A DNA stretch of 64,000 nt from Streptomyces sp. PCS3-D2. GTDB taxonomy: Bacteria > Actinomycetota > Actinomycetes > Streptomycetales > Streptomycetaceae. The notes beneath the pieces are model-generated. The model was not told where the DNA came from and did not search any database. It was given only the letters and a program-made list of their open reading frames with translations. Location of the stretch: assembly GCF_000612545.2 (NCBI RefSeq), contig NZ_CP097800.1:372001-436000 (forward strand), written 5' to 3'. Both the position numbers and the translations under genes were made by a program. Positions 1 through 64,000 of the stretch are shown here, piece by piece. Each line of letters begins with the position of its first letter. The first letter of the stretch is position 1.

Positions 1-2
1 GC

Positions 3-1319
3 CGGATGGGCGCCCGGATGGCCGCCATGCAGCGGGAGGCCTCGGCGCTGAACGCCGCAATGGGCACGCAGATGACCGAGCGGTTCTCGGCGCCCGGCGC
101 GACCCTGGTGAAGCTGTTCGGGCGGCCCGCCGACGAGTCCGCGGAGTTCGCGGTCCGGGCGGCCCGGGTGCGGGACATCGGGATCCGCACGGCGATGGCC
201 CAGTCCGTGTTCATCACGGCCCTCACCCTGGTCTCGGCCCTCGCCCTGGCGCTCGTCTACGGACTCGGCGGGTACTACGCCCTGCGCGGGAGTCTGGACG
301 CCGGTTCCGTCGTCGCCCTCGCGCTGTTGCTGACCCGGCTGTACGCGCCGCTGACGGCGCTCGCCGGTGCCCGCGTCGAGGTGATGAGCGCGCTGGTGAG
401 CTTCGAGCGGGTCTTCGAGATCCTCGATCTCACGCCGCTCATCACACAGCGGCCGGACGCCCGCCGGGTGCCGGAGGGGCCCGTGACCGTGGAGTTCGAC
501 CGGGTCTCCTTCGGCTACCCGGCCGCCGACAAGGTCTCGCTCGCCTCGTTGGAGGAGGTCGCCGCCCTCGACGTACGCGGCGGCACGCAGGTGCTGCACG
601 AGGTGTCCTTCCGCGCCGAGCCCGGCCAGATGATCGCCCTGGTGGGCTCCTCCGGCGCCGGCAAGTCGACCATCGCACAGCTGCTGCCGCGGCTTTACGA
701 CACCGACGCGGGCGCGGTCCGGCTCGGCGGGGTCGACGTACGGGACCTGACGGCCGACTCGATCCGCGAGACGCTCGGCATGGTCACGCAGGACGGCCAC
801 CTCTTCCACGAGTCGGTCCGGGCCAACCTGTTGCTGGCCCGGCCGGACGCCACCGAGGAAGAGGTCTGGGAGGCGCTGCGCAGGTCCCGGCTGGACGGCC
901 TGGTCGCCTCACTGCCCGACGGTCTGGACACCGTGGTCGGCGAACGCGGCTACCGGCTGTCCGGCGGCGAGCGGCAGCGACTGACCATCGCCCGGCTGTT
1001 GCTGGCCCGACAGCGGGTCGTGGTCCTGGACGAGGCCACCGCCCACCTGGACTCGACCTCGGAGGCGGCGGTGCAGGAAGCCCTCGGTGAGGCCTTGGCG
1101 GGCCGCACCGCCGTGGTGATCGCGCACCGGCTGTCGACGGTGCAGGCGGCCGACCTGATCCTCGTGGTCGAGGACGGCCGGATCGTGGAACGGGGCACGC
1201 ACACCGCTCTGCTGGCGGCGGGCGGCCGGTACGAGGAGCTGTACCGCACGCAGTTCGCCGCGGCGGACACGCCCGCGGGCACGGAGACGGACGGCGCGGC
1301 ACCGGTGCGGGGAGCATGA
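3..1319 (+). CDS. ABC transporter ATP-binding/permease protein (5' partial)
   Basis: The C-terminal 439 or so codons of a fused membrane-domain/ATPase half-transporter of the exporter (MsbA/LmrA-like) type; the start lies before the window. The first 140 residues hold the last membrane helices (hydrophobic stretches near residues 65-90 and 98-120) and the coupling region. The ATPase domain follows, with Walker A GSSGAGKST, signature LSGGERQR, Walker B VVVLDEATAHLD and the H-loop IAHRLSTV. A short insertion before the Walker A strand (DKVSLASLEEVAAL) is unusual for the family. Such proteins dimerise in the membrane and drive export of lipids, peptides or drugs; the substrate cannot be told. 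The VOC gene starts 5 bp after the stop, so the two are probably co-transcribed. Confidence 0.9.
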   Translation, partial: RMGARMAAMQREASALNAAMGTQMTERFSAPGATLVKLFGRPADESAEFAVRAARVRDIGIRTAMAQSVFITALTLVSALALALVYGLGGYYALRGSLDAGSVVALALLLTRLYAPLTALAGARVEVMSALVSFERVFEILDLTPLITQRPDARRVPEGPVTVEFDRVSFGYPAADKVSLASLEEVAALDVRGGTQVLHEVSFRAEPGQMIALVGSSGAGKSTIAQLLPRLYDTDAGAVRLGGVDVRDLTADSIRETLGMVTQDGHLFHESVRANLLLARPDATEEEVWEALRRSRLDGLVASLPDGLDTVVGERGYRLSGGERQRLTIARLLLARQRVVVLDEATAHLDSTSEAAVQEALGEALAGRTAVVIAHRLSTVQAADLILVVEDGRIVERGTHTALLAAGGRYEELYRTQFAAADTPAGTETDGAAPVRGA

Positions 1320-1323
1320 TGCT

Positions 1324-1713
1324 GTGATGGACATCAAACTGGAGCTCGTCGCCGTGCCGGTCACCGATGTCGACCGCGCCAAGGCCTTCTACGAGAAGAT
1401 CGGTTTCAACGCCGACCACGACGTCACCGTCAGCGAGGACATCCGGTTCGTGCAGCTGACCCCGCCCGGGTCGGCCTGTTCGATCGCCATCGGCAGGGGC
1501 CTCACCCGGATGACTCCCGGATCCCTCGACAACATGCAGGTCGTCGTGGCCGACATCGAGGAGGCGTACGAGGACCTGCGCGGCCGGGGAGTCGAGGTGA
1601 CGGAGGTCCAGGACCTGCCGTGGGGCTCCTTCGTCTACTTCTCGGACCCGGACGGCAACGGCTGGGCGGTCCAGCAGACCACCCCGCGGCCGTCGGCGGG
1701 CACCGGCGTGTGA
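1324..1713 (+). CDS. VOC family (glyoxalase/bleomycin-resistance fold) protein
   Basis: 129 residues, the usual size of a single VOC domain with two beta-alpha-beta-beta-beta units. The family signature is clear: VPVTDVDRAKAFYEKIGF at the start and YFSDPDGNGWAVQQ at the end. These proteins bind a metal and act as glyoxalase-like enzymes or antibiotic-binding proteins; nothing here fixes the substrate. GTG at 1324 and ATG at 1327 are adjacent alternative starts. It follows the exporter by 5 bp, so it may share its transcript and assist in detoxification (inference). A strong hairpin at 1738-1771 ends the unit. Confidence 0.88.
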   Translation: MMDIKLELVAVPVTDVDRAKAFYEKIGFNADHDVTVSEDIRFVQLTPPGSACSIAIGRGLTRMTPGSLDNMQVVVADIEEAYEDLRGRGVEVTEVQDLPWGSFVYFSDPDGNGWAVQQTTPRPSAGTGV

Positions 1714-1737
1714 CGTCCGCGCCGCCCGGCGGGGACG

Positions 1738-1771
1738 CCGCGTCGCACGGCACAAGTTCCGTGCGACGCGG
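1738..1771. terminator. Bidirectional hairpin terminator
   Basis: Perfect 13-bp inverted repeat (CCGCGTCGCACGG and its complement) around an 8-nt loop, between the convergent VOC gene and the small hypothetical gene. It lacks a U-tract, which is normal for Streptomyces. Confidence 0.8.
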
Positions 1772-1783
1772 GGTCCGACGCTG

Positions 1784-2131
1784 TCAGGCCTGCGCGGCCG
1801 CGTGCCGGTGGTCGAGCTCCCAGGCGTGGTGCTTGAACTCGTGGCGGAAGTCCGCGTGGTCCTCCCACTGGCGGGCGATGCCGCGCAGCACGTCCCAGTG
1901 GTGCTCGACGGACTGGTCGATGACGCGGCGCACGGCCGGCTCGGCGGATTCGCGCTGCGGCATGAGGCCCTTGACCGCCGAGGCCTCCAGGACGGAGTTG
2001 CGCAGCGCGCGCAGCGCACGGGAGGTGTCGTCCATCGCGAAGCCGTGCTCGCTGCCCGTCGCCTCGTCGAACAGCGGGGTGAGCCGCGCCTCGATGAATG
2101 CGGTGATCCGCTCGAAGTGCTGCACGTCCAT
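1784..2131 (-). CDS. Small hypothetical protein (DUF6221-like?)
   Basis: 115 residues, acidic and His-rich at the C-terminus (HEFKHHAWELDHRH). The ATG at 2131 is chosen because GGAGAGGGAG lies about 6 nt upstream; the open frame continues further but with poor coding character. The layout (short N-terminal FIEARL helix, central RALR segment, C-terminal WEDHADFRHEF) resembles DUF6221 proteins common in Streptomyces, whose C-terminus also reads roughly HPDYREEW. The match is from memory and weak. No signal peptide or membrane segment. Function unknown. Confidence 0.75.
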   Translation of the reverse strand: MDVQHFERITAFIEARLTPLFDEATGSEHGFAMDDTSRALRALRNSVLEASAVKGLMPQRESAEPAVRRVIDQSVEHHWDVLRGIARQWEDHADFRHEFKHHAWELDHRHAAAQA

Positions 2132-2280
2132 CGGGGCTCCCTCTCCTGCCGGACCACGGCGTGACCCGGCGTCTCCACTGCTTGTGCCGTTCGCGGCCAT
2201 TATCGCCGAAGCGCCGTACCGGTGATCAATGCTGGAGTTCCACCGGCAGGTGGCGGCGTCCGAGGGGCGGCAGGCCCGGC

Positions 2281-3003
2281 TCAGGGGGCGAGCAGGACGT
2301 CCAGTTCTTCCAGGGCGCCCTCGGCGATCCGACGGGCCAGTGCCTCGGCGCGGGCGGCGTCGCCCTCGCGCACCGCCTCGGCCACCTGGACGTGCAGGGT
2401 GACGGCGGCGGGGTCCGGGTCGTGGAACATCACCTCGTGTGCGGTCCGCCCCGTCAGGACCTCGGCCACCACGTCGCCGAGCCGGGCGAACATCTCGTTC
2501 CCGGAGGCGTTGAGCAGCACGCGGTGGAACACGATGTCGTGCCGCAGATAGGCGTCGAGCTGGTGGCCGCGCGAGGTGCGGACCATGCCGAGAGCCGCCG
2601 CGGTGAGGTCGGCGCAGTGCCGCGGGGTGGCCAGGGCCGCGGCGAGCCCGGCCGCGACCGGCTCGACCGCGGAGCGCAGCACGGTGAGGGAGCGCAGCTG
2701 GCGGGACCGGTCCGGGCCGGCCAGCCGCCAGCGGATCACCCTCGGGTCGTAGACGTTCCACTCCTCGACCGGCCGCACCGTGACGCCGACCCGGCGGCGG
2801 GACTCGACCAGGTGCAGCGACTCCAGGACGCGCACCACCTCGCGCACCACCGTGCGGGACGCGTCGAAGCGTGCGGCGATCCCGTCGGTCCGCAGGACGC
2901 TGCCCGGCGGGTACTCCCCCGCGGCGATCGCGCGGCCGATCGTGTCCAGCACACGGGAGTGGAGGCCCGGTCCGGGCCCGCTTTCGGCGCCTTCGGTGGT
3001 CAT
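2281..3003 (-). CDS. GntR/FadR-family transcriptional regulator
   Basis: 240 residues. An N-terminal winged helix-turn-helix (residues 14-80; the recognition segment is RFDASRTVVREVVRVLESL) is followed by an all-helical FCD effector domain (about 95-225) with the metal-binding pattern D..FH..L and a later H. FadR-subfamily members usually sense sugar acids or other carboxylates. It is divergent from gluconokinase, so gluconate-responsive control of that gene is the obvious guess (inference). The ATG at 3003 has no visible ribosome-binding site, and a TACGCT -10-like box lies just upstream, so the mRNA may be leaderless. Confidence 0.88.
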   Translation of the reverse strand: MTTEGAESGPGPGLHSRVLDTIGRAIAAGEYPPGSVLRTDGIAARFDASRTVVREVVRVLESLHLVESRRRVGVTVRPVEEWNVYDPRVIRWRLAGPDRSRQLRSLTVLRSAVEPVAAGLAAALATPRHCADLTAAALGMVRTSRGHQLDAYLRHDIVFHRVLLNASGNEMFARLGDVVAEVLTGRTAHEVMFHDPDPAAVTLHVQVAEAVREGDAARAEALARRIAEGALEELDVLLAP

Positions 3004-3134
3004 GGCGCAAGCGTACGGTCACGACCTCACGAGTAAAAGATGTGATGCTTTCAGCCCAGGGCTTGAATACGTAGTACTTAATGCGCTTCAGTGATGCCAG
3101 GCGGACCGATGTCGACGAGGACGGCGAGGTGGAC
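3004..3134. promoter_or_regulatory. Divergent gntR/gluconokinase promoter region
   Basis: Intergenic segment between the divergent GntR-type regulator and gluconokinase. It is noticeably AT-richer around 3030-3080 and contains ATACGTAGTACT (3067-3078), built on the palindrome TACGTA, which could be part of the operator or a -10 box. No classical FadR half-sites could be fixed, so this is a candidate only. Confidence 0.35.
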
Positions 3135-3656
3135 GTGGGCACCCAGCGCGTCATTGTGGTGATGGGCGTGGCCGGCACGGGCAAGACGACCGTCGGCCGA
3201 CTGCTCGCGGAACGGCTCGGCCTTCCCTACGCGGAGGGCGACGCCTTCCACCCAGCGGCCAACGTCGCCAAGATGGCGGCCGGCCACCCACTGGACGACG
3301 CGGACCGGTGGCCCTGGCTGGACGCCGTGGGCGAGTGGATCCGCAACCGCGCCGGGATGTGCGGCGGCGTGATCGCCGCGTCCTCCCTCAAGCGCGTCTA
3401 CCGCGACCGGCTGCGCACCACCGCACCCCGGGCCGCCTTCGTGCACCTCACCGGTGAACGGCCGCTGATCGAGGCGCGGATGGCGGCGCGCAGGGGCCAC
3501 TTCATGCCCACCACGCTGCTGGGGTCGCAGTTCGCCACGCTGGAGCCGCTCCAGGACGACGAGCTCGGCGCCACGGTCGACGTCTCCGGCACCCCCGAAG
3601 AGGTCACCGGGCTGGCCGTGGCCGCGCTCGGCCGCCTCTGCCCCACCGAGAGCTGA
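3135..3656 (+). CDS. gntK: Gluconokinase (GntK/IdnK type)
   Basis: Phosphorylates D-gluconate with ATP to 6-phosphogluconate, feeding the pentose-phosphate pathway. P-loop GVAGTGKTT, then the family hallmarks EGDAFHP, KMAAGHPLDDADRWPWL and the lid region MAARRGHFMPTTLLGSQFATLE. The GTG at 3135 gives 173 residues, close to the usual 170-180, and has GAGG 5 nt upstream. The frame is open to an ATG at 3081, which would add 18 uncharacteristic residues. No gluconate permease is next to it, so uptake must be encoded elsewhere. It is divergent from a GntR/FadR regulator likely to control it. Confidence 0.92.
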   Translation: MGTQRVIVVMGVAGTGKTTVGRLLAERLGLPYAEGDAFHPAANVAKMAAGHPLDDADRWPWLDAVGEWIRNRAGMCGGVIAASSLKRVYRDRLRTTAPRAAFVHLTGERPLIEARMAARRGHFMPTTLLGSQFATLEPLQDDELGATVDVSGTPEEVTGLAVAALGRLCPTES

Positions 3657-3663
3657 GGGACCG

Positions 3664-4626
3664 TCACGGTTCCTGCAGTTGGGCGGCGGCGAGGGCGAGC
3701 CCGCCCGCCGCCGTCGCGCAGCGGGCCGCGAGGTGCTCGACCTCGGCGCGCAGGGCCTGGGTCTCCAGCCCCTGCCACTGCGGTGACCAGGCGGCGGCCC
3801 TGCGCAGCCGGACGGCGTGCGCGCGCAGCGCGGCGGCGTGGTCGCGCAGGCTCCCCCCGGGCGGCCGCGGTACCGGCCGCAGCTGCCGCGGCCGCTGCGG
3901 CGGCCGGTCCGCGACACGGCGCCGGATGGGACCTCGATCGCGGTCCGGCTCCGCCGGGGGCCGTACGGGCAGACCCGGGCCGCTGTCGCAGAAGGCCCAC
4001 AGGGCGGCGCCGAGTCCGAGGAGCGGCCTGGGTTTCTCGGCCCGGCAGGTGGCGACCTGCCAGCCGGCGTGGTCGTTGAAGGGGTTGACGTCCGTGAGGG
4101 CGTTCCAGGCGAGGATGTCGGCGAACGACGGGGCCAGCAGGGCGAACGCCCGCTCGGCGCCCTGCTCGCGCATGACGGCGCGGAACAGTCGGACGGCCTC
4201 GCCCTGGCGGCCCGCTTCGACGGCCCGCAGGACGGCCGCGGTGCCGGGGTCCTCGCGGAGCTCGGGACGGCCCGCGCTCACCGCCCGGATCCGGGCCTTG
4301 AGGCCGCAGACGGCGATGCTGATGGCGAGGCTCTCCCGGCCGGCCAGCACGCCCGCGAGCCGCCCGGCGCGGGCCGCGCCCCGGCCGCGGGCCGCCCAGC
4401 CGAGGCCCGCCGGGTCGGTCAGGGTCCGCAGCAAGGTGCGCCAACCCCGCCTGCTGCGGCCGCCCTTGGTGAGTGCCGCCGTGGGCAGGCGGGCGCCGAA
4501 GGCCAGGCCGGATGCGTAGCGGGCGGCCTCGCCGACCGCGTCGGCGGCCTCGGCAAGTGCGCGGCACGGGGCGTCGAGCTGGTCGGCGTCCGGGGCGGTG
4601 GACGCGGAGGTCGCGGCGTCGGACAT
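3664..4626 (-). CDS. Hypothetical protein, third gene of the P450 cassette
   Basis: 320 residues, unrecognised. An Ala/Arg-rich helical N-terminal part (1-130) is followed by the best-conserved-looking block (about 160-215), which contains FADILAWNALTDVNPFNDHA and CRAEKPRPLLGLGAALWAFCDSG. Next comes a Pro/Arg-rich linker (215-250) and a C-terminal helical segment that could form a coiled coil. No signal peptide or convincing membrane helix. It lies 79 bp downstream of the P450 on the same strand and is probably co-transcribed with it and with the degenerate serine-hydrolase gene. A role as partner or substrate-binding protein for the P450 is speculation. Function unknown. Confidence 0.7.
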   Translation of the reverse strand: MSDAATSASTAPDADQLDAPCRALAEAADAVGEAARYASGLAFGARLPTAALTKGGRSRRGWRTLLRTLTDPAGLGWAARGRGAARAGRLAGVLAGRESLAISIAVCGLKARIRAVSAGRPELREDPGTAAVLRAVEAGRQGEAVRLFRAVMREQGAERAFALLAPSFADILAWNALTDVNPFNDHAGWQVATCRAEKPRPLLGLGAALWAFCDSGPGLPVRPPAEPDRDRGPIRRRVADRPPQRPRQLRPVPRPPGGSLRDHAAALRAHAVRLRRAAAWSPQWQGLETQALRAEVEHLAARCATAAGGLALAAAQLQEP

Positions 4627-4705
4627 GGGATCCTCGTGGGGTTCGGCAGGGTGGGAGGTGTGCTGGGCAGGGCGGTGCGGGTGGGGAGCCTGCGCGCAGA
4701 CGTCG

Positions 4706-6292
4706 TCAGCGGCGGGTGAGGGCGAGCCTGATGCCGCGCGGGTCGAGCGTCACGGGCAGCGGGCCGACCGGATCCAGGACCGGCCGGGTGCCCGTCACTC
4801 GGTGGCCGCGCAGTACTTCCGCGCAGAAGGCGGCGGTGATCATCAGTCCGAGCTGATCGCCCGGGCAGCGGCCGCCGCCGTGGCCGAAGGGAGCCATCCG
4901 GATGTCCCGGTCGGCGCCCGGGTTCTTCCAGCGACCGGGGACGAAGACGTGGGCGGCCGGCACCCGCTCGGGGTCGCGCTGGTGGAAGGCGGCGGGCAGC
5001 AGCACCCGGGTGCCGGCCGGGTGGCGCACGCCCTGCCACTCGGTCTCTTCACGGGAGACGCGGACCAGGTCGGGCACCACCGGGTACAGGCGCAGCGACT
5101 CACGGACGCAGGCCCGCAGCCTGGGCAGTTCACCCCGGCACGGGCCGGCGGCGACCTCGGCCACCGCTTCGGCCGCGGCCGCCTCCTGCTCCCAGGGGTG
5201 CGCTCCGAGCAGGAGCAGCGTGCGCAGCAGGGTTTCGGGCACCGCCGTCATCGCCAGCAGCCAGAGCCGGGCCTCGTCACCGGGCTCGACGGCGCCTTCG
5301 GGATCGCCGGGGCGGGCCAGGCGGGCGGCCCGCCCGGCGAGGGTGTCGGCGTCAGCGTGCCGGAGGTACTCCCCGATGCGGGCGCGGGCCCTGTCCTGCG
5401 CCGATCGCGTGGTGCGCCTCGGGCCGCCCCGCGGGCGCTTGTCCTCGGCGCGCAGCTGGGCGAGCCATCCGGCGAGTTCGTCGTCCTCGGCGGCCGGATC
5501 GCCGAGGACGATCCGCCGGGCGGCCCGGTTCACGGCGTGCCGTACGCGGACGAGTTCGAGGGTGCCGGTGGTGGTGAGGTGCCGGGCCTCATCGGCAACG
5601 GTCGTGAGGATCGGGCCGGCCGCGGGGTGCACGGGCTGCCCCGCGGCCAGTACCTCCTCGTTCAGTCGTCGCCGCTCGGCGCGCTGTCCACCGCGGACGC
5701 AGCCGGAGCCGTCTCCGTCGGGGCCGGGCTCGTGCGTGCTCAGGCCGCGGCACCTCTGCGGCGGGTCGGCCGCGAGGACGGTGGCGGGTTCGGCGTAGAA
5801 GCGGCGCAGGTCCCGGGGGTCGAGCAGGACGAGCACCGTCGTCCCGGACCGGGTGCGCACGAGAGCGGGCGCGTCCCCGTGACGTGCCCGCAGGGCACGG
5901 AGCGCGGCTGCGGAGGCGCGCACCCCGTCCGGCCTGCGGCGTGCACGCGGCCGGCCCGTGCCGTCGAGCAGGGCTCCCAGCGCGGCGAGCACGGTGGTCA
6001 CGGCCGCCGAGGACACGGCGGGCGCGAGGAGCGCGGCGGGGACGGCGGAGGCTCTGTGCTGCGGCGCCCCGGCGGACGGCCTGCGGCCGGGAGCCTCCGG
6101 GCCGAGCGACGGGCCGGGGCCCGTGAGCGGTGTTCCGCCGCCGGGTGTGCGACCGGAACGCGCGCGGGCAGCCGGTCCGCCGTGGGGCCGGGGTCGGTCC
6201 CGAGCGGGCCGCAGCGGCAGCCCGGTGCGTTCCGCGAAGGCCCGCACCCGGGCCTTGATCCCGTCGAGGGCGGCCCCTTGGACCGTACGCAT
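4706..6292 (-). CDS. Cytochrome P450 with long N-terminal extension
   Basis: 528 residues. The heme loop is FGHGGGRCPGDQLG with the axial Cys at 476; the K-helix is ESLR; the meander region holds FVPGRW. The I-helix reads AVPETLLR, keeping the Glu-Thr pair but with Val and Pro where AGxET is usual. The first 110 residues are an Ala/Pro/Arg-rich extension absent from typical 400-residue bacterial P450s. The start at 6292 is firm because GGAGG sits 9 nt upstream; the frame is open further. Expected to need a ferredoxin partner, but none is nearby. Flanked on the same strand by a beta-lactamase-fold pseudoenzyme (upstream, 88 bp) and an unknown protein (downstream, 79 bp). Confidence 0.88.
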   Translation of the reverse strand: MRTVQGAALDGIKARVRAFAERTGLPLRPARDRPRPHGGPAARARSGRTPGGGTPLTGPGPSLGPEAPGRRPSAGAPQHRASAVPAALLAPAVSSAAVTTVLAALGALLDGTGRPRARRRPDGVRASAAALRALRARHGDAPALVRTRSGTTVLVLLDPRDLRRFYAEPATVLAADPPQRCRGLSTHEPGPDGDGSGCVRGGQRAERRRLNEEVLAAGQPVHPAAGPILTTVADEARHLTTTGTLELVRVRHAVNRAARRIVLGDPAAEDDELAGWLAQLRAEDKRPRGGPRRTTRSAQDRARARIGEYLRHADADTLAGRAARLARPGDPEGAVEPGDEARLWLLAMTAVPETLLRTLLLLGAHPWEQEAAAAEAVAEVAAGPCRGELPRLRACVRESLRLYPVVPDLVRVSREETEWQGVRHPAGTRVLLPAAFHQRDPERVPAAHVFVPGRWKNPGADRDIRMAPFGHGGGRCPGDQLGLMITAAFCAEVLRGHRVTGTRPVLDPVGPLPVTLDPRGIRLALTRR

Positions 6293-6380
6293 CCGTGTAC
6301 CTCCGCGGCGGGAACGACGACAACGGCCGGTGGCATCGGCATCACCGTACGTCGCGCCCGCGGAGCGCGCGCTCCGAGCG

Positions 6381-7163
6381 CTACGCCCGGGGGATCCCGC
6401 CCGGCGCGCCGCCGCTCCGCGCCGATCCGCCGGGGGTGAAGACGGCTTCGCGGAAGGCGGTGCGCAGCGGACCTCGGACGGCCGGGAGGAGGACCGCCCA
6501 GCGGTGGCGACGGGGGGAGATCCAGACGGCCGCGCCCGGGTCGGTCTCGGCGTGGTGGGTCCAGACGCCGTGCGGTGCGGGATGCCAGAGCAGTCCGCGG
6601 GCGGGAGTGAGTTCGCCCGTGCGGATACGGAGGGACTCGGCCGTCCAGGCGCGGGTGAGGGGGACCGGGGCGGACACCCCGCTTGCTGGTGCACCCGGGT
6701 GAAGGAGGTGTCCCAGGAAGAGGGCGAGGTCGGCGAGGGGTGCGCTCAGGGTGTCGTGGGTGAGGCGGGTGCGGGTCATGCCGAGCGGGTTCCACACTCG
6801 GACGGAGGCGAGCTCGGCGAGGGTGGCGCCGCCGAGGTGCTCGACGAGGCGGACAAGGGCGGCCGTGCCGCCGGGGCGGGTGAGCAGGTGGTGGGCGGTG
6901 GTTCCGGCGGGGGTGCCGGCCGCGGCCTCGTCCCCGTAGGCGGCGAGCGGGGTGTGCAGGCGCAGCGCACCGTCCTCGACGAGTGCCCCGACCGCCGGCC
7001 ACAGCGCGAGGACGGCGGTGAGGCCGCCCACGTCGAGGATCTCGTCCCCGCCGTGCGAACCGGCGTGTGGGCCGTCGGGTCCGCCGACGGCCCACACCGC
7101 CCGGGGGTCGGCGGACTCCACGAGGGCCCGGACGGCATCTGCCTGGTCGCTCAGGAGCGTCAT
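6381..7163 (-). CDS. Degenerate serine hydrolase (beta-lactamase/PBP4 fold), probably catalytically dead
   Basis: 260 residues. The fold is recognisable from LDVGGLTAV, ALVEDGALRLHTPLAAY, the HHLLTRPGG block and WNPLGMTRT. In active members the first block carries the Ser-x-x-Lys catalytic pair (xxSxTKxx). Here Ser is Gly and Lys is Ala, and the usual Tyr-x-Asn strand (YSNxGY) is missing because the middle of the domain is shortened. A pseudoenzyme role (binding or scaffold) is therefore likely. No signal peptide, unlike most penicillin-binding relatives. First gene of a putative three-gene unit with the P450 and an unknown protein. Confidence 0.8.
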   Translation of the reverse strand: MTLLSDQADAVRALVESADPRAVWAVGGPDGPHAGSHGGDEILDVGGLTAVLALWPAVGALVEDGALRLHTPLAAYGDEAAAGTPAGTTAHHLLTRPGGTAALVRLVEHLGGATLAELASVRVWNPLGMTRTRLTHDTLSAPLADLALFLGHLLHPGAPASGVSAPVPLTRAWTAESLRIRTGELTPARGLLWHPAPHGVWTHHAETDPGAAVWISPRRHRWAVLLPAVRGPLRTAFREAVFTPGGSARSGGAPGGIPRA

Positions 7164-7264
7164 GGTCGCTCACGCTAGCGACCCGGGCCGCGGGCCCGCG
7201 GCAGGTCGCGTGGATCGGCCGGTCCCGCCACTCGAATGGGCCGGAAAGCCGCGGTGCCCACCTG

Positions 7265-7306
7265 CTGTGCAGGGGCGGGGCCGGTGTGCGCCCCGCCCCT
7301 GCACAG
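7265..7306. terminator. Strong hairpin terminator
   Basis: Perfect 17-bp inverted repeat (arm CTGTGCAGGGGCGGGGC) with an 8-nt loop, 11 bp beyond the stop of the large minus-strand subtilase. Confidence 0.85.
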
Positions 7307-7316
7307 CGCGGAACGG

Positions 7317-10300
7317 CTAGCGCTGGTCCGGGCGGTCGGTCACCCGGAGCGTGTTCAGCAGGGGCTTGCCGAAGCCGGAGTGCGTCACGAAGCGGACGTT
7401 GAGCACCCCGTCGGTGACCGTGACCGTGTACGTGCGGGTCAGGGCCGTGTAGGTGCCCGCCTCCAGGGCGATGTCGAGGGAGGGGAGGACCTGCGTGCCC
7501 TCGGCCAGGACGTCGAAGACGCGCTTGTTCGGCTTGGTGGAGGAGAGCTCCGCGAAGCCGAGCTCCACCGTGTAGGTGCCGTTCGGGACGTTGTCGAAAC
7601 GGTACTCGTACATGCCCTCGCGGGCGTTGCGGAAGAGCCGCTGGTCGTCGGTACCGGCGATGGTGCGGCCGGTCGACCGGACGGTGCCGTTGCCCTGGTA
7701 GCCGTAGGACCCGGCCGTGTACCTGCGATCCGGGGACCAGGAGTCGCCCAGCACGTCGGTGCTGCCGTAGCCGGATCCGGCGTCCAGGGCGACCTGGTAG
7801 CGCGGGACGACGAGCTTGACCGGGACGGTGAGGACCGGGGTGCGGCCGCTCGCCGAGGCGATCTTCAGGTCGGAGGTGAGGACCGTTCCGGGGGCCAGTC
7901 CGGTCGTGTCGACCGTGAGGGTGACCGGTGCCCTGCCGCCCGTCGGCAGGTCGCCCGCGGCCGGCGCGGCCTTCAGCCAGCCCGCGTCCTCGGACACCGT
8001 GAACGCCGTGCCCAGACCCGCATTGGTCAGGTCGAGGGTCCGTGTCCGCTGCTGGTCGGCCGGGAGCACGACCTCCAGAGCCGGCTGCGACGCCGTCACC
8101 TTCCCGGTCCGCAGGGACCGGGTCACCGACGTGACGTCGGCGGCCTTGACGTCCACCGTGGCCGTGGCGGACTCGTACTGGGCCGCGGCGAGGGAGACGG
8201 TCCGCGAGCCGGAGGGGCTCTGGACGACGTACCCGCCGTCGGCGGCCGTGATCGCCGACACGGCGGTGTCACCCGCGCCGACGGTCACCGTGGCGCCCGC
8301 GACGCCGTCGCCGTCGTTGGCGTCGAGGACCCGGCCGGCCACCACACCACTCTTGGTGGTGCGGAAGGCGATGGAGAGGCCGTCGGTGATGACGGGGGTG
8401 TTGAAGGAGTAGGCGAAGGCGTCGGTGCCGGTGGCGTTCTCCACCCCGACGGTGGCCGAGGAGCCGCCCTTGATCCCGGTGCCGCCGGTGCCCTTGTAGG
8501 AGTAGGTGACGCTGCCGTCCTCGCCGATGGCCGCGGCGAAGGAGAACCGGTCGGCCTGCGCCGACCAGTGGGACACCTGACGCCACTCGATGACGTAGGC
8601 CCGGTGCGGTGCGGTGCCGGTGACCGCGGTGAAGACGCCCGATCCGGTGCCCGCCGCGCCGACGACCAGGTCGTCCCAGAAGGGGTAGAGGGCCGCGTTG
8701 GGCGTGGCCGTGCTCGGGAGGTCGCCGTTGATGTCGCCGGTGTGGTTGCCGCCGAAGCTGACGGTGCCGTTCGTGCCGATCCAGGCCTGGGCGTACGTCG
8801 TGCCGTACAGCGGCAGCGGGAAGGGCAGGTCGACCCGTTCGGTGGTGTTGTCACCGGTGAGCGCGAGCTGCCGGCTCCCCCCGGTGTACGGCCGGTCGCC
8901 GGCGGTGGCGCAGGCGTAGCCGTAGCCGTCCGTGCGCTCGGGCAGGTTCACCGCGACGGAGGTGTCGCCGTCGACGGTGACCTCGGCGGTGCCGCCGCTG
9001 AGGCAGCGGGAGGCGTGCGTGGCGTTCACCCGGTAGGTGCCGTGCGGCAGGGTGACCTCGAAGCGGCCCTGCGCGTCGGTCGTCGCGGTCACCGGGGTGT
9101 CGGCGATGGTGACGGCGGCCCCGGCGGCCGGGCCGGAGGCGGAGGCGACGGTACCGGTGACCTTGCCGGAGGCGGCCCGGGTGAGGGTGAAGTCGCCGGT
9201 GGCGGTGGCGTTCTCGGTCACCGTGGCGGTTGCGGTCTGCTGTCCGTAGCCGAACTTGGCCGCGGTCAGGGTGTAGGCGCCCACCGACAGGGCCGGGAAG
9301 GAGTAGGTGCCGTCGGCCGCCGTGGTGGCCGTACGGTCGATCGGGCCGTCGGCGGTGACCTTGACGCCCGCGAGGGGCTGGCCGTCGGAGCGTACGGTGC
9401 CGGCGAGGGCTCCGAGCGCACCGCGCGGTGCGGCTTCGACGGCCGCCAGGACGTCGAGACGGCCCTCTCCGAAGACGTTGTTGTCGGCCGCGTCGCCCCC
9501 GCACTGGCTGCTGTCGGTGTCCAGGGCGGTGCCGTCGAGGAGGGATTCGGTCTGCGCGATGTCCCCTTCGAGGGCGGGGGCGGCGGACCACAGCAGGGCC
9601 ACGGCGGCCGCGGTGTGCGGCGAGGCCATGGAGGTGCCGGAGAAGGACTCGTACGTGCCGCCGGGGACGGAGGAGCGGACGTTCACGCCGGGGGCGGAGA
9701 TGTTCGGCTTGACGATGCCTCCGGGGCCCGTGCCGCGGGAGGAGAAGGACGCGATGGCGTTGTTGATGTCGAAGGCGCCGGAACTGTAGGAGCTCGCGTA
9801 GTCACCGGGTGAGCCGGTGGTGGCGCAGCCGGGTCCGGCATTGCCGTTGGAGAAGGCCGGGAAGATGCCGGCGGCCCGCCAGGTGTCGACGACCTGCTGG
9901 TACCAGGGGTCTCCGCCGGCGCCGCCCCAGGAGTTGTTGACGACGTGCGGGGCGAGGTCGGGTCGCGGATTCTGGCCGTTCAGGTCCGTCGGGGCGACGA
10001 TCCACTGGCCGGAGGCGAGCAGCGAGGCCTCGGAGCAGGAGTTGGACTCGCAGCCCTTGGCGGCGATCCACCGGGCGCCGGGGGCGACGCCGATCCGGTT
10101 GGCGCCCCCGTCGTCGCCGACCATCGTGCCCATGGTGTGGGTGCCGTGGTCGTTGTTGTCGCAGGGTGCGGCGCCCGCGCAGACGCCCGCCGGGTCGAAC
10201 CAGTTGTAGGCGTGGGAGTAGCTGCCGTCCGCGTTCCGGCCGCGGTACTGGCCGGCCACGGCCGGGTGGGTGTAGTCGACGCCGCTGTCGATGTTGGCGA

Positions 10301-10925
10301 CGACGATGCCCTCGCCGCGGACGCCGATCCGGTCCCACACCTGCGGGGCGTTGATCCGGTCGATGTTCCACTCGACGGCGTCGGCGACGGCCTTCTCCCG
10401 CCGGCCCTCGGCGGGCTTGGGGAGCTCGACCTTGTCGTCGGCGTCGATCCGGGCCACCTCGGGGCGCTGTGCCAGCGTCCCGGCGAGCTTCTGGCTGCCG
10501 ACGACGCGCACGGCGTTCACGATCCAGTACGAGGTGTACTCGGCGCCCGCGCCTTGCAGTGCCTTGATGACGTCGGCCTGGCTGCGCGCGGCGTGGTCCT
10601 TTTTCGTCCTCAGCACGGTCTCGGCCTTCGCTGCGCGGGTCTGCTGCTTCCCCGCGGCGGTGAGGTCGGCGGCGCTGTCGAGGTAGACCCAGAAGACGGC
10701 CTTGGCGGCGCCGTCGAGCTGGGCGCGGAGCTTGGGTTCGATCTTGCGCTCGGCCGCGGTCGGCACGCTGGGGCCGGGATCCGGTGCCGCTGCGGCGACG
10801 CCCGCGCCGAGCGGGAGCAGCAAGACCGAGGTGAGTGCGGCGAGCGCCGTGCGCAGGGACCGTGCGGGCCTGGCACGCCGTGTGGGCCGTAGGGCTGGTG
10901 AGGACCGCTTGTCGCGTTGGGCCAC
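7317..10925 (-). CDS. Secreted multidomain subtilase (S8) with carboxypeptidase-regulatory-like and malectin domains
   Basis: 1202 residues from a GTG at 10925 preceded by GAGGAG 8 nt upstream. Arg-rich n-region and hydrophobic core (24-47) form a Sec signal peptide. A propeptide-like region (55-185) precedes the peptidase domain, whose triad is Asp213 (NIDSGVDYTHP), His260 (DHGTHTMGT) and Ser432 (SGTSMASPH); oxyanion Asn lies in NNSWGG. Then follow two carboxypeptidase-regulatory-like beta domains, a beta-rich domain (TNGTVSFGGN, FWDDLVV), a third regulatory-like domain, a BACON-like strand region, and a C-terminal malectin-type domain (about 1050-1195; DAGSGYGSTDVLGDSWSPD) that may bind carbohydrate. 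Likely a secreted endopeptidase. Monocistronic, with its own terminator. Confidence 0.92.
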   Translation of the reverse strand: MAQRDKRSSPALRPTRRARPARSLRTALAALTSVLLLPLGAGVAAAAPDPGPSVPTAAERKIEPKLRAQLDGAAKAVFWVYLDSAADLTAAGKQQTRAAKAETVLRTKKDHAARSQADVIKALQGAGAEYTSYWIVNAVRVVGSQKLAGTLAQRPEVARIDADDKVELPKPAEGRREKAVADAVEWNIDRINAPQVWDRIGVRGEGIVVANIDSGVDYTHPAVAGQYRGRNADGSYSHAYNWFDPAGVCAGAAPCDNNDHGTHTMGTMVGDDGGANRIGVAPGARWIAAKGCESNSCSEASLLASGQWIVAPTDLNGQNPRPDLAPHVVNNSWGGAGGDPWYQQVVDTWRAAGIFPAFSNGNAGPGCATTGSPGDYASSYSSGAFDINNAIASFSSRGTGPGGIVKPNISAPGVNVRSSVPGGTYESFSGTSMASPHTAAAVALLWSAAPALEGDIAQTESLLDGTALDTDSSQCGGDAADNNVFGEGRLDVLAAVEAAPRGALGALAGTVRSDGQPLAGVKVTADGPIDRTATTAADGTYSFPALSVGAYTLTAAKFGYGQQTATATVTENATATGDFTLTRAASGKVTGTVASASGPAAGAAVTIADTPVTATTDAQGRFEVTLPHGTYRVNATHASRCLSGGTAEVTVDGDTSVAVNLPERTDGYGYACATAGDRPYTGGSRQLALTGDNTTERVDLPFPLPLYGTTYAQAWIGTNGTVSFGGNHTGDINGDLPSTATPNAALYPFWDDLVVGAAGTGSGVFTAVTGTAPHRAYVIEWRQVSHWSAQADRFSFAAAIGEDGSVTYSYKGTGGTGIKGGSSATVGVENATGTDAFAYSFNTPVITDGLSIAFRTTKSGVVAGRVLDANDGDGVAGATVTVGAGDTAVSAITAADGGYVVQSPSGSRTVSLAAAQYESATATVDVKAADVTSVTRSLRTGKVTASQPALEVVLPADQQRTRTLDLTNAGLGTAFTVSEDAGWLKAAPAAGDLPTGGRAPVTLTVDTTGLAPGTVLTSDLKIASASGRTPVLTVPVKLVVPRYQVALDAGSGYGSTDVLGDSWSPDRRYTAGSYGYQGNGTVRSTGRTIAGTDDQRLFRNAREGMYEYRFDNVPNGTYTVELGFAELSSTKPNKRVFDVLAEGTQVLPSLDIALEAGTYTALTRTYTVTVTDGVLNVRFVTHSGFGKPLLNTLRVTDRPDQR

Positions 10926-11101
10926 GTGTTGTCTCCTCGTACGCCGTGTGCGGGATGTGCGGGAAGGGTGCGCGTGACGTGCGCGGGTCATGTTGAACGA
11001 GGCGTCATGCTCATTACAAGAGGGCCTTATGAGCCGTGCCCGGCAGCGCCGGCTCGGGCCGCCCACTGGCCCTTCCGCGCCGGGCGGGCCAGCCTGAAGG
11101 C

Positions 11102-12610
11102 ATGACCGTGCCGGCCGAGTCGCCCGACGCACCGCCCGAGCCCGCCGTCCCGCTCGCCTCGGCGCGCGGACGGTGGATCCTGCTGGCCACGGCGCTCGGC
11201 TCGACCATGGCCCTGCTCGACTCGACCGTGGTGAATGTGGCGCTCCCCCGCATCGGGGAGGATCTCGGCGCCGATCTCGCGGCGCTCCAGTGGACGGTCA
11301 ACGCCTATCTGCTGACCCTCGCCGGACTGATCCTGGTCGGCGGAGCGCTCGGCGACCGCTTCGGCCGGCGCCGGATCTTCGTGCTGGGCACGGCGTGGTT
11401 CGCGGTGGGCTCCCTGCTGTGCGGGCTCGCCCCGAACGCCGCGGTGCTGGTGGCCGCCCGGGCCCTGCAGGGCATCGGCGGCGCGCTGCTCACGCCCGGC
11501 TCCCTCGCCCTGATCCAGGGCTCGATCCGGGCCGGGGACCGGGGCCGCGCGGTGGGCCTGTGGTCGGGGCTGGGCGGCGTCGGCGCGGCGGTGGGGCCCT
11601 TCCTCGGCGGCTGGCTGGTGGACGGGCCCGGCTGGCGGTGGGTGTTCCTGCTCAACGTGCCGGTGGCCGCGCTGTGCGTCCCGGTGGCCCTGCGGCATGT
11701 CCCGGAGTCACGGGACCCGCTGGCGCACGGCCGCTTCGACGCGGCGGGCGCGCTGCTCGGCGCGGGCTCGCTGGGACTGGTCACCTACGCGCTGATCGAG
11801 GCCTCGTCGGGCACCGCCCCCGTGATCGCCGCCGCGGTGGGCGGTGTACTGCTCGGCGTCGCCTTCGTCTGGGTGGAGCGGCACCGGGCCGATCCCATGG
11901 TGCCGCCGCAGATGTTCGCCTCCCGGCAGTTCACGGCCGTCAACCTCGTCACCCTGTGCGTGTACGCGGCCTTCAGCGGCTTCTTCTTCCTCGTCGTGCT
12001 CCAGCTCCAGGTCGTGGCCGGGTATTCGGCGCTGGGCGCCGGGGCCGCCCTGCTGCCGACCACCTTGCTGATGCTGCTGCTGTCGGCCCGTTCGGGGGAG
12101 ATCGGCGAGCGGATCGGGCCGCGCCTGCCGCTCACCGTGGGGCCCGTGCTGTGCGCGGCCGGGACCCTGCTGACGCTGCGGGTGGGCCCGGGGGCCTCGT
12201 ATGTCGCGGACGTACTGCCCGCGATGGTGGTGATGGGGCTGGGGATGGTGGCCCTGGTGGCTCCGCTGACGGCGACCGTGCTGTCCTCGGTGGACCCGGG
12301 ACGGGCGGGCCTGGCCAGCGGCATCAACAACGCCGCCGCCCGCGCGGCCGGCCTGATCGCGGTGGCGGCCCTGCCGCTGCTGGCCGGGATGGGCCCCGAG
12401 TCGTACCTGTCGGCGGCCCAGTTCGACGCCGCCTTCGGCCGTGCGATGCCCTGGTGTGCCGGGGCCCTCGTGGCCGGCGCCGCCGTCGCCTGGGCGACCG
12501 TGCGCTCCCCCGCACCGGCCAGGTGCCACCCGCAGTGCCACACGCACTGCGCGCTGTCCTCGCCGCCGCTCGAACCCCGCGAGCGGGGTGGGCCCACGAC
12601 GCCGGGCTGA
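11102..12610 (+). CDS. MFS transporter, DHA2 (EmrB/QacA) family, 14 TM
   Basis: 502 residues, proton-driven drug exporter of the 14-helix type. The N-terminal motif C/A region LDSTVVNVALPRIGEDLG and the loop motif GDRFGRRRIF are characteristic, and hydrophobic helices recur to about residue 465. The ATG at 11102 is preferred over upstream in-frame starts because the protein then begins just before the first helix; GAAGG is only just upstream. The C-terminal tail (CHPQCHTHCALSS) is Cys/His-rich and unusual. The downstream membrane gene starts 4 bp after its stop, suggesting translational coupling. No regulator is adjacent, and substrates cannot be predicted. Confidence 0.9.
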   Translation: MTVPAESPDAPPEPAVPLASARGRWILLATALGSTMALLDSTVVNVALPRIGEDLGADLAALQWTVNAYLLTLAGLILVGGALGDRFGRRRIFVLGTAWFAVGSLLCGLAPNAAVLVAARALQGIGGALLTPGSLALIQGSIRAGDRGRAVGLWSGLGGVGAAVGPFLGGWLVDGPGWRWVFLLNVPVAALCVPVALRHVPESRDPLAHGRFDAAGALLGAGSLGLVTYALIEASSGTAPVIAAAVGGVLLGVAFVWVERHRADPMVPPQMFASRQFTAVNLVTLCVYAAFSGFFFLVVLQLQVVAGYSALGAGAALLPTTLLMLLLSARSGEIGERIGPRLPLTVGPVLCAAGTLLTLRVGPGASYVADVLPAMVVMGLGMVALVAPLTATVLSSVDPGRAGLASGINNAAARAAGLIAVAALPLLAGMGPESYLSAAQFDAAFGRAMPWCAGALVAGAAVAWATVRSPAPARCHPQCHTHCALSSPPLEPRERGGPTTPG

Positions 12611-12614
12611 TCCC

Positions 12615-13241
12615 GTGTGCTGGAGCGCGACGGCCGATCTGGTGGCCGGCACGGCGGTCGCCGCCGTAGGGGTCGTGTGCCTGGCACGCGTGCGCCGGGC
12701 CCGCGATCTTGCCGTCGCGGCCCTGCCGCTGCTGCTGGGCGTGCACCAGCTGGTGGAGGCCGCGGTCTGGGAGTCGGGCGGCGGCTGCTCTGCGGCCGCC
12801 ACAGCCTGGGCCGTGATCGCCCTTCCCCTGCTGCCGGTGTGGGTCCCGGTCGGGGTGCTGCTCGCCGCCGCGCCGGGGGCACGGCGGCGCCTGTGGGCGC
12901 CGGTGGCGGTCGGAGGCGTGACGGCCGCGGTACTCGTGCACGCCCTCGCGACCGGGCCGGTGAGCGCCGAGATCCGGGGCCGCACCCTCGGTTACGAGGT
13001 GCATGTCGCCTGGACGCCCCTGGTCCTGACGGGCTACCTGTTCGCCACTCTGGGCGCCCTGCTGCTCGCCCGGGACCGGTGGCTGCGGGCCCTCGGCTCG
13101 GTGCTGGCGGCGGGAGCCCTGGCCTGCGCGGCGCTGTGGCGGCTGGAATTCGCCTCCACCTGGTGTGCCTTCGCCGCGGTGGCCTCGCTGCTGGTGCTGG
13201 GCTGGGTCCGGGACCGGCAGCCGGCCGCGGGGAGCGGCTGA
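12615..13241 (+). CDS. Small integral membrane protein (DUF6629-like)
   Basis: 208 residues with six or seven hydrophobic helices. The N-terminus VCWSATADLVAGTAVAAVGV, with a conserved-looking CWSATADL, and the segment LLLGVHQLVEAAVW match what I recall of the Streptomyces DUF6629 family; function unknown. A GTG start at 12615 sits 4 bp after the MFS stop, so translation is probably coupled to the exporter. The frame is open further upstream, inside the MFS gene, in a non-coding-like composition. Confidence 0.78.
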   Translation: MCWSATADLVAGTAVAAVGVVCLARVRRARDLAVAALPLLLGVHQLVEAAVWESGGGCSAAATAWAVIALPLLPVWVPVGVLLAAAPGARRRLWAPVAVGGVTAAVLVHALATGPVSAEIRGRTLGYEVHVAWTPLVLTGYLFATLGALLLARDRWLRALGSVLAAGALACAALWRLEFASTWCAFAAVASLLVLGWVRDRQPAAGSG

Positions 13242-13295
13242 TCGGCCGAAAGTTTTCTGGACGTATGTAGTGACTTCACATGCGGACAGCAGTAG

Positions 13296-14984
<1,689 letters not shown>

Positions 14985-15007
14985 GGCCGCGTCCTCCCCC
15001 CAGCGGC

Positions 15008-15038
15008 CGGGGCCGTTCGGATCCGCCGAACGGCCCCG
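15008..15038. terminator. Terminator after cholesterol oxidase
   Basis: Perfect 13-bp inverted repeat (arm CGGGGCCGTTCGG) around a 5-nt loop, starting 24 bp after the choD stop. Confidence 0.85.
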
Positions 15039-15070
15039 TACTCACACCCGAACGGCCCCGTACTCGCACC
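15027..15070. repeat. 22-bp tandem duplication overlapping the terminator arm
   Basis: Two adjacent 22-bp copies beginning CGAACGGCCCCGTACTC, differing at one base (A or G). The first copy includes the 3' arm of the terminator, so the arm is duplicated and could form an alternative hairpin. It is followed by GC-rich CCGGCCGAG(CC) reiterations to about 15110. Confidence 0.75.
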
Positions 15071-15131
15071 CGGCCGAGCCCGGCCGAGCCCCTGCCGAGC
15101 CCGGCCGCCCCGCCCCGGCCCGGCCCCCCGC

Positions 15132-15611
15132 TCAGTGCCCCGGCAGCACGCAGACGCTGTCGAGGCCCAGCACGTGGTTCAGCCGCCCGAAGGCCAGCCA
15201 GGACCCGATGCTCATCGTGAGTTCCACGATCTCCAGCTGGCTGTAGTGCGCGGTCATCCGGTCCCAGAACTCGTCGTCGAGCCCGTGGTGGTCGAGGGTG
15301 TACCGCTCGGCGTACTCCGCGGCCAGCCGGGTGCGCCCGTCGAACGCCTCGGTGGTGCGCCACTCGGTGACCGCGTCGGCGAACTCCTCCTCGACCTTCT
15401 GCCCGTCCCGCTCGGTACGCCAGTCCAGGCAGAAGACGCACCCGTTGATCTGTGCGACGCGCAGCCGGGCGGCCTCGAACTCGCGCAGCCCCAGGGTGGT
15501 GTGGGCGTACACCGACAGGGAGAAGTTGGCGGCGGCCATGCCGATCCCGGGCACCATGTCGCCCCACACGTACTCGATCGGGTGCTGGCCTTCGGGGATG
15601 TCGATCCTCAT
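15132..15611 (-). CDS. Carboxymuconolactone decarboxylase (AhpD-like) family protein
   Basis: 159 residues, all-helical AhpD/CMD fold. Key motif is INGCVFCLDWRTERD: a Cys-x-x-Cys pattern would be expected for AhpD-type peroxidases, but here only C-x-F-C survives (CVFC), followed by the usual helix; a downstream EFWDRM and LEIVELTMSIGSWLAFGRLNHVLGL complete the fold. Could be an alkylhydroperoxidase-like redox protein. Its ATG overlaps the stop of the upstream dehydrogenase gene (ATGA at 15608-15611), so the two are translationally coupled and probably act together. Confidence 0.88.
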   Translation of the reverse strand: MRIDIPEGQHPIEYVWGDMVPGIGMAAANFSLSVYAHTTLGLREFEAARLRVAQINGCVFCLDWRTERDGQKVEEEFADAVTEWRTTEAFDGRTRLAAEYAERYTLDHHGLDDEFWDRMTAHYSQLEIVELTMSIGSWLAFGRLNHVLGLDSVCVLPGH

Positions 15612-16690
15612 GACGGTTTCCTTCCGAGTCTGCCGGTGGCGGGGCGCAGCGGGACGTCGAGGGCGTCGTAGAGTCCGGGCTCCGCCGCGACGAGCCAGTC
15701 GACGGCGCCGACGAGGCGGCCGACGGCAGTGGCGTTGCCGCCCGCGGAGCGGTTCTCGCCCTCGTCGGTGGCCTCGACGGTGACCTCGATGCGGGGACGG
15801 CCCTCGATGATGACCCGGTGGGCTCCGTCGCCGCCGTCCGGCGGGGCGGGCCAGTCCGGTGCGCACGAGGGGTGGATGCGGGTGACGTGCTCGATGACGA
15901 TGCGGGGCTCGCCCCCGACGATGCCCTGCACCTCGAAGCGGATGGCACCCTGGGTGCCCGCAGCGAAATCGCCCATGGTGCGGGTGGTCACGGCGGTGTC
16001 GAGGGGGCGGCGCTCCGACGTCTCGCGGATCTCGTCGAGTTCGACGCCGAGCGCCCTGGCCATCATCCGTATCTGGCCGCCCCAGACCATCGTCGGAACC
16101 GACGGCATGAGCATCATCGGCTCGAAGTCCATGGGATGCCCCATGCCGATGAGGTCGCGGACGGAGTCCGGCTGGTCGTAGGTGGAGTAGTCGAAGATCT
16201 CCTGGCAGCGGATGGCGTCGATGCTGGTGCCGAGGCCGCTGAGCAGGAGCGGGAGCACGTCGTTGCCCCAGCCGGGGTCGACGCCGGAGGCGAAGAGCGA
16301 GCCGCCGCCCTCCGCGATGGCCGCCAGCACCGGGTCCCGGAACTCCGGTGGGGCACTGCGGTGGTCGTAGAGCGGGTAGAGGGCCGGGCTGACCACGACG
16401 GCACCCGCCCGGATCGCCCGGGTGATGTCGGCGAGGGCCTCGTCGGGGCGGACGTCCCCGGACGCGGCGTACACCACCGCCCGGGGGCGGCCCGCCAGTA
16501 CGGCTTCGGCGTCGCCGGTGGCCTCGACGCCCAACAGGTGGTCGAGGCCGCCGAGTTCGCCCGCGTCGCGGCCGATCTTGGCTGGATTGTGGACGATGAC
16601 TGCGCGCAGTTCGAGCGCGGGATGGGCCGCAACGGCGCGGATGGCCAGACGGCCGACGTTGCCGGTGCCCCAGACAACCGTGGGAATCAT
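15608..16690 (-). CDS. NAD(P)-dependent dihydrodipicolinate reductase-like dehydrogenase
   Basis: 360 residues. Rossmann motif VVWGTGNVGR at the N-terminus, then the family's VYAASGDVRPDEAL, GVDPGWGNDVLPLLLSG and the C-terminal DAPB-like domain. It belongs to the group annotated as DapB-like or 2,4-diaminopentanoate/amine dehydrogenase-like proteins, which act on small substrates other than dihydrodipicolinate; some are found with sterol or acyl metabolism. The ATG at 16690 starts exactly at the Rossmann strand. No clear ribosome-binding site precedes it, and an in-frame ATG at 16726 is an alternative. Overlaps the downstream CMD-family gene by 4 bp. Confidence 0.88.
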   Translation of the reverse strand: MIPTVVWGTGNVGRLAIRAVAAHPALELRAVIVHNPAKIGRDAGELGGLDHLLGVEATGDAEAVLAGRPRAVVYAASGDVRPDEALADITRAIRAGAVVVSPALYPLYDHRSAPPEFRDPVLAAIAEGGGSLFASGVDPGWGNDVLPLLLSGLGTSIDAIRCQEIFDYSTYDQPDSVRDLIGMGHPMDFEPMMLMPSVPTMVWGGQIRMMARALGVELDEIRETSERRPLDTAVTTRTMGDFAAGTQGAIRFEVQGIVGGEPRIVIEHVTRIHPSCAPDWPAPPDGGDGAHRVIIEGRPRIEVTVEATDEGENRSAGGNATAVGRLVGAVDWLVAAEPGLYDALDVPLRPATGRLGRKPS

Positions 16691-16759
16691 GCGCGGAGGG
16701 TAGCCACCGTCCCCGCACCTTTCCATAGCCGCGCGGCCCGAACCCTCACGCTCCGGGTG

Positions 16760-16924
16760 TTACTGGTTCTGGCCGCCCAGGACGAAGAGGAGGTAGACGA
16801 AGAAGGCGAAGAGGTGGCCGACGAAGAGGTAGGCGATCAGGCGGATGATCAGGCCGCGCGGGAACTTGGCCTCGAAGCGCGCGCGTACGCCGACGGGCTT
16901 GTCCGCGGGGGTCACGGGGGCCAT
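16760..16924 (-). CDS. DUF6126-like single-pass small membrane protein
   Basis: 54 residues, too short for a usual ORF search. Starts MAPVTPADKPVGVRARFEAK, continues with a basic segment (FPRGLIIRL) and one hydrophobic helix (about 29-48), and ends GGQNQ. This arrangement matches DUF6126 proteins, which I recall being encoded next to cupin/XRE regulators in Streptomyces. It starts 18 bp after the stop of just such a regulator, so they form an operon. Probably an inner-membrane peptide with the basic end inside (inference). Function unknown. Confidence 0.82.
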   Translation of the reverse strand: MAPVTPADKPVGVRARFEAKFPRGLIIRLIAYLFVGHLFAFFVYLLFVLGGQNQ

Positions 16925-16942
16925 GGACGGGCTCCTCGCCTA

Positions 16943-17575
16943 TCAGTGGTGCGTGGTGGACGCGGCCCCGCCGAGACACAGCCCGGCGAGGCTGCTCTGG
17001 AGCAGGGTGTGGACGAACAGCAGGTCGGCTCCGCCGGTGGAGGCGGCACCGATCCGGTGCGGGGTGAGGGAGTCGAAGTGCGCGCTGTCCCCGGGCTCCA
17101 GCAGGTACTCGGCCTCGCCCAGGTGCAGGCGCAGCCGCCCCTCCAGGACGTACAGCCATTCCTCGCCGGGATGGACGCGAACCAGTTCCCCGGGGCCGCG
17201 GCCGTACGGCACGCGGACGCGCAGTGCCTGCATCCCCCGCCCTGCCCCGCCCGCCTGCCGGTACGTCCAGCCGTCGGCCTCGCGGGCGGCCGGACCGCCG
17301 GCCCGTACGATGGGGTCGGCCGCCGGGGAGGCCTCGCCGAGCAGTTCGGAGACCGTCGTACCGTAGGTGCGGGCGAGCCCCAGCAGGAGCGGCAGCGAAG
17401 GCTGACGCCGGCCGGTCTCCAGGCGGGACAGGTGGGCGGGCGAGAGCCGGGCCCGCGCTGCGGCGGCCTCCAGGGTGAGGCCGGCACGTCGGCGCAGCTC
17501 GCGCAGCTGCGGCGCCACGGCGGGCAGCTGGTCGGCCGCGCCGTCCGGGCGGTCGGGGGTGGGACCGGGCGTCAT
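16943..17575 (-). CDS. XRE-family regulator with C-terminal cupin domain
   Basis: 210 residues. HTH_3 domain (about 20-78; LRELRRRAGLTLEAAAARA, LSPAHLSRLETGRRQPSLP) joined to a cupin-2 barrel (about 110-195; VHPGEEWLYVLEGRLRLHL and LEPGDSAHFDSLTPHRI). Such regulators bind small molecules in the cupin and often repress adjacent genes. A perfect 17-bp palindrome lies 41 bp upstream of its start (17616-17632) and is the likely autoregulatory operator. The DUF6126-like gene follows on the same transcript. Confidence 0.92.
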   Translation of the reverse strand: MTPGPTPDRPDGAADQLPAVAPQLRELRRRAGLTLEAAAARARLSPAHLSRLETGRRQPSLPLLLGLARTYGTTVSELLGEASPAADPIVRAGGPAAREADGWTYRQAGGAGRGMQALRVRVPYGRGPGELVRVHPGEEWLYVLEGRLRLHLGEAEYLLEPGDSAHFDSLTPHRIGAASTGGADLLFVHTLLQSSLAGLCLGGAASTTHH

Positions 17576-17615
17576 GCCCCGATTGAGTCAGACTCTTACC
17601 TTCCTGGCAAACCGT

Positions 17616-17632
17616 CTTGCCTCTGAGGCAAG
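17616..17632. promoter_or_regulatory. Palindromic operator candidate for the cupin-XRE regulator
   Basis: CTTGCCTC-T-GAGGCAAG is a perfect palindrome with 8-bp arms and one central base. A further GGCAA half-site lies at 17606-17610, giving a second, spaced dyad GGCAA-N6-TTGCC with the left arm. It sits in the 106-bp gap between the regulator start and the DNA ligase stop, exactly where an autoregulator would bind. Confidence 0.6.
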
Positions 17633-17681
17633 TCGACCGGGGCCGCGACGCCGGCCGGCGCTTCGGCCCGCCCCGGCGCTT

Positions 17682-19217
17682 TCAGGGGGCGTTCCCCCGG
17701 CCCAGCACCGTCTCGACGGTGTCCGCCTGCCCCGCATCCTTGTCCGGGCGGTGCCTGACCACGCGCGCGAAGCGCAGAGCCACTCCGGCCGGGTAGCGCG
17801 CCGAACGTTGCAGCCCGTCGTAGGCGATCTCCACCACCAGTTCGGGGCGGACCCGCACGGTGAAACCGTCGTCCGAGGTGGCGAGCGCACGCAGCGCCGC
17901 CGTCTGCCAGCGCAGCATCTCGTCCGTGAGGCCCTTGAACGTCTTGCCGAGCATGGCGTAGGTCCCGTCGGCGGCCCGCGCGCCGAGGTGCAGGTTCGAC
18001 AGGAGGCCGGTGCGCCGCCCGTGGCCCCATTCCGCGGCGAGCACGACCAGGTCCAGCGTGTGCACCGGCTTCACCTTGAGCCAGTGCTTGCCGCGCCGGC
18101 CGGCCGCGTACGTCGAGTCGAGGGCCTTGATCACCGCACCCTCGTGGCCGCGGCGCAGGGTCTCGGCCCAGAACTCAGCGGCCTCGGCCCCCTGGGCCAC
18201 CGGGTCGAGGACCTCCAGGCGGCGGACCCGGGCGGCTGCGGGCACGAGGGCGGCCAGCGCCCCGTACCGCTCGCGGACCGGGAGGTCCAGGAGGACGTCG
18301 CCGCCGACGGCCAGGACGTCGAAGAAGCGGGCGACGACCGGCAGTGTCCGTCGGGCGGCCGCCACGTCCACCCGGGAGCCGACCCGGCTCGCAATGTCCT
18401 GGAAGGGGACGGGACGACCGTCCGCCGTCTGCCCGATCACCTCCCCGTCGAGGATGAACCGGTCCTCCGGCAGCGACCGGGCCAGTTCGGCGACCTCCGG
18501 CAGCCGCTCGGTGATCTCGTCGAGGGAGCGCGTGTAGACCCGTACGCCGTCCCCCTCCCGGTGGACCTGCACCCGGATCCCGTCGAGCTTCTCCTCCACC
18601 GCGCACGGTCCGAGTGCGGCCAGCGCCTCGGCGACCGATCCGGCCGTGCCCGCCAGCATCGGCTGTACGGGCCGCCCCACCCGCACGGTCACGGCCCGCA
18701 GCGCCTCGGCCCCGTGGGCCAACGCCGCCTCGGCGACCCGGGGAAGCGAGCCGTCCAGCATCACAGCGCGGCGCAGCTCCGCCGCGGGCACTCCGGCGGC
18801 CGCGGCCACGCCGTCCAGGGCCAGCGCGTCGAGCGCGCCCTGACGCACCTCGCCCGACAGCAGACTGCGCAGGAAGGCCTGCTCGGCCCCGGTGGCGGCG
18901 CCGAGCAGCCCGGCGACGATCCGGCTGCGCCGGGCGGCGGACCCGGTGCCGGCCTGCGCCGCGAGCCGGCTCACCGCCGCGTCGACGTCGCGGAGGGTCA
19001 GGGTGGGTTCCGGTGCCGGTGCGGTCTCCTGGGCCAGGGTGCGCCAGCCGATCCCGGGACGGCCCTGCGGCAGGCGTCCGGAGAGGTAGGAGATCGCCAG
19101 CCCGGCCTCCTCGGGCGGGGCGGCCGCGAAGAGCTCAGCGAGCAGGGCGGTCTTGCGGGAGCGGGCGGAAGTGGCGGCGACTTCCCGTGACACGCGGGCG
19201 ACCTCGGCCAGGAGCAT
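17682..19217 (-). CDS. ligB: ATP-dependent DNA ligase (LigB type)
   Basis: 511 residues, matching the roughly 507-residue actinobacterial LigB. Helical DNA-binding domain (1-175), then the nucleotidyltransferase domain with motif I EEKLDGIR (adenylated Lys210), motif III FDVLAV, motif IV HEGAVIKA and motif V KHWLKVKP, and a C-terminal OB domain. Seals nicks using ATP; a supplementary repair ligase beside the NAD-dependent LigA. It starts 151 bp from the divergent hydrolase-ABC fusion gene. Confidence 0.93.
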   Translation of the reverse strand: MLLAEVARVSREVAATSARSRKTALLAELFAAAPPEEAGLAISYLSGRLPQGRPGIGWRTLAQETAPAPEPTLTLRDVDAAVSRLAAQAGTGSAARRSRIVAGLLGAATGAEQAFLRSLLSGEVRQGALDALALDGVAAAAGVPAAELRRAVMLDGSLPRVAEAALAHGAEALRAVTVRVGRPVQPMLAGTAGSVAEALAALGPCAVEEKLDGIRVQVHREGDGVRVYTRSLDEITERLPEVAELARSLPEDRFILDGEVIGQTADGRPVPFQDIASRVGSRVDVAAARRTLPVVARFFDVLAVGGDVLLDLPVRERYGALAALVPAAARVRRLEVLDPVAQGAEAAEFWAETLRRGHEGAVIKALDSTYAAGRRGKHWLKVKPVHTLDLVVLAAEWGHGRRTGLLSNLHLGARAADGTYAMLGKTFKGLTDEMLRWQTAALRALATSDDGFTVRVRPELVVEIAYDGLQRSARYPAGVALRFARVVRHRPDKDAGQADTVETVLGRGNAP

Positions 19218-19367
19218 GCGGCCATCCTGCCGTCCGGCGGCGCGGCGTGCAGGTCGGCTCCGTACCGCGGGCGCGGTAGGGGATCACCGCGGACTGGTCC
19301 CTGAGAAGGTCGCCGGATCCGCCTGTGGGTGCTCGGAGGCCGGGTGGCGGGCGTCTAGGGTGCGCGT

Positions 19368-22181
19368 ATGAAGCTCCGTATGCCCCGGCGCCGCCGAGAC
19401 CGCCTGCTCGCGGGCGCCGCCGTCCTGGCCGTCGTGGCGGGTGCCGGTACATGGACGGCCGCGTCCGCGTCCGGCGGAACGCCCGCCGTGCACCGCCAGG
19501 ACCAGGTCCTGAAGATGCCCGGTGCCGACATCGACACCTCCTTCTTCCTCCCGGACGGCGGGGAGGACGGTGGGGCGAGACGGCCGGCCGTGCTCCTCGC
19601 CCACGGCTTCGGTGGCAGCAAGGACGACGTCCGCGCACAGGCCGAGCGGCTGGCCCGCGACGGCTACGCCGTCATGACCTGGTCGGCGCGCGGCTTCGGC
19701 CGCTCCGGCGGCCGGATCGGGCTGAACGACCCCGAGCACGAGGTCAAGGACGTCTCCCGGCTCATCGACTGGCTCGCGGCCCGGCCCGAGGTGCTGCTCG
19801 ACGCGGACGGCGACCCGCGCGTCGGCGTGTCGGGGGCCTCCTACGGCGGTGCCGTCTCGCTGCTGGCCGCCGGTCACGACCGCCGCGTGGACGCGATCGC
19901 CCCGGCGATCACCTACTGGAACCTCGCGGACTCCCTCTTCCCCGGCGGGGTCTTCAAGAAACTGTGGTCCGGCATCTTCTTCACCACCGGCTCGGCCGAC
20001 GGGATGCAGCGCGCCGCAGCGGCGCCGCCGGACACCGGCGGCACGCGGCCGCCGGGCACGGACGGGGCCGCGCCCGGCGCCGGGTCCGGGTCCGGGTCCA
20101 CGACCGGATCCGGGTCCCAGGACGGTGCCCCGGCCGCTCCGGGCTGCGGGAGGTTCACCCCGGAGCTGTGCGCGATGTACGAACGCGTCGCCGTGGCCGG
20201 GAAGCCCGACGCCGAGGCCCGCACCCTGCTGGAGGCGCGCAGTCCGTCGGCGGTCGCCGACCGGATCAAGGTGCCGGCCCTCATCGTGCAGGGGCAGGAC
20301 GACTCCCTCTTCCCGCTGGACCAGGCCGACGCCATGGCCGCGGCCATCACGGCGAACGGCGCGCCCGTGTCGGTGGACTGGGCGGCCGGCGGACACGACG
20401 GCGGCATGCGCGAGGCGGACCGGGTGGAGGCCCGCGTCGCCGCCTGGTTCGACCGCCATCTCAAGGGCGACGAGGGCGTTGACACCGGCCCGGCGTTCCG
20501 GGTCTCGCGCTCCGGGGGGATCGACTCCACGGACGGCGAGGTGATACTGCGCGGCGCGACCGGCGACCGCTACCCAGGGCTGACTTCCGGCCCGAGGGAG
20601 TTCAGCCTGTCGGGGCGGGAGCAAAGCTTCACCAACCCGGCGGGCGGCGCGCCACCCGCACTGTCCTCCCTGCCCGGCATCGGCGGGCAGCTCGCCTCCC
20701 TCGGGGCCGGGTTCTCGCTGGACTTCCCCGGGCAGAACGCCCGCTTCGAGTCGGCGCCGCTGGACCGGGACCTGCAGATCACCGGCAGCCCGACCGTGAC
20801 GCTGAAGGTGAGGTCGACGGCAGCGGACGGTTCCGCCGTGCTGTTCGGCAAGGTGTACGACGTGGGGCCCGACGGGCGGCAGCAGGTCCTGCCTTCCCAG
20901 CTGGTCGCCCCGCTGCGGGTGGAGAACGCGCAGCAGGGCGCCACCGTGCGGATGAGGCTGCCCGCGATCGACCACTCCGTCACCGCCGGACACCGGCTGC
21001 GTCTCGTGGTCGCCGCCACGGACCTCGGCTATGCCGGCCCGGCCGCGACGGCCCGCTACACGGTCTCGGTGGACGGCCCGTTGGCCGTGCCCGTCGCGCC
21101 CCGGGTGCGGACGGCCACGGCGGGACTGCCCGCCTGGACGTGGGCCCTGCCGCTGGGCGCGCTGGCGCTGGCCGCGGCACTGCTCGGGTTCCGCAGGACG
21201 GGCCGGGGCGCTGCGGGCGCGGCCGGGCCGCGGTCCGGGGGACCGCGGCCGGACCCGGCGCTGGCCGACGTACCGCTGCAGATCACCGGGCTGACGAAAC
21301 GGTACGCGAAGTCGCAGGACCGGTACGCGGTACGGGATCTCTCGCTGCGCGTGGAGAAGGGGCAGGTGCTGGGGCTGCTCGGGCCGAACGGAGCCGGGAA
21401 GACCACCACGCTGCGCATGCTGATGGGGCTGATCTCGCCGGACGCCGGGGAGATCCGGGTGTTCGGGCACCCCGTGCGGGCCGGGGCGCCGGTCCTGTCG
21501 CGGGTCGGGGCCTTCGTCGAAGGCGCGGGATTCCTGCCGCACCTGACCGGCCGGGCCAATCTGGAGCTGTATTGGCAGGCCACCGGCCGCCCGGCCGGTG
21601 ATTCCCACATGGCGGAGGCGCTGGAGATCGCGGGGCTCGGCGACGCGCTGGAGCGCGCGGTGCGCACGTACTCCCAGGGCATGCGGCAGCGGCTCGCCAT
21701 CGCGCAGGCGATGCTCGGGATGCCGGACCTGTTGATCCTCGACGAACCGACGAACGGGCTGGACCCGCCGCAGATCCGCGAGATGCGGGACGTGATGATC
21801 CGCTACGCGGCCGGCGGACGGACCGTCATCGTCTCCAGCCACCTGCTGTCGGAGGTCGAGCAGTCCTGTACGCACCTGGTGGTCATGGACCGCGGGCAGC
21901 GGGTGGCGGCGGGCGAGGTCGCAGAGATCACCGGGGGCGGGGACACCCTGCTGGTGACGCTGGCGGAGCCGGTGGACGAGGTGGCCGTCGGGAAGGTGGC
22001 GGCACTGGAGGGCGTGGGGTCGGTGGTGGTCGCGGACGACGGGCTGCTCGTGCGGCTCGAAGGCGCGACGCCCGCCGGGCTGATCGCTGAACTCGTGCGG
22101 CTGGAGGTGCCGGTGACCGGAGTGGGGCCGCACCGCAGACTGGAGGACGCGTTCCTCACCCTGATCGGAGGCCCTGCGTGA
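19368..22181 (+). CDS. S15 hydrolase fused to an ABC transporter ATPase
   Basis: 937 residues in one frame. A signal-anchor (12-33) is followed by an extracytoplasmic alpha/beta hydrolase of the X-Pro dipeptidyl-peptidase S15 type. Its nucleophile is Ser158 in GVSGASYGG, with VQGQDDSLFP (Asp) and AGGHDGG (His), and a Gly/Ser linker insertion near 235-250. A jelly-roll C-terminal X-Pro domain follows, then a second membrane helix (about 585-606, WTWALPLGALALAAALLGF). The cytoplasmic part is an ABC ATPase with Walker A GPNGAGKTT, signature YSQGMRQR and Walker B LLILDEPTNGLD. The topology puts the hydrolase outside and the ATPase inside. The downstream permease overlaps it by 4 bp, so together they make an exporter with a built-in outer hydrolase. 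Substrate unknown. Confidence 0.92.
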   Translation: MKLRMPRRRRDRLLAGAAVLAVVAGAGTWTAASASGGTPAVHRQDQVLKMPGADIDTSFFLPDGGEDGGARRPAVLLAHGFGGSKDDVRAQAERLARDGYAVMTWSARGFGRSGGRIGLNDPEHEVKDVSRLIDWLAARPEVLLDADGDPRVGVSGASYGGAVSLLAAGHDRRVDAIAPAITYWNLADSLFPGGVFKKLWSGIFFTTGSADGMQRAAAAPPDTGGTRPPGTDGAAPGAGSGSGSTTGSGSQDGAPAAPGCGRFTPELCAMYERVAVAGKPDAEARTLLEARSPSAVADRIKVPALIVQGQDDSLFPLDQADAMAAAITANGAPVSVDWAAGGHDGGMREADRVEARVAAWFDRHLKGDEGVDTGPAFRVSRSGGIDSTDGEVILRGATGDRYPGLTSGPREFSLSGREQSFTNPAGGAPPALSSLPGIGGQLASLGAGFSLDFPGQNARFESAPLDRDLQITGSPTVTLKVRSTAADGSAVLFGKVYDVGPDGRQQVLPSQLVAPLRVENAQQGATVRMRLPAIDHSVTAGHRLRLVVAATDLGYAGPAATARYTVSVDGPLAVPVAPRVRTATAGLPAWTWALPLGALALAAALLGFRRTGRGAAGAAGPRSGGPRPDPALADVPLQITGLTKRYAKSQDRYAVRDLSLRVEKGQVLGLLGPNGAGKTTTLRMLMGLISPDAGEIRVFGHPVRAGAPVLSRVGAFVEGAGFLPHLTGRANLELYWQATGRPAGDSHMAEALEIAGLGDALERAVRTYSQGMRQRLAIAQAMLGMPDLLILDEPTNGLDPPQIREMRDVMIRYAAGGRTVIVSSHLLSEVEQSCTHLVVMDRGQRVAAGEVAEITGGGDTLLVTLAEPVDEVAVGKVAALEGVGSVVVADDGLLVRLEGATPAGLIAELVRLEVPVTGVGPHRRLEDAFLTLIGGPA

Positions 22182-23050
22182 GTACGGCGACGACGGCGCG
22201 GGAGGCGGCTTCCGGTTACCGGGCGAGCCGGACGCTCCCGCTGCGTGTGGAGGCGCTGCGGCAGTGGCGCCGGCGGCGGACCCTGGTGATGGGCGGGGTG
22301 CTGGCCGCCCTGCCCTTCATCCTGATCATCGCGTTCGCGGTGGGGGGCGGGCCGGGCAGTCGGCGCGGCGGTGGCAACCGGATCACCCTGATCGACACGG
22401 CCACGGCCTCGGGCGCGAACTTCGCCGCGACCTGTCTGTTCGTCTCGGCCGGTTTCCTTCTGGTGGTGCCGGTGGCGCTGTTCTGCGGGGACACCGTGGC
22501 CTCGGAGGCGAGCTGGTCCTCGCTGCGCTACCTGCTGGCCTCACCGGTGCCGCGGGCGCGGCTGTTGTGGAGCAAGCTGGTGGTGGCGCTGGGCTTCAGC
22601 CTGGCGGCGATCGTGCTGCTGCCGGTGGTGGCGCTGGCCGCCGGCACGGCCGCGTACGGGTGGGGGCCGCTGAAGCTCCCGGCGGGCGGGGCGCTGGCGG
22701 CCGGGGACACGGTGCCGCGGCTCGCGCTGGCGGTCGCCTTCGTGTTCGTGTCGCAACTGGTGACGGCAGGGCTGGCGTTCTGGCTCTCCACGCGGACGGA
22801 CGCACCGTTGGGTGCGGTGGGCGGCGCGGTCGGGCTGACGATCGTCGGCAACGTGCTGGACGCGGTGACGGCGCTCGGCTCCTGGCGCGAGTTCCTGCCG
22901 GCGCACTGGCAGTTCGCGTGGGCGGACGCCCTGCAACCCCAGCTGGAGTGGGGCGGCATGGTGAAGGGGGCGGTGGTTTCGGTGTCCTACGCGCTGGTGC
23001 TCTTCGCCCTCGCCTTCCGTGGCTTCTCCCGCAAGGACATCGTGTCCTGA
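22178..23050 (+). CDS. ABC-2-type transporter permease partner of the hydrolase-ATPase fusion
   Basis: 290 residues with six hydrophobic helices: LVMGGVLAALPFILIIAFAV, the FAATCLFVSAGFLLVVPVAL pair, and others to LVLFALAFRGF. This is the ABC-2 permease pattern used with CcmA/NatA-like ATPases. It starts with GTG inside the stop of the fusion gene (GTGA at 22178-22181), so stoichiometric expression by coupling is expected. It should form the membrane channel of an exporter whose ATPase carries an outer hydrolase domain. Confidence 0.9.
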   Translation: MSTATTAREAASGYRASRTLPLRVEALRQWRRRRTLVMGGVLAALPFILIIAFAVGGGPGSRRGGGNRITLIDTATASGANFAATCLFVSAGFLLVVPVALFCGDTVASEASWSSLRYLLASPVPRARLLWSKLVVALGFSLAAIVLLPVVALAAGTAAYGWGPLKLPAGGALAAGDTVPRLALAVAFVFVSQLVTAGLAFWLSTRTDAPLGAVGGAVGLTIVGNVLDAVTALGSWREFLPAHWQFAWADALQPQLEWGGMVKGAVVSVSYALVLFALAFRGFSRKDIVS

Positions 23051-23071
23051 CGGGCGGCCGGCAGCCTGCTC

Positions 23072-23114
23072 GACGAGCGCTCCTCCTGCCCTTGGGGCAC
23101 GGGGAGCGCTCGTC
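23072..23114. terminator. Bidirectional terminator
   Basis: Perfect 12-bp arms (GACGAGCGCTCC and complement) separated by 19 nt, itself containing a small TGCCC/GGGCA hairpin. It lies between the convergent permease and aldo/keto reductase genes. Confidence 0.75.
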
Positions 23115-23128
23115 TGCCGGGCATGGCC

Positions 23129-24079
23129 CTACGCGGGGACCGCCGGGGCGATCGCGTCGATCTCGGCGAGCAGGTCGGCGTCCAGCGGGCGTTCGCCGGC
23201 GGCGGCGTTGGCCCGAATCTGCTCGGGGGAAGTGGCGCCCGCGATCACCGAGGCGCAGCCGGGCCGGCCGGAGAGCCAGCCGATGGCCAGTTCCAGGACC
23301 GTGCGGCCGTACTTCTCCGCGATCGCGGCCAGCGCCTCGACCACGTCGAGGCGCTCCTCGGTGAGGTAGCTGTCCCTGCCTTCGAGGCGGGAGCCGGCCG
23401 GGACGGGCGCGCCTCGGCGAATCTTGCCGGTCAGCAGGCCGTTGGCGAGCGGGTAGTAAGGGAGTACGCCGACCCCGTAGTGCAGGGCCGCGGGTACCAG
23501 CTCGCGCTCGGCCGACCGCTCCAGCAGCGACCACTCGTTCTGCGCGGACACGAAGGGGACGAATCCGCTCTCGCGGGCGACGTGGGCGGCTTCGGCGAGC
23601 TGCCAGCCGGAGAAGTTGGAGTGGCCGACGTAGCGGACCTTGCCCTCGGCGACGAGCTCGGTGAGCGCGGCGAGCGTCTCGGTGATGGGGGTGGCCGGGT
23701 CGTGGCTGTGCAGCTGGAGCAGGTCTATGCGGTCGGTTCCGAGCCTGCGCAGGGACTCCTCGACGGCGCGCCGGATGTAGGCGCGGCCGCCGGGGGATCC
23801 GGCGGCGGGGCCGTACTTCATGTCGACGCCGTCGTACCCGAACTTGGTGGCGAGGACGACCTGGTCGCGACGGCCCTTCAGGGCCTGCCCGAGGTGCCGC
23901 TCGGAGTCGCCCCCGCCGCCGTAGATGTCGGCGGTGTCGAGGAGCGTGACACCCGCGTCCAGGGCGGCGTCGACGACGGCGCGGGTGGCCCGGGCGTCGA
24001 GCCGGCCGCCGAAGTTGTTGCAGCCGAGGCCGACCGCGGACACTCGCAGACCGGAACTGCCCAGGGGGAGATGGCGCAT
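23129..24079 (-). CDS. Aldo/keto reductase
   Basis: 316 residues, (beta/alpha)8 barrel, NADPH-dependent carbonyl reductase. The catalytic tetrad is visible: Asp in LLDTADIYGGG with Tyr in the same motif, Lys in VLATKFG, and His in LLQLHSHDP. The family hallmark YVGHSNFSGWQL and the C-terminal NADPH-binding SVIAGATSPEQI are present. Monocistronic. The physiological substrate cannot be predicted. Confidence 0.93.
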   Translation of the reverse strand: MRHLPLGSSGLRVSAVGLGCNNFGGRLDARATRAVVDAALDAGVTLLDTADIYGGGGDSERHLGQALKGRRDQVVLATKFGYDGVDMKYGPAAGSPGGRAYIRRAVEESLRRLGTDRIDLLQLHSHDPATPITETLAALTELVAEGKVRYVGHSNFSGWQLAEAAHVARESGFVPFVSAQNEWSLLERSAERELVPAALHYGVGVLPYYPLANGLLTGKIRRGAPVPAGSRLEGRDSYLTEERLDVVEALAAIAEKYGRTVLELAIGWLSGRPGCASVIAGATSPEQIRANAAAGERPLDADLLAEIDAIAPAVPA

Positions 24080-24566
24080 GTGTGTTCGTTCCTCCGACTC
24101 GACGCGTACATGATCAACAGCTCGTCAGTCTAGGGTCGGGCGGTCGCGTGGCGCGTTCGACTCCCGGCCATCCTGTGCGGAATCGTTCATCTTCGCCGCC
24201 GTACGCCATCTCCCGCTCCCGCATGACCGTCCGATGTTCGGAAACGACAAGGAGCCAGCCTAGAACGGCCGAGTGGGGCGCCTGCCACCCCTCTCGCCCG
24301 TTCTGCCGCATACCTGCGGCCGGATCAGGTCGATCAGTCACCACCCCTCGGGGACTGCGGGCGATCGCCTGATGGCATACCTTGACCGTTTTCTTCGACG
24401 CGGGCGGGCCGGGAGCGTTCAAACCGTCTGGACGAGTGAAGCTCGCAGACTGTCACCAAGAGCGGAGATGTCCTGATATGCGCTACGAGGTCCACCGACA
24501 GGGCTAGAACGGATCCCCACGGCACCGACCGGCGCGCCCGGTCTGCGATTTCGAGAGGACGGCTTC
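24080..24566. other. Intergenic region, no supported gene
   Basis: 487 bp between the start of the minus-strand aldo/keto reductase and the plus-strand S15-like hydrolase, so promoters for both must lie here. It is more AT-rich than the coding DNA. A minus-strand open frame at 24114-24422 has poor codon bias and no ribosome-binding site. I see no RNA gene or strong inverted repeat. Confidence 0.5.
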
Positions 24567-26390
24567 GTGAGCCACTCGCAGGACGACAACCCGATCACCC
24601 CCGTCACCGCGGCCCAGTTGATCCGGATCTCCGGGCAGGGCATCTACACCTCGGCCACGTCCGTGGACCCGGACGCCGTCAACGTCGCCGAGGCGCTGGT
24701 CGCCACGCTGAACGGGACGGCCGAGACCCCGCTGCTCACCCCCGAACTCCAGCGGCTGACGGAACAGGTGCGGCAGAAGGCGACCTTCGGCTTTCCCCGC
24801 ATCACCACCCACGACGGCGTGAGTCTCTCCGCCCACACCATCAGGCTCAACACCTCGGAGCCCCGCCCAGTGGTGATCGTGCCGTCGGGTTGGACTCCGT
24901 TCGGCTGGATCATCTTCGAGTACGCCTACCTCCAGCTGGCGCTCCGCGGCTACCACGTCCTGGCCTACACTCCGCGCGGAATCGGCCTCACCTTCCCCGT
25001 CTCAGACGGCTCCTTCGCGGACGCGCCCTGGACCTCCGGCGGCACGATCGACGTGGCCGGCCCTTCGGACTGGGCCGACGGCTCCACCGTCATCGACTAC
25101 GCCCAGCAGCACTTCGCACCGAGCAGGATCGCCTTCCTCGGCGAGTCCTACGGATCCGGGATCAGCCAGCTGGTGGCGGCCCACGACCCGACCGGCCGCG
25201 TGGACGCGGTCGTGGCCCTGAGCACGTGGGGCGACCTGGCCGACAGCCTCTACCAGAACGACACCCGGCACATGAAGGCCGTACAGGCCTTGATCGACTT
25301 CACCGGGGGGCCGATCGAGCGGAAGTTCGACCCGGCCACCCGGCAGATCCTCGAGGACTTCCTGGCCGGCGAGAACCTCGAAGGCGTGGTGGCCTGGGGC
25401 AAGAAGCGCTCCCCGTCCTCGTACGCCGACCGGACCAACGCCCGCGGCGTCCCCACCTTCATCTCCAACACCTGGCACGAAACGCTGTTCCCGGCCAACC
25501 AGGCCATCGAGCACTTCGAGCGGCTGACCGTGCCCAAGCGGCTCAACCTCTGGATCGGCGACCACGCCGCGCCCGAGGGCGCCGGCCTCACCATCCCGTT
25601 CAGCGGGCCGAACCTGCCCGTCGAGGAGGCGTTCGCCTGGCTCGACCACCACCTGCTCGGGGCCGACAACGGCGTTCCCGGCTGGACGCCGCTGAGCAAC
25701 CAGATCATGTTCACCTACCGGACCGAACCCGACCCCGGGACCGGCCAGCGCGTCATCACCGAACCGGCCGTCCGCGAAGCGGCGCAGTCCTGGGCGGACG
25801 TCACCGCCTCCACCGAATCCTGGTACCTCACCGCCTCCTCCACGGACCGCCGTGACGGCGGCCTCGGCACCGCGCCGGAGACGGGCTGGAAGCGCGAGTT
25901 CACGGCCGGGCAGATCACGGCCGCCACCGCGGTCGACGCCATCATCACCACGGGCCAGGCGGAGTGGAAGGGCAACCCGAAGCCCTACCCCACGGGCACC
26001 TTCGACCGCCGGCACCTCGCCGTGTGGACCAGCGGCCCGCTCCAGACGGGCCGCCGCATCCGCGGTGTACCCCAGCTGACGCTGACCGTGCGCAGCTCCG
26101 CCCCGGACGCGACCCTGGTGGCCTATCTGTTCGACGTCGCCCCCGACGACACCGCCCGCATCATCACGCACGAGCCCTTCACGCTGCGAGAGCTCGCCCC
26201 CGGCGAGGACCGCAGGGCCACCTGGCACCTCCAGGCCGCCGGCTACGACCTCGCCCCGAACCACCGGCTCATGCTCGTGGTGAACAGCAAGGACCAGCTC
26301 TACTCCGACGCGGGCGACGGCGCTGCCCACAGCATCACGCTCACCGCCGCCGAGGACACCTCCGCCCGCCTGGTCCTGCCCCTGGGATAG
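24567..26390 (+). CDS. CocE/NonD-family (S15-like) alpha/beta hydrolase, cytoplasmic
   Basis: 607 residues. Alpha/beta hydrolase core with nucleophile in FLGESYGSGISQ, an insertion or cap region, and a C-terminal jelly-roll X-Pro domain (about 440-605; LTLTVRSSAPDATLVAYLFD, ...NHRLMLVVNSKDQLYSD). Related enzymes hydrolyse esters or X-Pro peptides. There is no signal peptide, unlike the S15 domain at 19368. The GTG at 24567 is preceded by GAGAGGA at 8 nt. Monocistronic; convergent with the B12 transporter operon. Confidence 0.88.
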   Translation: MSHSQDDNPITPVTAAQLIRISGQGIYTSATSVDPDAVNVAEALVATLNGTAETPLLTPELQRLTEQVRQKATFGFPRITTHDGVSLSAHTIRLNTSEPRPVVIVPSGWTPFGWIIFEYAYLQLALRGYHVLAYTPRGIGLTFPVSDGSFADAPWTSGGTIDVAGPSDWADGSTVIDYAQQHFAPSRIAFLGESYGSGISQLVAAHDPTGRVDAVVALSTWGDLADSLYQNDTRHMKAVQALIDFTGGPIERKFDPATRQILEDFLAGENLEGVVAWGKKRSPSSYADRTNARGVPTFISNTWHETLFPANQAIEHFERLTVPKRLNLWIGDHAAPEGAGLTIPFSGPNLPVEEAFAWLDHHLLGADNGVPGWTPLSNQIMFTYRTEPDPGTGQRVITEPAVREAAQSWADVTASTESWYLTASSTDRRDGGLGTAPETGWKREFTAGQITAATAVDAIITTGQAEWKGNPKPYPTGTFDRRHLAVWTSGPLQTGRRIRGVPQLTLTVRSSAPDATLVAYLFDVAPDDTARIITHEPFTLRELAPGEDRRATWHLQAAGYDLAPNHRLMLVVNSKDQLYSDAGDGAAHSITLTAAEDTSARLVLPLG

Positions 26391-26409
26391 CCCCGCACGG
26401 CAGGAGCGC

Positions 26410-26428
26410 CCCGGCCGGGTCGGCCGGG
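26410..26428. terminator. Weak hairpin between convergent units
   Basis: Arms CCCGGCC/GGCCGGG with a 5-nt loop, 20 bp after the hydrolase stop and ahead of the end of the btu operon. Short, so only a candidate. Confidence 0.4.
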
Positions 26429-26471
26429 AACGGTGTCGCCCTGGGCTTCGCCACCGTCCCGGCCCGGTCCA

Positions 26472-27293
26472 TCACCCCGCAGCACTCCGCCAGGAGCCCG
26501 CCGCCTCGGGCAGGTAGACGACGTTGGGCGCGCCCGTGTCGGGGTGGACCTCGATGCGGGCCCGCACGCGATACACCTCGGCCAGCAGTTCCTCGGTGAG
26601 CACCTCGGCCGGTGGCCCCGAGGCGGCGACCCGGCCGGCCCCGAGGACGTAGAGCCGGTCGCAGAAGGCGGCCGCGAGGTTCAGGTCGTGCAGGACGAGG
26701 AGGCTGGTGGCCGGCAGCGCCCTGACCAGGCCGAGCACCTCCAGCTGGTAGCGGATGTCGAGGTGGTTGGTCGGCTCGTCGAGGGCGAGCAGTCCAGGGT
26801 CCTGGACGAGGGACCGCGCCACCAGGACCCGCTGTCTCTCACCTCCGGACAGCTCGTCGAAGCGGCGGGAGGCGAAGGCACCCGCCCCCACGGTCTCCAG
26901 GGCCGCGGTGACGCACTGCCGGTCGTACGGGCCGTCCTGTTCCCAGAAGCGCTTGTGCGGGCTGCGTCCCATGGCGGCGACCTCGCGCACGGTGAGCCCG
27001 AACGTACCGGTCGCGTCCTGCGGCACCACCGCCACGCGCCGTGCCCGTTCCTTGACGGTGAGGCTGCGGGCGTCGGCCCCGTCCAGCAGCACCCGCCCGG
27101 CGGTCGCCCGCAGGGCCCCGTGGACGCAGCGCAACAGGCTGGTTTTGCCGCTGCCGTTGGGGCCGACCACTCCGACCGTCTCGCCGGGCCTGGCGGTGAG
27201 GTCGATCCCGTGCAGCAGCGTGTGCCCGTCGGTCTCGTAGCGCACGCCCTCCACCGCGAGTTCCACCGGCCCGGCCGGCCCGCTCCCGGTCAC
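26472..27293 (-). CDS. btuD: Cobalamin ABC transporter ATP-binding protein
   Basis: 273 residues. Walker A GPNGSGKTS (44-52), Q-loop VPQDATGTFG, signature LSGGERQR, Walker B LLALDEPTNHLD and H-loop LHDLNLAAAFCD, all typical of the FecE/BtuD/FhuC importers. The GTG start at 27293 overlaps the permease stop (GTGA, 27290-27293). By sequence alone it could serve siderophores, heme or B12. The cobalamin riboswitch at the head of this operon points to B12 or a corrinoid. Confidence 0.92.
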   Translation of the reverse strand: MTGSGPAGPVELAVEGVRYETDGHTLLHGIDLTARPGETVGVVGPNGSGKTSLLRCVHGALRATAGRVLLDGADARSLTVKERARRVAVVPQDATGTFGLTVREVAAMGRSPHKRFWEQDGPYDRQCVTAALETVGAGAFASRRFDELSGGERQRVLVARSLVQDPGLLALDEPTNHLDIRYQLEVLGLVRALPATSLLVLHDLNLAAAFCDRLYVLGAGRVAASGPPAEVLTEELLAEVYRVRARIEVHPDTGAPNVVYLPEAAGSWRSAAG

Positions 27294-28318
27294 CCGGTCA
27301 CCCCTTCGGTACGGCTGGAGCGACGCAGCATCCAGAGGAAGAACGGCCCGCCGACGAGCGCGGTGACCACCCCCACCGGTATCTCCTCGGGGGCGGCGGC
27401 CGTGCGGGCGATCAGGTCGGCCAGGAGCAGGAACACCGCCCCGCCCAGTGCGGCGACGGGCAGCAGCGCCCGGTGGCCGGCGCCCACGGCCATCCGGGCG
27501 GCGTGCGGGACCATCAGTCCGACAAAGCCGATGGCCCCGCTGCACGCGACGAGCACGCCGATGACGAGGGAGGTCAGGACGAACACCGCGGCGCGGAAAC
27601 GTCCGGTGTCCAGTCCCAGCGTGTGCGCGCCCTCCTCCCCGGCGAGGAGCAGGTCGAGCGGCCGGGCGAGGGTGAGGAGCAGGGCCCCGCCGACGAGCAG
27701 TGCGATGGTCGGCAGGGCCAGCTCGTCCCAGCGTGCCCCGCCGAGGCCGCCGAGGGTCCAGAACAGCACGGAGCGGATCTGGTCGGGGTGCGCGGCGAGC
27801 ACCAGGACCAGGCTGGTGAGGGCGGACAGGATGTACTGGACGGCCACGCCGGCCAGGACCAGCCGGCCCGTGGTCATGGTGCCGCCGCGCCGGGCCATCG
27901 CGTAGACGGCGACGAGCGCGGCCATCGAGCCCGCGAAGGCGGCCAGTGGTACGCCCATGCCGAATCCGGCCGCGGCCGTGCCGAAGACGATCACGAGGAC
28001 GGCTCCGGCGGAGGCCCCGGAGGAGGCTCCGAGGAGGAACGGGTCGGCGAGCTGGTTGCGCACGAGGGCCTGGAGCACGGTGCCCGCCACCGCGAGGCCG
28101 GCTCCGACGACGGCGCCGAGGAGGATCCTCGGCATCCGCACGTCCCACACAATGGAGGCGAAGGCGCCGGCGGGCCGGTCCCCCGTCAGGCCTCGGACGA
28201 CGATGTCGAGCACGCGGTCGGGGGCGATCCGTACGGGCCCCAGTGCCAGGCCGGCGACCGCCGAAACGGCGAACGCGGCGGCGAGGGCGGCGAGGACCGC
28301 GCCGGTGCGGAGCCTCAC
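27290..28318 (-). CDS. btuC: Cobalamin ABC transporter permease (FecCD family)
   Basis: 342 residues, about ten membrane helices. Family motifs GASSGASAGAVLVI, LVLAGVAVQYILSALTSLV, WTLGGLGGARWDEL and GAIGFVGLMVPHAARM are all visible. The last contains the EAA-like coupling loop that contacts the ATPase. It overlaps both neighbours by 4 bp (ATGA with btuF, GTGA with btuD). The substrate assignment rests on the upstream riboswitch. Confidence 0.92.
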   Translation of the reverse strand: MRLRTGAVLAALAAAFAVSAVAGLALGPVRIAPDRVLDIVVRGLTGDRPAGAFASIVWDVRMPRILLGAVVGAGLAVAGTVLQALVRNQLADPFLLGASSGASAGAVLVIVFGTAAAGFGMGVPLAAFAGSMAALVAVYAMARRGGTMTTGRLVLAGVAVQYILSALTSLVLVLAAHPDQIRSVLFWTLGGLGGARWDELALPTIALLVGGALLLTLARPLDLLLAGEEGAHTLGLDTGRFRAAVFVLTSLVIGVLVACSGAIGFVGLMVPHAARMAVGAGHRALLPVAALGGAVFLLLADLIARTAAAPEEIPVGVVTALVGGPFFLWMLRRSSRTEGVTG

Positions 28319-29304
28319 GCGGGATTCGGGTGGAGCTGGCTCCCCAGCGATTCCACGGCGTCGGCGACCCGGACGCCGAGGACGGCCGAGGACAGCGGCA
28401 GTACGACGAACCTCCGGTTCTTGACGGCGGGCACCTCGGCGAGCGCAGGGTCGTCCAGCAGGCGCTGTTTCTTGGCCTCGACGGTGGTGCCGCCGTAGTC
28501 GTAGATGAGGACGACCTCGGGCTTGCGCTCGATGACCTTCTCCCAGGCGACGTCGCCGAAGGTGTCGTCGAGGTCGGCGAAGACGTTCGTGCCGCCTGCG
28601 AGGGAGATGATCTCGTTGCCCACGCCGTTGCCTCCGGAGGTGGCGGCGGTGGCCTCGCCGGAGTCGTAGGCGAAGACGGTCGGGCGGGGCCGGTCCTTGA
28701 CGCGTGCGGTCACGGCGTCGATCCGGCGCTGTTCGTCCTCGATGAGCCGCGCTCCGCGGTCGGGCACCCCGAAGGTCCGTGCGACCTCGGTGATCTCGGT
28801 CTTGAGCTGGTCGAGGCCGACGGCCCCCTCCGTGCAGTACTCCACGTTGAGGCGGGAGCCGATGCCGGACGTGGCGAGGCCCTCGCGGTCACGGCCCTGT
28901 GTCTTGTCGAAGGCGCTGGCATAGCCGCCGTAGACGAAGTCCGGGTCGGCGCCGAGCAGGACCTCCTTGGAGGGGTATTCCTCGGCCAGCACCTTGATCT
29001 TGTCGTAGGCCGGCTTGTAGGCGGGCAGTACGGCGTCGTCGAGGTAGGCGGTGCCGGCGATGCGGTCGTCCAGGCCGAGGGCGAGCAAGAGCTCGGTGGC
29101 GTGCTGGTTCATGGTGACCGCCCGCCGGGGCGGGGCCTGGTAGGTGCTGCTCACACCGCAGTTGGTGACGGTGTACGGGAAGCCGGGGGCGGCGTCCGCC
29201 GAGGCTGCCTGCGGCCCGGCGCCGGGGGTACCGGCGCAGGCGGTCAGGGACATCAGGAGTGCGAGGGGGGTGAACGCGCGCAGGGCGGCGCGGGAACGCG
29301 ACAT
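28315..29304 (-). CDS. btuF: Cobalamin ABC transporter substrate-binding lipoprotein
   Basis: 329 residues. Lipoprotein signal with lipobox LTAC (Cys23), then two PBP2/TroA-type lobes joined by a long helix: lobe 1 has MNQHATELLLALGLDDRIAG, the linker helix is around EDEQRRIDAVTARV, lobe 2 has GGTNVFADL and PEVVLIYDYGG. Captures the ligand outside and delivers it to BtuC. GGAGAGG lies 7 nt before the ATG and could be masked by upstream GCCTCT (see the riboswitch entry). First gene of btuFCD. Confidence 0.9.
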   Translation of the reverse strand: MSRSRAALRAFTPLALLMSLTACAGTPGAGPQAASADAAPGFPYTVTNCGVSSTYQAPPRRAVTMNQHATELLLALGLDDRIAGTAYLDDAVLPAYKPAYDKIKVLAEEYPSKEVLLGADPDFVYGGYASAFDKTQGRDREGLATSGIGSRLNVEYCTEGAVGLDQLKTEITEVARTFGVPDRGARLIEDEQRRIDAVTARVKDRPRPTVFAYDSGEATAATSGGNGVGNEIISLAGGTNVFADLDDTFGDVAWEKVIERKPEVVLIYDYGGTTVEAKKQRLLDDPALAEVPAVKNRRFVVLPLSSAVLGVRVADAVESLGSQLHPNPA

Positions 29305-29352
29305 GGCGGGGCCTCTCCGGGGGATCCGCGTCCCCTGGTCGACGTGAAGGGC

Positions 29353-29505
29353 AGAGGCGGTGCGTCAGTGTCTGACTCCCGGTGTCCCGCGCGGAGACGG
29401 CCGGTCACAGTGGCGGGACCGTACCGGAATCGCACCGGTTTCCTGTCCTGCACCGCCTGGTTGTGCGCCCCAGTCTGCCAGAACCCGCACGTGGGGCGGG
29501 GGGCG
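29353..29505 (-). ncRNA. Cobalamin (AdoCbl) riboswitch controlling btuFCD
   Basis: Read on the minus strand. The B12 box is complete: AGGAAACCGGTGCGATTCC, then GGTACGGTCCCGCCACTGT and GACCGG, followed by the conserved GGGAGTCAGACACTGACG near 29361-29383. This is the standard class I cobalamin aptamer order. The downstream segment holds GCCTCT (29353-29358), complementary to AGAGGC of the btuF ribosome-binding site (29311-29316). A likely expression platform therefore blocks translation when B12 is bound (inference). The 5' boundary is approximate. Confidence 0.92.
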
Positions 29506-29641
29506 GGCGTCCGAAGTCCGGGCTTGCGGGCGGTACGGCGCCGTGCGTGCCGGGTCCGGTCCGTACGGCGCACTCCCGCCGACGCGCCGTCGGGCCGGGT
29601 TCCCGACGACTCAGGCCCGGCGGACCGGCGGTCCGAACCGA

Positions 29642-29718
29642 TGGCAGGGGCGGCAGGATTCGAACCTGCGGCCTACGGTTTTGGAGACCGTTGCTCTGAC
29701 CGACTGAGCTACACCCCT
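29642..29718 (-). tRNA. tRNA-Trp (anticodon CCA)
   Basis: Cloverleaf on the minus strand. Acceptor AGGGGTG pairs with CGCCCCT, the D-arm is GCTCAGTCGGTCAGAGC, the anticodon stem ACGGT/ACCGT encloses loop CTCCAAA (anticodon CCA), and the T-arm is GCAGGTTCGAATCCTGC. Discriminator G and an encoded CCA end (29642-29644). It lies 137 bp upstream of the riboswitch on the same strand. Streptomyces has a tRNA-Trp near secE elsewhere, so this may be an additional copy. Confidence 0.95.
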
Positions 29719-29832
29719 TCGACGCGTCCCACCATGGCACGGTCGGGCCCGGCGATCCAACGGGTTTCCGGCGCGCCGCCGAACGGAGTCAGCGGCAGAG
29801 CTCCGTGGTGGGGTCGAGTTCCGGCCGCCCCC

Positions 29833-29861
29833 TTGACCACCCTGGTCCAGACCAATAGTTT
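29833..29861 (+). promoter_or_regulatory. Chitinase promoter with DasR-type operator (dre)
   Basis: CCTGGTCCAGACCAAT (29841-29856) closely fits the DasR-responsive element (roughly ACTGGTCTAGACCACT). A TTGACC -35 box (29833-29838) and TAGTTT -10-like box (29856-29861) with 17-bp spacing flank it, so the operator fills the spacer. This matches known chi promoters, where GlcNAc-derived signals relieve DasR. Confidence 0.8.
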
Positions 29862-29918
29862 CCGGCGTGCACAGCCGCACGCGCCCACGCCCACTCCTCG
29901 CCTCCGCAAAGGAAGCCC

Positions 29919-31256
29919 ATGCGCCGCAGCATGCTCGGCAGACTGGCCGTAGCCGCCTGTTCCCTCTCCCTGCTGACCGCCTTCGCCCCCGCTGCCGTGG
30001 GCGCGGACGCCGACGCATCCGCCGCAGGCGGGTCGGGCCGCTCGTACAGGAAGGTCGGCTACTTCACGCAATGGGGCGTCTACGGACGGGACTTCCAGGT
30101 CCAGGACCTCGACGCGAACGGCTCGGCCGGCAAGCTCACCCACATCAACTACGCCTTCGGCAACGTCAGTGCGGAGGGCAGGTGCTTCACCGGGAACGTC
30201 CCCGGAAAGGCCGACGCCTGGGCCGACTACGCCCGTCCGCTCGATGCCGCGAACTCCGTCGACGGGGTCGCCGACACCTGGGACCAGCCGCTCGCCGGCA
30301 ACTTCAACCAGCTGCGCGAGCTGAAGGCCAAGCACCCCGGCCTGAAGGTGCTGATCTCGCTGGGCGGCTGGAGCTGGTCCACCCACTTCTCCGACGCCGC
30401 GCTCACCCCGGCCTCCCGCAAGGCCCTCGTCGCGTCCTGCATCGACCTGTACATCAAGGGCAACCTCCCCCAGGACGGCACGCGCGGTGGTGCCGGAGCC
30501 GCCGCCGACGTGTTCGACGGCATCGACCTCGACTGGGAGTGGCCCGGCTCCGCGGGCGACACCGACACGAAGTACCGGCCCGAGGACAAGCGCAACTTCA
30601 CCGCGCTCGTCAAGGAGTTCCGCACCCAGCTCGACGCGTACGCACGGAGCCGGAAGAAGGCCAGGTACGAGCTGACCGCCTTCGTCCCGACCGCGCCCGC
30701 CAAGATCGACGCCGGCTTCGACGTCCGCCGGATCATGCGCGACCTGGATTTCGTCAACCTCCAGGGATACGACTTCCACGTCTCCGGCGAACCGCGGACC
30801 GCACAGCAGTCGGCTCTGTACGCCCGTGACGACTTCAGCGTCCACGGCACCGTCGAGGCCTGGAAGCGGCGCGGGGCGCCCGCGCACAAGCTCGTGATGG
30901 GCATGCCGTTCTACGGACAGGGCTGGACCGGTGTCGTCGGCGGCGGGGACGGAATGGGCCGGCCCGCCACCGGACCCGCCCCGGCCACCTGGGCCGCCGG
31001 ATACGAGGACTACAAGGCTCTGAAGAAGCTCGCCGATTCGGGCGCCTACCAGGTCCACCGGGACAGGCGCGGCGGGCACGCCTGGCTGTTCGACGGCACC
31101 ACCCTGTGGACGTACGACGACCCCCGGGTGCTGCGCGTCAAGACCGGATACATCCGCGAAATGGGCCTGGGCGGGGCGATGTTCTGGTCGCTCGACGCCG
31201 ACACCGCGGACGGTGAGCTGATGACGGCCGTCGACCGGGGCCTGCGGGGCCGCTGA
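29919..31256 (+). CDS. Secreted chitinase, glycoside hydrolase family 18
   Basis: 445 residues. Signal peptide (1-29, cleaved near VGA-DAD), then a GH18 TIM barrel with SLGGWSWS on strand 3 and the catalytic DGIDLDWEW (D200, D203, D205, acid/base Glu207). MGMPFYGQGW and AMFWSLDADT complete the barrel. It belongs to subfamily A by length and insertion pattern, and no carbohydrate-binding domain is attached. Hydrolyses beta-1,4-GlcNAc links in chitin. AAGGAAG precedes the ATG. The upstream dre site places it in the DasR/GlcNAc regulon. A perfect hairpin terminator follows. Confidence 0.95.
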   Translation: MRRSMLGRLAVAACSLSLLTAFAPAAVGADADASAAGGSGRSYRKVGYFTQWGVYGRDFQVQDLDANGSAGKLTHINYAFGNVSAEGRCFTGNVPGKADAWADYARPLDAANSVDGVADTWDQPLAGNFNQLRELKAKHPGLKVLISLGGWSWSTHFSDAALTPASRKALVASCIDLYIKGNLPQDGTRGGAGAAADVFDGIDLDWEWPGSAGDTDTKYRPEDKRNFTALVKEFRTQLDAYARSRKKARYELTAFVPTAPAKIDAGFDVRRIMRDLDFVNLQGYDFHVSGEPRTAQQSALYARDDFSVHGTVEAWKRRGAPAHKLVMGMPFYGQGWTGVVGGGDGMGRPATGPAPATWAAGYEDYKALKKLADSGAYQVHRDRRGGHAWLFDGTTLWTYDDPRVLRVKTGYIREMGLGGAMFWSLDADTADGELMTAVDRGLRGR

Positions 31257-31258
31257 CC

Positions 31259-31300
31259 GGCGCCGCCGGGCCGTGGAGATCCGTCCGGCCCGGCGGCGCC
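31259..31300. terminator. Strong terminator after the chitinase
   Basis: Perfect 15-bp inverted repeat (arm GGCGCCGCCGGGCCG) with a 12-nt loop, starting 3 bp after the stop codon. Confidence 0.88.
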
Positions 31301-31787
31301 CCTCCACGTACGCCCCCCGCAGGACCCGGACGGGCGCGACGGCACGGGCGGGCCGCCTCCCCGCCCTCTGACGCCGCCCGATCCGAAGCGGCGGCCGATC
31401 CGAAGCGGCGGCCGATCCGAAGCGGCGGCCGTCACCACCATCACCGCCGGGCCGGGTCACTGATCCGCAACCCGTGCCACCGGAGCGGACCTGGTCGGGG
31501 GCCCGCTCACCGCTCCGCCCCTGCCCGGTGTCCGGCCGGGCAGCCGCTCTGCGCGCAGGCGGAGGTGGTCCGCCCCCGCGGCCGCGCCCTGGACGACGAG
31601 GGGAACGCCTCGTACGCGCCCTCCCTGCACGCGGCGGCCGAGCCACCGGCGCCCCTGCCGTGACCCCGGTGGGTGCCCGGAAATGGCCTCCGGGAAAATT
31701 CTTCCGATTAACTGTTATCGGGGCCCCCCTCCGCGGTCTCCCATGCATCGGGCATCATCGACCGCCGGTACGGACAGGGACATTCAC
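31301..31787. other. Non-coding region with a possible gene relic
   Basis: 487 bp between the chitinase terminator and the sigma-CAP gene. It holds a triple 17-bp repeat (31380-31430) and, from about 31480 to 31665, a stretch with coding-like third-position GC. That stretch ends in an open frame reading ALDDEGNASYAPSLHAAAE and then stop (31663-31665); it has no start or recognisable family, so it may be the tail of a decayed gene. AT-rich sequence at 31690-31725 (TTCTTCCGATTAACTGTTATC) probably belongs to the promoter of the sigma-CAP gene. Confidence 0.4.
31380..31430. repeat. Tandem repeat, 3 x 17 bp
   Basis: Three exact head-to-tail copies of GATCCGAAGCGGCGGCC in non-coding DNA. Each unit contains the short dyad GCCG..CGGC. 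No spacers or cas genes, so not CRISPR. Confidence 0.9.
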
Positions 31788-33377
31788 ATGACTACTCAGC
31801 ACACCGCAGCGCTGGTGGCAGCGGCGCGCCGGGGCGATCCCCGCGCGCAGGACGAGCTCGTCGGCGCCCACCTCCCGCTCGTCTACAACATCGTCGGTCG
31901 GGCCCTGAACGGCTCCTGCGACGTGGACGACGTGGTGCAGGACACGATGCTGCGGGCCCTGGACGGACTGGGCGGTCTGCGCGCGGACGAGTCCTTCCGG
32001 TCCTGGCTGGTGGCCATCGCGATGAACCGGGTGCGGGCGCACTGGCAGGCCCGGCAGAGCGGCTTCGGCGAGAGCTCCCTGGAGTCGGCCTGCGCCGTGG
32101 CCGACCCGGGCGCGGACTTCGTCGACCTGACCGTCGTACGCCTCAACCTGGCGGGCCAGCGACGCGAGACGGCCCGGGCGACGCGCTGGCTGGAACCCGA
32201 CGACCGGGCGCTGCTGTCGCTGTGGTGGCTGGAGTGCGCCGGGGAGCTGACCCGGGCGGAAGTGGCCTCGGCGCTGGAGCTGTCCCCCCAGCACACGGCG
32301 GTCCGGGTGCAGCGGATGAAGGCGCAGCTGGAGGCGGCGCGGGTGGTCGAGCGCGCCCTGGACGCCCAACCGGGTTGCGGGGAGCTGCGGACCGTGCTGG
32401 CAGGCTGGGACGGGCAGCCGTCGGCGCTGTGGCGCAAGCGAATAGCCCGTCACGCCCGCGAGTGCGTCCGGTGCTCCGGGCTGTGGAGCGGCCTGGTCCC
32501 GGCGGAGGGGCTGCTGGCCGGGCTGGCCCTCGTCCCGGTCTCGGCGGCCCTGCTCGCGGGGGTGCGTACGGCAGGCTTCGCCCCGGCTTCCTTCGCGGAC
32601 GAGGCGGTCTCCGCGAACGGCGCCGACGGCGGATTCGGTGAGGCGGCGACGCAGCTCACTCCGGTGGCCGGTACCGGTGGCCGGGGCGCGCTGCGCAAGC
32701 GGCGGCGGAGCCGCCGCCGGGTGGTCGGCGGCGCGGTGGTCGCCGCCTGCGTCGCGGGCGGCGGCCTGGTGTACCTCGGAGGCCTGCCCGGTTCGGGGAG
32801 CCCGAAGGACGAAGGCGGGGCGTCCGCGGCGCCGGTGGCCGTCCTCTCGGCGACCGAGTCCGCCGGAACCCCTTCGGAGTCGGCCTCCCCGTCCCCCTCC
32901 GCCCCGGCGAGCCCTTCGCCGAGTCCGAGCCCCACACCGCGGCGCAGCAGCCCGCCCAGCCCGCGGGCCTCGTCGCCCAAGCCGGCCCCCGCGCCGCCGG
33001 GTATCACCGGCCAGGTGGTGGCCCTGGTCAACACCGAGCGGGCGGCGGCAGGCTGTGGGCCCCTCAAGGAGGACCCGAAGCTGCGGGCTGCGGCGCAGGA
33101 ACACTCCGACGACATGGCCGCACGGGGCTTCTTCGACCACACCAACCCGGACGGAGAGGACCCCGGGGACCGCACGACGGCGGCCGGCTACCGCTGGTCG
33201 ACGTACGGCGAGAACATCGCGAAGGGCCAGCAGACGGCGAAGTCGGTGATGGACTCCTGGATGAAGAGCACCGGGCACCGGGAGAACATCCTCAACTGCT
33301 CCTTCAAGGACATCGGCGTGGGCATCCACCAGGGGGCGGGCGGCCCCTGGTGGACGCAGAACTTCGGCGCGCGGTAG
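31788..33377 (+). CDS. Membrane-tethered ECF sigma factor fused to an extracellular CAP/SCP domain
   Basis: 529 residues in one continuous frame. Sigma region 2 (about 20-88; DVDDVVQDTMLRAL, FRSWLVAIAMNRVRAHW) and region 4 (about 133-185; LEPDDRALLSLWWLE, LELSPQHTAVRVQRMKAQL) make an ECF sigma. An anti-sigma-like segment with H222/C226/C229 (HARECVRC) follows, then an Arg cluster and one membrane helix (312-333), a Ser/Pro-rich wall-spanning linker (360-405), and a CAP domain (405-529) with the conserved H439, H451, E475 and H497. Expected topology: sigma inside, CAP outside. Promoter recognition may be switched by signals sensed at the CAP domain or released by proteolysis (inference). The ATG at 31788 follows AGGGA. 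Confidence 0.9.
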   Translation: MTTQHTAALVAAARRGDPRAQDELVGAHLPLVYNIVGRALNGSCDVDDVVQDTMLRALDGLGGLRADESFRSWLVAIAMNRVRAHWQARQSGFGESSLESACAVADPGADFVDLTVVRLNLAGQRRETARATRWLEPDDRALLSLWWLECAGELTRAEVASALELSPQHTAVRVQRMKAQLEAARVVERALDAQPGCGELRTVLAGWDGQPSALWRKRIARHARECVRCSGLWSGLVPAEGLLAGLALVPVSAALLAGVRTAGFAPASFADEAVSANGADGGFGEAATQLTPVAGTGGRGALRKRRRSRRRVVGGAVVAACVAGGGLVYLGGLPGSGSPKDEGGASAAPVAVLSATESAGTPSESASPSPSAPASPSPSPSPTPRRSSPPSPRASSPKPAPAPPGITGQVVALVNTERAAAGCGPLKEDPKLRAAAQEHSDDMAARGFFDHTNPDGEDPGDRTTAAGYRWSTYGENIAKGQQTAKSVMDSWMKSTGHRENILNCSFKDIGVGIHQGAGGPWWTQNFGAR

Positions 33378-33387
33378 GCGGCCCGAA

Positions 33388-34296
33388 TCAGCCACGGGCG
33401 AGTGCGCGCAACGCTGCGACGCAGTCGGGGTGGCTCGGGGCCCATCCCAGCTCCGCCTTCGCCCTGGCGTTGGACACCCGGAGGTTCGTCGTGACCATCC
33501 GGTGGGCGTAGGGGTAGGCACGCATCAGCCAGCTGGGCGCGTTCAGCGGCCTGGGGGTGGCGAAGGCTTCCGCGACCGCCTTGACGTGCGCGCCGAAGCC
33601 CATCGGGGTGTCGTCGGCGATGTTGTACGCCTGCCCTGCCCGGCCTCCCTCGACGGCGAGCGCCACGGCCCGGCCGGCGTCCGCCAGGTCGACCCAGGGC
33701 AGGACGCGCCCCTGGTCGGCGACCGCCGGAAGCTTCCGGCGGCGCAGCAGATCCACGAGGGCCTCCGTGCCCCCTGCTCCGTAGAACAGGCCGAACCGCA
33801 GGGCGATCCCCTCGATGCCGTCCGCCTCCAGTACGAGCTGCTCCTTGACCCGCATCGCCTCGACGTGGCGGTCCACCGCGCGGTCGCCGGTGGGGCCGAA
33901 GAGGTCCCCCGCCTCGGTGACCACGTGCCGGCCGAAGTCCCGGTAGCCGTAGCCGAAGACCATCGACTCGGCGATGACGCGCCGGGCGCCGAGCTCGCGG
34001 GCGGCCTCCATCAGGTGCCGGGTCCCGATGAGCCGCAGGCCGTCGGTGGCGTACATGTCCCGGTGCCTCATCGGTGCCTCGCGCAGGGCGGTGGCCGCGT
34101 GCACGATCGTGTCGATCCGGAGGCCGGCGACCGCGCCCAGCAGTCCGTCACGGTCCAGCAGATCGGCCCGTACGTCGGATCCGGCACCCCGGCCGAGGCC
34201 GGTCACGGTGTGGCCGGCGCGGGTGAGCGCCGCGGCGATGTGGTGTCCCAGGACTCCGCTCGCCCCGGCCAGCAAGACGTTCTTGGTTTCAGTCAC
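33388..34296 (-). CDS. NAD-dependent epimerase/dehydratase family protein (extended SDR)
   Basis: 302 residues from GTG at 34296; the frame is open to 34332 with an uncharacteristic N-terminus. Rossmann motif LLAGASGVLGHHIA, then DTIVHAATAL, RVIAESMVFGYG and RFGLFYG. The classical YxxxK catalytic pair is not intact: the expected position reads AMRVK (Ala in place of Tyr), and the usual SSxxVYG is ESMVFGYG. It may therefore be an atypical, NAD-binding SDR. Convergent with the sigma-CAP gene, 10 bp apart, and 55 bp downstream of the methyltransferase on the same strand. Confidence 0.85.
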   Translation of the reverse strand: MTETKNVLLAGASGVLGHHIAAALTRAGHTVTGLGRGAGSDVRADLLDRDGLLGAVAGLRIDTIVHAATALREAPMRHRDMYATDGLRLIGTRHLMEAARELGARRVIAESMVFGYGYRDFGRHVVTEAGDLFGPTGDRAVDRHVEAMRVKEQLVLEADGIEGIALRFGLFYGAGGTEALVDLLRRRKLPAVADQGRVLPWVDLADAGRAVALAVEGGRAGQAYNIADDTPMGFGAHVKAVAEAFATPRPLNAPSWLMRAYPYAHRMVTTNLRVSNARAKAELGWAPSHPDCVAALRALARG

Positions 34297-34351
34297 ACCC
34301 GGACGACCGGCCGCCGGTGGCGGATGTGACACATCGGTGGCGTGACCTGCG

Positions 34352-35167
34352 TCACTGCGGCGGGCCGGGTGGGCGCCTCCCCCGGACCGTCCAGGCGCGT
34401 GCGGTGAGCCGGACCGAGCCGCCCGGGCCGGCGGGCAGGGTCGCTGCGAGCCGGGTGCGCAGCCGGTCCCGGGCCCCGGGGGCGAGCGTCGCGACGTAGC
34501 CGGGAGCAGGTCCCTGACCGGAGAGGAACGGCTCCCACAGGTCCTCGAAGCCGGTGAAGACGGTAGGCACCTCGACGGAGCCGACCGTCACGTCGGTCAG
34601 CCCCGCCCCCGTCCAGAGCGCGCGCAGCGGATCGGGGCGGCACAGGGGGAAGCGTCGGCCCTCGTCCAGCGCGGCGGCCGCCGGGTCGACGGCGGCCGCG
34701 GCGTCCCAGAAGAGGCGCAGGAGCGCCATGCCGTCGGCGTAGTCCCACACGTACGCCGCGACCAGCCCGCCGGGCCGGACCACCCGGGCGGCCTCGGCGA
34801 CCGCCGCCTCGGGCGGTTCGACGAAGTTGAGGGCGAGTCCGCTGACGACGGCGTCGAACACCGCGTCGCGTAGGGGCAGCGCCGAAGCGTCGGCGACGGC
34901 GAAGCGGGCGGGCACGGGCGCGGCGGCCCGGGCGGCGCGCACGAACTCCCCGGACCGGTCGAGTCCCAGTACGGTGCGCGGCCGGCACCGGGACGCGACC
35001 TGCGAGGTCAGCGCCCCGGTGCCGCAGCCGACGTCCAGCCATCGCAGGGCGGCCGGGGCGCCCAGCCGCGCCAGGAACAGCTCGGCGACCCGGCGGCTCC
35101 ACCGGCCCATGTACCGCTCGTAGGCGTCGCCCCGCGCCCAGACGTCGGACGGGCCTCCCGCGTCCAT
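34352..35167 (-). CDS. Class I SAM-dependent methyltransferase
   Basis: 271 residues. Motif I LRWLDVGCGTGALTSQV, motif II acidic residue in VLGLDRSGEFV, motif for the adenine pocket VADASALPLRDAVFDAVVSG and motif III VRPGGLVAAYVWDY are all in the expected order (ubiE/type 11 group). The N-terminus DAYERYMGRWSRRVAELFL is typical of Streptomyces relatives. Acts on an unknown small molecule. Nine bp downstream of glutamate decarboxylase, so probably on its transcript. Confidence 0.9.
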   Translation of the reverse strand: MDAGGPSDVWARGDAYERYMGRWSRRVAELFLARLGAPAALRWLDVGCGTGALTSQVASRCRPRTVLGLDRSGEFVRAARAAAPVPARFAVADASALPLRDAVFDAVVSGLALNFVEPPEAAVAEAARVVRPGGLVAAYVWDYADGMALLRLFWDAAAAVDPAAAALDEGRRFPLCRPDPLRALWTGAGLTDVTVGSVEVPTVFTGFEDLWEPFLSGQGPAPGYVATLAPGARDRLRTRLAATLPAGPGGSVRLTARAWTVRGRRPPGPPQ

Positions 35168-35176
35168 CCGCCGCGC

Positions 35177-36568
35177 CTAGTGGTGGAAGCCGGAGCGGGG
35201 TGCGGTGGCCGGTGCGGGCGGGGGCGAGGCCGTCAGGTGCTCCACGGCCCGGCGCAGGTCCTCGACGAGCAGGGCGATCTGGTCGCGGGTCACGCCGTGC
35301 CGGACCAGGACGCGCTGGATGACGGTGTCGTCGCGGTCTGCGGGCAGCGGGTAGGAGGGCACCTGCCAGCCGCGCATGCGCAGCCGGTCGGAGAGGTCGT
35401 AGAGGGTGAAGGGGGCCGAGGCCGGGTCGGTGAGCGTGTAGGAGACGGCGGGCAGGGCCCCCTTGCCGTCGTAGAGGAGGGTGAAGGGGCCCATGTCGGC
35501 GATCTGGCGGGCCAGGTACTGGGCGGTGTCGGCGCAGGCCTGCTGGACCCTGGCGTAGCCGCCGCGGCCGAGGCGCAGGAAGAGGTAGTACTGGGCGATG
35601 ACCTCACCGCCGGGGCGGGAGAAGTTGAGGGCGAAGGTCGGCATGTCGCCGCCGAGGTAGTCCACCTTGAAGACGAGCTCCGCGGGGAGCAGGTCGGCGG
35701 AGCGCCAGATGATCCAGCCGACTCCGAGGGGCGCGAGTCCGTACTTGTGGCCGGAGGTGTTGACGGAGGCGACGCGCGGCAGTCTGAAGTCCCAGACCAC
35801 GTCGGGGTGGAGGAAGGGGGCGACGAAGCCGCCGCTCGCGCCGTCGACGTGGATGGGGATGTCCCAGCCGTGCTCGGCCTGGATCCGGTCGAGCTCGGCG
35901 GCGAGTTCGGCGACGGGCTCGTAGTCGCAGGTGTAGGTGACGCCGAGGATGGCGACGACGCCGATGGTGTTCTCGTCGACGTACTCGGCGAGCTGATGGG
36001 GCCGCAGGCCGGTGGCGCCGGGCTCCAGCGGGACCTGGCGCAGCTCGACGTCGAAGTACCGGGCGAACTTGTCCCAGCAGATCTGGACCGGCCCGCAGAC
36101 CAGGTTCGGGCGGTCGGTGGGGAGCCCCTCGGCGCGGCGGCGCTCGCGCCAGCGCCACTTGAGGGCGAGGCCGCCGAGCATGGCAGCCTCGCTGGAGCCG
36201 GTGGTGGAGCATCCGGTGGCGGTGGTGCCGGCCGGGGCGTTCCACAGATCCGCCAGGATGTTGACGCACCGGGACTCGATCTCGGCGGTCTGCGGGTACT
36301 CGTCCTTGTCGATCATGTTCTTGTCGAGACAGACGTTCATCAGGCGGTGCACACCCTCGTCCGACCAGGTGGTGCAGAAGGTCGCGAGGTTCTGGGCGGC
36401 GTTGCCGTCGAGCAGGAGCTCGTTGCGGAGCAGCTCGTAGACGACCTCGGTGGGCGAGTGGTCCTCCGGAATCCGGTACTTGGGGAGGATCTGGCCGCTC
36501 AACGTGGACGCGAACACGTCCGTGTCGGCGTCCTGGCGGGATGCGTCCTTCGTCTCATGCAGGGCCAT
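35177..36568 (-). CDS. gadB: Glutamate decarboxylase (PLP-dependent)
   Basis: 463 residues. Converts L-glutamate to GABA and CO2, consuming a proton. PLP-binding Lys275 in SVNTSGHKYGLAPLG, cofactor Asp in IHVDGASGGF, substrate loop TTATGCSTTGSSEAAMLGG, and the N-terminal Gad block SPTEVVYELLRNELLLDGNA (all within the family). The start is taken at 36568 because a TATAGT -10-like box lies only 6 nt upstream, which suggests a leaderless transcript; the frame is open to 36598. No glutamate/GABA antiporter is adjacent. The symbol is by family. Confidence 0.93.
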   Translation of the reverse strand: MALHETKDASRQDADTDVFASTLSGQILPKYRIPEDHSPTEVVYELLRNELLLDGNAAQNLATFCTTWSDEGVHRLMNVCLDKNMIDKDEYPQTAEIESRCVNILADLWNAPAGTTATGCSTTGSSEAAMLGGLALKWRWRERRRAEGLPTDRPNLVCGPVQICWDKFARYFDVELRQVPLEPGATGLRPHQLAEYVDENTIGVVAILGVTYTCDYEPVAELAAELDRIQAEHGWDIPIHVDGASGGFVAPFLHPDVVWDFRLPRVASVNTSGHKYGLAPLGVGWIIWRSADLLPAELVFKVDYLGGDMPTFALNFSRPGGEVIAQYYLFLRLGRGGYARVQQACADTAQYLARQIADMGPFTLLYDGKGALPAVSYTLTDPASAPFTLYDLSDRLRMRGWQVPSYPLPADRDDTVIQRVLVRHGVTRDQIALLVEDLRRAVEHLTASPPPAPATAPRSGFHH

Positions 36569-36641
36569 ATCGGGACTATAAGTGAAGAAAGTCGCCATTC
36601 ACCGGCACTTCGGATGGTGACGCGGGGCGGTGACCGGCGGG

Positions 36642-37373
36642 TCACCCGCCGGTCCGTCGGTCGGCGGCGCGGAGGTAGCCGTCCAGCTCGGCGGCGCCGG
36701 CCAGCAGGGCCCGGCCGCGGGCCGACAGACGTTCGCGCCAGGTGCCCAGGGCCGCGTCCAGGGGCTCCAGGCCGCCGGCCGAGCGGACCTCGGTGAGCAG
36801 CGGGGCGATCTGCTCCAGCCGGTAGCCGCCGCGCCTGAGCTGGTGGGCGAGGCGGGCGTCCCGTACGGCGGCCGCGTCGTAGACGCGGTAGCCGGTCTGC
36901 CGGTCGCGCCGCGGCTGGACGAGCCCGGCACGCTCCCATGCGCGCAGGGTCGCGGGGCGGACCCCGAGCCGCTTCGCGAGCGGCCCGATGAACGTGTCAC
37001 CGGATGCGGGAACCTCCGTGAGGGGCGCCAGGTCGCGCAGGGCGCGCTCCACAGCCCACAGGGTCCGCCGGTCGTCGAGCAGCTGAGCGTGGCTCTCGTC
37101 GACGAGGCGGAACGCGTCGTCGAGCACGCCCTCGTTGACCGCCTTCATGATCGACGCCGCCGTCCGGTGGCCGTGGCCGGGCACCAGGGCGAGGAAGGCG
37201 TCCAGGGCGCGGGCGTGCAGCGGGGTGTAGGTGCGGTAGCCGTGGGACGTGCGGTCGGCGGCCGGGAGGATGCCGGCCTCTTCGTAGTTCCTGATCGCCT
37301 GCGTGGACAGGCCGTGGCCGCGCGCCAGATCGACCGGCCTCAGCCGCACACCGCTTTTAAGGTTCTTCCGCAT
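36642..37373 (-). CDS. MerR-family regulator with two HTH domains (TioE-like)
   Basis: 243 residues. The first MerR helix-turn-helix (about 10-45; VDLARGHGLSTQAIRNYEEAGIL, HGYRTYTPLHARAL) is followed by a helical connector and a second MerR-like domain (about 135-205; IGPLAKRLGVRPATLRAWERAGL, TGYRVYDAAAVRDARLAHQLRRGGY). This tandem form matches TioE-type regulators. ATG at 37373 with a second in-frame ATG at 37382. Divergent from the erythromycin-esterase homologue, and the shared gap holds a perfect inverted repeat (37410-37429). Confidence 0.88.
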   Translation of the reverse strand: MRKNLKSGVRLRPVDLARGHGLSTQAIRNYEEAGILPAADRTSHGYRTYTPLHARALDAFLALVPGHGHRTAASIMKAVNEGVLDDAFRLVDESHAQLLDDRRTLWAVERALRDLAPLTEVPASGDTFIGPLAKRLGVRPATLRAWERAGLVQPRRDRQTGYRVYDAAAVRDARLAHQLRRGGYRLEQIAPLLTEVRSAGGLEPLDAALGTWRERLSARGRALLAGAAELDGYLRAADRRTGG

Positions 37374-37409
37374 TGACCCCATGATATGGCGGGAAACTCT
37401 CAACCGGGG

Positions 37410-37429
37410 CTTCAACGATAGCGTTGAAG
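37410..37429. promoter_or_regulatory. MerR-type operator candidate
   Basis: CTTCAACG-ATAG-CGTTGAAG is a perfect 8-bp-arm inverted repeat in the 58-bp gap between the divergent MerR regulator and the esterase gene, ending 2 bp before the esterase ATG. An upstream CTCAAC (37398-37403) may be a further half-site. The right arm overlaps the esterase ribosome-binding site (GAAGG), so binding could block expression of that gene. Confidence 0.6.
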
Positions 37430-37431
37430 GT

Positions 37432-38661
37432 ATGGATATCGGCATCAAGGACACCGTCCACACCGTCGAGGCCGCCGCCGTCATGGGGCTGCTCACCACC
37501 CGGCCGCGGGTGCTCGCGCTGGGCGAGCCCACCCACGGAGAGGACGCGCTGCTCGACGTCCGCAACGAGCTGTTCCGGCAGCTCGTCGAGGAGGAGGGCT
37601 ACCGGACGATCGCGATCGAGAGCGACTGCCTGGCGGCACTGCGCGTCGACGCCTACGTCACCTCCGGCACGGGCGGCCTCGACGAGGTCATGGAGAGCGG
37701 GTTCACCCACGGCTTCGGCGAGTCCGCGGCCAACCGCGAACTCGTGCGCTGGATGCGGGCGTACAACGACGGCCGGCCCGCGGCCGACCGGCTCCGCTTC
37801 GCCGGCATCGACGGCCCGCTGGAGATCACCGGAGCCGCGAGCCCCCGCGAGGCCCTCACCGCGCTGTACGACTACCTCGCCCACCACGTCGACACCGCCC
37901 TGCTCCCGTGCACCGGGCAAACGCTCGACCGCCTGCTCGGAACCGACGCACGGTGGACCGAGCCGGCCGCGATGACGGATCCGGCCCGGTCCGCGGGCCG
38001 CTCCGCCGGGGCCGGTGAACTGCGACTGCTCGCCGACGACCTCGTGGCGCTGCTCGAAGCGCAGACGCCGCACCTGATCGGGGCGACGTCGCGGGAGGAG
38101 TGGGAGCGGGCTCGCCTCCACGGACGCACGGCCACCGGCCTACTGGGCTACCACCACTGGATGGCCGACACCTCACCCGGCCGCATGGCGCGGCTGGTCG
38201 GCCTGCGGGACCTGATGATGGCCGAGAACCTCCTCGCCCTCGCCCGGCGCGGCCCCACCCTGGTCCACGCCCACAACAGCCACCTCCAGCGGGGCAGGAG
38301 CGCGATGCGAATGGGCGACCTGCCCCTGGAGTGGTGGAGCGCGGGTGCGATCGCAAGCGCACACCTGGGCGGGCAGTACGCCTTCTTCGCGACGGCCCTG
38401 GGCACGATCCGGCACCGAGGGGTGGACACCCCGCAGTCGGGCACGCTGGAAGGCCTGCTGTACGCACTCCCGGACGACCTCTGCGTGGTCGACTCCCGTG
38501 CGCTCGGCGCCGCCCTCGCGGGGACGCCGACCGCGCCCCGCACGTCCGCCTGGTTCGGCTACGCCCCCTTCGAGGCCGCCCAGTTGCCGGTGACCGACGG
38601 ACTCGTGTTCATCAAGGACATCCCGCAGGGCCGCCCGGCGGCCATCTCGCCGGCGCGCTGA
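37432..38661 (+). CDS. Erythromycin esterase (Ere)-family protein
   Basis: 409 residues. The conserved ALGEPTHGED (Glu32, His35) and the IESDCLAA, HNSHLQRG and GTIRHRG blocks mark the Ere/succinoglycan-biosynthesis-regulator fold. True Ere enzymes hydrolyse the macrolide lactone, but most family members have unknown substrates, so resistance cannot be assumed. Its start overlaps the regulator gap: GAAGG is only 2-3 nt from the ATG. Regulated, very likely, by the divergent two-HTH MerR protein, which would fit a drug-inducible system (inference). Confidence 0.88.
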   Translation: MDIGIKDTVHTVEAAAVMGLLTTRPRVLALGEPTHGEDALLDVRNELFRQLVEEEGYRTIAIESDCLAALRVDAYVTSGTGGLDEVMESGFTHGFGESAANRELVRWMRAYNDGRPAADRLRFAGIDGPLEITGAASPREALTALYDYLAHHVDTALLPCTGQTLDRLLGTDARWTEPAAMTDPARSAGRSAGAGELRLLADDLVALLEAQTPHLIGATSREEWERARLHGRTATGLLGYHHWMADTSPGRMARLVGLRDLMMAENLLALARRGPTLVHAHNSHLQRGRSAMRMGDLPLEWWSAGAIASAHLGGQYAFFATALGTIRHRGVDTPQSGTLEGLLYALPDDLCVVDSRALGAALAGTPTAPRTSAWFGYAPFEAAQLPVTDGLVFIKDIPQGRPAAISPAR

Positions 38662-38753
38662 CACTCCGCTTCCGGCCGACTCTCCCGTGTGACACCGTTC
38701 ATACGACCCCCGCCCCACAGGAGAACTTACCGCCCAGTAGACTCATTCCCGCA

Positions 38754-38798
38754 GATCTTCCCGTCCGGGCCTCAGGAGCCGACCCGGACGGGAAGATC
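38754..38798. terminator. Terminator upstream of melC1
   Basis: Perfect 16-bp inverted repeat (arm GATCTTCCCGTCCGGG) with a 13-nt loop, 92 bp after the esterase stop and 83 bp before melC1. Could also form in a melC leader if transcription begins earlier. Confidence 0.85.
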
Positions 38799-38881
38799 AT
38801 CCAACTGGTTCTACCGGCAACTTATCCGCCGATGTCCGGATACCGGCCACGTCTCCTCCGAGCGCTGATACCTCTTCGGGC

Positions 38882-39271
38882 ATGAACAAGATCACCCGCC
38901 GTCAGGCTCTGGGGACAACCGCCGGTGCACTCACCGTCCTCGGCCTGACCGCCGCAGCATCGAGCGTCGCCACGAGCGCCGCCGCGACCCCGGCCGTTTC
39001 CACACCCCCGGGCACGGTCGACGAGGTCTACCAGGGCCGCCGCATCCAGATCAGCACGGGCGGTGGAGGCCACCACGGCGGCCACCACTCAGCCGGCCAA
39101 CCCACCGTCCGGATAGACGGCAGAGAACTCCACATCATGCGCAACGCCGACGGCAGCTGGATCAGCGTGATCAACCACTACGAGACGTTCACCGAGCCCA
39201 AGCTCCTCGCCCGCGCCGCCGTCCGCGACCTCCAGGGCGCTCCCCTCGTCCCCTTCGGCGGTGCGGCATGA
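38882..39271 (+). CDS. melC1: Tyrosinase co-factor / copper caddie protein MelC1
   Basis: 129 residues. Tat signal TRRQALG with hydrophobic core (5-37). A His-rich copper-binding stretch HHGGHH (64-69) precedes the conserved caddie core [20 protein letters not shown] and INHYETF. Tyr100 in INHY corresponds to the caddie Tyr that plugs the tyrosinase active site in the S. castaneoglobisporus complex (from memory). It delivers copper to apo-MelC2 and carries it out by the Tat path. The stop overlaps the melC2 ATG (ATGA, 39268-39271). Confidence 0.95.
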
Positions 39272-40116
39272 CCGTCCGCAAGAACCAGGCCTCCCTGACC
39301 TCCGACGAGAAGCGCGCCTTCACCTCGGCGCTGCTGGAGCTCAAGCGGGACGGCAGCTACGACCGCTTCGTGACCACCCACAACGGCTTCATCATGAGCG
39401 ACACCGACTCGGGCGACCGCGTCGGCCACCGCTCCCCCTCCTTCCTGCCCTGGCACCGCCGCTTCCTGCTGGAGTTCGAGGCGGCACTGCAGCGGGTGGA
39501 CGCGAGCGTCGCACTCCCCTACTGGGACTGGACCGCCGACCGCACCACCCGCTCCTCCCTCTGGGCCCCCGACTTCCTCGGCGGCACCGGCCGGGCCCGC
39601 GACGGGCAGGTCCTCGACGGCCCCTTCGCCTACTCGACGGGCCGCTGGAACATCAACGTGCGCGTGGACGGGCGTCCCTACCTGCGGCGCACGCTGGGTG
39701 CGGGCGTTGCCCAGCTGCCGACCCGGGCCGAGGTGGACTCCGTCCTGGCCATGCCGGTCTACGACATGGCTCCCTGGAACAGCTCCTCGAACGGCTTCCG
39801 CAACCACCTGGAGGGCTGGCGCGGCGTCAACCTGCACAACCGGGTGCACGTGTGGGTCGGCGGGCAGATGTCCACCGGCGTCTCCCCCAACGACCCGGTG
39901 TTCTGGATGCACCACGCCTTCGTCGACAAGTTGTGGGCGGACTGGCAGGCCAAGCACCCGCAGTCCGCCTACCTGCCGGCAGCGGGCACCACGAACGTGG
40001 TGGACCTGAACGACACCATGCGGCCGTGGAACGACGTGACCCCGGCGGACATGCTGGACCACCGGAAGTTCTACACGTTCGACACCGAACCGGTCGCCGC
40101 CGCCAGCCAGCGGTAG
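39268..40116 (+). CDS. melC2: Tyrosinase MelC2
   Basis: 282 residues, binuclear type-3 copper monophenol monooxygenase that makes melanin from tyrosine. CuA ligands: His in VTTHNGF and both in [19 protein letters not shown]; CuB ligands: [10 protein letters not shown] and [13 protein letters not shown]. No own signal; export rides on MelC1. Overlaps melC1 by 4 bp. Its 3' end overlaps that of the opposing response-regulator gene by 46 bp (40071-40116). Confidence 0.96.
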
Positions 40117-40775
40117 TGCAGTTCGGGGCGGCCGACCTGGCCGTACCGCGGGGTCCGGTCCGCCCGGCCGCTCTCCACCAGGTGCTCCAGGTAACGGCGG
40201 GCGGTGATCCTGGAGATCCCGGCCGCCTCGGCCGCCCCCGCCGCGGTCAGCCCCTCGGACGCGGACCGCAGCAGCGCGGCGACCCGGTCCAGGGTCGGCG
40301 CGCTCAGCCCCTTGGGGAGCTCGGCCGGGCGTGGCGCGCGCAGCGCCGCCATCGCCCGGTCGACGTCGTCCTGACCGGCCGCCTCACCCGCCGCCTGCCG
40401 GAACTCGGCGTAGCGCAGGAGCCGTTCGCGCAGCGTCGGGAAGGCGAAGGGCTTCAGGACGTACTGGACCACGCCCAGCGAAACGCTCTCGCGGACCACG
40501 GCCAGGTCCCGGGCGGAGGTCACCACGATCACGTCGACCGGATGCCCGGCGGCGCGCAGCCCACGCGCGAAGCGAAGGCCGTGTCCGTCGGGCAGACCGA
40601 GGTCCAGCAGGAGCAGGTCGACCCGCGTGCGCTCCAGCACCCGGGTGGCCCCGGCCAGCGAATGGACGGCTCCGACGGCGGCGAACCCGGGCACGCGGTC
40701 GACGTACAACGCGTGCGCGTCGGCGGCGACCTGGTCGTCCTCGACCACCAGCACGCGCACCTCTGCGCCGCTCAC
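40071..40775 (-). CDS. Response regulator, CitB/DctR family
   Basis: 234 residues. Receiver domain (1-120) with VVEDD, phospho-Asp in DLLLLDLGLPDGHG, and the switch residues VVTSA and LKPF. The C-terminal HTH (about 150-220; GLTAAGAAEAAGISRITARRYLEHLV) is the CitB/DpiA type. It overlaps the histidine-kinase gene by 4 bp downstream of it, and the dctA transporter is divergent from the kinase, so it very likely activates C4-dicarboxylate uptake. The 3' end is antisense to melC2 for 46 bp. Confidence 0.93.
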   Translation of the reverse strand: MSGAEVRVLVVEDDQVAADAHALYVDRVPGFAAVGAVHSLAGATRVLERTRVDLLLLDLGLPDGHGLRFARGLRAAGHPVDVIVVTSARDLAVVRESVSLGVVQYVLKPFAFPTLRERLLRYAEFRQAAGEAAGQDDVDRAMAALRAPRPAELPKGLSAPTLDRVAALLRSASEGLTAAGAAEAAGISRITARRYLEHLVESGRADRTPRYGQVGRPELHYRWLAAATGSVSNV

Positions 40776-42400
40776 CGCGGGCTCCGCGCGGCCGGTGCCC
40801 GATCCGCGGCCCGTTCGGGAGCGGCGGGCAGCCGTACGGTGAACTCCGCACCGCCGCCCGGCCCCTGCGCGGCGACCACCGCGCCGCCGTAGCGCTGAGC
40901 CACCTGGGCGACGAGCGCGAGGCCGAGGCCGCGGCCCTCACCCTTGCCGGACCAGCCCCTGCGGAACACGTCGACCCCCTCGGGCAGTCCGGGCCCGTTG
41001 TCCGCGACCCGCAGCAGCAGCCCGTCGCGCTCGGGCCGCAGCGTGACCGCGATCCGCGCCCCGGGGACGGCCGCCACCGCGTCGACGGCGTTGTCGATGA
41101 GGTTGCCCAGCACGGTGACGAGATCGCGGGCCGGCGGCAGGCCTGCCAGGTCGGCCAGGCTGCGGCTGTCGGCGGTCACGGCGAGTTCGACACCCCGCTC
41201 GTGCGCCTGGGCGGCCTTGCCCAGGAGCAGCGCGACGAGTACCGGCTCGCCCACGGCGGTGACCACCTCGTCGGTGAGGGCCTGCGCCAGCTCCAGCTCG
41301 GCCGTGGCGAAGTCCACCGCCTCCCGGGCACGGCCGAGCTCGATGAGGGAGACCACGGTGTGCAGCCGGTTGGCCGCCTCGTGGGCCTGGGAGCGCAGTG
41401 CCTGTGTGAATCCCCGCTCGTGGTCCAGCTCACCGGTCAGGGCCTGTAGTTCGGTGTGGTCGCGCAGGGTCACGACGGTGCCCCGGCGGCCGCCGCCGGC
41501 GACCGGCGAGCTGTTGACCACCAGCACCCGGTCCGCGGTCAGGTGCACCTCGTCCACCCGGGGCCGGTCGGCGAGCAGTACACCGGTGAGGGGCGTCGGC
41601 AGCCCGAGGTCGGCGGCACCCGTTCCGGTGACGTCGCCGGGCAGGCCCAGCAGTTCGCGACCGGCATCGTTGATCAAGGTGATCCTGCGCTGCCCGTCGA
41701 GCATGAGGAGTCCCTCGCGCACCCCGTGCAGGGCCGCCTGGTGGTAGTCGTACATCCGGCTGAGCTCGGCCGCGTTCATGCCGTGCGTGTGGCGGCGCAG
41801 CCGCGCGTTGACCACGTACGTGCCGGCGCCGCCGAGGGCGAGCGCTCCGCCCGCGACCCACACCAGCGCGGAGAGCTGCGCGCCGAGCCGGTCGCTGACG
41901 GCTCGGACGGTGATTCCCGCGCTGACCAGGCCGATGATCCGACCGTCGTCGTCGAGTGGGGTGACCACGCGGATGGAGGGGCCGAGGGTGCCGGTGTAGG
42001 TCTCGCTGAAGGTCTCGCCGCGCAGGGCCGGGGCGGTGTTGCCCAGGAAGGGCTCACCGATCCGGTGGGGATCGGGGTGGGTCCAGCGCCTGCCGTCCGG
42101 AGCCATGATCGTCACGAAGTCGACCCCGGAGTCCACCCGGACCTTCTGTGCATAGGGCTGGAGCTCTGCCGAGGGGTCCGTCCCGCGCGCCGCTCCCCGG
42201 GCGGCCTCGCGCACGGAGGGCGAGTCCGCGACCGCGCGGGCCACGGCCCCGGCCTGGCGCGCGGCGGCCTCCTCGGCCTGCCCCCGGGCGGTGGCGTAGG
42301 CGAAGACGGCACAGCCGGCGACGACCACGGCGACGAGCAGTACCTGCATGGCGAAGAGCTGGCCGGCGAGGCTGCGCGGCGGACGAGGGAGGCGGAACAT
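40772..42400 (-). CDS. Sensor histidine kinase, CitA/DcuS family
   Basis: 542 residues. TM1 (about 17-37), a periplasmic PASTA-sized CitA-type PAS sensor (about 40-175; VDFVTIMAPDGRRWTHPDP and TPLDDDGRIIGLVSAGI), TM2 (about 178-200), cytoplasmic PAS (about 225-310), then a dimerisation helix with phospho-His in SQAHEAANRLHTV and a catalytic domain with N-box VTVLGNLIDNAVDAVA, G1 VADNGPGLPEGV and G2 GEGRGLGLALV. Senses an external carboxylate (citrate/C4-dicarboxylate family). ATG at 42400. Co-translated with the response regulator. Confidence 0.93.
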   Translation of the reverse strand: MFRLPRPPRSLAGQLFAMQVLLVAVVVAGCAVFAYATARGQAEEAAARQAGAVARAVADSPSVREAARGAARGTDPSAELQPYAQKVRVDSGVDFVTIMAPDGRRWTHPDPHRIGEPFLGNTAPALRGETFSETYTGTLGPSIRVVTPLDDDGRIIGLVSAGITVRAVSDRLGAQLSALVWVAGGALALGGAGTYVVNARLRRHTHGMNAAELSRMYDYHQAALHGVREGLLMLDGQRRITLINDAGRELLGLPGDVTGTGAADLGLPTPLTGVLLADRPRVDEVHLTADRVLVVNSSPVAGGGRRGTVVTLRDHTELQALTGELDHERGFTQALRSQAHEAANRLHTVVSLIELGRAREAVDFATAELELAQALTDEVVTAVGEPVLVALLLGKAAQAHERGVELAVTADSRSLADLAGLPPARDLVTVLGNLIDNAVDAVAAVPGARIAVTLRPERDGLLLRVADNGPGLPEGVDVFRRGWSGKGEGRGLGLALVAQVAQRYGGAVVAAQGPGGGAEFTVRLPAAPERAADRAPAARSPR

Positions 42401-42505
42401 GGCGCTCAGTGTGCACCGGGTCGTGAACTCAATGAACGCAAGGGTGACCGGGGTCACAGCCCTGGGTGATGGTCTCCCCGGACGACTTCACCACCAGGAG
42501 GCATC
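42401..42505. promoter_or_regulatory. Divergent kinase/dctA promoter with a palindrome
   Basis: The 105-bp gap holds GTGACC-GG-GGTCAC (42444-42457), a perfect 6-bp-arm dyad, the likely binding site for the CitB-type regulator or another dimeric regulator. AGGAGG at 42496-42501 is the strong ribosome-binding site of dctA. Confidence 0.5.
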
Positions 42506-43900
42506 GTGGCCGCCAGGCGCGACAGAACGCACTATCTCTACATCGCGGTGATCGCCGCGGTGCTGCTCGGCATCGCGGTCGGGTTCGCCGCACCCGGCGT
42601 GGCCGTGGAGCTCAAACCGCTCGGCACGGGCTTCGTGAACCTCATCAAGATGATGATCTCGCCCGTGATCTTCTGCACGATCGTGCTGGGCATCGGCTCG
42701 GTGCGCAAGGCCGCCAAGGTGGGCGCCGTGGGCGGACTGGCCCTCGGCTACTTCATGGTCATGTCCACGGTGGCACTGGCCATCGGCCTGTTGGTCGGCA
42801 ACCTCCTGGAGCCGGGCAGCGGGCTGCAGCTGACCGAGGCGGCGCGCAGCGCGGGCGAGGCGCAGGCCAAGGCGGGCGGGGCCGAGAGCACGACGGAGTT
42901 CCTGCTGGGGACCATCCCGACCACACTGGTCTCCGCCTTCACCGGGGGCGAGGTGCTCCAGACGCTGCTGGTGGCGCTCCTGTGCGGGTTCGCCCTGCAG
43001 GCCATGGGCGCGGCCGGCGAACCGGTGCTGCGGGGCATCGGGCACGTGCAGAAGCTGGTGTTCCGAGTGCTTGCGATGATCATGTGGGTAGCTCCCGTGG
43101 GCGCCTTCGGGGCGATCGCCGCGGTGGTCGGCGCGACCGGCATCGACGCCCTGAAGTCCCTTGCCGTCATCATGATCGGCTTCTACACGACCTGCCTGCT
43201 CTTCGTCTTCCTGGTGCTGGGCACCCTGCTGCGCGTGTGCACCGGGGTCAGCGTCTTCGCCCTGCTGCGCTACCTGGGCCGGGAGTTCCTGCTGATCCTG
43301 TCGACCTCCTCGTCGGAGTCGGCGCTGCCGCGGCTGATCGCGAAGATGGAACACCTGGGCGTCTCCCGCCCGGTCACCGGCATCACCGTGCCGACCGGGT
43401 ACTCCTTCAACCTGGACGGGACCGCGATCTACCTGACGATGTCCTCGCTGTTCGTCGCCGAGGCCATGGGTACGCCGCTGGCCCTGGGCGAGCAGATCTC
43501 GCTGCTGCTGTTCATGGTCATCGCGTCGAAGGGTGCGGCCGGCGTGACCGGCGCGGGTCTGGCCACCCTGGCCGGGGGCCTCCAGTCGCACCGGCCCGAA
43601 CTGGTGGACGGAGTGGGCCTGATCGTGGGCATCGACCGGTTCATGAGCGAGGCGCGGGCCCTGACGAACTTCGCGGGCAACGCGGTCGCGACCGTGCTCA
43701 TCGGCACCTGGACGAAGGAGTTCGACCGCGACCGGGCCTGCGAAGTCCTTTCAGGACGGCTGCCCTTCGACGAGAAGACGCTGGTCGACGACGGGCACGG
43801 GACGCAGCCGGCCGCACCGGCCGCGGCTCCGGTCGCCGCCCCCGCCGGGACCGCCGCGGCGGTCCCGGCGCACCGCCCCGAGGACGGCGTGCCGGTCTAG
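42506..43900 (+). CDS. dctA: C4-dicarboxylate:cation symporter DctA
   Basis: 464 residues, DAACS family, eight helices plus two re-entrant loops. Diagnostic segments: GFVNLIKMMISPVIFCTIVLGI, STSSSESALPRL (serine-rich HP1), TVPTGYSFNLDGTAIYLT, KGAAGVTGAGLATLAGGL (HP2) and the final DRFMSEARALTNFAGNAVA. Imports succinate, fumarate and malate with protons or Na+. GTG start with AGGAGG 4 nt upstream. Divergent from its probable two-component regulator. Confidence 0.95.
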   Translation: MAARRDRTHYLYIAVIAAVLLGIAVGFAAPGVAVELKPLGTGFVNLIKMMISPVIFCTIVLGIGSVRKAAKVGAVGGLALGYFMVMSTVALAIGLLVGNLLEPGSGLQLTEAARSAGEAQAKAGGAESTTEFLLGTIPTTLVSAFTGGEVLQTLLVALLCGFALQAMGAAGEPVLRGIGHVQKLVFRVLAMIMWVAPVGAFGAIAAVVGATGIDALKSLAVIMIGFYTTCLLFVFLVLGTLLRVCTGVSVFALLRYLGREFLLILSTSSSESALPRLIAKMEHLGVSRPVTGITVPTGYSFNLDGTAIYLTMSSLFVAEAMGTPLALGEQISLLLFMVIASKGAAGVTGAGLATLAGGLQSHRPELVDGVGLIVGIDRFMSEARALTNFAGNAVATVLIGTWTKEFDRDRACEVLSGRLPFDEKTLVDDGHGTQPAAPAAAPVAAPAGTAAAVPAHRPEDGVPV

Positions 43901-44137
43901 GGCTCCCCGACCGGTCCGCCCTCGGCGGGCCGGTCGTGCAGGGCTCGCCCCCACGGTGCCCCGCCCGGCCGGCCCGTCGCATTCTCCGCACTTGCACCCA
44001 TAGTCGGAATTCGGCCACCGATAAACGAACCCCGGTGCTGTAAAAGGTACTTCCGCAACCGGCCGCGTGCATGACATCTTGCGTCCACCACTTGTTTCGT
44101 ACGGCCCGGCCTGACCACCGGGTCAACGGAGGACGCA

Positions 44138-45949
44138 TTGATACCCCACATATCCAGCCGACCTCGGCGTACCCTCGTGCTGGCCGCCACCCTCGGCGCG
44201 GCCCTCGCCTTCGGGGCGCCCGCCGCGCTCGCCGGCACCGCTCCGGTCTCTCCGTCCGGCTCCGCCGCCCCCGCCCCCGCGGCGGCGCCCAAGGCCGCGG
44301 CCCCTGCTTCCCAGAGTGCGACCTGGGTTGCCGGCACCCGCGCCTACCTGGTGATCACCGCCCCCGGTGACACCACGGCGGTCCGCAACGCGGTCACCGC
44401 CAACGGGGGAACGGTCTTCCAGCACTACGACGCGATCGGCGTCATCACCGCCCACTCCGCTTCCGCCTCCTTCGCCGCCACCATGCGCGGCGTGAGCGGG
44501 GTCCAGCAGGTCGGCGCCACCCGCACCTCGGACGTGCCGGCGGACGCCTACAACCCGGCGCTGCCCGCCAATCCCACGCAGTCCGCGACGCCTTCGGGCG
44601 AGCCGGTCCGCGCCGACATGACCCAGATCAAGGCCGACCAGGCCTGGGCCGTCACCACGGGCTCCGCCTCCGTCAAGGTCGGCATCCTGGACACCGGTGT
44701 GGACGACCAGCACCAGGACCTGGCCCCGAACTTCAACGCCGCGGACTCCGCGTCCTGCGCCTACGGCAAGCCGGACACCCGTACGGGTGCCTGGCGCGAC
44801 GTCGGCACCCACGGCACCCACGTGGCCGGTACGGTCGCCGCCGCCAAGAACGGCAAGGGCGTCATCGGCGTGGCCCCGGGCGTGAAGATCTCATCGGTGC
44901 GCATCGCAGAGCCGGGTTCCTCGCTGTTCTTCGCCGAGAACACGATCTGCGGCTTCATGTGGGCCGGCGACCACGGCTTCAAGGTCACCAACAACAGCTA
45001 CTACACGGACCCGTGGCAGTTCAACTGCCCGGACAACGCCGACCAGGCCGCGATCATCGAGGGCGTCAAGCGCGCCCAGGAGTACGCCGAGGGCAAGGGC
45101 TCGCTCCAGGTCGCGGCGGCCGGCAACTCCAACATCGACCTCGCCAACAAGACGACCGACACCGAGAGCCCGAACGACTCGACGCCGGTCAGGCGCACCA
45201 TCACCAACGCCTGCCTGGACATCCCGACCGAGCTCCCGGGCGTGGTCACCGTCTCGGCGATGGGCACCACCGCGAAGGCCTCGTACTCCAACTACGGCCT
45301 GAACGTCATCGACGTCACGGCTCCCGGCGGAGACTCCACCGGCATCTACAGCACCCTGCCGGGGGGCAAGTACGGCTCCATGAGCGGCACCTCGATGGCC
45401 TCGCCGCACGTGGCCGGTGTGGCGGCACTGCTGGCCAGCACCAACCCGGGGATCACCCCGGCGCAGCTGCGCGACAAGCTGGCCACTCAGGCCAACGACG
45501 TCGCCTGCCCGTCGGACAGCCGCTGCAAGGGCACCACGGCGAAGAACGGCTTCTTCGGCGAGGGCCAGGTCGACGCCCTCAAGGCGGTCGGCAGCACCCC
45601 GCAGCCCGGCACGTACTTCGAGAGCACCGCGGACTACGCCATCAGCGACTACACCACGGTGGAGAGCCCGATCACCGTCAGCGGCGTGACCGGCAACGCC
45701 CCGTCCGCCCTCAAGGTGGGTGTGAACATCGTCCACACCTACATCGGTGACCTCAAGGTCGACCTGATCGCCCCGGACGGCTCCGTCTACACGCTCCACA
45801 ACCGCTCGGGCGGCAGCACCGACAACATCAACCAGGTCTACACCGTCAACGCCTCCTCCGAGGTCGCCAACGGCACCTGGAAGCTCCGGGTCAACGACAA
45901 CGCCCGCGGCGACAGCGGCAAGATCGACTCCTGGAACCTGACCTTCTGA
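44138..45949 (+). CDS. Secreted subtilase (S8) with C-terminal P/Homo B domain
   Basis: 603 residues. The start is TTG at 44138, fixed by GGAGGA 4-5 nt upstream; no ATG or GTG fits. Signal peptide (1-33), I9-type propeptide (about 62-130), peptidase domain with Asp185 (GILDTGVDD), His225 (THGTHVAGT) and Ser419 (SGTSMASPH), oxyanion Asn in TNNSYYTDPW, and a P-domain (about 490-603; HTYIGDLKVDLIAPDG, GTWKLRVNDNARGDSGKIDSW). Likely an extracellular endopeptidase. Ends in a perfect 18-bp hairpin. The 237 bp before it hold its promoter and nothing else I can see. Confidence 0.94.
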   Translation: MIPHISSRPRRTLVLAATLGAALAFGAPAALAGTAPVSPSGSAAPAPAAAPKAAAPASQSATWVAGTRAYLVITAPGDTTAVRNAVTANGGTVFQHYDAIGVITAHSASASFAATMRGVSGVQQVGATRTSDVPADAYNPALPANPTQSATPSGEPVRADMTQIKADQAWAVTTGSASVKVGILDTGVDDQHQDLAPNFNAADSASCAYGKPDTRTGAWRDVGTHGTHVAGTVAAAKNGKGVIGVAPGVKISSVRIAEPGSSLFFAENTICGFMWAGDHGFKVTNNSYYTDPWQFNCPDNADQAAIIEGVKRAQEYAEGKGSLQVAAAGNSNIDLANKTTDTESPNDSTPVRRTITNACLDIPTELPGVVTVSAMGTTAKASYSNYGLNVIDVTAPGGDSTGIYSTLPGGKYGSMSGTSMASPHVAGVAALLASTNPGITPAQLRDKLATQANDVACPSDSRCKGTTAKNGFFGEGQVDALKAVGSTPQPGTYFESTADYAISDYTTVESPITVSGVTGNAPSALKVGVNIVHTYIGDLKVDLIAPDGSVYTLHNRSGGSTDNINQVYTVNASSEVANGTWKLRVNDNARGDSGKIDSWNLTF

Positions 45950-45973
45950 GGTCTGACGCAGGGATCCGCCGCA

Positions 45974-46012
45974 GGGCCATCGGGGAGCGGTGCAACCGCT
46001 CCCCGATGGCCC
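45974..46012. terminator. Terminator after the subtilase
   Basis: Perfect 18-bp inverted repeat (arm GGGCCATCGGGGAGCGGT) with a 3-nt loop, 24 bp after the stop. Confidence 0.9.
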
Positions 46013-46092
46013 TCGCCGGTTCCGGGTGATCCCGGCGGGTGCGCGGCCGACCGGGCCGCGCACAGCCGGACGGGGGCCGCGCCACGGTCCGG

Positions 46093-46776
46093 TCAGCCGC
46101 GCCGGGTACGCAGGACGCAGTCGCCACACAGGCCCCCGCCGGGGACCCGGTAGTAGAGGCAGCAGCTGCGCCGTACGAAGGCCACGCCGAGCCCCTCCTC
46201 ATGGACGAACGTACCGGTGCCAGCGAGCGCCCCACCGTCGGCCAGCAGGCCGCGCACCAGCCCGAGGGCGGCGCCGGCCGGGACCCGGTCGATCAGCACC
46301 CGCAGCGCACCGACCAGCCCGGACGCCGTGTTCCCCCGCATGACCGTCGGCGACAGGCCGTAGCGCTCCTGCAGCCCCGCCTCCAGCAGGGCGAGGTTTC
46401 CCAGGACCGACTCCCCGAGGTCCTCCACGGGCCGGGCGGCGGGCGCGGGCAGCCAGAACCGGAGCGACCCCGCCTCCGGCAGCTGCCACCACACCCGATC
46501 GGCGGCGAGGCTCGGCACCTGGCCGGCCAGGGCCGCGCACCCCAGTCCGAGCGACCACAGCCGCGAGGCGATCCCGAACTGGGCCGTCGAGGCGGCGACC
46601 CTCCCGGGTCCGCTGCCGATCCGGCGGCCCACCTCGGCCACGTAGGGCCCGAGGTGCCCGCCGTACAGCGCGGTGAGCGGCCGGAAGCCGGGCTCCGGCG
46701 GCTGCTCCCCGTACGCGACGGTGAAGAAGGGGCCCACGTCGGCCAGTCGCCGCAGTACGTCGTCCATACGGGGCAT
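46093..46776 (-). CDS. FhuF-like (2Fe-2S)-binding protein
   Basis: 227 residues. The C-terminal cluster RRSCCLYYRVPGGGLCGDCVL has the Cys-Cys-x10+-Cys-x2-Cys pattern that binds a [2Fe-2S] centre in FhuF/ferric-siderophore reductases. Upstream, the region LWSLGLGCAAL and GLVGALRVLIDRVPAG matches the helical FhuF body. Probably reduces ferric siderophores to release iron in the cytoplasm. The start is uncertain (46776, or 46767). No siderophore transporter is adjacent; the only importer in the window is for cobalamin. Confidence 0.85.
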   Translation of the reverse strand: MPRMDDVLRRLADVGPFFTVAYGEQPPEPGFRPLTALYGGHLGPYVAEVGRRIGSGPGRVAASTAQFGIASRLWSLGLGCAALAGQVPSLAADRVWWQLPEAGSLRFWLPAPAARPVEDLGESVLGNLALLEAGLQERYGLSPTVMRGNTASGLVGALRVLIDRVPAGAALGLVRGLLADGGALAGTGTFVHEEGLGVAFVRRSCCLYYRVPGGGLCGDCVLRTRRG

Positions 46777-47376
46777 GATCTCAGGCCCCACGCACGGGCG
46801 TGCTCACGTCACCCTCCGGGCGGTGGGGCCGGGACCGCCGACGGCTCCAGCGGCGCCGGGGCTCAACCGTTCGGCGGTCTCCCGTCGGAGTTTCGCACCG
46901 GCTTCCGACCGGGCCGCCGGGGAGCCTGCCGCCCGGCGCGAGGACCCCTGCGGACCCGGGTGGCGCAGTCGCGTGCGCATCGCCGTCCGACCGCCCTCCG
47001 GCACCCCGCCGACGGCCGCCTGTCCGGCCCCGGCCCGGTGGGCGGGCGCCGTCGGGGACGTCCGCGGGACCGGCCCGCGGGGCCTCGCCCGGCAGCATCG
47101 GACCGTCCCCGCATCGCCGCAGGTCAGACGCAGGAGAACGGGATCCGGCGGCCGTACGCGCGGCCGTCCGTGGAGCCCGCGTCGGATGGTGGGAGGCATG
47201 CCCGTGAAAGAGGATCAAGGGCGCTCCGGCGAGGGGAGGCGAGCCGTCGAGAACCAGCGTCACACCATTGCCGAATTGGGGCTTCATGCGGGGACTTTAA
47301 GGGGCTACATTGAGCCACCCGCGTTCACCTGACAGCCGGTCGCCTTTCACTCGTGTTTTGCACGGGGGGCGACGTC
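46777..47376. other. Intergenic region without a supported gene
   Basis: 600 bp between the FhuF-like gene and the GNAT gene. Many overlapping frames are open only because of high GC. A short frame, GTG 47204 to stop 47332 (42 codons; ENQRHTIAELGLHAG), has GGAGG 7 nt upstream and could be a small peptide gene, but there is no homology support. The stretch around 47295-47376 is AT-richer and is probably the GNAT promoter. Confidence 0.4.
47204..47332 (+). CDS. Possible 42-residue small ORF
   Basis: Starts GTG after GGGAGG and reads VKEDQGRSGEGRRAVENQR..., with a helical C-terminal half and no hydrophobic segment. Unrecognised. The only support is the ribosome-binding site and a moderate codon bias, so it may be spurious. 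Confidence 0.2.
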   Translation: MKEDQGRSGEGRRAVENQRHTIAELGLHAGTLRGYIEPPAFT

Positions 47377-48114
47377 ATGGACGCAGACTGTGCAACCACC
47401 CCACCGCCCAGAAGGACCGAAGGCTCCGTGCCCGTACCCGTACACCTCGCGGGCCGCACCGTGCGGCTCGAGCCCCTCGCACCCCACCACACCGAGGCCC
47501 TGGCCGTGGCCGGTGCCGAGGATCGTACGACTTACGCCTTCACCCCCGTACCCCACGGGGTGCAGGCGTCACACGAGTACATCGACCGCGCGCTCGCCGA
47601 TCAGGCCGCGGGTCGATCGCTCCCGTTCGCCATCGTCAGAGCCACTGACGGGCGCGTGGTCGGTTCGACCCGGTTCCTGGAACTCGACTACTGGCAGGGG
47701 CCCCTGGTGTGGCCCGCCGTGCCGGGCGTCCCGTTCGGCGATCCGGCGACGGCGATCCCCGATGCCGCCGAGATCGGCAACACCTGGCTGTCCCCGACCG
47801 CCCAGGGCACCGGCATCAACACCGAGGCGAAGCTGCTCATGCTCCGCCACGCCTTCGAGACCTGGGGGGTCCGGCGCATCTCGCTGCGCGCCGACGCGCG
47901 CAACGGCCGGTCCCGGGCCGCGATGGAGCGTCTCGGCTTCACCTGCGAGGGGGTCCGCCGGGCCCATTCGCGGGGGCTGGACGGCGCCGTCCGCAGCACC
48001 GCCTTCTACTCGATCCTCGACGAGGAGTGGCCGGCCGTACGGTCGATCATCGAGCTGAGGCTGTCGGCGGGGGCGCAGCGCAAGCGGCGTCGCAAGGCCC
48101 TGATCCCGGCCTAG
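47377..48114 (+). CDS. GNAT-family N-acetyltransferase (RimJ/RimL-like)
   Basis: 245 residues. GNAT fold of the Acetyltransf_3 type: HLAGRTVRLEPLAPHHTEAL, AIVRATDGRVVGSTRFLEL, the acetyl-CoA loop in TAQGTGINTEAKLLMLRHAF (a GTGINT variant of Q/R-x-x-G-x-G/A) and NGRSRAAMERLGFTCEGVRR. Acetylates an amine on a protein or small molecule with acetyl-CoA. The ATG at 47377 has GGGGGG 6-7 nt upstream; a GTG at 47429, closer to the fold, is an alternative start. Basic C-terminal tail KRRRK. Confidence 0.88.
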   Translation: MDADCATTPPPRRTEGSVPVPVHLAGRTVRLEPLAPHHTEALAVAGAEDRTTYAFTPVPHGVQASHEYIDRALADQAAGRSLPFAIVRATDGRVVGSTRFLELDYWQGPLVWPAVPGVPFGDPATAIPDAAEIGNTWLSPTAQGTGINTEAKLLMLRHAFETWGVRRISLRADARNGRSRAAMERLGFTCEGVRRAHSRGLDGAVRSTAFYSILDEEWPAVRSIIELRLSAGAQRKRRRKALIPA

Positions 48115-48146
48115 CCGGGCCTAGCCGGACAGAAGAACGGAAAAAC

Positions 48147-48191
48147 GGTCCTGCCCCCGGCCTCCTCAACAGGGAGGACCGGGGCCGGACC
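48147..48191. terminator. Imperfect hairpin terminator after the GNAT gene
   Basis: Long GC-rich stem, GGTCCTGCCCCCGGCCTCCT against AGGGAGGACCGGGGCCGGACC with a couple of mismatches and a short CAAC loop, 33 bp after the stop. Confidence 0.6.
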
Positions 48192-48383
48192 GGTTCCACC
48201 GGCCGGCCGGGCGCTCCGCTCCCGGGCTTCCGCGGCGACCGTGCAATGAGCTGCCCCAAGAAACACCAAGAGAAGGAAAAGTGCGGAACCCCGGCACGCT
48301 TTCGATCATCTTTCGAACGGAAGAACCGAGACGTCGGACCACCCGCCCTTCCAGGGGCAGCACCAGCCGGAGAGCCACCGCAC

Positions 48384-49640
48384 ATGTCGTACGCACCCGA
48401 GGGGCAGCAGCACCAGCCTTACCGGCCGGAGGGGCGGAGCCAGCAGCCGACCCACGGCGAGCCGTACGGCCGGCCGTACGGGCAGCAGCCTCCCTACGGG
48501 GAGCAGTACGGCGCACCGCCCTCACCGTACGGACAGCAGCCCCCGGGCCCGTGGGAGCCGGAGCAGCCCGAGCGCCCGCGCCGCAGGGGCCGGCGCTGGC
48601 TGATCGCCGGAGCCTCGGTCCTCGCGCTCGCGGGCATAGCCGCCGGCGTCATGGCCTACTACGAGATACCCCCCTTCACCGACAAGGGATCCGCGGTGTC
48701 CTTCGGGCCGGACGGCGGCGCCAAGGGCTCCGGCCAGGGCGGTACGGGAGCCCAGCAGCCGGCGAACTCCAAGATGCTCATGCCGACCGGGCCGGCGGCC
48801 GAGTTCAAGAACTCGATGACGCTGGCCGACGGCACGCACGTGGCCGTGACGACCCTGGACGGCAAGAAGTCCGGCTTCAAGGGCAAGGTCTGGGTCTGGG
48901 CCCCCAAGGAGTACAACGACCCGAAGTTCGCCAAGAGCGGCTTCCCGGTCATGATCGCGCTCCCGGGCGGCGCCGGTTATCCCAACAACTACTGGATGGG
49001 CACCGACCTCGGCCTCCAGACGAGCATCAGCAAGTGGTACGCGGAGGGGAAGAGCAAGCCCTTCCTGCTGGCCATGCCGGTGCTCAACCCCGGGCCGGAC
49101 GACAAGGGCGTCTACTGGGACGGCTCCGACATCCCCGGCCAGCCGAAGATGGGCACCTGGCTGACCGAGGACGTCCCGGACCTGATGAAGGCGAACTTCC
49201 GCACGGTGAAGTCCCGAGACGGCTGGGCCTTCATGGGCTCTTCCACCGGCGGGTTCGCGGGCCTGAAGGCGGTGCTGAAGCACCCGGACAAGTTCAAGGC
49301 CGTGATCGCCTCCGGCCCGGACATCGTCCCGGACTCCTCCCTGTGGAAGGGCCACGACAAGGAGAAGGCCGAGAACAACCCGGAGCTCCTGGCCAAGCAG
49401 CTGATCGACACCAAGGGCCCGGACGTCTACATCGCCTTCCAGGTCGGCGACAGCGAGAGCAACAAGAAGACCCTGCCGGACGTACAGAAGTTCGTCGACA
49501 CCTTCGGGAACAAGGGGCCCGTGCACACCAGCCTGCGCGTGATCCCGGGCGGCAAGCACAACGCCAAGACCTACGTCCCGAACATGGCCGAGGGGCCGAT
49601 CCAGTACATCAGCAAGGTCATGGAAGGACCGGTCGAGTAG
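48384..49640 (+). CDS. Membrane-anchored alpha/beta hydrolase (esterase D / antigen 85-like)
   Basis: 418 residues. The N-terminal 70 residues form a cytoplasmic Pro/Gln/Tyr/Gly-rich tail with YGRPYGQQ-type repeats, followed by a basic stop and one membrane helix (about 73-93, WLIAGASVLALAGIAAGVMAY). The rest is an extracytoplasmic hydrolase: strand VMIALPGGAGYPNNYW, nucleophile Ser in FMGSSTGGFAG, acid near FQVGDSES, and His in PGGKHNAKTY. The fold is shared by mycolyltransferases and esterase D. GGAGAG lies 9 nt before the ATG. The 3' end overlaps the opposing carboxylesterase gene by 23 bp. Confidence 0.88.
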   Translation: MSYAPEGQQHQPYRPEGRSQQPTHGEPYGRPYGQQPPYGEQYGAPPSPYGQQPPGPWEPEQPERPRRRGRRWLIAGASVLALAGIAAGVMAYYEIPPFTDKGSAVSFGPDGGAKGSGQGGTGAQQPANSKMLMPTGPAAEFKNSMTLADGTHVAVTTLDGKKSGFKGKVWVWAPKEYNDPKFAKSGFPVMIALPGGAGYPNNYWMGTDLGLQTSISKWYAEGKSKPFLLAMPVLNPGPDDKGVYWDGSDIPGQPKMGTWLTEDVPDLMKANFRTVKSRDGWAFMGSSTGGFAGLKAVLKHPDKFKAVIASGPDIVPDSSLWKGHDKEKAENNPELLAKQLIDTKGPDVYIAFQVGDSESNKKTLPDVQKFVDTFGNKGPVHTSLRVIPGGKHNAKTYVPNMAEGPIQYISKVMEGPVE

Positions 49641-51099
49641 CCCTCGGCGCCTGCGTCCGTTCGTGCTCCGGCCCGCCGAACACCTTCGGCGGGCCGTCGC
49701 CGTTCCAGGGCGCCCAGCCCGGGTCGCCCGTCGTGGCGAACCGCACCCACGCCCCGTGCATCTCGTCGGCCAGTTCCTGCGGGGCGGCCCTCCCGGCCAG
49801 CCAGGCGGCCTCCGGCACGGACAGGGTGTCGAACACGAATCCCAGCTCCAGTGCGTGGCAGGCGCCGAGCCCGGGGACGCCCGAGCACCAGGCGAACTCG
49901 TACAGGAAGCTGGGCGCCGCCCGCCGGGCCCCCGCGAGCCTGCGCAGCGGATCGCGCAGCAGCCGATCGGTGAACAACTGTCCGGCGAGCTCGGCGGGGC
50001 CCGCTCCGGGCAGCGCGGCGCGCAGCGCCGCCACGGCGGCCCGGTCCTTGCCGGTCCGGGTACGGGCCAGTGCGACGGCGAGCGGCCCCATCCGGTCCAG
50101 CAGGCGCATTCCGCCGGTCGGGGCGAGCCAGAGCCGGTACTCCTCGGTCGTCCATCCGAACAGCAGCGGAACGGCGCCGGAGGCCGGGTCGGTACCGGCT
50201 GTGAGGGCGTCGAGGGGGTCCGCGGGCAGCGTCTCCGGATCGACGACCAGGCCGAAGGCGGGCCCGCCGAGGAGGGGGCCCGATCGGCGCAGGACGGCCG
50301 CCTGGGCGGCCATCAGGTCGGCCAGGGAGGCGGCGGTGAACGCGGCTGCGGTGGCCTCCACCTTGAGCAGCGATGCCATCCGCCGGACCATGGCGCGCAC
50401 CCTGGGGCGCGGCAGGGCCTCGGGGGCCCCGCTCTGCAGAGCCGCCCGGTGGAAGAGGCCGGCCGCGCGCGGGGCGGCCAGGAGGGCGCCGATGCTGATC
50501 GCTCCGGCGGATTCGCCGAAGAGGGTGACGCGGGCCGGGTCTCCACCGAAGGCCGCGACGTTGTCGCGGACCCATTCGAGGGCGGCGATCTGATCGAGCA
50601 GGCCGCGGTTGGCGGGTGCGTCGGGGAAGAGGCCGTAGCCGAGGACGCCGAGGCGGAAGTTGAAGGAGACCAGCACGACGCCGTCGCGCGCGAAGGCGGA
50701 GCCGTCGTAGACGGGCACGGCCGAGGAGCCGCGGGTGTGCGCCCCGCCGTGGATCCACACCATGACCGGCAGGCCGGCTCCGGGAGCCGGCTCGGGGGTC
50801 CACACGTTCACGGTCAGGCACCCGTCGCCGGGGATCTCCGGGTCCGGCAGCAGGGCCGCGAACGTGGGCGGGTAGGGCACTTTCGGTGCGGTCGGCCCGA
50901 AGGCGGCGGCCTCGCGCACGCCGTCCCAGGCGGCCGGCGGAGCGGGCGGCGCGAGGCGGAGGGGGCCGACGGGCGGTGCCGCGTAGGGGATGCCGAGGAA
51001 GGCGGAGATGCCGTCGGCCCCGGTACGGCCCTCGATCACGCCGGCCACGGTCCTGACCCGCGGCCGGCCGACGCCGGCGGCGACGCCCTCTGCACTCAT
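49618..51099 (-). CDS. Carboxylesterase type B (para-nitrobenzyl esterase-like)
   Basis: 493 residues. Type-B motifs: FLGIPYAAPPVGPLRLAPP, the EDCLTVNVWTP equivalent GDGCLTVNVWTP, oxyanion VMVWIHGGAHTRGSS, nucleophile TLFGESAGAISIGALL, acid near GWTTEEYRLW, and catalytic His in GACHALELGFVF. Hydrolyses carboxylic esters; no signal peptide, so cytoplasmic. The ATG at 51099 has GGAGG 7 nt upstream; the long frame beyond it is not coding. Divergent from a small secreted protein gene. Confidence 0.92.
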   Translation of the reverse strand: MSAEGVAAGVGRPRVRTVAGVIEGRTGADGISAFLGIPYAAPPVGPLRLAPPAPPAAWDGVREAAAFGPTAPKVPYPPTFAALLPDPEIPGDGCLTVNVWTPEPAPGAGLPVMVWIHGGAHTRGSSAVPVYDGSAFARDGVVLVSFNFRLGVLGYGLFPDAPANRGLLDQIAALEWVRDNVAAFGGDPARVTLFGESAGAISIGALLAAPRAAGLFHRAALQSGAPEALPRPRVRAMVRRMASLLKVEATAAAFTAASLADLMAAQAAVLRRSGPLLGGPAFGLVVDPETLPADPLDALTAGTDPASGAVPLLFGWTTEEYRLWLAPTGGMRLLDRMGPLAVALARTRTGKDRAAVAALRAALPGAGPAELAGQLFTDRLLRDPLRRLAGARRAAPSFLYEFAWCSGVPGLGACHALELGFVFDTLSVPEAAWLAGRAAPQELADEMHGAWVRFATTGDPGWAPWNGDGPPKVFGGPEHERTQAPRATRPVLP

Positions 51100-51198
51100 C
51101 CCGTCCTCCTGCTGCTGGTGCCGGTCCCGCACGGTCGCACAGCCGTCCAACGGGTGACAAGGCGTGACCGGGCCGGGGACCGGCCCGGTTGGACGGGC

Positions 51199-51519
51199 AT
51201 GCGAATCCTGCGTATCCACCACACTCTGCCCGCCCTGCTGCTGGCGGGCATCTCGTGCGTCGCCGGTCCGGCCCATGCGGCGGGGCCGGACTTCCAGTAC
51301 GTCGGCCAGGACGACCGGGTGCACGGCCTCACCGCGCCGCGGGGATGCGCGGCCGCGGAGGGCGGCGGCGGCCGTGCGGTCACCAACGCGACCCGCGGCT
51401 CGGCGACCCTCTACCAGGGTCCCCGCTGCACGGGCCGGGTCGTCGGTGCGCTGCGGCCAGGCGAGGCCACTCAGGTGCGGCCCTTCTTCTCCTCCGTCGC
51501 TTTTCCCGTCACCGGGTAG
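51199..51519 (+). CDS. Small secreted Cys-containing protein
   Basis: 106 residues. Signal peptide (1-27, cleavage near AHA-AGP), mature part about 79 residues with two Cys. The C-terminal half (NATRGSATLYQGPRCTGRVV, GALRPGEATQV, FFSSVAF) has the rhythm of a single beta/gamma-crystallin or peptidase-inhibitor I36-like motif, but the match is weak. Not otherwise recognised. It lies between the divergent carboxylesterase and a chaplin; the chaplin has its own promoter candidate. Confidence 0.78.
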   Translation: MRILRIHHTLPALLLAGISCVAGPAHAAGPDFQYVGQDDRVHGLTAPRGCAAAEGGGGRAVTNATRGSATLYQGPRCTGRVVGALRPGEATQVRPFFSSVAFPVTG

Positions 51520-51529
51520 GCGCAGCGGC

Positions 51530-51557
51530 CGTGACTCCTCGGCCCCCTCCGCGTTGT
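51530..51557 (+). promoter_or_regulatory. BldN-like promoter of the chaplin gene
   Basis: CGTGAC (51530-51535) and CGTTGT (51552-51557), 16 bp apart, are one mismatch each from the sigma-BldN consensus as I recall it (CGTAAC-N16-CGTTGA). It lies 58 bp upstream of the chaplin ATG. Chaplins are known BldN targets in aerial development. Confidence 0.55.
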
Positions 51558-51570
51558 ATGCCATGTCAAA

Positions 51571-51589
51571 TGCCACAGATTCTGTGGCA
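51571..51589 (+). repeat. Inverted repeat in the chaplin leader
   Basis: TGCCACAG-ATT-CTGTGGCA, a perfect 8-bp-arm dyad lying between the promoter candidate and the ribosome-binding site (GAGGAG). It could be an RNA hairpin or a protein-binding site. Confidence 0.6.
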
Positions 51590-51614
51590 CCCCATATCTC
51601 ACGAGGAGATCTTG

Positions 51615-51893
51615 ATGTCGCGTATCGCGAAGGCATTCGCCATCACCGCTGTCACCGGTAGCGCCGTGGTCGCCGGTGCGGGCCTGGCTGTCGCCGATGC
51701 CGGAGCGCACGGTGCGGCGGTCGGCTCCCCCGGTGTCCTGTCGGGCAACCTGCTCCAGGTCCCGGTGCACGTCCCGGTCAACGTCTGCGGCAACACGGTG
51801 AACGTGATCGGCCTGCTGAACCCCGCGTTCGGCAACACCTGCGTCAACGCGTCGGGCGGCGGCAACCACCACACCGCCGGCTACGGCCACTGA
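51615..51893 (+). CDS. Short chaplin (hydrophobic aerial-hyphae coat protein)
   Basis: 92 residues. Signal peptide (1-28, AVA-DAG), then one chaplin domain: AAVGSPGVLSGNLLQVPVHV and NVCGNTVNVIGLLNPAFGN with the two conserved Cys. A short His/Gly tail (GGGNHHTAGYGH) follows; it lacks a sortase signal, so it is of the short ChpD-H type. Assembles into amyloid-like rodlets that make aerial hyphae hydrophobic and lower surface tension. GAGGAGAT precedes the ATG. The gene ends in a perfect terminator shared with melD2. Confidence 0.95.
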   Translation: MSRIAKAFAITAVTGSAVVAGAGLAVADAGAHGAAVGSPGVLSGNLLQVPVHVPVNVCGNTVNVIGLLNPAFGNTCVNASGGGNHHTAGYGH

Positions 51894-51909
51894 CCCCCTG
51901 CTCGACCGG

Positions 51910-51937
51910 AGGGCCCCCGCCGCTCGGCGGGGGCCCT
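51910..51937. terminator. Bidirectional terminator
   Basis: Perfect 13-bp inverted repeat (arm AGGGCCCCCGCCG) with a 2-nt central gap, between the convergent chaplin and melD2 genes; ends with a short TT. Confidence 0.85.
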
Positions 51938-51980
51938 TCCCCTGTGCGCTGCGGCCGCCCCGCCCGGCCCCGCGGGCGGG

Positions 51981-52844
51981 TCATTCGTAGCGGTACAGGC
52001 CCTGGTGGTCGAGGGCCTCGCGCGGGGTGACGTTCCACGGGGGCATCGGCTCGTCGAGGGCGATCACCCGGCCGCGCTGGAGGTCGCCGAGCGGCAGGGG
52101 TGCCGCGGGCAGGTAGCCCGAGCTCGGGTGCTTGTGCTGCCAGCGGTCCCAGATCAGGTCCACGAAGGCGTGGTGCAGCCAGAACACCGGGTCGTTGGGC
52201 GCCGTGCCGCCCGTCATGTGGCCGCCGATCCACTGGTGGACCTTGTTGTGGTTGCGCCAGCGCTCCCGCTTCGGTGCGGCCCAGCCCTCCAGCTTGTTGC
52301 GGAAACCCCCCGCGGTGGCGGTGGAGTCCCAGGGCGCGACGTCGTAGACCGGGTCGTCCATCGCCCACTGGAGTTCGGCCGGGGTGGGCAGGGCGATCGG
52401 ATTCTGCGGCCTGCCCAGGTTGCGGGTGAGGAACGCGGACTCGGTGATGCCCACGGTCACCGTCCAGTTGCCCTTGTCGTAGGCGAACGGGCCGGTCATC
52501 ACCTTGCGATCGGTCGAACGGCCGGTGCCGCCGAGGAAGTCGTCCGCCCAGAGCGAGGAGACCGGGCTGGTGTCGGTGGTCCAGTCCCAGTACGGGACGG
52601 ACACCCCCGGGTCGATCTGCCGCAACTGCTTCTCGAACTCCAGCAGATAGAGCCGGTGCCAGGGGAAGAAGGACGGGGACATGTGCCCGACGCGCAGCTT
52701 GCGGTCGCGGTCGGGCACGAAGTACGTGTCATGGGTGCGCACCAGGGCGTCGTAGGCGCCGCTGCGCTTCAGCTCCAGCACCGCCGCGGTGAACCGCTTC
52801 TTCTGGGCGCTGGTGAGGTTCTTCTGGTTCTGCCGGACGTGCAA
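51981..52844 (-). CDS. melD2: Second tyrosinase (MelD2-type)
   Basis: 287 residues. All six copper His are present: VRTHDTYF, GHMSPSFFPWHRLYLLEFE (CuA), HNKVHQWIGG and DPVFWLHHAFVD (CuB). It differs from MelC2 in loops around the CuB site and ends with a short tail. A second tyrosinase operon, melD, is known in some Streptomyces; this pair fits it. 30 bp downstream of the matching caddie gene. Confidence 0.93.
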   Translation of the reverse strand: MHVRQNQKNLTSAQKKRFTAAVLELKRSGAYDALVRTHDTYFVPDRDRKLRVGHMSPSFFPWHRLYLLEFEKQLRQIDPGVSVPYWDWTTDTSPVSSLWADDFLGGTGRSTDRKVMTGPFAYDKGNWTVTVGITESAFLTRNLGRPQNPIALPTPAELQWAMDDPVYDVAPWDSTATAGGFRNKLEGWAAPKRERWRNHNKVHQWIGGHMTGGTAPNDPVFWLHHAFVDLIWDRWQHKHPSSGYLPAAPLPLGDLQRGRVIALDEPMPPWNVTPREALDHQGLYRYE

Positions 52845-52874
52845 CGCGTCGTTCCTCCCGTTCCCGTGGGTCTG

Positions 52875-53243
52875 TCAGCCGTGGTGCGGGGCTGCGAACG
52901 CCAACTGGTTCGTGCCCAGTTCGTCGACCGCGGCACGGGCCAGTTCCAGTGGGGTCGGATAGGACTGGAAGTGGTTGATGCCGCTCAGGTAGCTGCCGTC
53001 GGCCCGCCGCATGACGTGCAGCGGGCGGCCGTCGATGCGTACCCCGGCGACGTCCACGGCGATGTGCCGGCCGCGGTAGGTCTCCTCCTCGGCGAGCGGT
53101 GCCGGCGTGAGGGTCTGCCGGGGCCGGCGGGCCCGCAGTACGGGGGCCAAGGCCGCGCCCGTCCCGGCCAGCACGGCCGCGGTGAACGCCGTACGCAGAA
53201 GCGCGCGTCGGGTCAGTGGTGCGGCGGCGGTTGCTGCGGACAT
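52875..53243 (-). CDS. melD1: Tyrosinase cofactor MelD1 (caddie protein, diverged)
   Basis: 122 residues. Twin-arginine-like signal LTRRALLRTA with hydrophobic core (10-36). Caddie core GVRIDGRPLHVMRRADGSYL and INHFQSY. Compared with MelC1 it lacks the central HHGGHH stretch and has Phe where the caddie Tyr (INHY) enters the tyrosinase pocket; a PHHG end is the only His cluster. It presumably still carries and loads copper into MelD2. Confidence 0.88.
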   Translation of the reverse strand: MSAATAAAPLTRRALLRTAFTAAVLAGTGAALAPVLRARRPRQTLTPAPLAEEETYRGRHIAVDVAGVRIDGRPLHVMRRADGSYLSGINHFQSYPTPLELARAAVDELGTNQLAFAAPHHG

Positions 53244-53302
53244 GCGGTCTCCCTCGCTCGGTGGCCGGCGGCTACGGGTCTAACGCCGCGCGGCGGGCGA
53301 GG

Positions 53303-53842
53303 TCACCGGTCGGCGCCGCGGAGCCGCTTGTAGAAGAAGGTCGTCGGGTGCAGCCGGCCCTCCGGGTCGGCGGCGTAGTCGGGGATGGTGCCGGCCTGTG
53401 CCCAGCCGGCGGACCGGTAGACCTGCTCGGCGCCGCTGCCGGTCTCGGTGTCCAGGAACAGCAGCAGCACCCCGGCCCGGACCGCCTCGGCCTCGGCGTG
53501 CGCGAGGAGGGCGCGGGCGGTACCCCGGCCGCGGGAGTCCGGGTGGACCATGAGCTTGCGCAGCTCGGCGCGGTGGCGACCGTTCGGCTTGGACTCCCGG
53601 TACCAGCTGACGGTGCCGTCGACGGGACCGCCGGCGCCGGTGCGGGAGACCCACAGGGCGAGGGATCCGTCCTCGACGGCGGGCAGCAGGGAGTCCCACC
53701 AGGCGGCTGCGGCCCCGTGGTCGAGGTCATCGAGGAAACCCAGTGAGGAGCCGTCGCGCACCACGGCGAGCAGCAGGGCGGCGAGTTCGTCGCGGTGGGT
53801 GCGCAGTCCGGTCGCGGACAGCGGGGTGATCACGGCGGTCAT
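53303..53842 (-). CDS. GNAT-family N-acetyltransferase
   Basis: 179 residues. Acetyl-CoA motif LMVHPDSRGRGTARALL (V-x-P-x-x-R-G-x-G-x-A) is canonical, followed by LLLFLDTETGSGAEQVYRSA and the closing TTFFYKRL strand. The N-terminal half (AALLLAVVRDGSSLGFLDDL) is of the type seen in antibiotic-tolerance or small-molecule acetylases. Starts ATG at 53842. It is 152 bp downstream of the acyl-CoA dehydrogenase operon, and the gap has GC-rich reiterations (GCCCCGCCCC) but no clear terminator. Confidence 0.9.
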   Translation of the reverse strand: MTAVITPLSATGLRTHRDELAALLLAVVRDGSSLGFLDDLDHGAAAAWWDSLLPAVEDGSLALWVSRTGAGGPVDGTVSWYRESKPNGRHRAELRKLMVHPDSRGRGTARALLAHAEAEAVRAGVLLLFLDTETGSGAEQVYRSAGWAQAGTIPDYAADPEGRLHPTTFFYKRLRGADR

Positions 53843-53994
53843 GCAGAGAGCATAGGAAACGCTCGGGGACCTGCCGCCGGCGGTCCGGGCGCAGGGGGCA
53901 GGGGGCAGGACAGGGTCGTTGTGCCCCGCCCCGCCCCGCCGTGCCGCGGCCCCGCCGTGCCGGACGATGCCGGCCCGGCACGGGAGGGACGGGC

Positions 53995-55116
53995 CTACGC
54001 GGGGAGTTCCGCGAAGTCGGCCACCAGGCCCCGGTGGTGACCGGCCGTACCGAGGGCCAGGGAGTCGGCCTTGGCCCGCTTGAGGTACAGGTGGGCCGGG
54101 TGCTCCCACGTCATGCCGATGCCTCCGTGGAGCTGGACGCATTCCTCCGCGGCGCGGACGGCCACCCCGGAGCAGTAGGCCTGGGCGACGGCCACCGTGA
54201 GGGGCGCGTCCGGGGCAGCGGTGGCGAGGGCGTCGGCTGCAGCCCTGGCCGCCGCACGGGCGGAGGCCACGTCCAGCCAGAGCCGCGCCAGGCGGTGCTT
54301 GAGGGCCTGGAAGGAGCCGACGGGCCGGTTGAACTGGTAGCGCCCCCTGACGTGCCGGACGGTCTCGGTCAGGCACCATTCGGCCAGCCCGACCTGCTCG
54401 GAGGCGAGCAGCCCCGCCGTGCAGAGCAGCGCTCCGGCGACGGCCGCCCGGGCTGTCGCGGGGTCCGCGAGGCGGGTGCCCGGAGCCGCTTCCAGGGTGA
54501 CGGTGGCGAGCGGGCGGGTCAGGTCCAGCGCGACCACAGGGTTCACGGTGGCGGCCCCGGCCGGGACCGCGTACAGCCCGGTGTCGGCCAGGACCAGCAG
54601 GACGTCGGCGGCCACCGCGTCCGCCACGGCGGTGACCCTGCCGGTCAGGATCCCCCCGCCGGCGTCCCGTACGGGGGTCGGCAGACGGCCGCCGGGGGCG
54701 AGGGTCAGCGGCACGGCCGGGGCACAGACGGTGCGTCCGCAGGCCAGTTCCGCCAACAGCGGGGCGGCTTCGGCGGTGTCACAGGCGAGGAGGATCTCCG
54801 TGGCGAGCACGGCACTGGTGAGATACGGGACGGGCGCCACGGCCCGGCCCAGCTCTTCCAGCACCACGGCCGCCTCCCGGTGCCCCGCACCCAGCCCGCC
54901 GAGCTTCTCGGGTACGAGGAGCCCCGCCGTGCCGATCTCGACGGCCAGGGTGTGCCACAGGGCCGGGTCGTGCGGCCGCCCCGTCTCGGCCCCGGCGAGG
55001 ACCGCCGTGGCGTGGCAACGGTCGGCGAGGAGCGAGCGTACGGTGGCGCGCAGTTCCTCCTCGGCCTCGGAGTACAGGAGGTCGGCCGGGGTCGCGGGAG
55101 CTGCCGGTGCCGTCAT
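53995..55116 (-). CDS. Acyl-CoA dehydrogenase (FadE-like), third gene of operon
   Basis: 373 residues. Short N-terminal helical domain (EEELRATVRSLLADR), a reduced middle beta domain, and the C-terminal helical domain with RGRYQFNRPVGSFQALKHRLA and QLHGGIGMTWEHPAHLYLKRA. The canonical catalytic Glu and FAD-binding Arg positions are only partly kept, as in the FadE subunits that pair as heterotetramers with a second dehydrogenase. The overlapping ATGA (55113-55116) with the upstream dehydrogenase suggests a complex of the two. Confidence 0.92.
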   Translation of the reverse strand: MTAPAAPATPADLLYSEAEEELRATVRSLLADRCHATAVLAGAETGRPHDPALWHTLAVEIGTAGLLVPEKLGGLGAGHREAAVVLEELGRAVAPVPYLTSAVLATEILLACDTAEAAPLLAELACGRTVCAPAVPLTLAPGGRLPTPVRDAGGGILTGRVTAVADAVAADVLLVLADTGLYAVPAGAATVNPVVALDLTRPLATVTLEAAPGTRLADPATARAAVAGALLCTAGLLASEQVGLAEWCLTETVRHVRGRYQFNRPVGSFQALKHRLARLWLDVASARAAARAAADALATAAPDAPLTVAVAQAYCSGVAVRAAEECVQLHGGIGMTWEHPAHLYLKRAKADSLALGTAGHHRGLVADFAELPA

Positions 55117-56318
55117 CGGGACAGGTCCTTCCAGGCGAGGTCCTTGTCGTCGCGCGGCTCCGGGGGCAGGCCGAGGACGCGTTCGGCGACGATGTTGAGG
55201 AGGATTTCGCTCGTGCCGCCCTCGATGCTGTTGCCCTTGGCGCGCAGGTAGCGGTAGCCGGCATCGCGGCCGGTGAAGTCGACCAGCTCGGGGCGGCACA
55301 TGGTCCAGTCCCCGTACAGGAGGCCTTCCTCGCCGAGGAGTTCGACCTCCAGACCGCTGATCTCCTGGTTGAGACGGGCGAAGGTCAGCTTCATGCCCGA
55401 CCCCTCGGGGCCGGGCTGGCCTGCGGCGAGTTGCTGGCGCAGCCGCTCCCCGGTGAGGCGGGCGACCTCGGCCTCGACCCACAGTTCCAGCAGGCGCTGG
55501 TGGAGGGCATGGGTGCGCAGTCCGGGGCGTTCGCGCCAGACCGCGGCAACGGGTGCGATCATGCCGCCTTCGCGGGGGATGCGCATGCCGCCGATGGAGA
55601 CGCGCTCGTTCATCAGGGTGGTGCGGGCGACCTCCCAGCCCTGGCCGACGGCGCCGAGGCGGTGGGTGTCGGGGATGCGGACGCCGGTGAGGAAGACCTC
55701 GTTGAACTCGGCCTCGCCCGTGAGCTGGCGCAGCGGCCGTACCTCGACCCCGGGGTGGTGCATGTCGCAGAGGAAGTAGGTGATGCCCTGGTGTTTGGGC
55801 AGCGCGGGGTCGGTGCGCGCGACGAGGATGCCCCAGCGGGCGGTGTGGGCGCTGGAGGTCCACACCTTCTGGCCGTCGACGATCCACTCGCCCGCGCCCT
55901 CGTCGAGGACGGCGCGGGTGGCGAGCGCGGCGAGGTCGGATCCCGCGCCGGGCTCGCTGAAGAGCTGGCACCAGACCTCCTCGCCGGCCCACAGGGGGCG
56001 CAGGAAGCGACGCTTCTGTTCTTCGGTGCCGTAGGCGAGGATCGTGGGGGCGGCCATGCCGAGGCCGATGCCGATCCGGCGGGGGTCGTTGTCGGGGGCG
56101 CCGGCGGCCTCCAGTTCGGCGTCGACGACGGCCTGGAGGGCGCGCGGCGCGGCGAGCCCGCCGAGACCCTCGGGGTAGTGCACCCAGGCGAGTCCGGCGT
56201 CGAAGCGGGCGCGGAGGAACTCGGTGCGTCCGGTGCCGGCCGGCGGGTGCGCGGCGAGCAGGTCCCGGGTACGGGCGCGCAGCGCCTCCGCAGGGGTGTG
56301 GGCGGCGTCGGCGGTCAT
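55113..56318 (-). CDS. Acyl-CoA dehydrogenase (FadE-like), second gene of operon
   Basis: 401 residues. Contains the acyl-CoA dehydrogenase middle-domain signature CQLFSEPGAGSDLAALATRA and WIVDGQKVWTSSAHTARWGI, the helix GNSIEGGTSEILLNIVAERVLGLP and a C-terminal region typical of the FadE26/27-like heteromeric enzymes used on sterol side chains or branched acyl-CoAs. It overlaps both neighbours by 4 bp. Confidence 0.93.
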   Translation of the reverse strand: MTADAAHTPAEALRARTRDLLAAHPPAGTGRTEFLRARFDAGLAWVHYPEGLGGLAAPRALQAVVDAELEAAGAPDNDPRRIGIGLGMAAPTILAYGTEEQKRRFLRPLWAGEEVWCQLFSEPGAGSDLAALATRAVLDEGAGEWIVDGQKVWTSSAHTARWGILVARTDPALPKHQGITYFLCDMHHPGVEVRPLRQLTGEAEFNEVFLTGVRIPDTHRLGAVGQGWEVARTTLMNERVSIGGMRIPREGGMIAPVAAVWRERPGLRTHALHQRLLELWVEAEVARLTGERLRQQLAAGQPGPEGSGMKLTFARLNQEISGLEVELLGEEGLLYGDWTMCRPELVDFTGRDAGYRYLRAKGNSIEGGTSEILLNIVAERVLGLPPEPRDDKDLAWKDLSR

Positions 56319-57289
56319 CGGGCCGCCCCGTCCAGGTCCGGTACGACGACCAGGCGGCCGGTGGTGGTCCCGTCGGCGAGCCGCTGCACGGCGTCTGCGG
56401 CCGCTGCGAGCGGGAGGCGTTCACTGACCAGCGGTCTGACCGCGCCTTCGGCGGCGAGCCGGGTGAGCTCGGTGTGGCAGGCGAGGACGGCGGCGGGGTC
56501 CTTGGCCGCGTACAGGCCCCAGTGCAGACCGAGTACGGAGTAGTTCTTGACCAGGGCGTGGTTTAGGGCGGGGGTGGGGACGGTGCCGCTGGCGAAGCCG
56601 ACGACGACGATCCGGCCCTCGAAGGCGACGCATTTGGTGGAGGCGTTGTAGGCGTCCCCGCCGACGGGGTCGTAGACGACGTCGGCGCCGCGTCCGCCGG
56701 TGAACTCCTTCACCTGGGGGGCGATTTCCTCAGCCGTGCGGTCGATCACCAGGTCGCAGCCGAGTGCTTCGGCGGTGCGGGCCTTGTCCTTGCCGCCGAC
56801 GACCCCGATGACGGTGGCGCCGGCGGCCTTGCCCAGCTGGACGGCGGCGCTGCCGACGCCGCCGGCGGCGGCGTGCACGAGGAGGGTCTCGCCGGCCCGG
56901 AGGCGGGCGCGGCGGTGCAGGCCGAACCAGCCGGTCTGGTAACCGATGTGGAGGGCGGCCGCCTCCGCGTCGTCGAGGGTGTCCGGAGCGGGCAGCAGCG
57001 CCCGGGCGGGCGCGGTGACGTACTCGGCGAACCCGCCGTGCGGCAGGCTCGGGTTGGCGATGACGCGCCGGCCGTCCTCGGTCTCTCCGCAGACCTCGAC
57101 GCCGGGGGTGAAGGGCAGCGGCGGTGTGATCTGGTACTGCCCGCGGGCGAGTAGCGCGTCGGGGAAGTTGACGTTGGCCGCGAGGACCCGGAGTCTCACC
57201 TCGCCCTCGCCGGGGACGGGTTGGGGAACCTCTTCGAGGCGCATGGCCTCACGGGGCTCACCGGGGGTATGTACTCGCCATGCCTGCAT
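56315..57289 (-). CDS. NADPH:quinone oxidoreductase-family (zinc-free MDR)
   Basis: 324 residues. MDR fold: N-terminal GroES-like domain (VLAANVNFPDALLARGQYQ, PFTPGVEVCGE), NADPH-binding LVHAAAGGVGSAAVQLGKA, and VVYDPVGGDAYNAS. No structural or catalytic zinc ligands, as in QOR. First gene of the operon with two acyl-CoA dehydrogenases; probably an enoyl reductase or electron-handling partner (inference). Upstream lies an AAGCG-type palindrome (57337-57348). Confidence 0.92.
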   Translation of the reverse strand: MQAWRVHTPGEPREAMRLEEVPQPVPGEGEVRLRVLAANVNFPDALLARGQYQITPPLPFTPGVEVCGETEDGRRVIANPSLPHGGFAEYVTAPARALLPAPDTLDDAEAAALHIGYQTGWFGLHRRARLRAGETLLVHAAAGGVGSAAVQLGKAAGATVIGVVGGKDKARTAEALGCDLVIDRTAEEIAPQVKEFTGGRGADVVYDPVGGDAYNASTKCVAFEGRIVVVGFASGTVPTPALNHALVKNYSVLGLHWGLYAAKDPAAVLACHTELTRLAAEGAVRPLVSERLPLAAAADAVQRLADGTTTGRLVVVPDLDGAAR

Positions 57290-57336
57290 CCGGGGCCTCC
57301 AGCCGCCGTCGAGGAACCACGCTCCGGGCGCATACT

Positions 57337-57348
57337 AAGCGGTCGCTT
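57337..57348. promoter_or_regulatory. TetR-type operator candidate upstream of the acyl-CoA dehydrogenase operon
   Basis: AAGCG-GT-CGCTT within CTAAGCGGTCGCTTGCC, a palindrome of the sort bound by TetR repressors of acyl-CoA genes in actinobacteria. On the minus strand it adjoins a TAGTAT -10-like box, 42-50 bp before the oxidoreductase start. The repressor gene itself is not in the window. Confidence 0.55.
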
Positions 57349-57521
57349 GCCCTCTTGTGAACCGCCGGGCCGTGGAGGCGCGCCATGGAGACCGGCCGCG
57401 GACGGCGCCCGACCGGGAACACCACGCGCCATTCAGGCCACACCCGCCGCACCTTCAGGCAAGATGTGGCGTGCACGTGTCATGACTCAACGGGGAACAG
57501 CACCTGTCCAGGGGGACCGCC

Positions 57522-58640
57522 ATGAGAAGAACCATGTCCGCGATCGCAGCCGCCGCCGTCCTGGCCGGCCTGGTCACCGCGGCCGGCCCGGCCGCCGCCG
57601 CGGGCGACGCGAAATGCACGCCGAAGATCCAGGTGCTCGACTCGATCGGGGACGAGTCGTACATGCGCGACATGCTGCGCAGCCAGGGCGTGTTCGACCT
57701 CGGCGCGGACGGCCTCGCCGTCGGCGTCTCGGGCCACAAGCCCGTCTACTGGACCGGCACCACCTTGCACCCGGTCCCGCTGGCGGACCCGAACGCGACG
57801 GGGCAGGTGATCGCCGTCAATGCGCACGGCCTGATGGTGGGCATGCTGCGTACCTCCGGTGGCCTGTCCCTCTTCACCTACCGGGTGGGCGACGCGGCGA
57901 TCACGCCACTGCCGGACAGCTACGGCTACGACAAGGAGGCCGACGTCAACGACGCCGGGTACGTGGCCTACCGCTCGGACGGCGGGGTCGCCACCGTATG
58001 GAAGGACGGCCGGAAGGTCCGCGAGCTGTCCCTCCCGGCCGACGCCGGCCCGGGGATGCAGACCACGATGGTCACCGGCATCAACAACCACGGCGACGTC
58101 CTCGGCATGGCGACGCAGGACTACGAGGTCCCCGAGACCGGCGAGCACGTGGAACGCACCTACCCGGTGCTGTGGCCGGGGGACGGCACCGCCGCCCGGT
58201 TGCTGGATCCCACGATGAACGAAAGCTACGTCCAGGACCTCGACGAGAGCGGCCGGGTCGTCGGCTACGACTGGGCCGGACCGTGGCACGAGTACCGCAC
58301 GTGGGTCTGGGAGCCTCCGCTCGGCAGCCCGGGCAGCACTCCCGGGGGGCTGAGCTCGCACCCGTACGCGACCTTCGAGGCCATCAGCCCGACCACGAAC
58401 GTCAGCGTCGGCACGGCCAAGTTCCACCCGGACGCGATGACGCTGCCGGACCAGGCGCTGCTGCGGTCCGGCTCCGGCCCGGTCAAGGCCCTGCCGCGGC
58501 TGGCCGCGGGCGGCGCGAGCATGGCGGAGGCCGTGTCGGACACCGACCTGGTCGGCGGAGCGGCCGTGAACGCCAAGGGCAAGCTCAAGCCGGTGATCTG
58601 GACCTGCGCGACCAAGCAGGCGTACAACCCCGGCAGCTAG
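57522..58640 (+). CDS. Secreted protein with HAF-like beta repeats
   Basis: 372 residues. Signal peptide (1-27, AAA-AGD). The mature part has repeated blocks of the form DLGADGLAVGVSG, AVNAHGLMVGML, DVNDAGYVAYR, GINNHGDVLGMA and DLDESGRVVGYDW, the HAF-repeat pattern of (D/I)-N-x-x-G-x-V-x-G. The number of blades suggests a beta-propeller. Function unknown; extracellular. GGGGGA lies 5 nt before the ATG. Ends before a 12-bp palindrome. Confidence 0.85.
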   Translation: MRRTMSAIAAAAVLAGLVTAAGPAAAAGDAKCTPKIQVLDSIGDESYMRDMLRSQGVFDLGADGLAVGVSGHKPVYWTGTTLHPVPLADPNATGQVIAVNAHGLMVGMLRTSGGLSLFTYRVGDAAITPLPDSYGYDKEADVNDAGYVAYRSDGGVATVWKDGRKVRELSLPADAGPGMQTTMVTGINNHGDVLGMATQDYEVPETGEHVERTYPVLWPGDGTAARLLDPTMNESYVQDLDESGRVVGYDWAGPWHEYRTWVWEPPLGSPGSTPGGLSSHPYATFEAISPTTNVSVGTAKFHPDAMTLPDQALLRSGSGPVKALPRLAAGGASMAEAVSDTDLVGGAAVNAKGKLKPVIWTCATKQAYNPGS

Positions 58641-58683
58641 TGCGCTGACCGCACCGGTTCGCCAGGTCGGTGCCCATGATCCC

Positions 58684-58719
58684 GCGCCGATCGGAGGCGA
58701 CGACACGTCCGATCGGCGC
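58684..58719. terminator. Inverted repeat, probable terminator
   Basis: Perfect 12-bp arms (GCGCCGATCGGA) around a 12-nt loop, 44 bp after the secreted-protein stop. Confidence 0.7.
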
Positions 58720-58846
58720 CGCAAGGGTATCGCCACGCCCTGGACGGCCTTGAAGGACATCCTCGCGTTGGTCGTTTCCGGGCGGATCAGCAGGAGCTGC
58801 CGCCCGGGGATGGCGATCCGATGGCCCGCGCGCTATCGATGGGCGC

Positions 58847-59110
58847 ATGGAGAACCCTCAGCGCGGGCTGCCCGCACCGCCACCGCTCGGTGCCGCCGCC
58901 CTGCCCCCCGGTACGTACGCGGGGCAGGTGGTCCTCGTGACCGGCGGCGGCACCGGCCTGGGCAAGGCCGTGGCCCCCGAGTTCGCGCGACTGGGCGCCG
59001 ATCTGCTGATCGCGGGCCGCCGCCCCGAGCAGCTCAAGGCGGCGCGGCGGGAGCTGCCGGCCGTGCCGGGCGCCAGCCGGGTGGCCGCCGCCGTCTGCGA
59101 CATCCGGAGG
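58847..59110 (+). pseudogene. Truncated short-chain dehydrogenase (N-terminal 88 codons)
   Basis: Begins MENPQRGLPAPPPLGAAALP and continues with a complete SDR cofactor site VVLVTGGGTGLGKAVAPEFA, LIAGRRPEQLKAARREL and AAAVCDIR (2,4-dienoyl-CoA/trans-enoyl reductase type). The family similarity stops at CDIR (about 59108), and from 59111 the sequence is the antisense 3' end of the PIG-L gene. The catalytic Ser-Tyr-Lys part is missing, so it is a remnant left by a deletion or insertion. Confidence 0.85.
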
Positions 59111-59875
59111 TCAGCGGGGGAAGACCTCGAACGCTACCGCCGGGCGCCCGCCGAACCGCGCCGCCACCCGCTCTGCGTTCCCGGTGAGGAACGTGCGAAC
59201 GTACTCCTCGGGGTCCTGGTCCGTCAGCGCCTCGATGTAGGCCCGGTGCTCCATCAGGGAATGCACCGAACGCTCCAGGCCGGGACCGGCATCGGCCGCG
59301 TGGGTGGGCGTGCTCGTCCCGGCCACTGCCACCCAGCGGACCCCGTTCCACGGTTCCAGGCCCTGCTCGGAGACGAGCTCCGGGAAGATCCAGCGGTTGC
59401 CCGCGTCGGCGGCTGCGTCCAGCGTGGCCCGGCCAACGGCCTTGTGGTCCGGGGTGTTCCAGAAGCCGCCACCCTGCTCCCCGCCCCACGTGTCACGGTG
59501 GTTGAGGGTGATGACCAGCTCGGGGCGGTGCCGGCGGACGGCAGTCGCGATGTCCCGGCGCAGGCCGAGTCCGTACTCGACGATCCCGTCGCGGTGGTCG
59601 AGGAACTCCACTGCTGACACCCCGACCACGGCGGCGCTCGCACGCTGCTCGGCCTCGCGCAGCGGGGCGCAGTCGGCGGGGGCGAGGGAGTCGATGCCTG
59701 CCTCCCCGCGGGTGGCCAGGAGGTAGACCACCTCGCGGCCGCCGTCGGTCCAGTCGGCGATCGCGGCCGCGCACCCGTACTCCAGGTCGTCCGGGTGGGC
59801 GACGACGGCGAGGGCGCGCTGCCAGTCGGTGGGCATGGGCTCCAAGGGGGCCTGCTGATCACGTTGTTCGGTCAT
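59111..59875 (-). CDS. PIG-L (LmbE-like) N-acetylglucosaminyl deacetylase family
   Basis: 254 residues. Zn-site motif VVAHPDDLEYGCAAAIA, catalytic and binding residues in ATRGEAG, LDHRDGIVEYG, and the second motif ITLNHRDTWGGEQGGG followed by DHKAVGRATLDAA (His ligand). Family members deacetylate GlcNAc conjugates; in actinobacteria MshB and Mca act in mycothiol metabolism, but other members modify glycans or antibiotics, so the substrate is open. ATG at 59875. Convergent with and abutting the truncated SDR. Confidence 0.92.
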   Translation of the reverse strand: MTEQRDQQAPLEPMPTDWQRALAVVAHPDDLEYGCAAAIADWTDGGREVVYLLATRGEAGIDSLAPADCAPLREAEQRASAAVVGVSAVEFLDHRDGIVEYGLGLRRDIATAVRRHRPELVITLNHRDTWGGEQGGGFWNTPDHKAVGRATLDAAADAGNRWIFPELVSEQGLEPWNGVRWVAVAGTSTPTHAADAGPGLERSVHSLMEHRAYIEALTDQDPEEYVRTFLTGNAERVAARFGGRPAVAFEVFPR

Positions 59876-60124
59876 GCGTCGCACCCTAGGTGAAGGGGCC
59901 GCCACCGGCCGGTAGCGGCCCCCTCGGAAGCCGATCCCGCCCGCACGGCATCCCCCGGTGGCCCCGGTGGCCCGTCTTCCGCCGCTGCGCGACGCGCGGC
60001 CGGTGGGTAGGGTCCCACAGGGGCCCGCACCCCCCGCCAGCCGCACACCCCAGCCGCGTGATCAACTTCCGCTGAAGTGATGATTCGGGGCGCCCCGCAC
60101 GTCCTCGACCTGCGAGGACACCGG

Positions 60125-61435
60125 TCATGCCGCGTCGTGCACGAGGGCCAGCAGGCGATCCAGGACGCGGGTGCCGCCCGCGCGCAGGCCGTCGTGCTCG
60201 AACTCGTCCGTCACCCAGGTCCGCAGGCCCCGGACGGCACGGGCCGTGCTCAGCGCGTGCTCCGTGTCCACGTACATGTCGTCGTGGTAGACCGCGGCCG
60301 CCACCGGCACCTCGTTGGCCGCCAGCCGCTGCGGATCGTAGAGGGGCTGCCAGCCCGTACGGGCGGCCAGCAGGTCGGCGGTCTCGCGCAGCGGGGCGAG
60401 CGCCGGGTCGGTGGTGAAGTGCCAGGGGTGGATGGTCTCGCCGGTGAAGAGCAGGGGGGCATCGCCCGCGAGGGCCTTGCGGGCGTCGAAGCGGGGGTGT
60501 TCCGCCAGGACCCGGTCGGCGGCCCAGTCGGTGGGCGCGGCCGGGTCCTGGGCGTAGATCGCCTCGTGGAGCAGTGCGTAGAGGGGGTGCCCGGCGAAGG
60601 AGAGGTGGGAACGAGTGCCTTCCAGGAAGGCGTCGGAGAGGGCCGGTCCGGCAGGAGTGGGGACGAAGGCGTCCTCCAGCAGGTAGTGCAGCTGGTGGCT
60701 GCCGTCGCCGCTGCCGAGGAGGATGCCGAGGGACTGGAAGGCCTCGACCGTCAGGACATGGCCGCCGGGAATTTCGGCCGGCTGTTCCGCGAGGTGGGTG
60801 GCGATCCGGCGGGCCCGCTCGGCGTCCATCGGGTAACGGGCGTAGTGCGCTGCATTCTTGCGCTCAATGCGCGGGCAGGCGGCCCGATAGACCTCGTCGG
60901 CGGTGGCGGTCAGCGCGGGCAGGCCGCCGGTGATCAGGGCGGCGGCGAGCCCCTCAGGAGCGCTGGAGAGGTAGCGGACCGTGCAGAAGCCGCCGAAGCT
61001 CTGGCCGAGCACGGTCCAGGGTGCACCGCCGGTGAGGCCGGGGCGGATCATCTCGGCGTCGCGCACGATGGAATCCGCCCGGAAGTGGGCAAGATGGTCG
61101 GCCTGCTCGGCGGGGGTGCCACGCAAGGGCAGTGTCTGCCGGTTCAGCGGGGTTGACCGGCCGGTGCCGCGCTGGTCCAGGAGGAGCACCCGGTAGTCCT
61201 GGAGGGCCCGCTCCAGCCAGGCCTGGCGGCCGACGAAGCGGCGGGCGCCGAAGCCCGGGCCGCCCTCCAGGTACAGCAGCCAGGGCAGGGTCTGCGGATC
61301 CTTGCCCGTGGCGACCACCTCGCGGCCGTACAGCTCGATCCGCTCCCCGTCCGGGCGCGCGTGGTCCAGGGGGACGGAGAACCGGTGGTCGGTGAGGACC
61401 GTGCCGGGCTGACGGTAGCGGTGGACGATGGTCAC
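60125..61435 (-). CDS. Proline iminopeptidase-like alpha/beta hydrolase (S33)
   Basis: 436 residues. LLYLEGGPGFGA (oxyanion, HGGPG type), nucleophile VLGQSFGGFC and acid/His regions near YDPQRLAANEVPV and YVDTEH match the larger PIP family, which removes N-terminal Pro. The GTG at 61435 precedes VTIVHRY and has GGGGG 8-10 nt upstream. No signal peptide, so cytoplasmic. The 249 bp after its 3' end hold only a weak GGGGCCGC/GCGGCCCC dyad (59895-59922). Confidence 0.9.
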   Translation of the reverse strand: MTIVHRYRQPGTVLTDHRFSVPLDHARPDGERIELYGREVVATGKDPQTLPWLLYLEGGPGFGARRFVGRQAWLERALQDYRVLLLDQRGTGRSTPLNRQTLPLRGTPAEQADHLAHFRADSIVRDAEMIRPGLTGGAPWTVLGQSFGGFCTVRYLSSAPEGLAAALITGGLPALTATADEVYRAACPRIERKNAAHYARYPMDAERARRIATHLAEQPAEIPGGHVLTVEAFQSLGILLGSGDGSHQLHYLLEDAFVPTPAGPALSDAFLEGTRSHLSFAGHPLYALLHEAIYAQDPAAPTDWAADRVLAEHPRFDARKALAGDAPLLFTGETIHPWHFTTDPALAPLRETADLLAARTGWQPLYDPQRLAANEVPVAAAVYHDDMYVDTEHALSTARAVRGLRTWVTDEFEHDGLRAGGTRVLDRLLALVHDAA

Positions 61436-61534
61436 GGACGGCCCCCAGGGATACGAGGTACGGAAGTTCCGTGCCCCGGCCGGGTGAGGCGCCGGCGGGC
61501 ACGGCGGTCCGCCCGAGTCTAGGGGCGCCCCGAG

Positions 61535-61569
61535 GGTGTCGTGCCGGTCGGGCCGACCGGCACGACACC
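61535..61569. repeat. 35-bp perfect palindrome
   Basis: Arms of 17 bp (GGTGTCGTGCCGGTCGG) with one central base, between mscR and the S33 peptidase gene. Such a tight symmetry suits protein binding or a cruciform better than a simple terminator. Confidence 0.8.
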
Positions 61570-61611
61570 GGCTGCGGGGTGTCCGGGACAGGGGCTGGAC
61601 GCGATCCCCTG

Positions 61612-61651
61612 CCCCGGTCGCCTTCCGCGGGTGCGCGGAAGGCGACCGGGG
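61612..61651 (-). terminator. Strong terminator downstream of mscR
   Basis: Perfect 18-bp inverted repeat (arm CCCCGGTCGCCTTCCGCG) with GGTG loop, 51 bp after the mscR stop. Part of the right arm (GTGCGCGGAAGGC) is repeated directly after it. Confidence 0.85.
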
Positions 61652-61701
61652 TGCGCGGAAGGCGGTGGCCGGGCCTCCGGAGCCGCAGCTGCCTGGACGG
61701 G

Positions 61702-62787
61702 TCAGAACTCGACGACCGAGCGGAGCACCTCGCCGCGCTCCATCCGGGTGAAGGCGTCCTCGACCCCGTCGAGCGGGATGGTTTCGGAGACGAAGGCGTC
61801 CAGGTCGAGCCGCCCCTGCAGGTAGAGGTCGATCAGCAGGGGGAAATCCCGCTCGGGCAGGCAGTCGCCGTACCAGGAGGACTTCAGGGCGCCGCCGCGG
61901 CCGAAGACGTCCAGGAGGGGGAGTTCGAGCTTCATCTCCGGGGTGGGCACGCCGACCAGGACCACCGTCCCGGCCAGGTCGCGGGCGTAGAAGGCCTGCT
62001 GGTAGGTCTCGGGACGGCCGACGGCGTCGATGACGACGTCGGCTCCGTTGCCGCCGGTCAAAGCCTGGACCGCCTTCACGACGTCCTCGGTGCGGCCGTT
62101 GACGGTGTGTGTGGCGCCGAGGCCGCGGGCCCATTCCAGCTTCCGGTCGTCCAGGTCCACCGCGATGATCCGCGAGGCGCCCGCGAGCCTGGCGCCGGCC
62201 ACGGCCGCGTTGCCCACTCCCCCGCAGCCGATGACGGCGACGGAGTCGCCGCGCCCGACGTTCCCGGTGTTGAGGGCGGCGCCGAGGCCGGCCATCACGC
62301 CGCAGCCGAGGAGTCCGGCTGCGGCGGGGGACGCGGCCGGGTCCACCTTGGTGCACTGACCGGCCGCGACCAGGGTCTTCTCGGCGAAGGCGCCGATCCC
62401 GAGGGCCGGGGAGAGCGGGGTGCCGTCCTCCAGTGTCATGGGCTGGGTGGCGTTGTGCGTGGCGAAGCAGTACCAGGGGCGCCCGCGTTTGCAGGCCCGG
62501 CAGGTCCCGCACACCGCTCGCCAGTTGAGGACGACGAAGTCGCCCGGCGCCACGGAGGTGACGTCCGGCCCGACCGACTCGACGATTCCGGCGGCCTCGT
62601 GGCCGAGCAGGAAGGGGAACTCGTCGTTGATCCCGCCTTCGCGGTAGTGCAGGTCGGTGTGGCAGACCCCGCAGGCCTGCACCCGGACGAGCGCCTCCCC
62701 CGGTCCCGGGTCGGGCACGAGGATCGTCGTCGTCTCCACCGGTGCGCCCTTGCTCCGGGCGATGACCCCTCGTACTCGATGTGTCAC
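61702..62787 (-). CDS. mscR: S-(hydroxymethyl)mycothiol dehydrogenase
   Basis: 361 residues, the family length. NAD-dependent oxidation of the formaldehyde-mycothiol adduct to the S-formyl form, the actinobacterial formaldehyde-detoxification enzyme. MDR fold with catalytic Zn ligands Cys42 and His63 ([24 protein letters not shown]), structural Zn Cys93/96/99/107 ([15 protein letters not shown]), and the Rossmann motif [12 protein letters not shown]. The GTG at 62787 gives the correct length. The partner MBL-fold hydrolase often found downstream is not here; a peptidase is. Confidence 0.93.
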
Positions 62788-62860
62788 GTCGTACCCCGCT
62801 CTGATCGGTTCGGTATGGATCAACGAACGTACACGGACGGCACCCGGTAAGGGAGTTGTG

Positions 62861-63850
62861 TCACGCTTCGGCGCGCGACCCGGCTAGATCCGGTGGTAGG
62901 GCGGCGCGAACTGCGGCGCCGAAGGCGGCCACGGCGGGGTGGGCGGCGGCCCCGCTGCGGAAGGCGAGGCCGGTGCGCCGCTGCATCACCAGCCGGGTGA
63001 GGCGCACCGCCGGGTCGGGGCGGCCCGCCACCCCGAGCTGGGGTACGACCGCCACGCCCTGGCCCGCCGCGACCAGCGCGAGCACGGTCGCGAAGTCGTC
63101 GACCTGGTGGCGCACCCGGGGGGTGAACCCGGCCGCCTGGCAGGCCCGTGTCGTCATGGTGTGGCAGAGGGTGCCGTCCGTGGCGGTGATCCAGGGGGAC
63201 CTGGCGTGCGTACGCAGGGCCGCGCCCTGGTCGGGCGCCGGGGGCGGCTGCGGGAGGTCCCCGGCGGCCGCCCGGCCGCCCGGCGGGCCCGACCCCCCGG
63301 CCGCCCCGGGACTCCCGCCGGTCGGCTCGGCCAGGTACATCGCCTCGCCGTACAGGGGCTCGGTGTCCAGCCCCGGCTCCCGCTCGGCGGGTACGAAGTC
63401 GTACGCGTGGACCAGTGCGACGTCCAGGTCCCCGGCCCGCAGGGCATGGGCGACCGCCGCCGGGTCGGTCTCGCAGAGCATGGGTTCGAGCCCCGGGTGG
63501 CGACGGGCGAGGGTCATCAGGGCAGCCGGGACGATCGCGCGGGTCGCGGTGGGGAAGGCACCGATCCGCAGGGCGCCGGCGAGGCCCCCGCGGGCCTCGG
63601 CGAGGTCGGCGTCCGCCTGCTCCAGCCGCTCCAGGACCGCCTCGGCGTGCCGCACCAGGTTCTGCCCGGCCGGGGTGAGCCGCACCCGCCGGCCGGTGCG
63701 CTCCAGCAGGGGCAGGCCGGCCTCCCGTTCCAGCACGCCGAGCTGCTGGGACACCGCCGAAGGGCTGAAGCAGAGGGCCTCGGCCACAGCGGCGATCGTG
63801 CCGCGGCAGGCGAGTTCGCGCAGCAGGCGCAGGCGCCGTACATCGAGCAT
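62861..63850 (-). CDS. LysR-family transcriptional regulator
   Basis: 329 residues. N-terminal HTH (3-62; [36 protein letters not shown]) and linker helix, then the two-lobed periplasmic-binding-like effector domain (about 90-310). Lobe 2 is interrupted by a low-complexity Pro/Gly/Ala insertion (about residues 183-220, [20 protein letters not shown] and a Pro-rich continuation), unusual for the family. Start at 63850. Divergent from the gene starting at 63922, its likely target. Confidence 0.92.
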
Positions 63851-63921
63851 CGGCTCAGCTTACGCAGGGAGTAAGAAACGTGAACTGGATTCGATGCTCA
63901 CGGGCGGTGAGGCTCGTGCGC
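63851..63921. promoter_or_regulatory. Divergent LysR/target promoter region
   Basis: 71 bp between divergent starts; AT-richer at 63858-63890 (AAGAAACGTGAACTGGATTC). It would hold the LysR T-N11-A box, but no unique match could be chosen. Confidence 0.4.
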
Positions 63922-64000
63922 ATGACACAGAACACCTCACAGGACACCTCACAGAACGCGTCCCGGAACACGTCAGGGAACACCGCAGCGGTCCCGCTCC
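63922..64000 (+). CDS. Start of an unknown gene (3' partial)
   Basis: ATG at 63922 runs open to the end of the window; the first 26 codons are Thr/Asn/Ser/Gln-rich (MTQNTSQDTSQNASRNTSG) with imperfect TSQ/TSG repeats. Too short to identify. Its position opposite a LysR regulator suggests a transporter or enzyme controlled by it, but this is inference only. Confidence 0.6.
   Translation, partial: MTQNTSQDTSQNASRNTSGNTAAVPL

What the first reader, a model, noticed from the sequence alone, without database searches (positions are those of the whole stretch)
31788..33377. One-chain signalling protein: ECF sigma factor + anti-sigma-like Cys/His segment + TM + extracellular CAP domain
The frame is continuous and all parts are recognisable: sigma-2/sigma-4, HARECVRC, a single TM helix at 312-333, a Ser/Pro wall linker and a CAP domain with all four conserved His/Glu. 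ECF sigma factors with C-terminal membrane and carbohydrate-binding extensions are described in actinobacteria. I cannot recall a characterised one ending in a CAP/SCP domain. If the CAP domain senses a lipid, peptide or wall component, the sigma would be a membrane-tethered sensor needing no separate anti-sigma, perhaps released by proteolysis.
Basis: partly seen in the sequence, partly recalled or inferred. Interest (0 to 1): 0.78.

Follow-up and report, generated by a model that had tools for sequence, protein, structure and literature searches.

The report
Membrane-tethered sigma factor with CAP sensor
A single Streptomyces protein joins a gene-switching sigma factor, its own built-in brake, a membrane anchor and an outside-facing CAP domain, and promoter matches suggest that it switches on its own gene and, in several lineages, genes for exported CAP proteins.

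Summary
The fusion is real. Window 31788-33377 (+) encodes one 529-residue chain: ECF sigma factor, a zinc anti-sigma (ZAS) motif C197-x24-H222-x3-C226-x2-C229, one likely membrane helix, a Ser/Pro linker and a CAP domain. Of 80 relatives fetched, 79 keep sigma and CAP in one frame; the four ZAS ligands are identical in 81 of 81 rows.

New here: a promoter-like element (YGTTATC-N15-GRTCTCC) about 46 nt before the gene. 78 of 81 loci carry it (at least 12 of 14 positions) against 0 of 393 control windows. In the window's 7.63-Mb genome the exact pattern occurs twice: before this gene and before a CAP gene whose product looks exported. In 29 other genomes, 27 of 33 exact sites precede a sigma gene of this family and 4 of the other 6 precede such CAP genes; 23 of the 29 show no second target. 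Four of ten plasmid relatives sit beside a CAP gene with an exact or near motif.

Sister proteins carry AbfB, GH99-like or beta-helix domains instead of CAP. The layout follows the known ECF52/ECF53 kind, so this is a new variant of a known kind. Ligand, release by proteolysis and sigma activity are inferred.

The parts
31713..31741 (+). promoter-like element TGTTATC-N15-GGTCTCC (upstream box 31713-31719, downstream box 31735-31741), 46 nt before the start codon
   Evidence: 14/14 match; 78 of 81 loci score at least 12/14, 0 of 393 control windows do; 2 exact sites in the whole genome, reversed control 0
31772..31780 (+). conserved leader GGACAGGGA, likely ribosome-binding region
   Evidence: conserved in the upstream alignment of 81 loci; role inferred
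31788..33377 (+). gene for ECF sigma - ZAS - membrane helix - Ser/Pro linker - CAP protein, 529 aa
   Evidence: fusion in one frame in 79 of 80 relatives
31857..32057 (+). sigma region 2 (residues 24-90)
   Evidence: PF04542, 1.9e-13; Foldseek to sigmaE, AlgU, CnrH, SigW
32178..32357 (+). sigma region 4 helix-turn-helix (residues 131-190, boundaries chosen by eye)
   Evidence: TIGR02937 covers 20-182; most conserved part, mean 0.92 identical to the window
32376..32474 (+). zinc anti-sigma (ZAS) ligand pattern C197-x24-H222-x3-C226-x2-C229
   Evidence: four ligands identical in 81 of 81 rows; helices 198-203 and 213-225, pLDDT blocks 86-90; family pattern recalled
32499..32570 (+). conserved hydrophobic stretch around PAEGLLAGLALVPV (residues 238-261), read as the last anti-sigma helix rather than a membrane helix
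   Evidence: shorter or interrupted by polar residues in some sister proteins (by eye)
32721..32777 (+). likely single membrane helix (residues 312-330) after an Arg-rich stretch
   Evidence: Kyte-Doolittle 2.06, net charge +9 before and -1 after in the window; at least 1.6 in 66 of 81 rows; helix 305-324 in the model, low pLDDT
32808..32999 (+). Ser/Pro-rich linker (residues 341-404)
   Evidence: sequence; least conserved part, no invariant residue; pLDDT under 50 for most of it
33021..33365 (+). CAP domain (residues 412-526) with Cys pair C423/C504 (disulfide inferred)
   Evidence: PF00188, 3.1e-25; C423 in 80 and C504 in 79 of 81 rows

Best explanation
It is a one-protein signalling switch. 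The sigma factor (inside) is held silent by the ZAS segment in the same chain and by the membrane anchor. The CAP domain stands outside on a Ser/Pro stalk and acts as the sensor, probably of a cell-wall or envelope component. When it is engaged, the chain is cut or rearranged at the membrane (regulated proteolysis is the likeliest route, with the ZAS piece then removed). The freed sigma directs RNA polymerase to YGTTATC-N15-GRTCTCC promoters: its own gene (positive feedback) and, in several lineages, a gene for an exported CAP protein (secreted or membrane-anchored) that could bind the same kind of ligand and close the loop. Shown by sequence: architecture, conservation, promoter-like element, its place before its own gene and before CAP genes. 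Inferred: that this sigma reads the element, what the CAP domain senses, and how the sigma is released.
For: Fusion in one frame in 79 of 80 relatives. ZAS ligands identical in 81 of 81; sigma and CAP conserved, linker not. Element in 78 of 81 against 0 of 393 controls, 44-52 nt before the start in 77 of those 78. Own genome: two exact sites, reversed control 0, one before this gene, the other 45 nt before a 305-aa CAP protein. In 29 orthologue-bearing genomes: 33 exact sites, reversed control 0; 27 lie 44-56 nt before a sigma gene of this family, and of the 6 others 4 lie 43-47 nt before CAP genes. Four of ten fetched CAP-type plasmid relatives (L088, L089, L213, L214) have a CAP gene next door with 14/14, 12/14, 13/14 and 14/14 motifs; in L213 the sigma and CAP promoters share the same changed box TGTTGTC. 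Closest target CAP domains, in G051 (L168) and L088, are 67.5 and 61.9% identical to the sensor CAP. AbfB-type sisters L093-L095 have an arabinofuranosidase gene downstream (2.9 kb away in L093) with a related GTTACG element before it. All 27 CAP-bearing rows fall on one side of a branch, support 90/89.
Against: 23 of 29 genomes show no exact site other than before a sigma gene, and L142 and L166 are non-self sites without a CAP gene. CAP genes near the sigma gene in L026, L034, L041 and L056 lack the motif, best 8-10 of 14. Six of ten CAP-type plasmid relatives have no CAP gene beside them. L089's own sigma gene has no recognisable element, best 9 of 13. In L213 and L214 the CAP start is 97 and 91 nt from the motif, not 46. 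The target CAP genes in the own genome, G027, G028 and G029 are orthologues (57-73% identical) and count as one event; their CAP domains are only 29-32% identical to the sensor CAP. With the looser pattern 15 of 37 sites are neither before a sigma nor before a CAP gene, and 10 reversed-control hits occur. The presumed membrane helix reaches Kyte-Doolittle 1.6 in 66 of 81 rows, the stretch I read as soluble in 78 of 81. No expression, binding or cleavage data exist here.
Confidence: 0.6

Rival explanations
1. The same promoter element is read by another sigma factor; this gene and the CAP genes are merely co-regulated targets of it.
For: Related elements occur before arabinofuranosidase genes beside AbfB-type sisters, so cross-recognition is possible; specificity was not measured.
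Against: The element tracks this sigma: it precedes it in 78 of 81 loci, and in L213 the sigma and CAP promoters share the same change.
Confidence: 0.15
2. The ZAS segment is itself the sensor (thiol or zinc stress inside the cell frees the sigma); the CAP domain only anchors the protein in the wall.
For: Cys/His ligands identical in 81 of 81; ZAS redox switching is known from RsrA (recalled).
Against: CAP is about as conserved as sigma 2 (0.78 and 0.80), and the domain kind matches the promoter-linked target genes, which an inert anchor would not explain.
Confidence: 0.12
3. The CAP part is the working product shed outside, and the sigma part reports its release back to the gene, rather than CAP sensing a ligand.
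For: The CAP Cys pair and core are kept; target genes encode free-standing CAP proteins.
Against: A separate exported CAP gene under the same element would be redundant; some sister proteins carry AbfB, a sugar-binding type of domain (function recalled), where a sensor role is more natural.
Confidence: 0.08
4. A frameshift or assembly error joins two neighbouring genes.
For: One relative (L084) has CAP in another frame.
Against: 79 of 80 assemblies of other genomes keep one frame.
Confidence: 0.01

Closest known systems
ECF52 sigma factors (SCO4117 of Streptomyces coelicolor; PMC5826349, passages and Discussion seen)
   Same: ECF sigma, zinc-finger segment, membrane region and proline-rich stretch in one chain; Actinobacteria; positive autoregulation and release by a protease proposed there.
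   Different: Outer domain is CAP, not carbohydrate-binding. The element differs from the reported CSGYN-17-SRHA. A sigma-lectin fusion of that layout in the same genome (L177; not shown to be ECF52) has no significant BLAST similarity to it.
ECF53 and ECF48 sigma factors (PMC8999054, two sections and passages; PMC10766802, one passage)
   Same: C-terminal ZAS-like segment, one or two membrane helices, extensions up to 400 residues; some ECF52/53 members are said to carry glycosyl hydrolase or carbohydrate-binding domains, like the sister proteins found here.
   Different: No CAP domain is mentioned in what I could read; assignment to ECF53 not tested (classification models not at hand).
IutY of Pseudomonas putida (ECF243; PMC8999054)
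   Same: Sigma and membrane anti-sigma fused in one chain, activated by regulated proteolysis.
   Different: Iron-siderophore surface signalling; no CAP domain mentioned.
SigI/RsgI of Clostridium thermocellum (PMC10575876, passages)
   Same: [quoted passage not shown] the sigma controls cellulosome components.
   Different: Two proteins, another sigma family, carbohydrate-binding modules.
DalA, divisome-associated lipoprotein (PMC10470522, passages)
   Same: Its NCBIfam model matches the CAP segment (80.8 bits, below the cut-off of 200); DalA binds peptidoglycan non-covalently.
   Different: Free lipoprotein of Rhodobacterales, no sigma factor; the passages seen do not call it a CAP protein.

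Membership tests
ECF sigma factor | sigma-70 regions 2 and 4 in ECF spacing | tested here: met
   TIGR02937 above cut-off, PF04542, structural matches to ECF sigmas; Pfam Sigma70_r4 itself did not match
ECF sigma factor | initiates transcription with RNA polymerase | not testable with these tools
   needs in vitro transcription
Zinc anti-sigma (ZAS) domain | C-x~25-H-x3-C-x2-C ligand pattern (pattern recalled) | tested here: met
   identical in 81 of 81 rows
Zinc anti-sigma (ZAS) domain | match to Pfam zf-HC2 (PF13490) | tested here: not met
   no hit at E 1; not among 9 own-genome matches of PF13490
Zinc anti-sigma (ZAS) domain | packs between sigma 2 and sigma 4 | tested here: inconclusive
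   segment modelled as helices; pTM 0.53 and no contact analysis made
CAP superfamily | PF00188 match over the whole domain | tested here: met
   residues 412-526, profile 2-117 of 117
CAP superfamily | conserved His/Glu tetrad | tested here: inconclusive
   H451, E475 and H497 kept in 80 of 81; E499 is Ala in 74 of 81; which residues form the tetrad is recalled
ECF52 group | zinc finger, membrane region, proline-rich extension in one chain | tested here: met
   definition from PMC5826349
ECF52 group | carbohydrate-binding domain at the C terminus | tested here: not met
   CAP instead
ECF53 group | membership by the published group profile | not testable with these tools
   Casas-Pastor 2021 not held, no profile at hand
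Proteolytically activated fused sigma factors (ECF48/52/53, IutY) | cleavage releases an active sigma | not testable with these tools
   needs experiment

The most novel reading that the evidence does not exclude
A family of one-protein sigma sensors in which the outside domain is of the same kind as the exported protein whose gene the sigma controls (CAP for CAP; AbfB for arabinofuranosidase). Sensor and product would then compete for the same ligand and form a self-limiting loop, and the CAP branch would be a dedicated regulatory circuit for bacterial CAP proteins.
Probability: 0.35. Interest if true: 0.75.

Novelty: new variant of a known kind. Interest (0 to 1): 0.6.

Why it matters
What bacterial CAP domains bind is, to my knowledge, mostly unclear. 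A conserved switch with a CAP sensor, a defined promoter-like element and candidate CAP target genes makes the question testable in harmless Streptomyces: a promoter reporter would report whatever the CAP domain senses. The sister proteins also suggest a rule for guessing the signal of other fused sigma factors from the genes they control.

Tried and rejected
Frameshift or assembly join: rejected, 79 of 80 relatives in one frame.

Two-membrane-helix topology with CAP inside: considered because residues 241-259 score 2.15 and that stretch reaches 1.6 in 78 of 81 rows, against 66 of 81 for the presumed membrane helix. Held unlikely because the Arg-rich stretch (net charge at least +5 in all 81 rows) sits between the two segments, the first stretch is shorter or broken by polar residues in some sister proteins (by eye), and the CAP Cys pair and Ser/Pro linker fit the outside. 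It is not excluded by experiment.

Lipobox at C321 (V-A-A-C): rejected. C321 is in 76 of 81 rows, but the residue before it is Val, Leu or Ile in 15 of 81, hydrophobic residues follow it, and distant relatives such as L088 and L090 lack it.

Stable neighbours in the window's own locus: the GH18 gene was found in 11 of 80 fetched loci, the epimerase in 3, the methyltransferase-like gene in 5 and the decarboxylase-like gene in 19 (the last two named by eye; loci reach at most about 5 kb each side). No stable neighbour was found.

CAP genes near the sigma gene in L026, L034, L041 and L056 as targets: no motif. Sigma-70 promoter and terminator scan of 31200-33500: nothing found. Viral structure library: the best matches are phage sigma factors and SCP proteins. 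Lead left open: the chance estimate treats sites as independent, so its combined value is not used.

Full report
What is there. The frame 31788-33377 (+) codes for 529 residues. Pfam and NCBIfam place an ECF sigma factor at 20-182 and a CAP domain at 412-526. Between them lies C197-x24-H222-x3-C226-x2-C229, the ligand pattern of zinc anti-sigma domains (pattern recalled), identical in 81 of 81 aligned rows. Pfam's zf-HC2 model does not recognise it. AlphaFold models the segment as helices with pLDDT blocks of 86-90. Foldseek matches the inner half to ECF sigmas, among them ones solved with their anti-sigma factors (sigmaE/RseA, AlgU/MucA, CnrH/CnrY, SigW/RsiW; best E 3.3e-5), and the outer half to CAP proteins such as GAPR-1 and 4ifa (E 2.7e-3 and 2.8e-3). 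The whole-chain model has pTM 0.33, so the domain arrangement is not known.

Topology. Two stretches are hydrophobic, 241-259 and 312-330. A net charge of +8.0 on average precedes the second and -1.6 follows it, which argues for inside to outside at 312-330. Against this, the first stretch reaches the usual threshold of 1.6 in 78 of 81 rows and the second in only 66 of 81. The first contains the conserved PAEGLLAGLALVPV, is shorter or broken by polar residues in some sister proteins, and I read it as the last anti-sigma helix. The linker is the least conserved part; the CAP domain is as conserved as sigma region 2 and keeps a Cys pair, C423 in 80 and C504 in 79 of 81 rows.

Distribution. 79 of 80 have sigma and CAP in one frame. 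These are the best matches, not a census; the census attempts failed. Plasmid records add CAP-type relatives in Kitasatospora, Embleya, Streptantibioticus and Streptomyces.

Promoter. Aligning 81 upstream regions showed two conserved boxes with a fixed spacer and little conservation further upstream. Scored as YGTTATC-N15-GRTCTCC, 78 of 81 loci reach 12 of 14 or better within 200 nt; 0 of 393 control windows further upstream do (best 11). Of the three misses, L080 has the boxes with a spacer of 16, L087 has a GGTCCCC variant with a spacer of 16, and L046 probably has a wrong start.

Targets. In the window's genome the exact pattern YGTTAT-N16-GRTCTCC occurs twice and never in the reversed control. 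One site is its own promoter. The other lies 45 nt before a 305-residue protein with a CAP domain (PF00188, 1.1e-12). Its best hydrophobic 19-mer starts at residue 49 (1.71), so I call it exported, secreted or membrane-anchored; no signal-peptide program was run. I gave 30 handles of orthologue-bearing genomes, of which 29 were held: 33 exact sites, reversed control 0 in all 29. 27 lie 44-56 nt before a sigma gene of this family (one, L145, is a second, 62% identical gene in the genome of L080). Of the remaining six, four lie 43-47 nt before CAP genes: L137, L164 and L167, 57-73% identical to the window genome's target, and L168, whose CAP domain is instead 67.5% identical to the sensor CAP. 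Two do not (L142, L166). So the CAP genes in front of these sites stem from two events, not four. A rough chance that one random site falls within 100 nt before one of five CAP genes is 3.3e-5 (five is my assumption). In 26 genomes (own and 25 relatives) searched with one more base, 6 had one site each, all 44-47 nt before a sigma gene of this family.

Independent lineages. Of ten CAP-type plasmid relatives fetched, four have a separate CAP gene next to the sigma-CAP gene: L088 (motifs 14/14 before both), L214 (14/14 before the CAP gene, 13/14 before the sigma gene), L213 (13/14 before both, both with the changed box TGTTGTC) and L089 (12/14 before the CAP gene, none recognisable before the sigma gene). 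In L213 and L214 the CAP start codon is 97 and 91 nt away. L090, L091, L099, L212, L215 and L216 show no neighbouring CAP gene in the stretch fetched; L212 has a 13/14 motif before a protein with a weak reprolysin hit and a lectin domain.

Sister proteins. The same sigma-ZAS module occurs with AbfB (L093-L096), a GH99-like domain (L092) and a beta-helix (L097) in place of CAP. L093-L095, which are close relatives, have an arabinofuranosidase gene downstream, 2.9 kb away in L093, with a related element TTYYGTTACG...CTCC upstream of it, but none recognisable before their own sigma genes. L096 has no such gene in the stretch shown. In a tree of 34 rows all 27 CAP-bearing rows are one side of a branch (90/89, not starred); long branches make the placement of the others unsure. 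With the looser pattern GTTAT-N18-TCTCC in 20 genomes, 37 sites were found against 10 in the reversed control: 19 before a sigma gene of the family, 3 before CAP genes, 15 others, among them alginate-lyase-type genes (L199, L202), a repeated exported-looking family (L185, L186, L208) and a GH20 gene (L196). Some of these may belong to sister sigmas.

Mechanism. Best reading: ZAS and membrane anchor keep the sigma silent; the outer CAP domain senses an envelope component; release, probably by proteolysis as proposed for ECF52 (PMC5826349, Discussion read) and characterised for IutY (PMC8999054, sections 16 and 25 read), lets the sigma start its own gene and, in some lineages, an exported CAP gene. 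Peptidoglycan is my first guess for the ligand because the model of DalA, a peptidoglycan-binding lipoprotein (PMC10470522, passages), matches the CAP segment, though below its cut-off.

What is known. ECF52 is described in PMC5826349 (passages) by zinc finger, membrane region, proline-rich extension and carbohydrate-binding domain; the last is not met here. A sigma-lectin fusion in the same genome (L177, RicinB) has no significant BLAST similarity to this protein. ECF53 may well hold it: PMC10766802 (one passage) says that some ECF52/53 members carry glycosyl hydrolase or carbohydrate-binding domains, as the sisters do. That assignment was not testable. The direct search for an ECF-CAP fusion gave 0 papers and nine further listings named none (several cut to the top 10-20), but the classification papers themselves are not held, so absence from print is not claimed.

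Verdict. Real, conserved, self-contained, with a predicted promoter and a predicted small regulon: a new variant of a known kind.

Noticed in passing
L185, L186, L208, L199, L202, L196: GTTAT-N18-TCTCC sites ending in CGTCTCC, five of six after a T-rich stretch, lie before polysaccharide-type or exported-looking genes (a repeated family, alginate lyase, GH20); in five the first start codon is only 5-6 nt away. Possibly regulons of sister sigma factors.
   Followed up: partly
L177:595-2205 (-), own genome C1 near 3676796: A second sigma fusion in the same genome: ECF sigma with a RicinB lectin domain and a sub-threshold zinc-finger match, of the ECF52 layout, without significant BLAST similarity to the window protein.
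   Followed up: partly
L093, L094, L095: Sigma-AbfB fusions on Streptomyces plasmids with an alpha-L-arabinofuranosidase gene downstream and a GTTACG-type element upstream of it.
   Followed up: partly
L092 and L097: Same sigma module with a GH99-like domain (next to a gene annotated xylosidase) and with a right-handed beta-helix.
   Followed up: no
L212:6315-8566: In Embleya a 13/14 copy of the motif precedes a protein with a weak reprolysin-like hit and a lectin domain.
   Followed up: no
L098:4001-4528: Sigma region of this family whose frame ends soon after region 4, without the ZAS and outer parts; looks like a remnant.
   Followed up: no
L210 (G039:C32): A further sigma gene of this family (62% identical) lies on the opposite strand close to a GTTAT-N18-TCTCC site.
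   Followed up: no
window 29919-31256: GH18 chitinase gene upstream on the same strand, found in only 11 of 80 related loci.
   Followed up: partly
window 29642-29718: tRNA-Trp gene (cca) on the minus strand.
   Followed up: no
residue 321 (window 32748-32750): A Cys inside the presumed membrane helix is kept in 76 of 81 rows but missing in distant relatives such as L088 and L090; role unknown.
   Followed up: no
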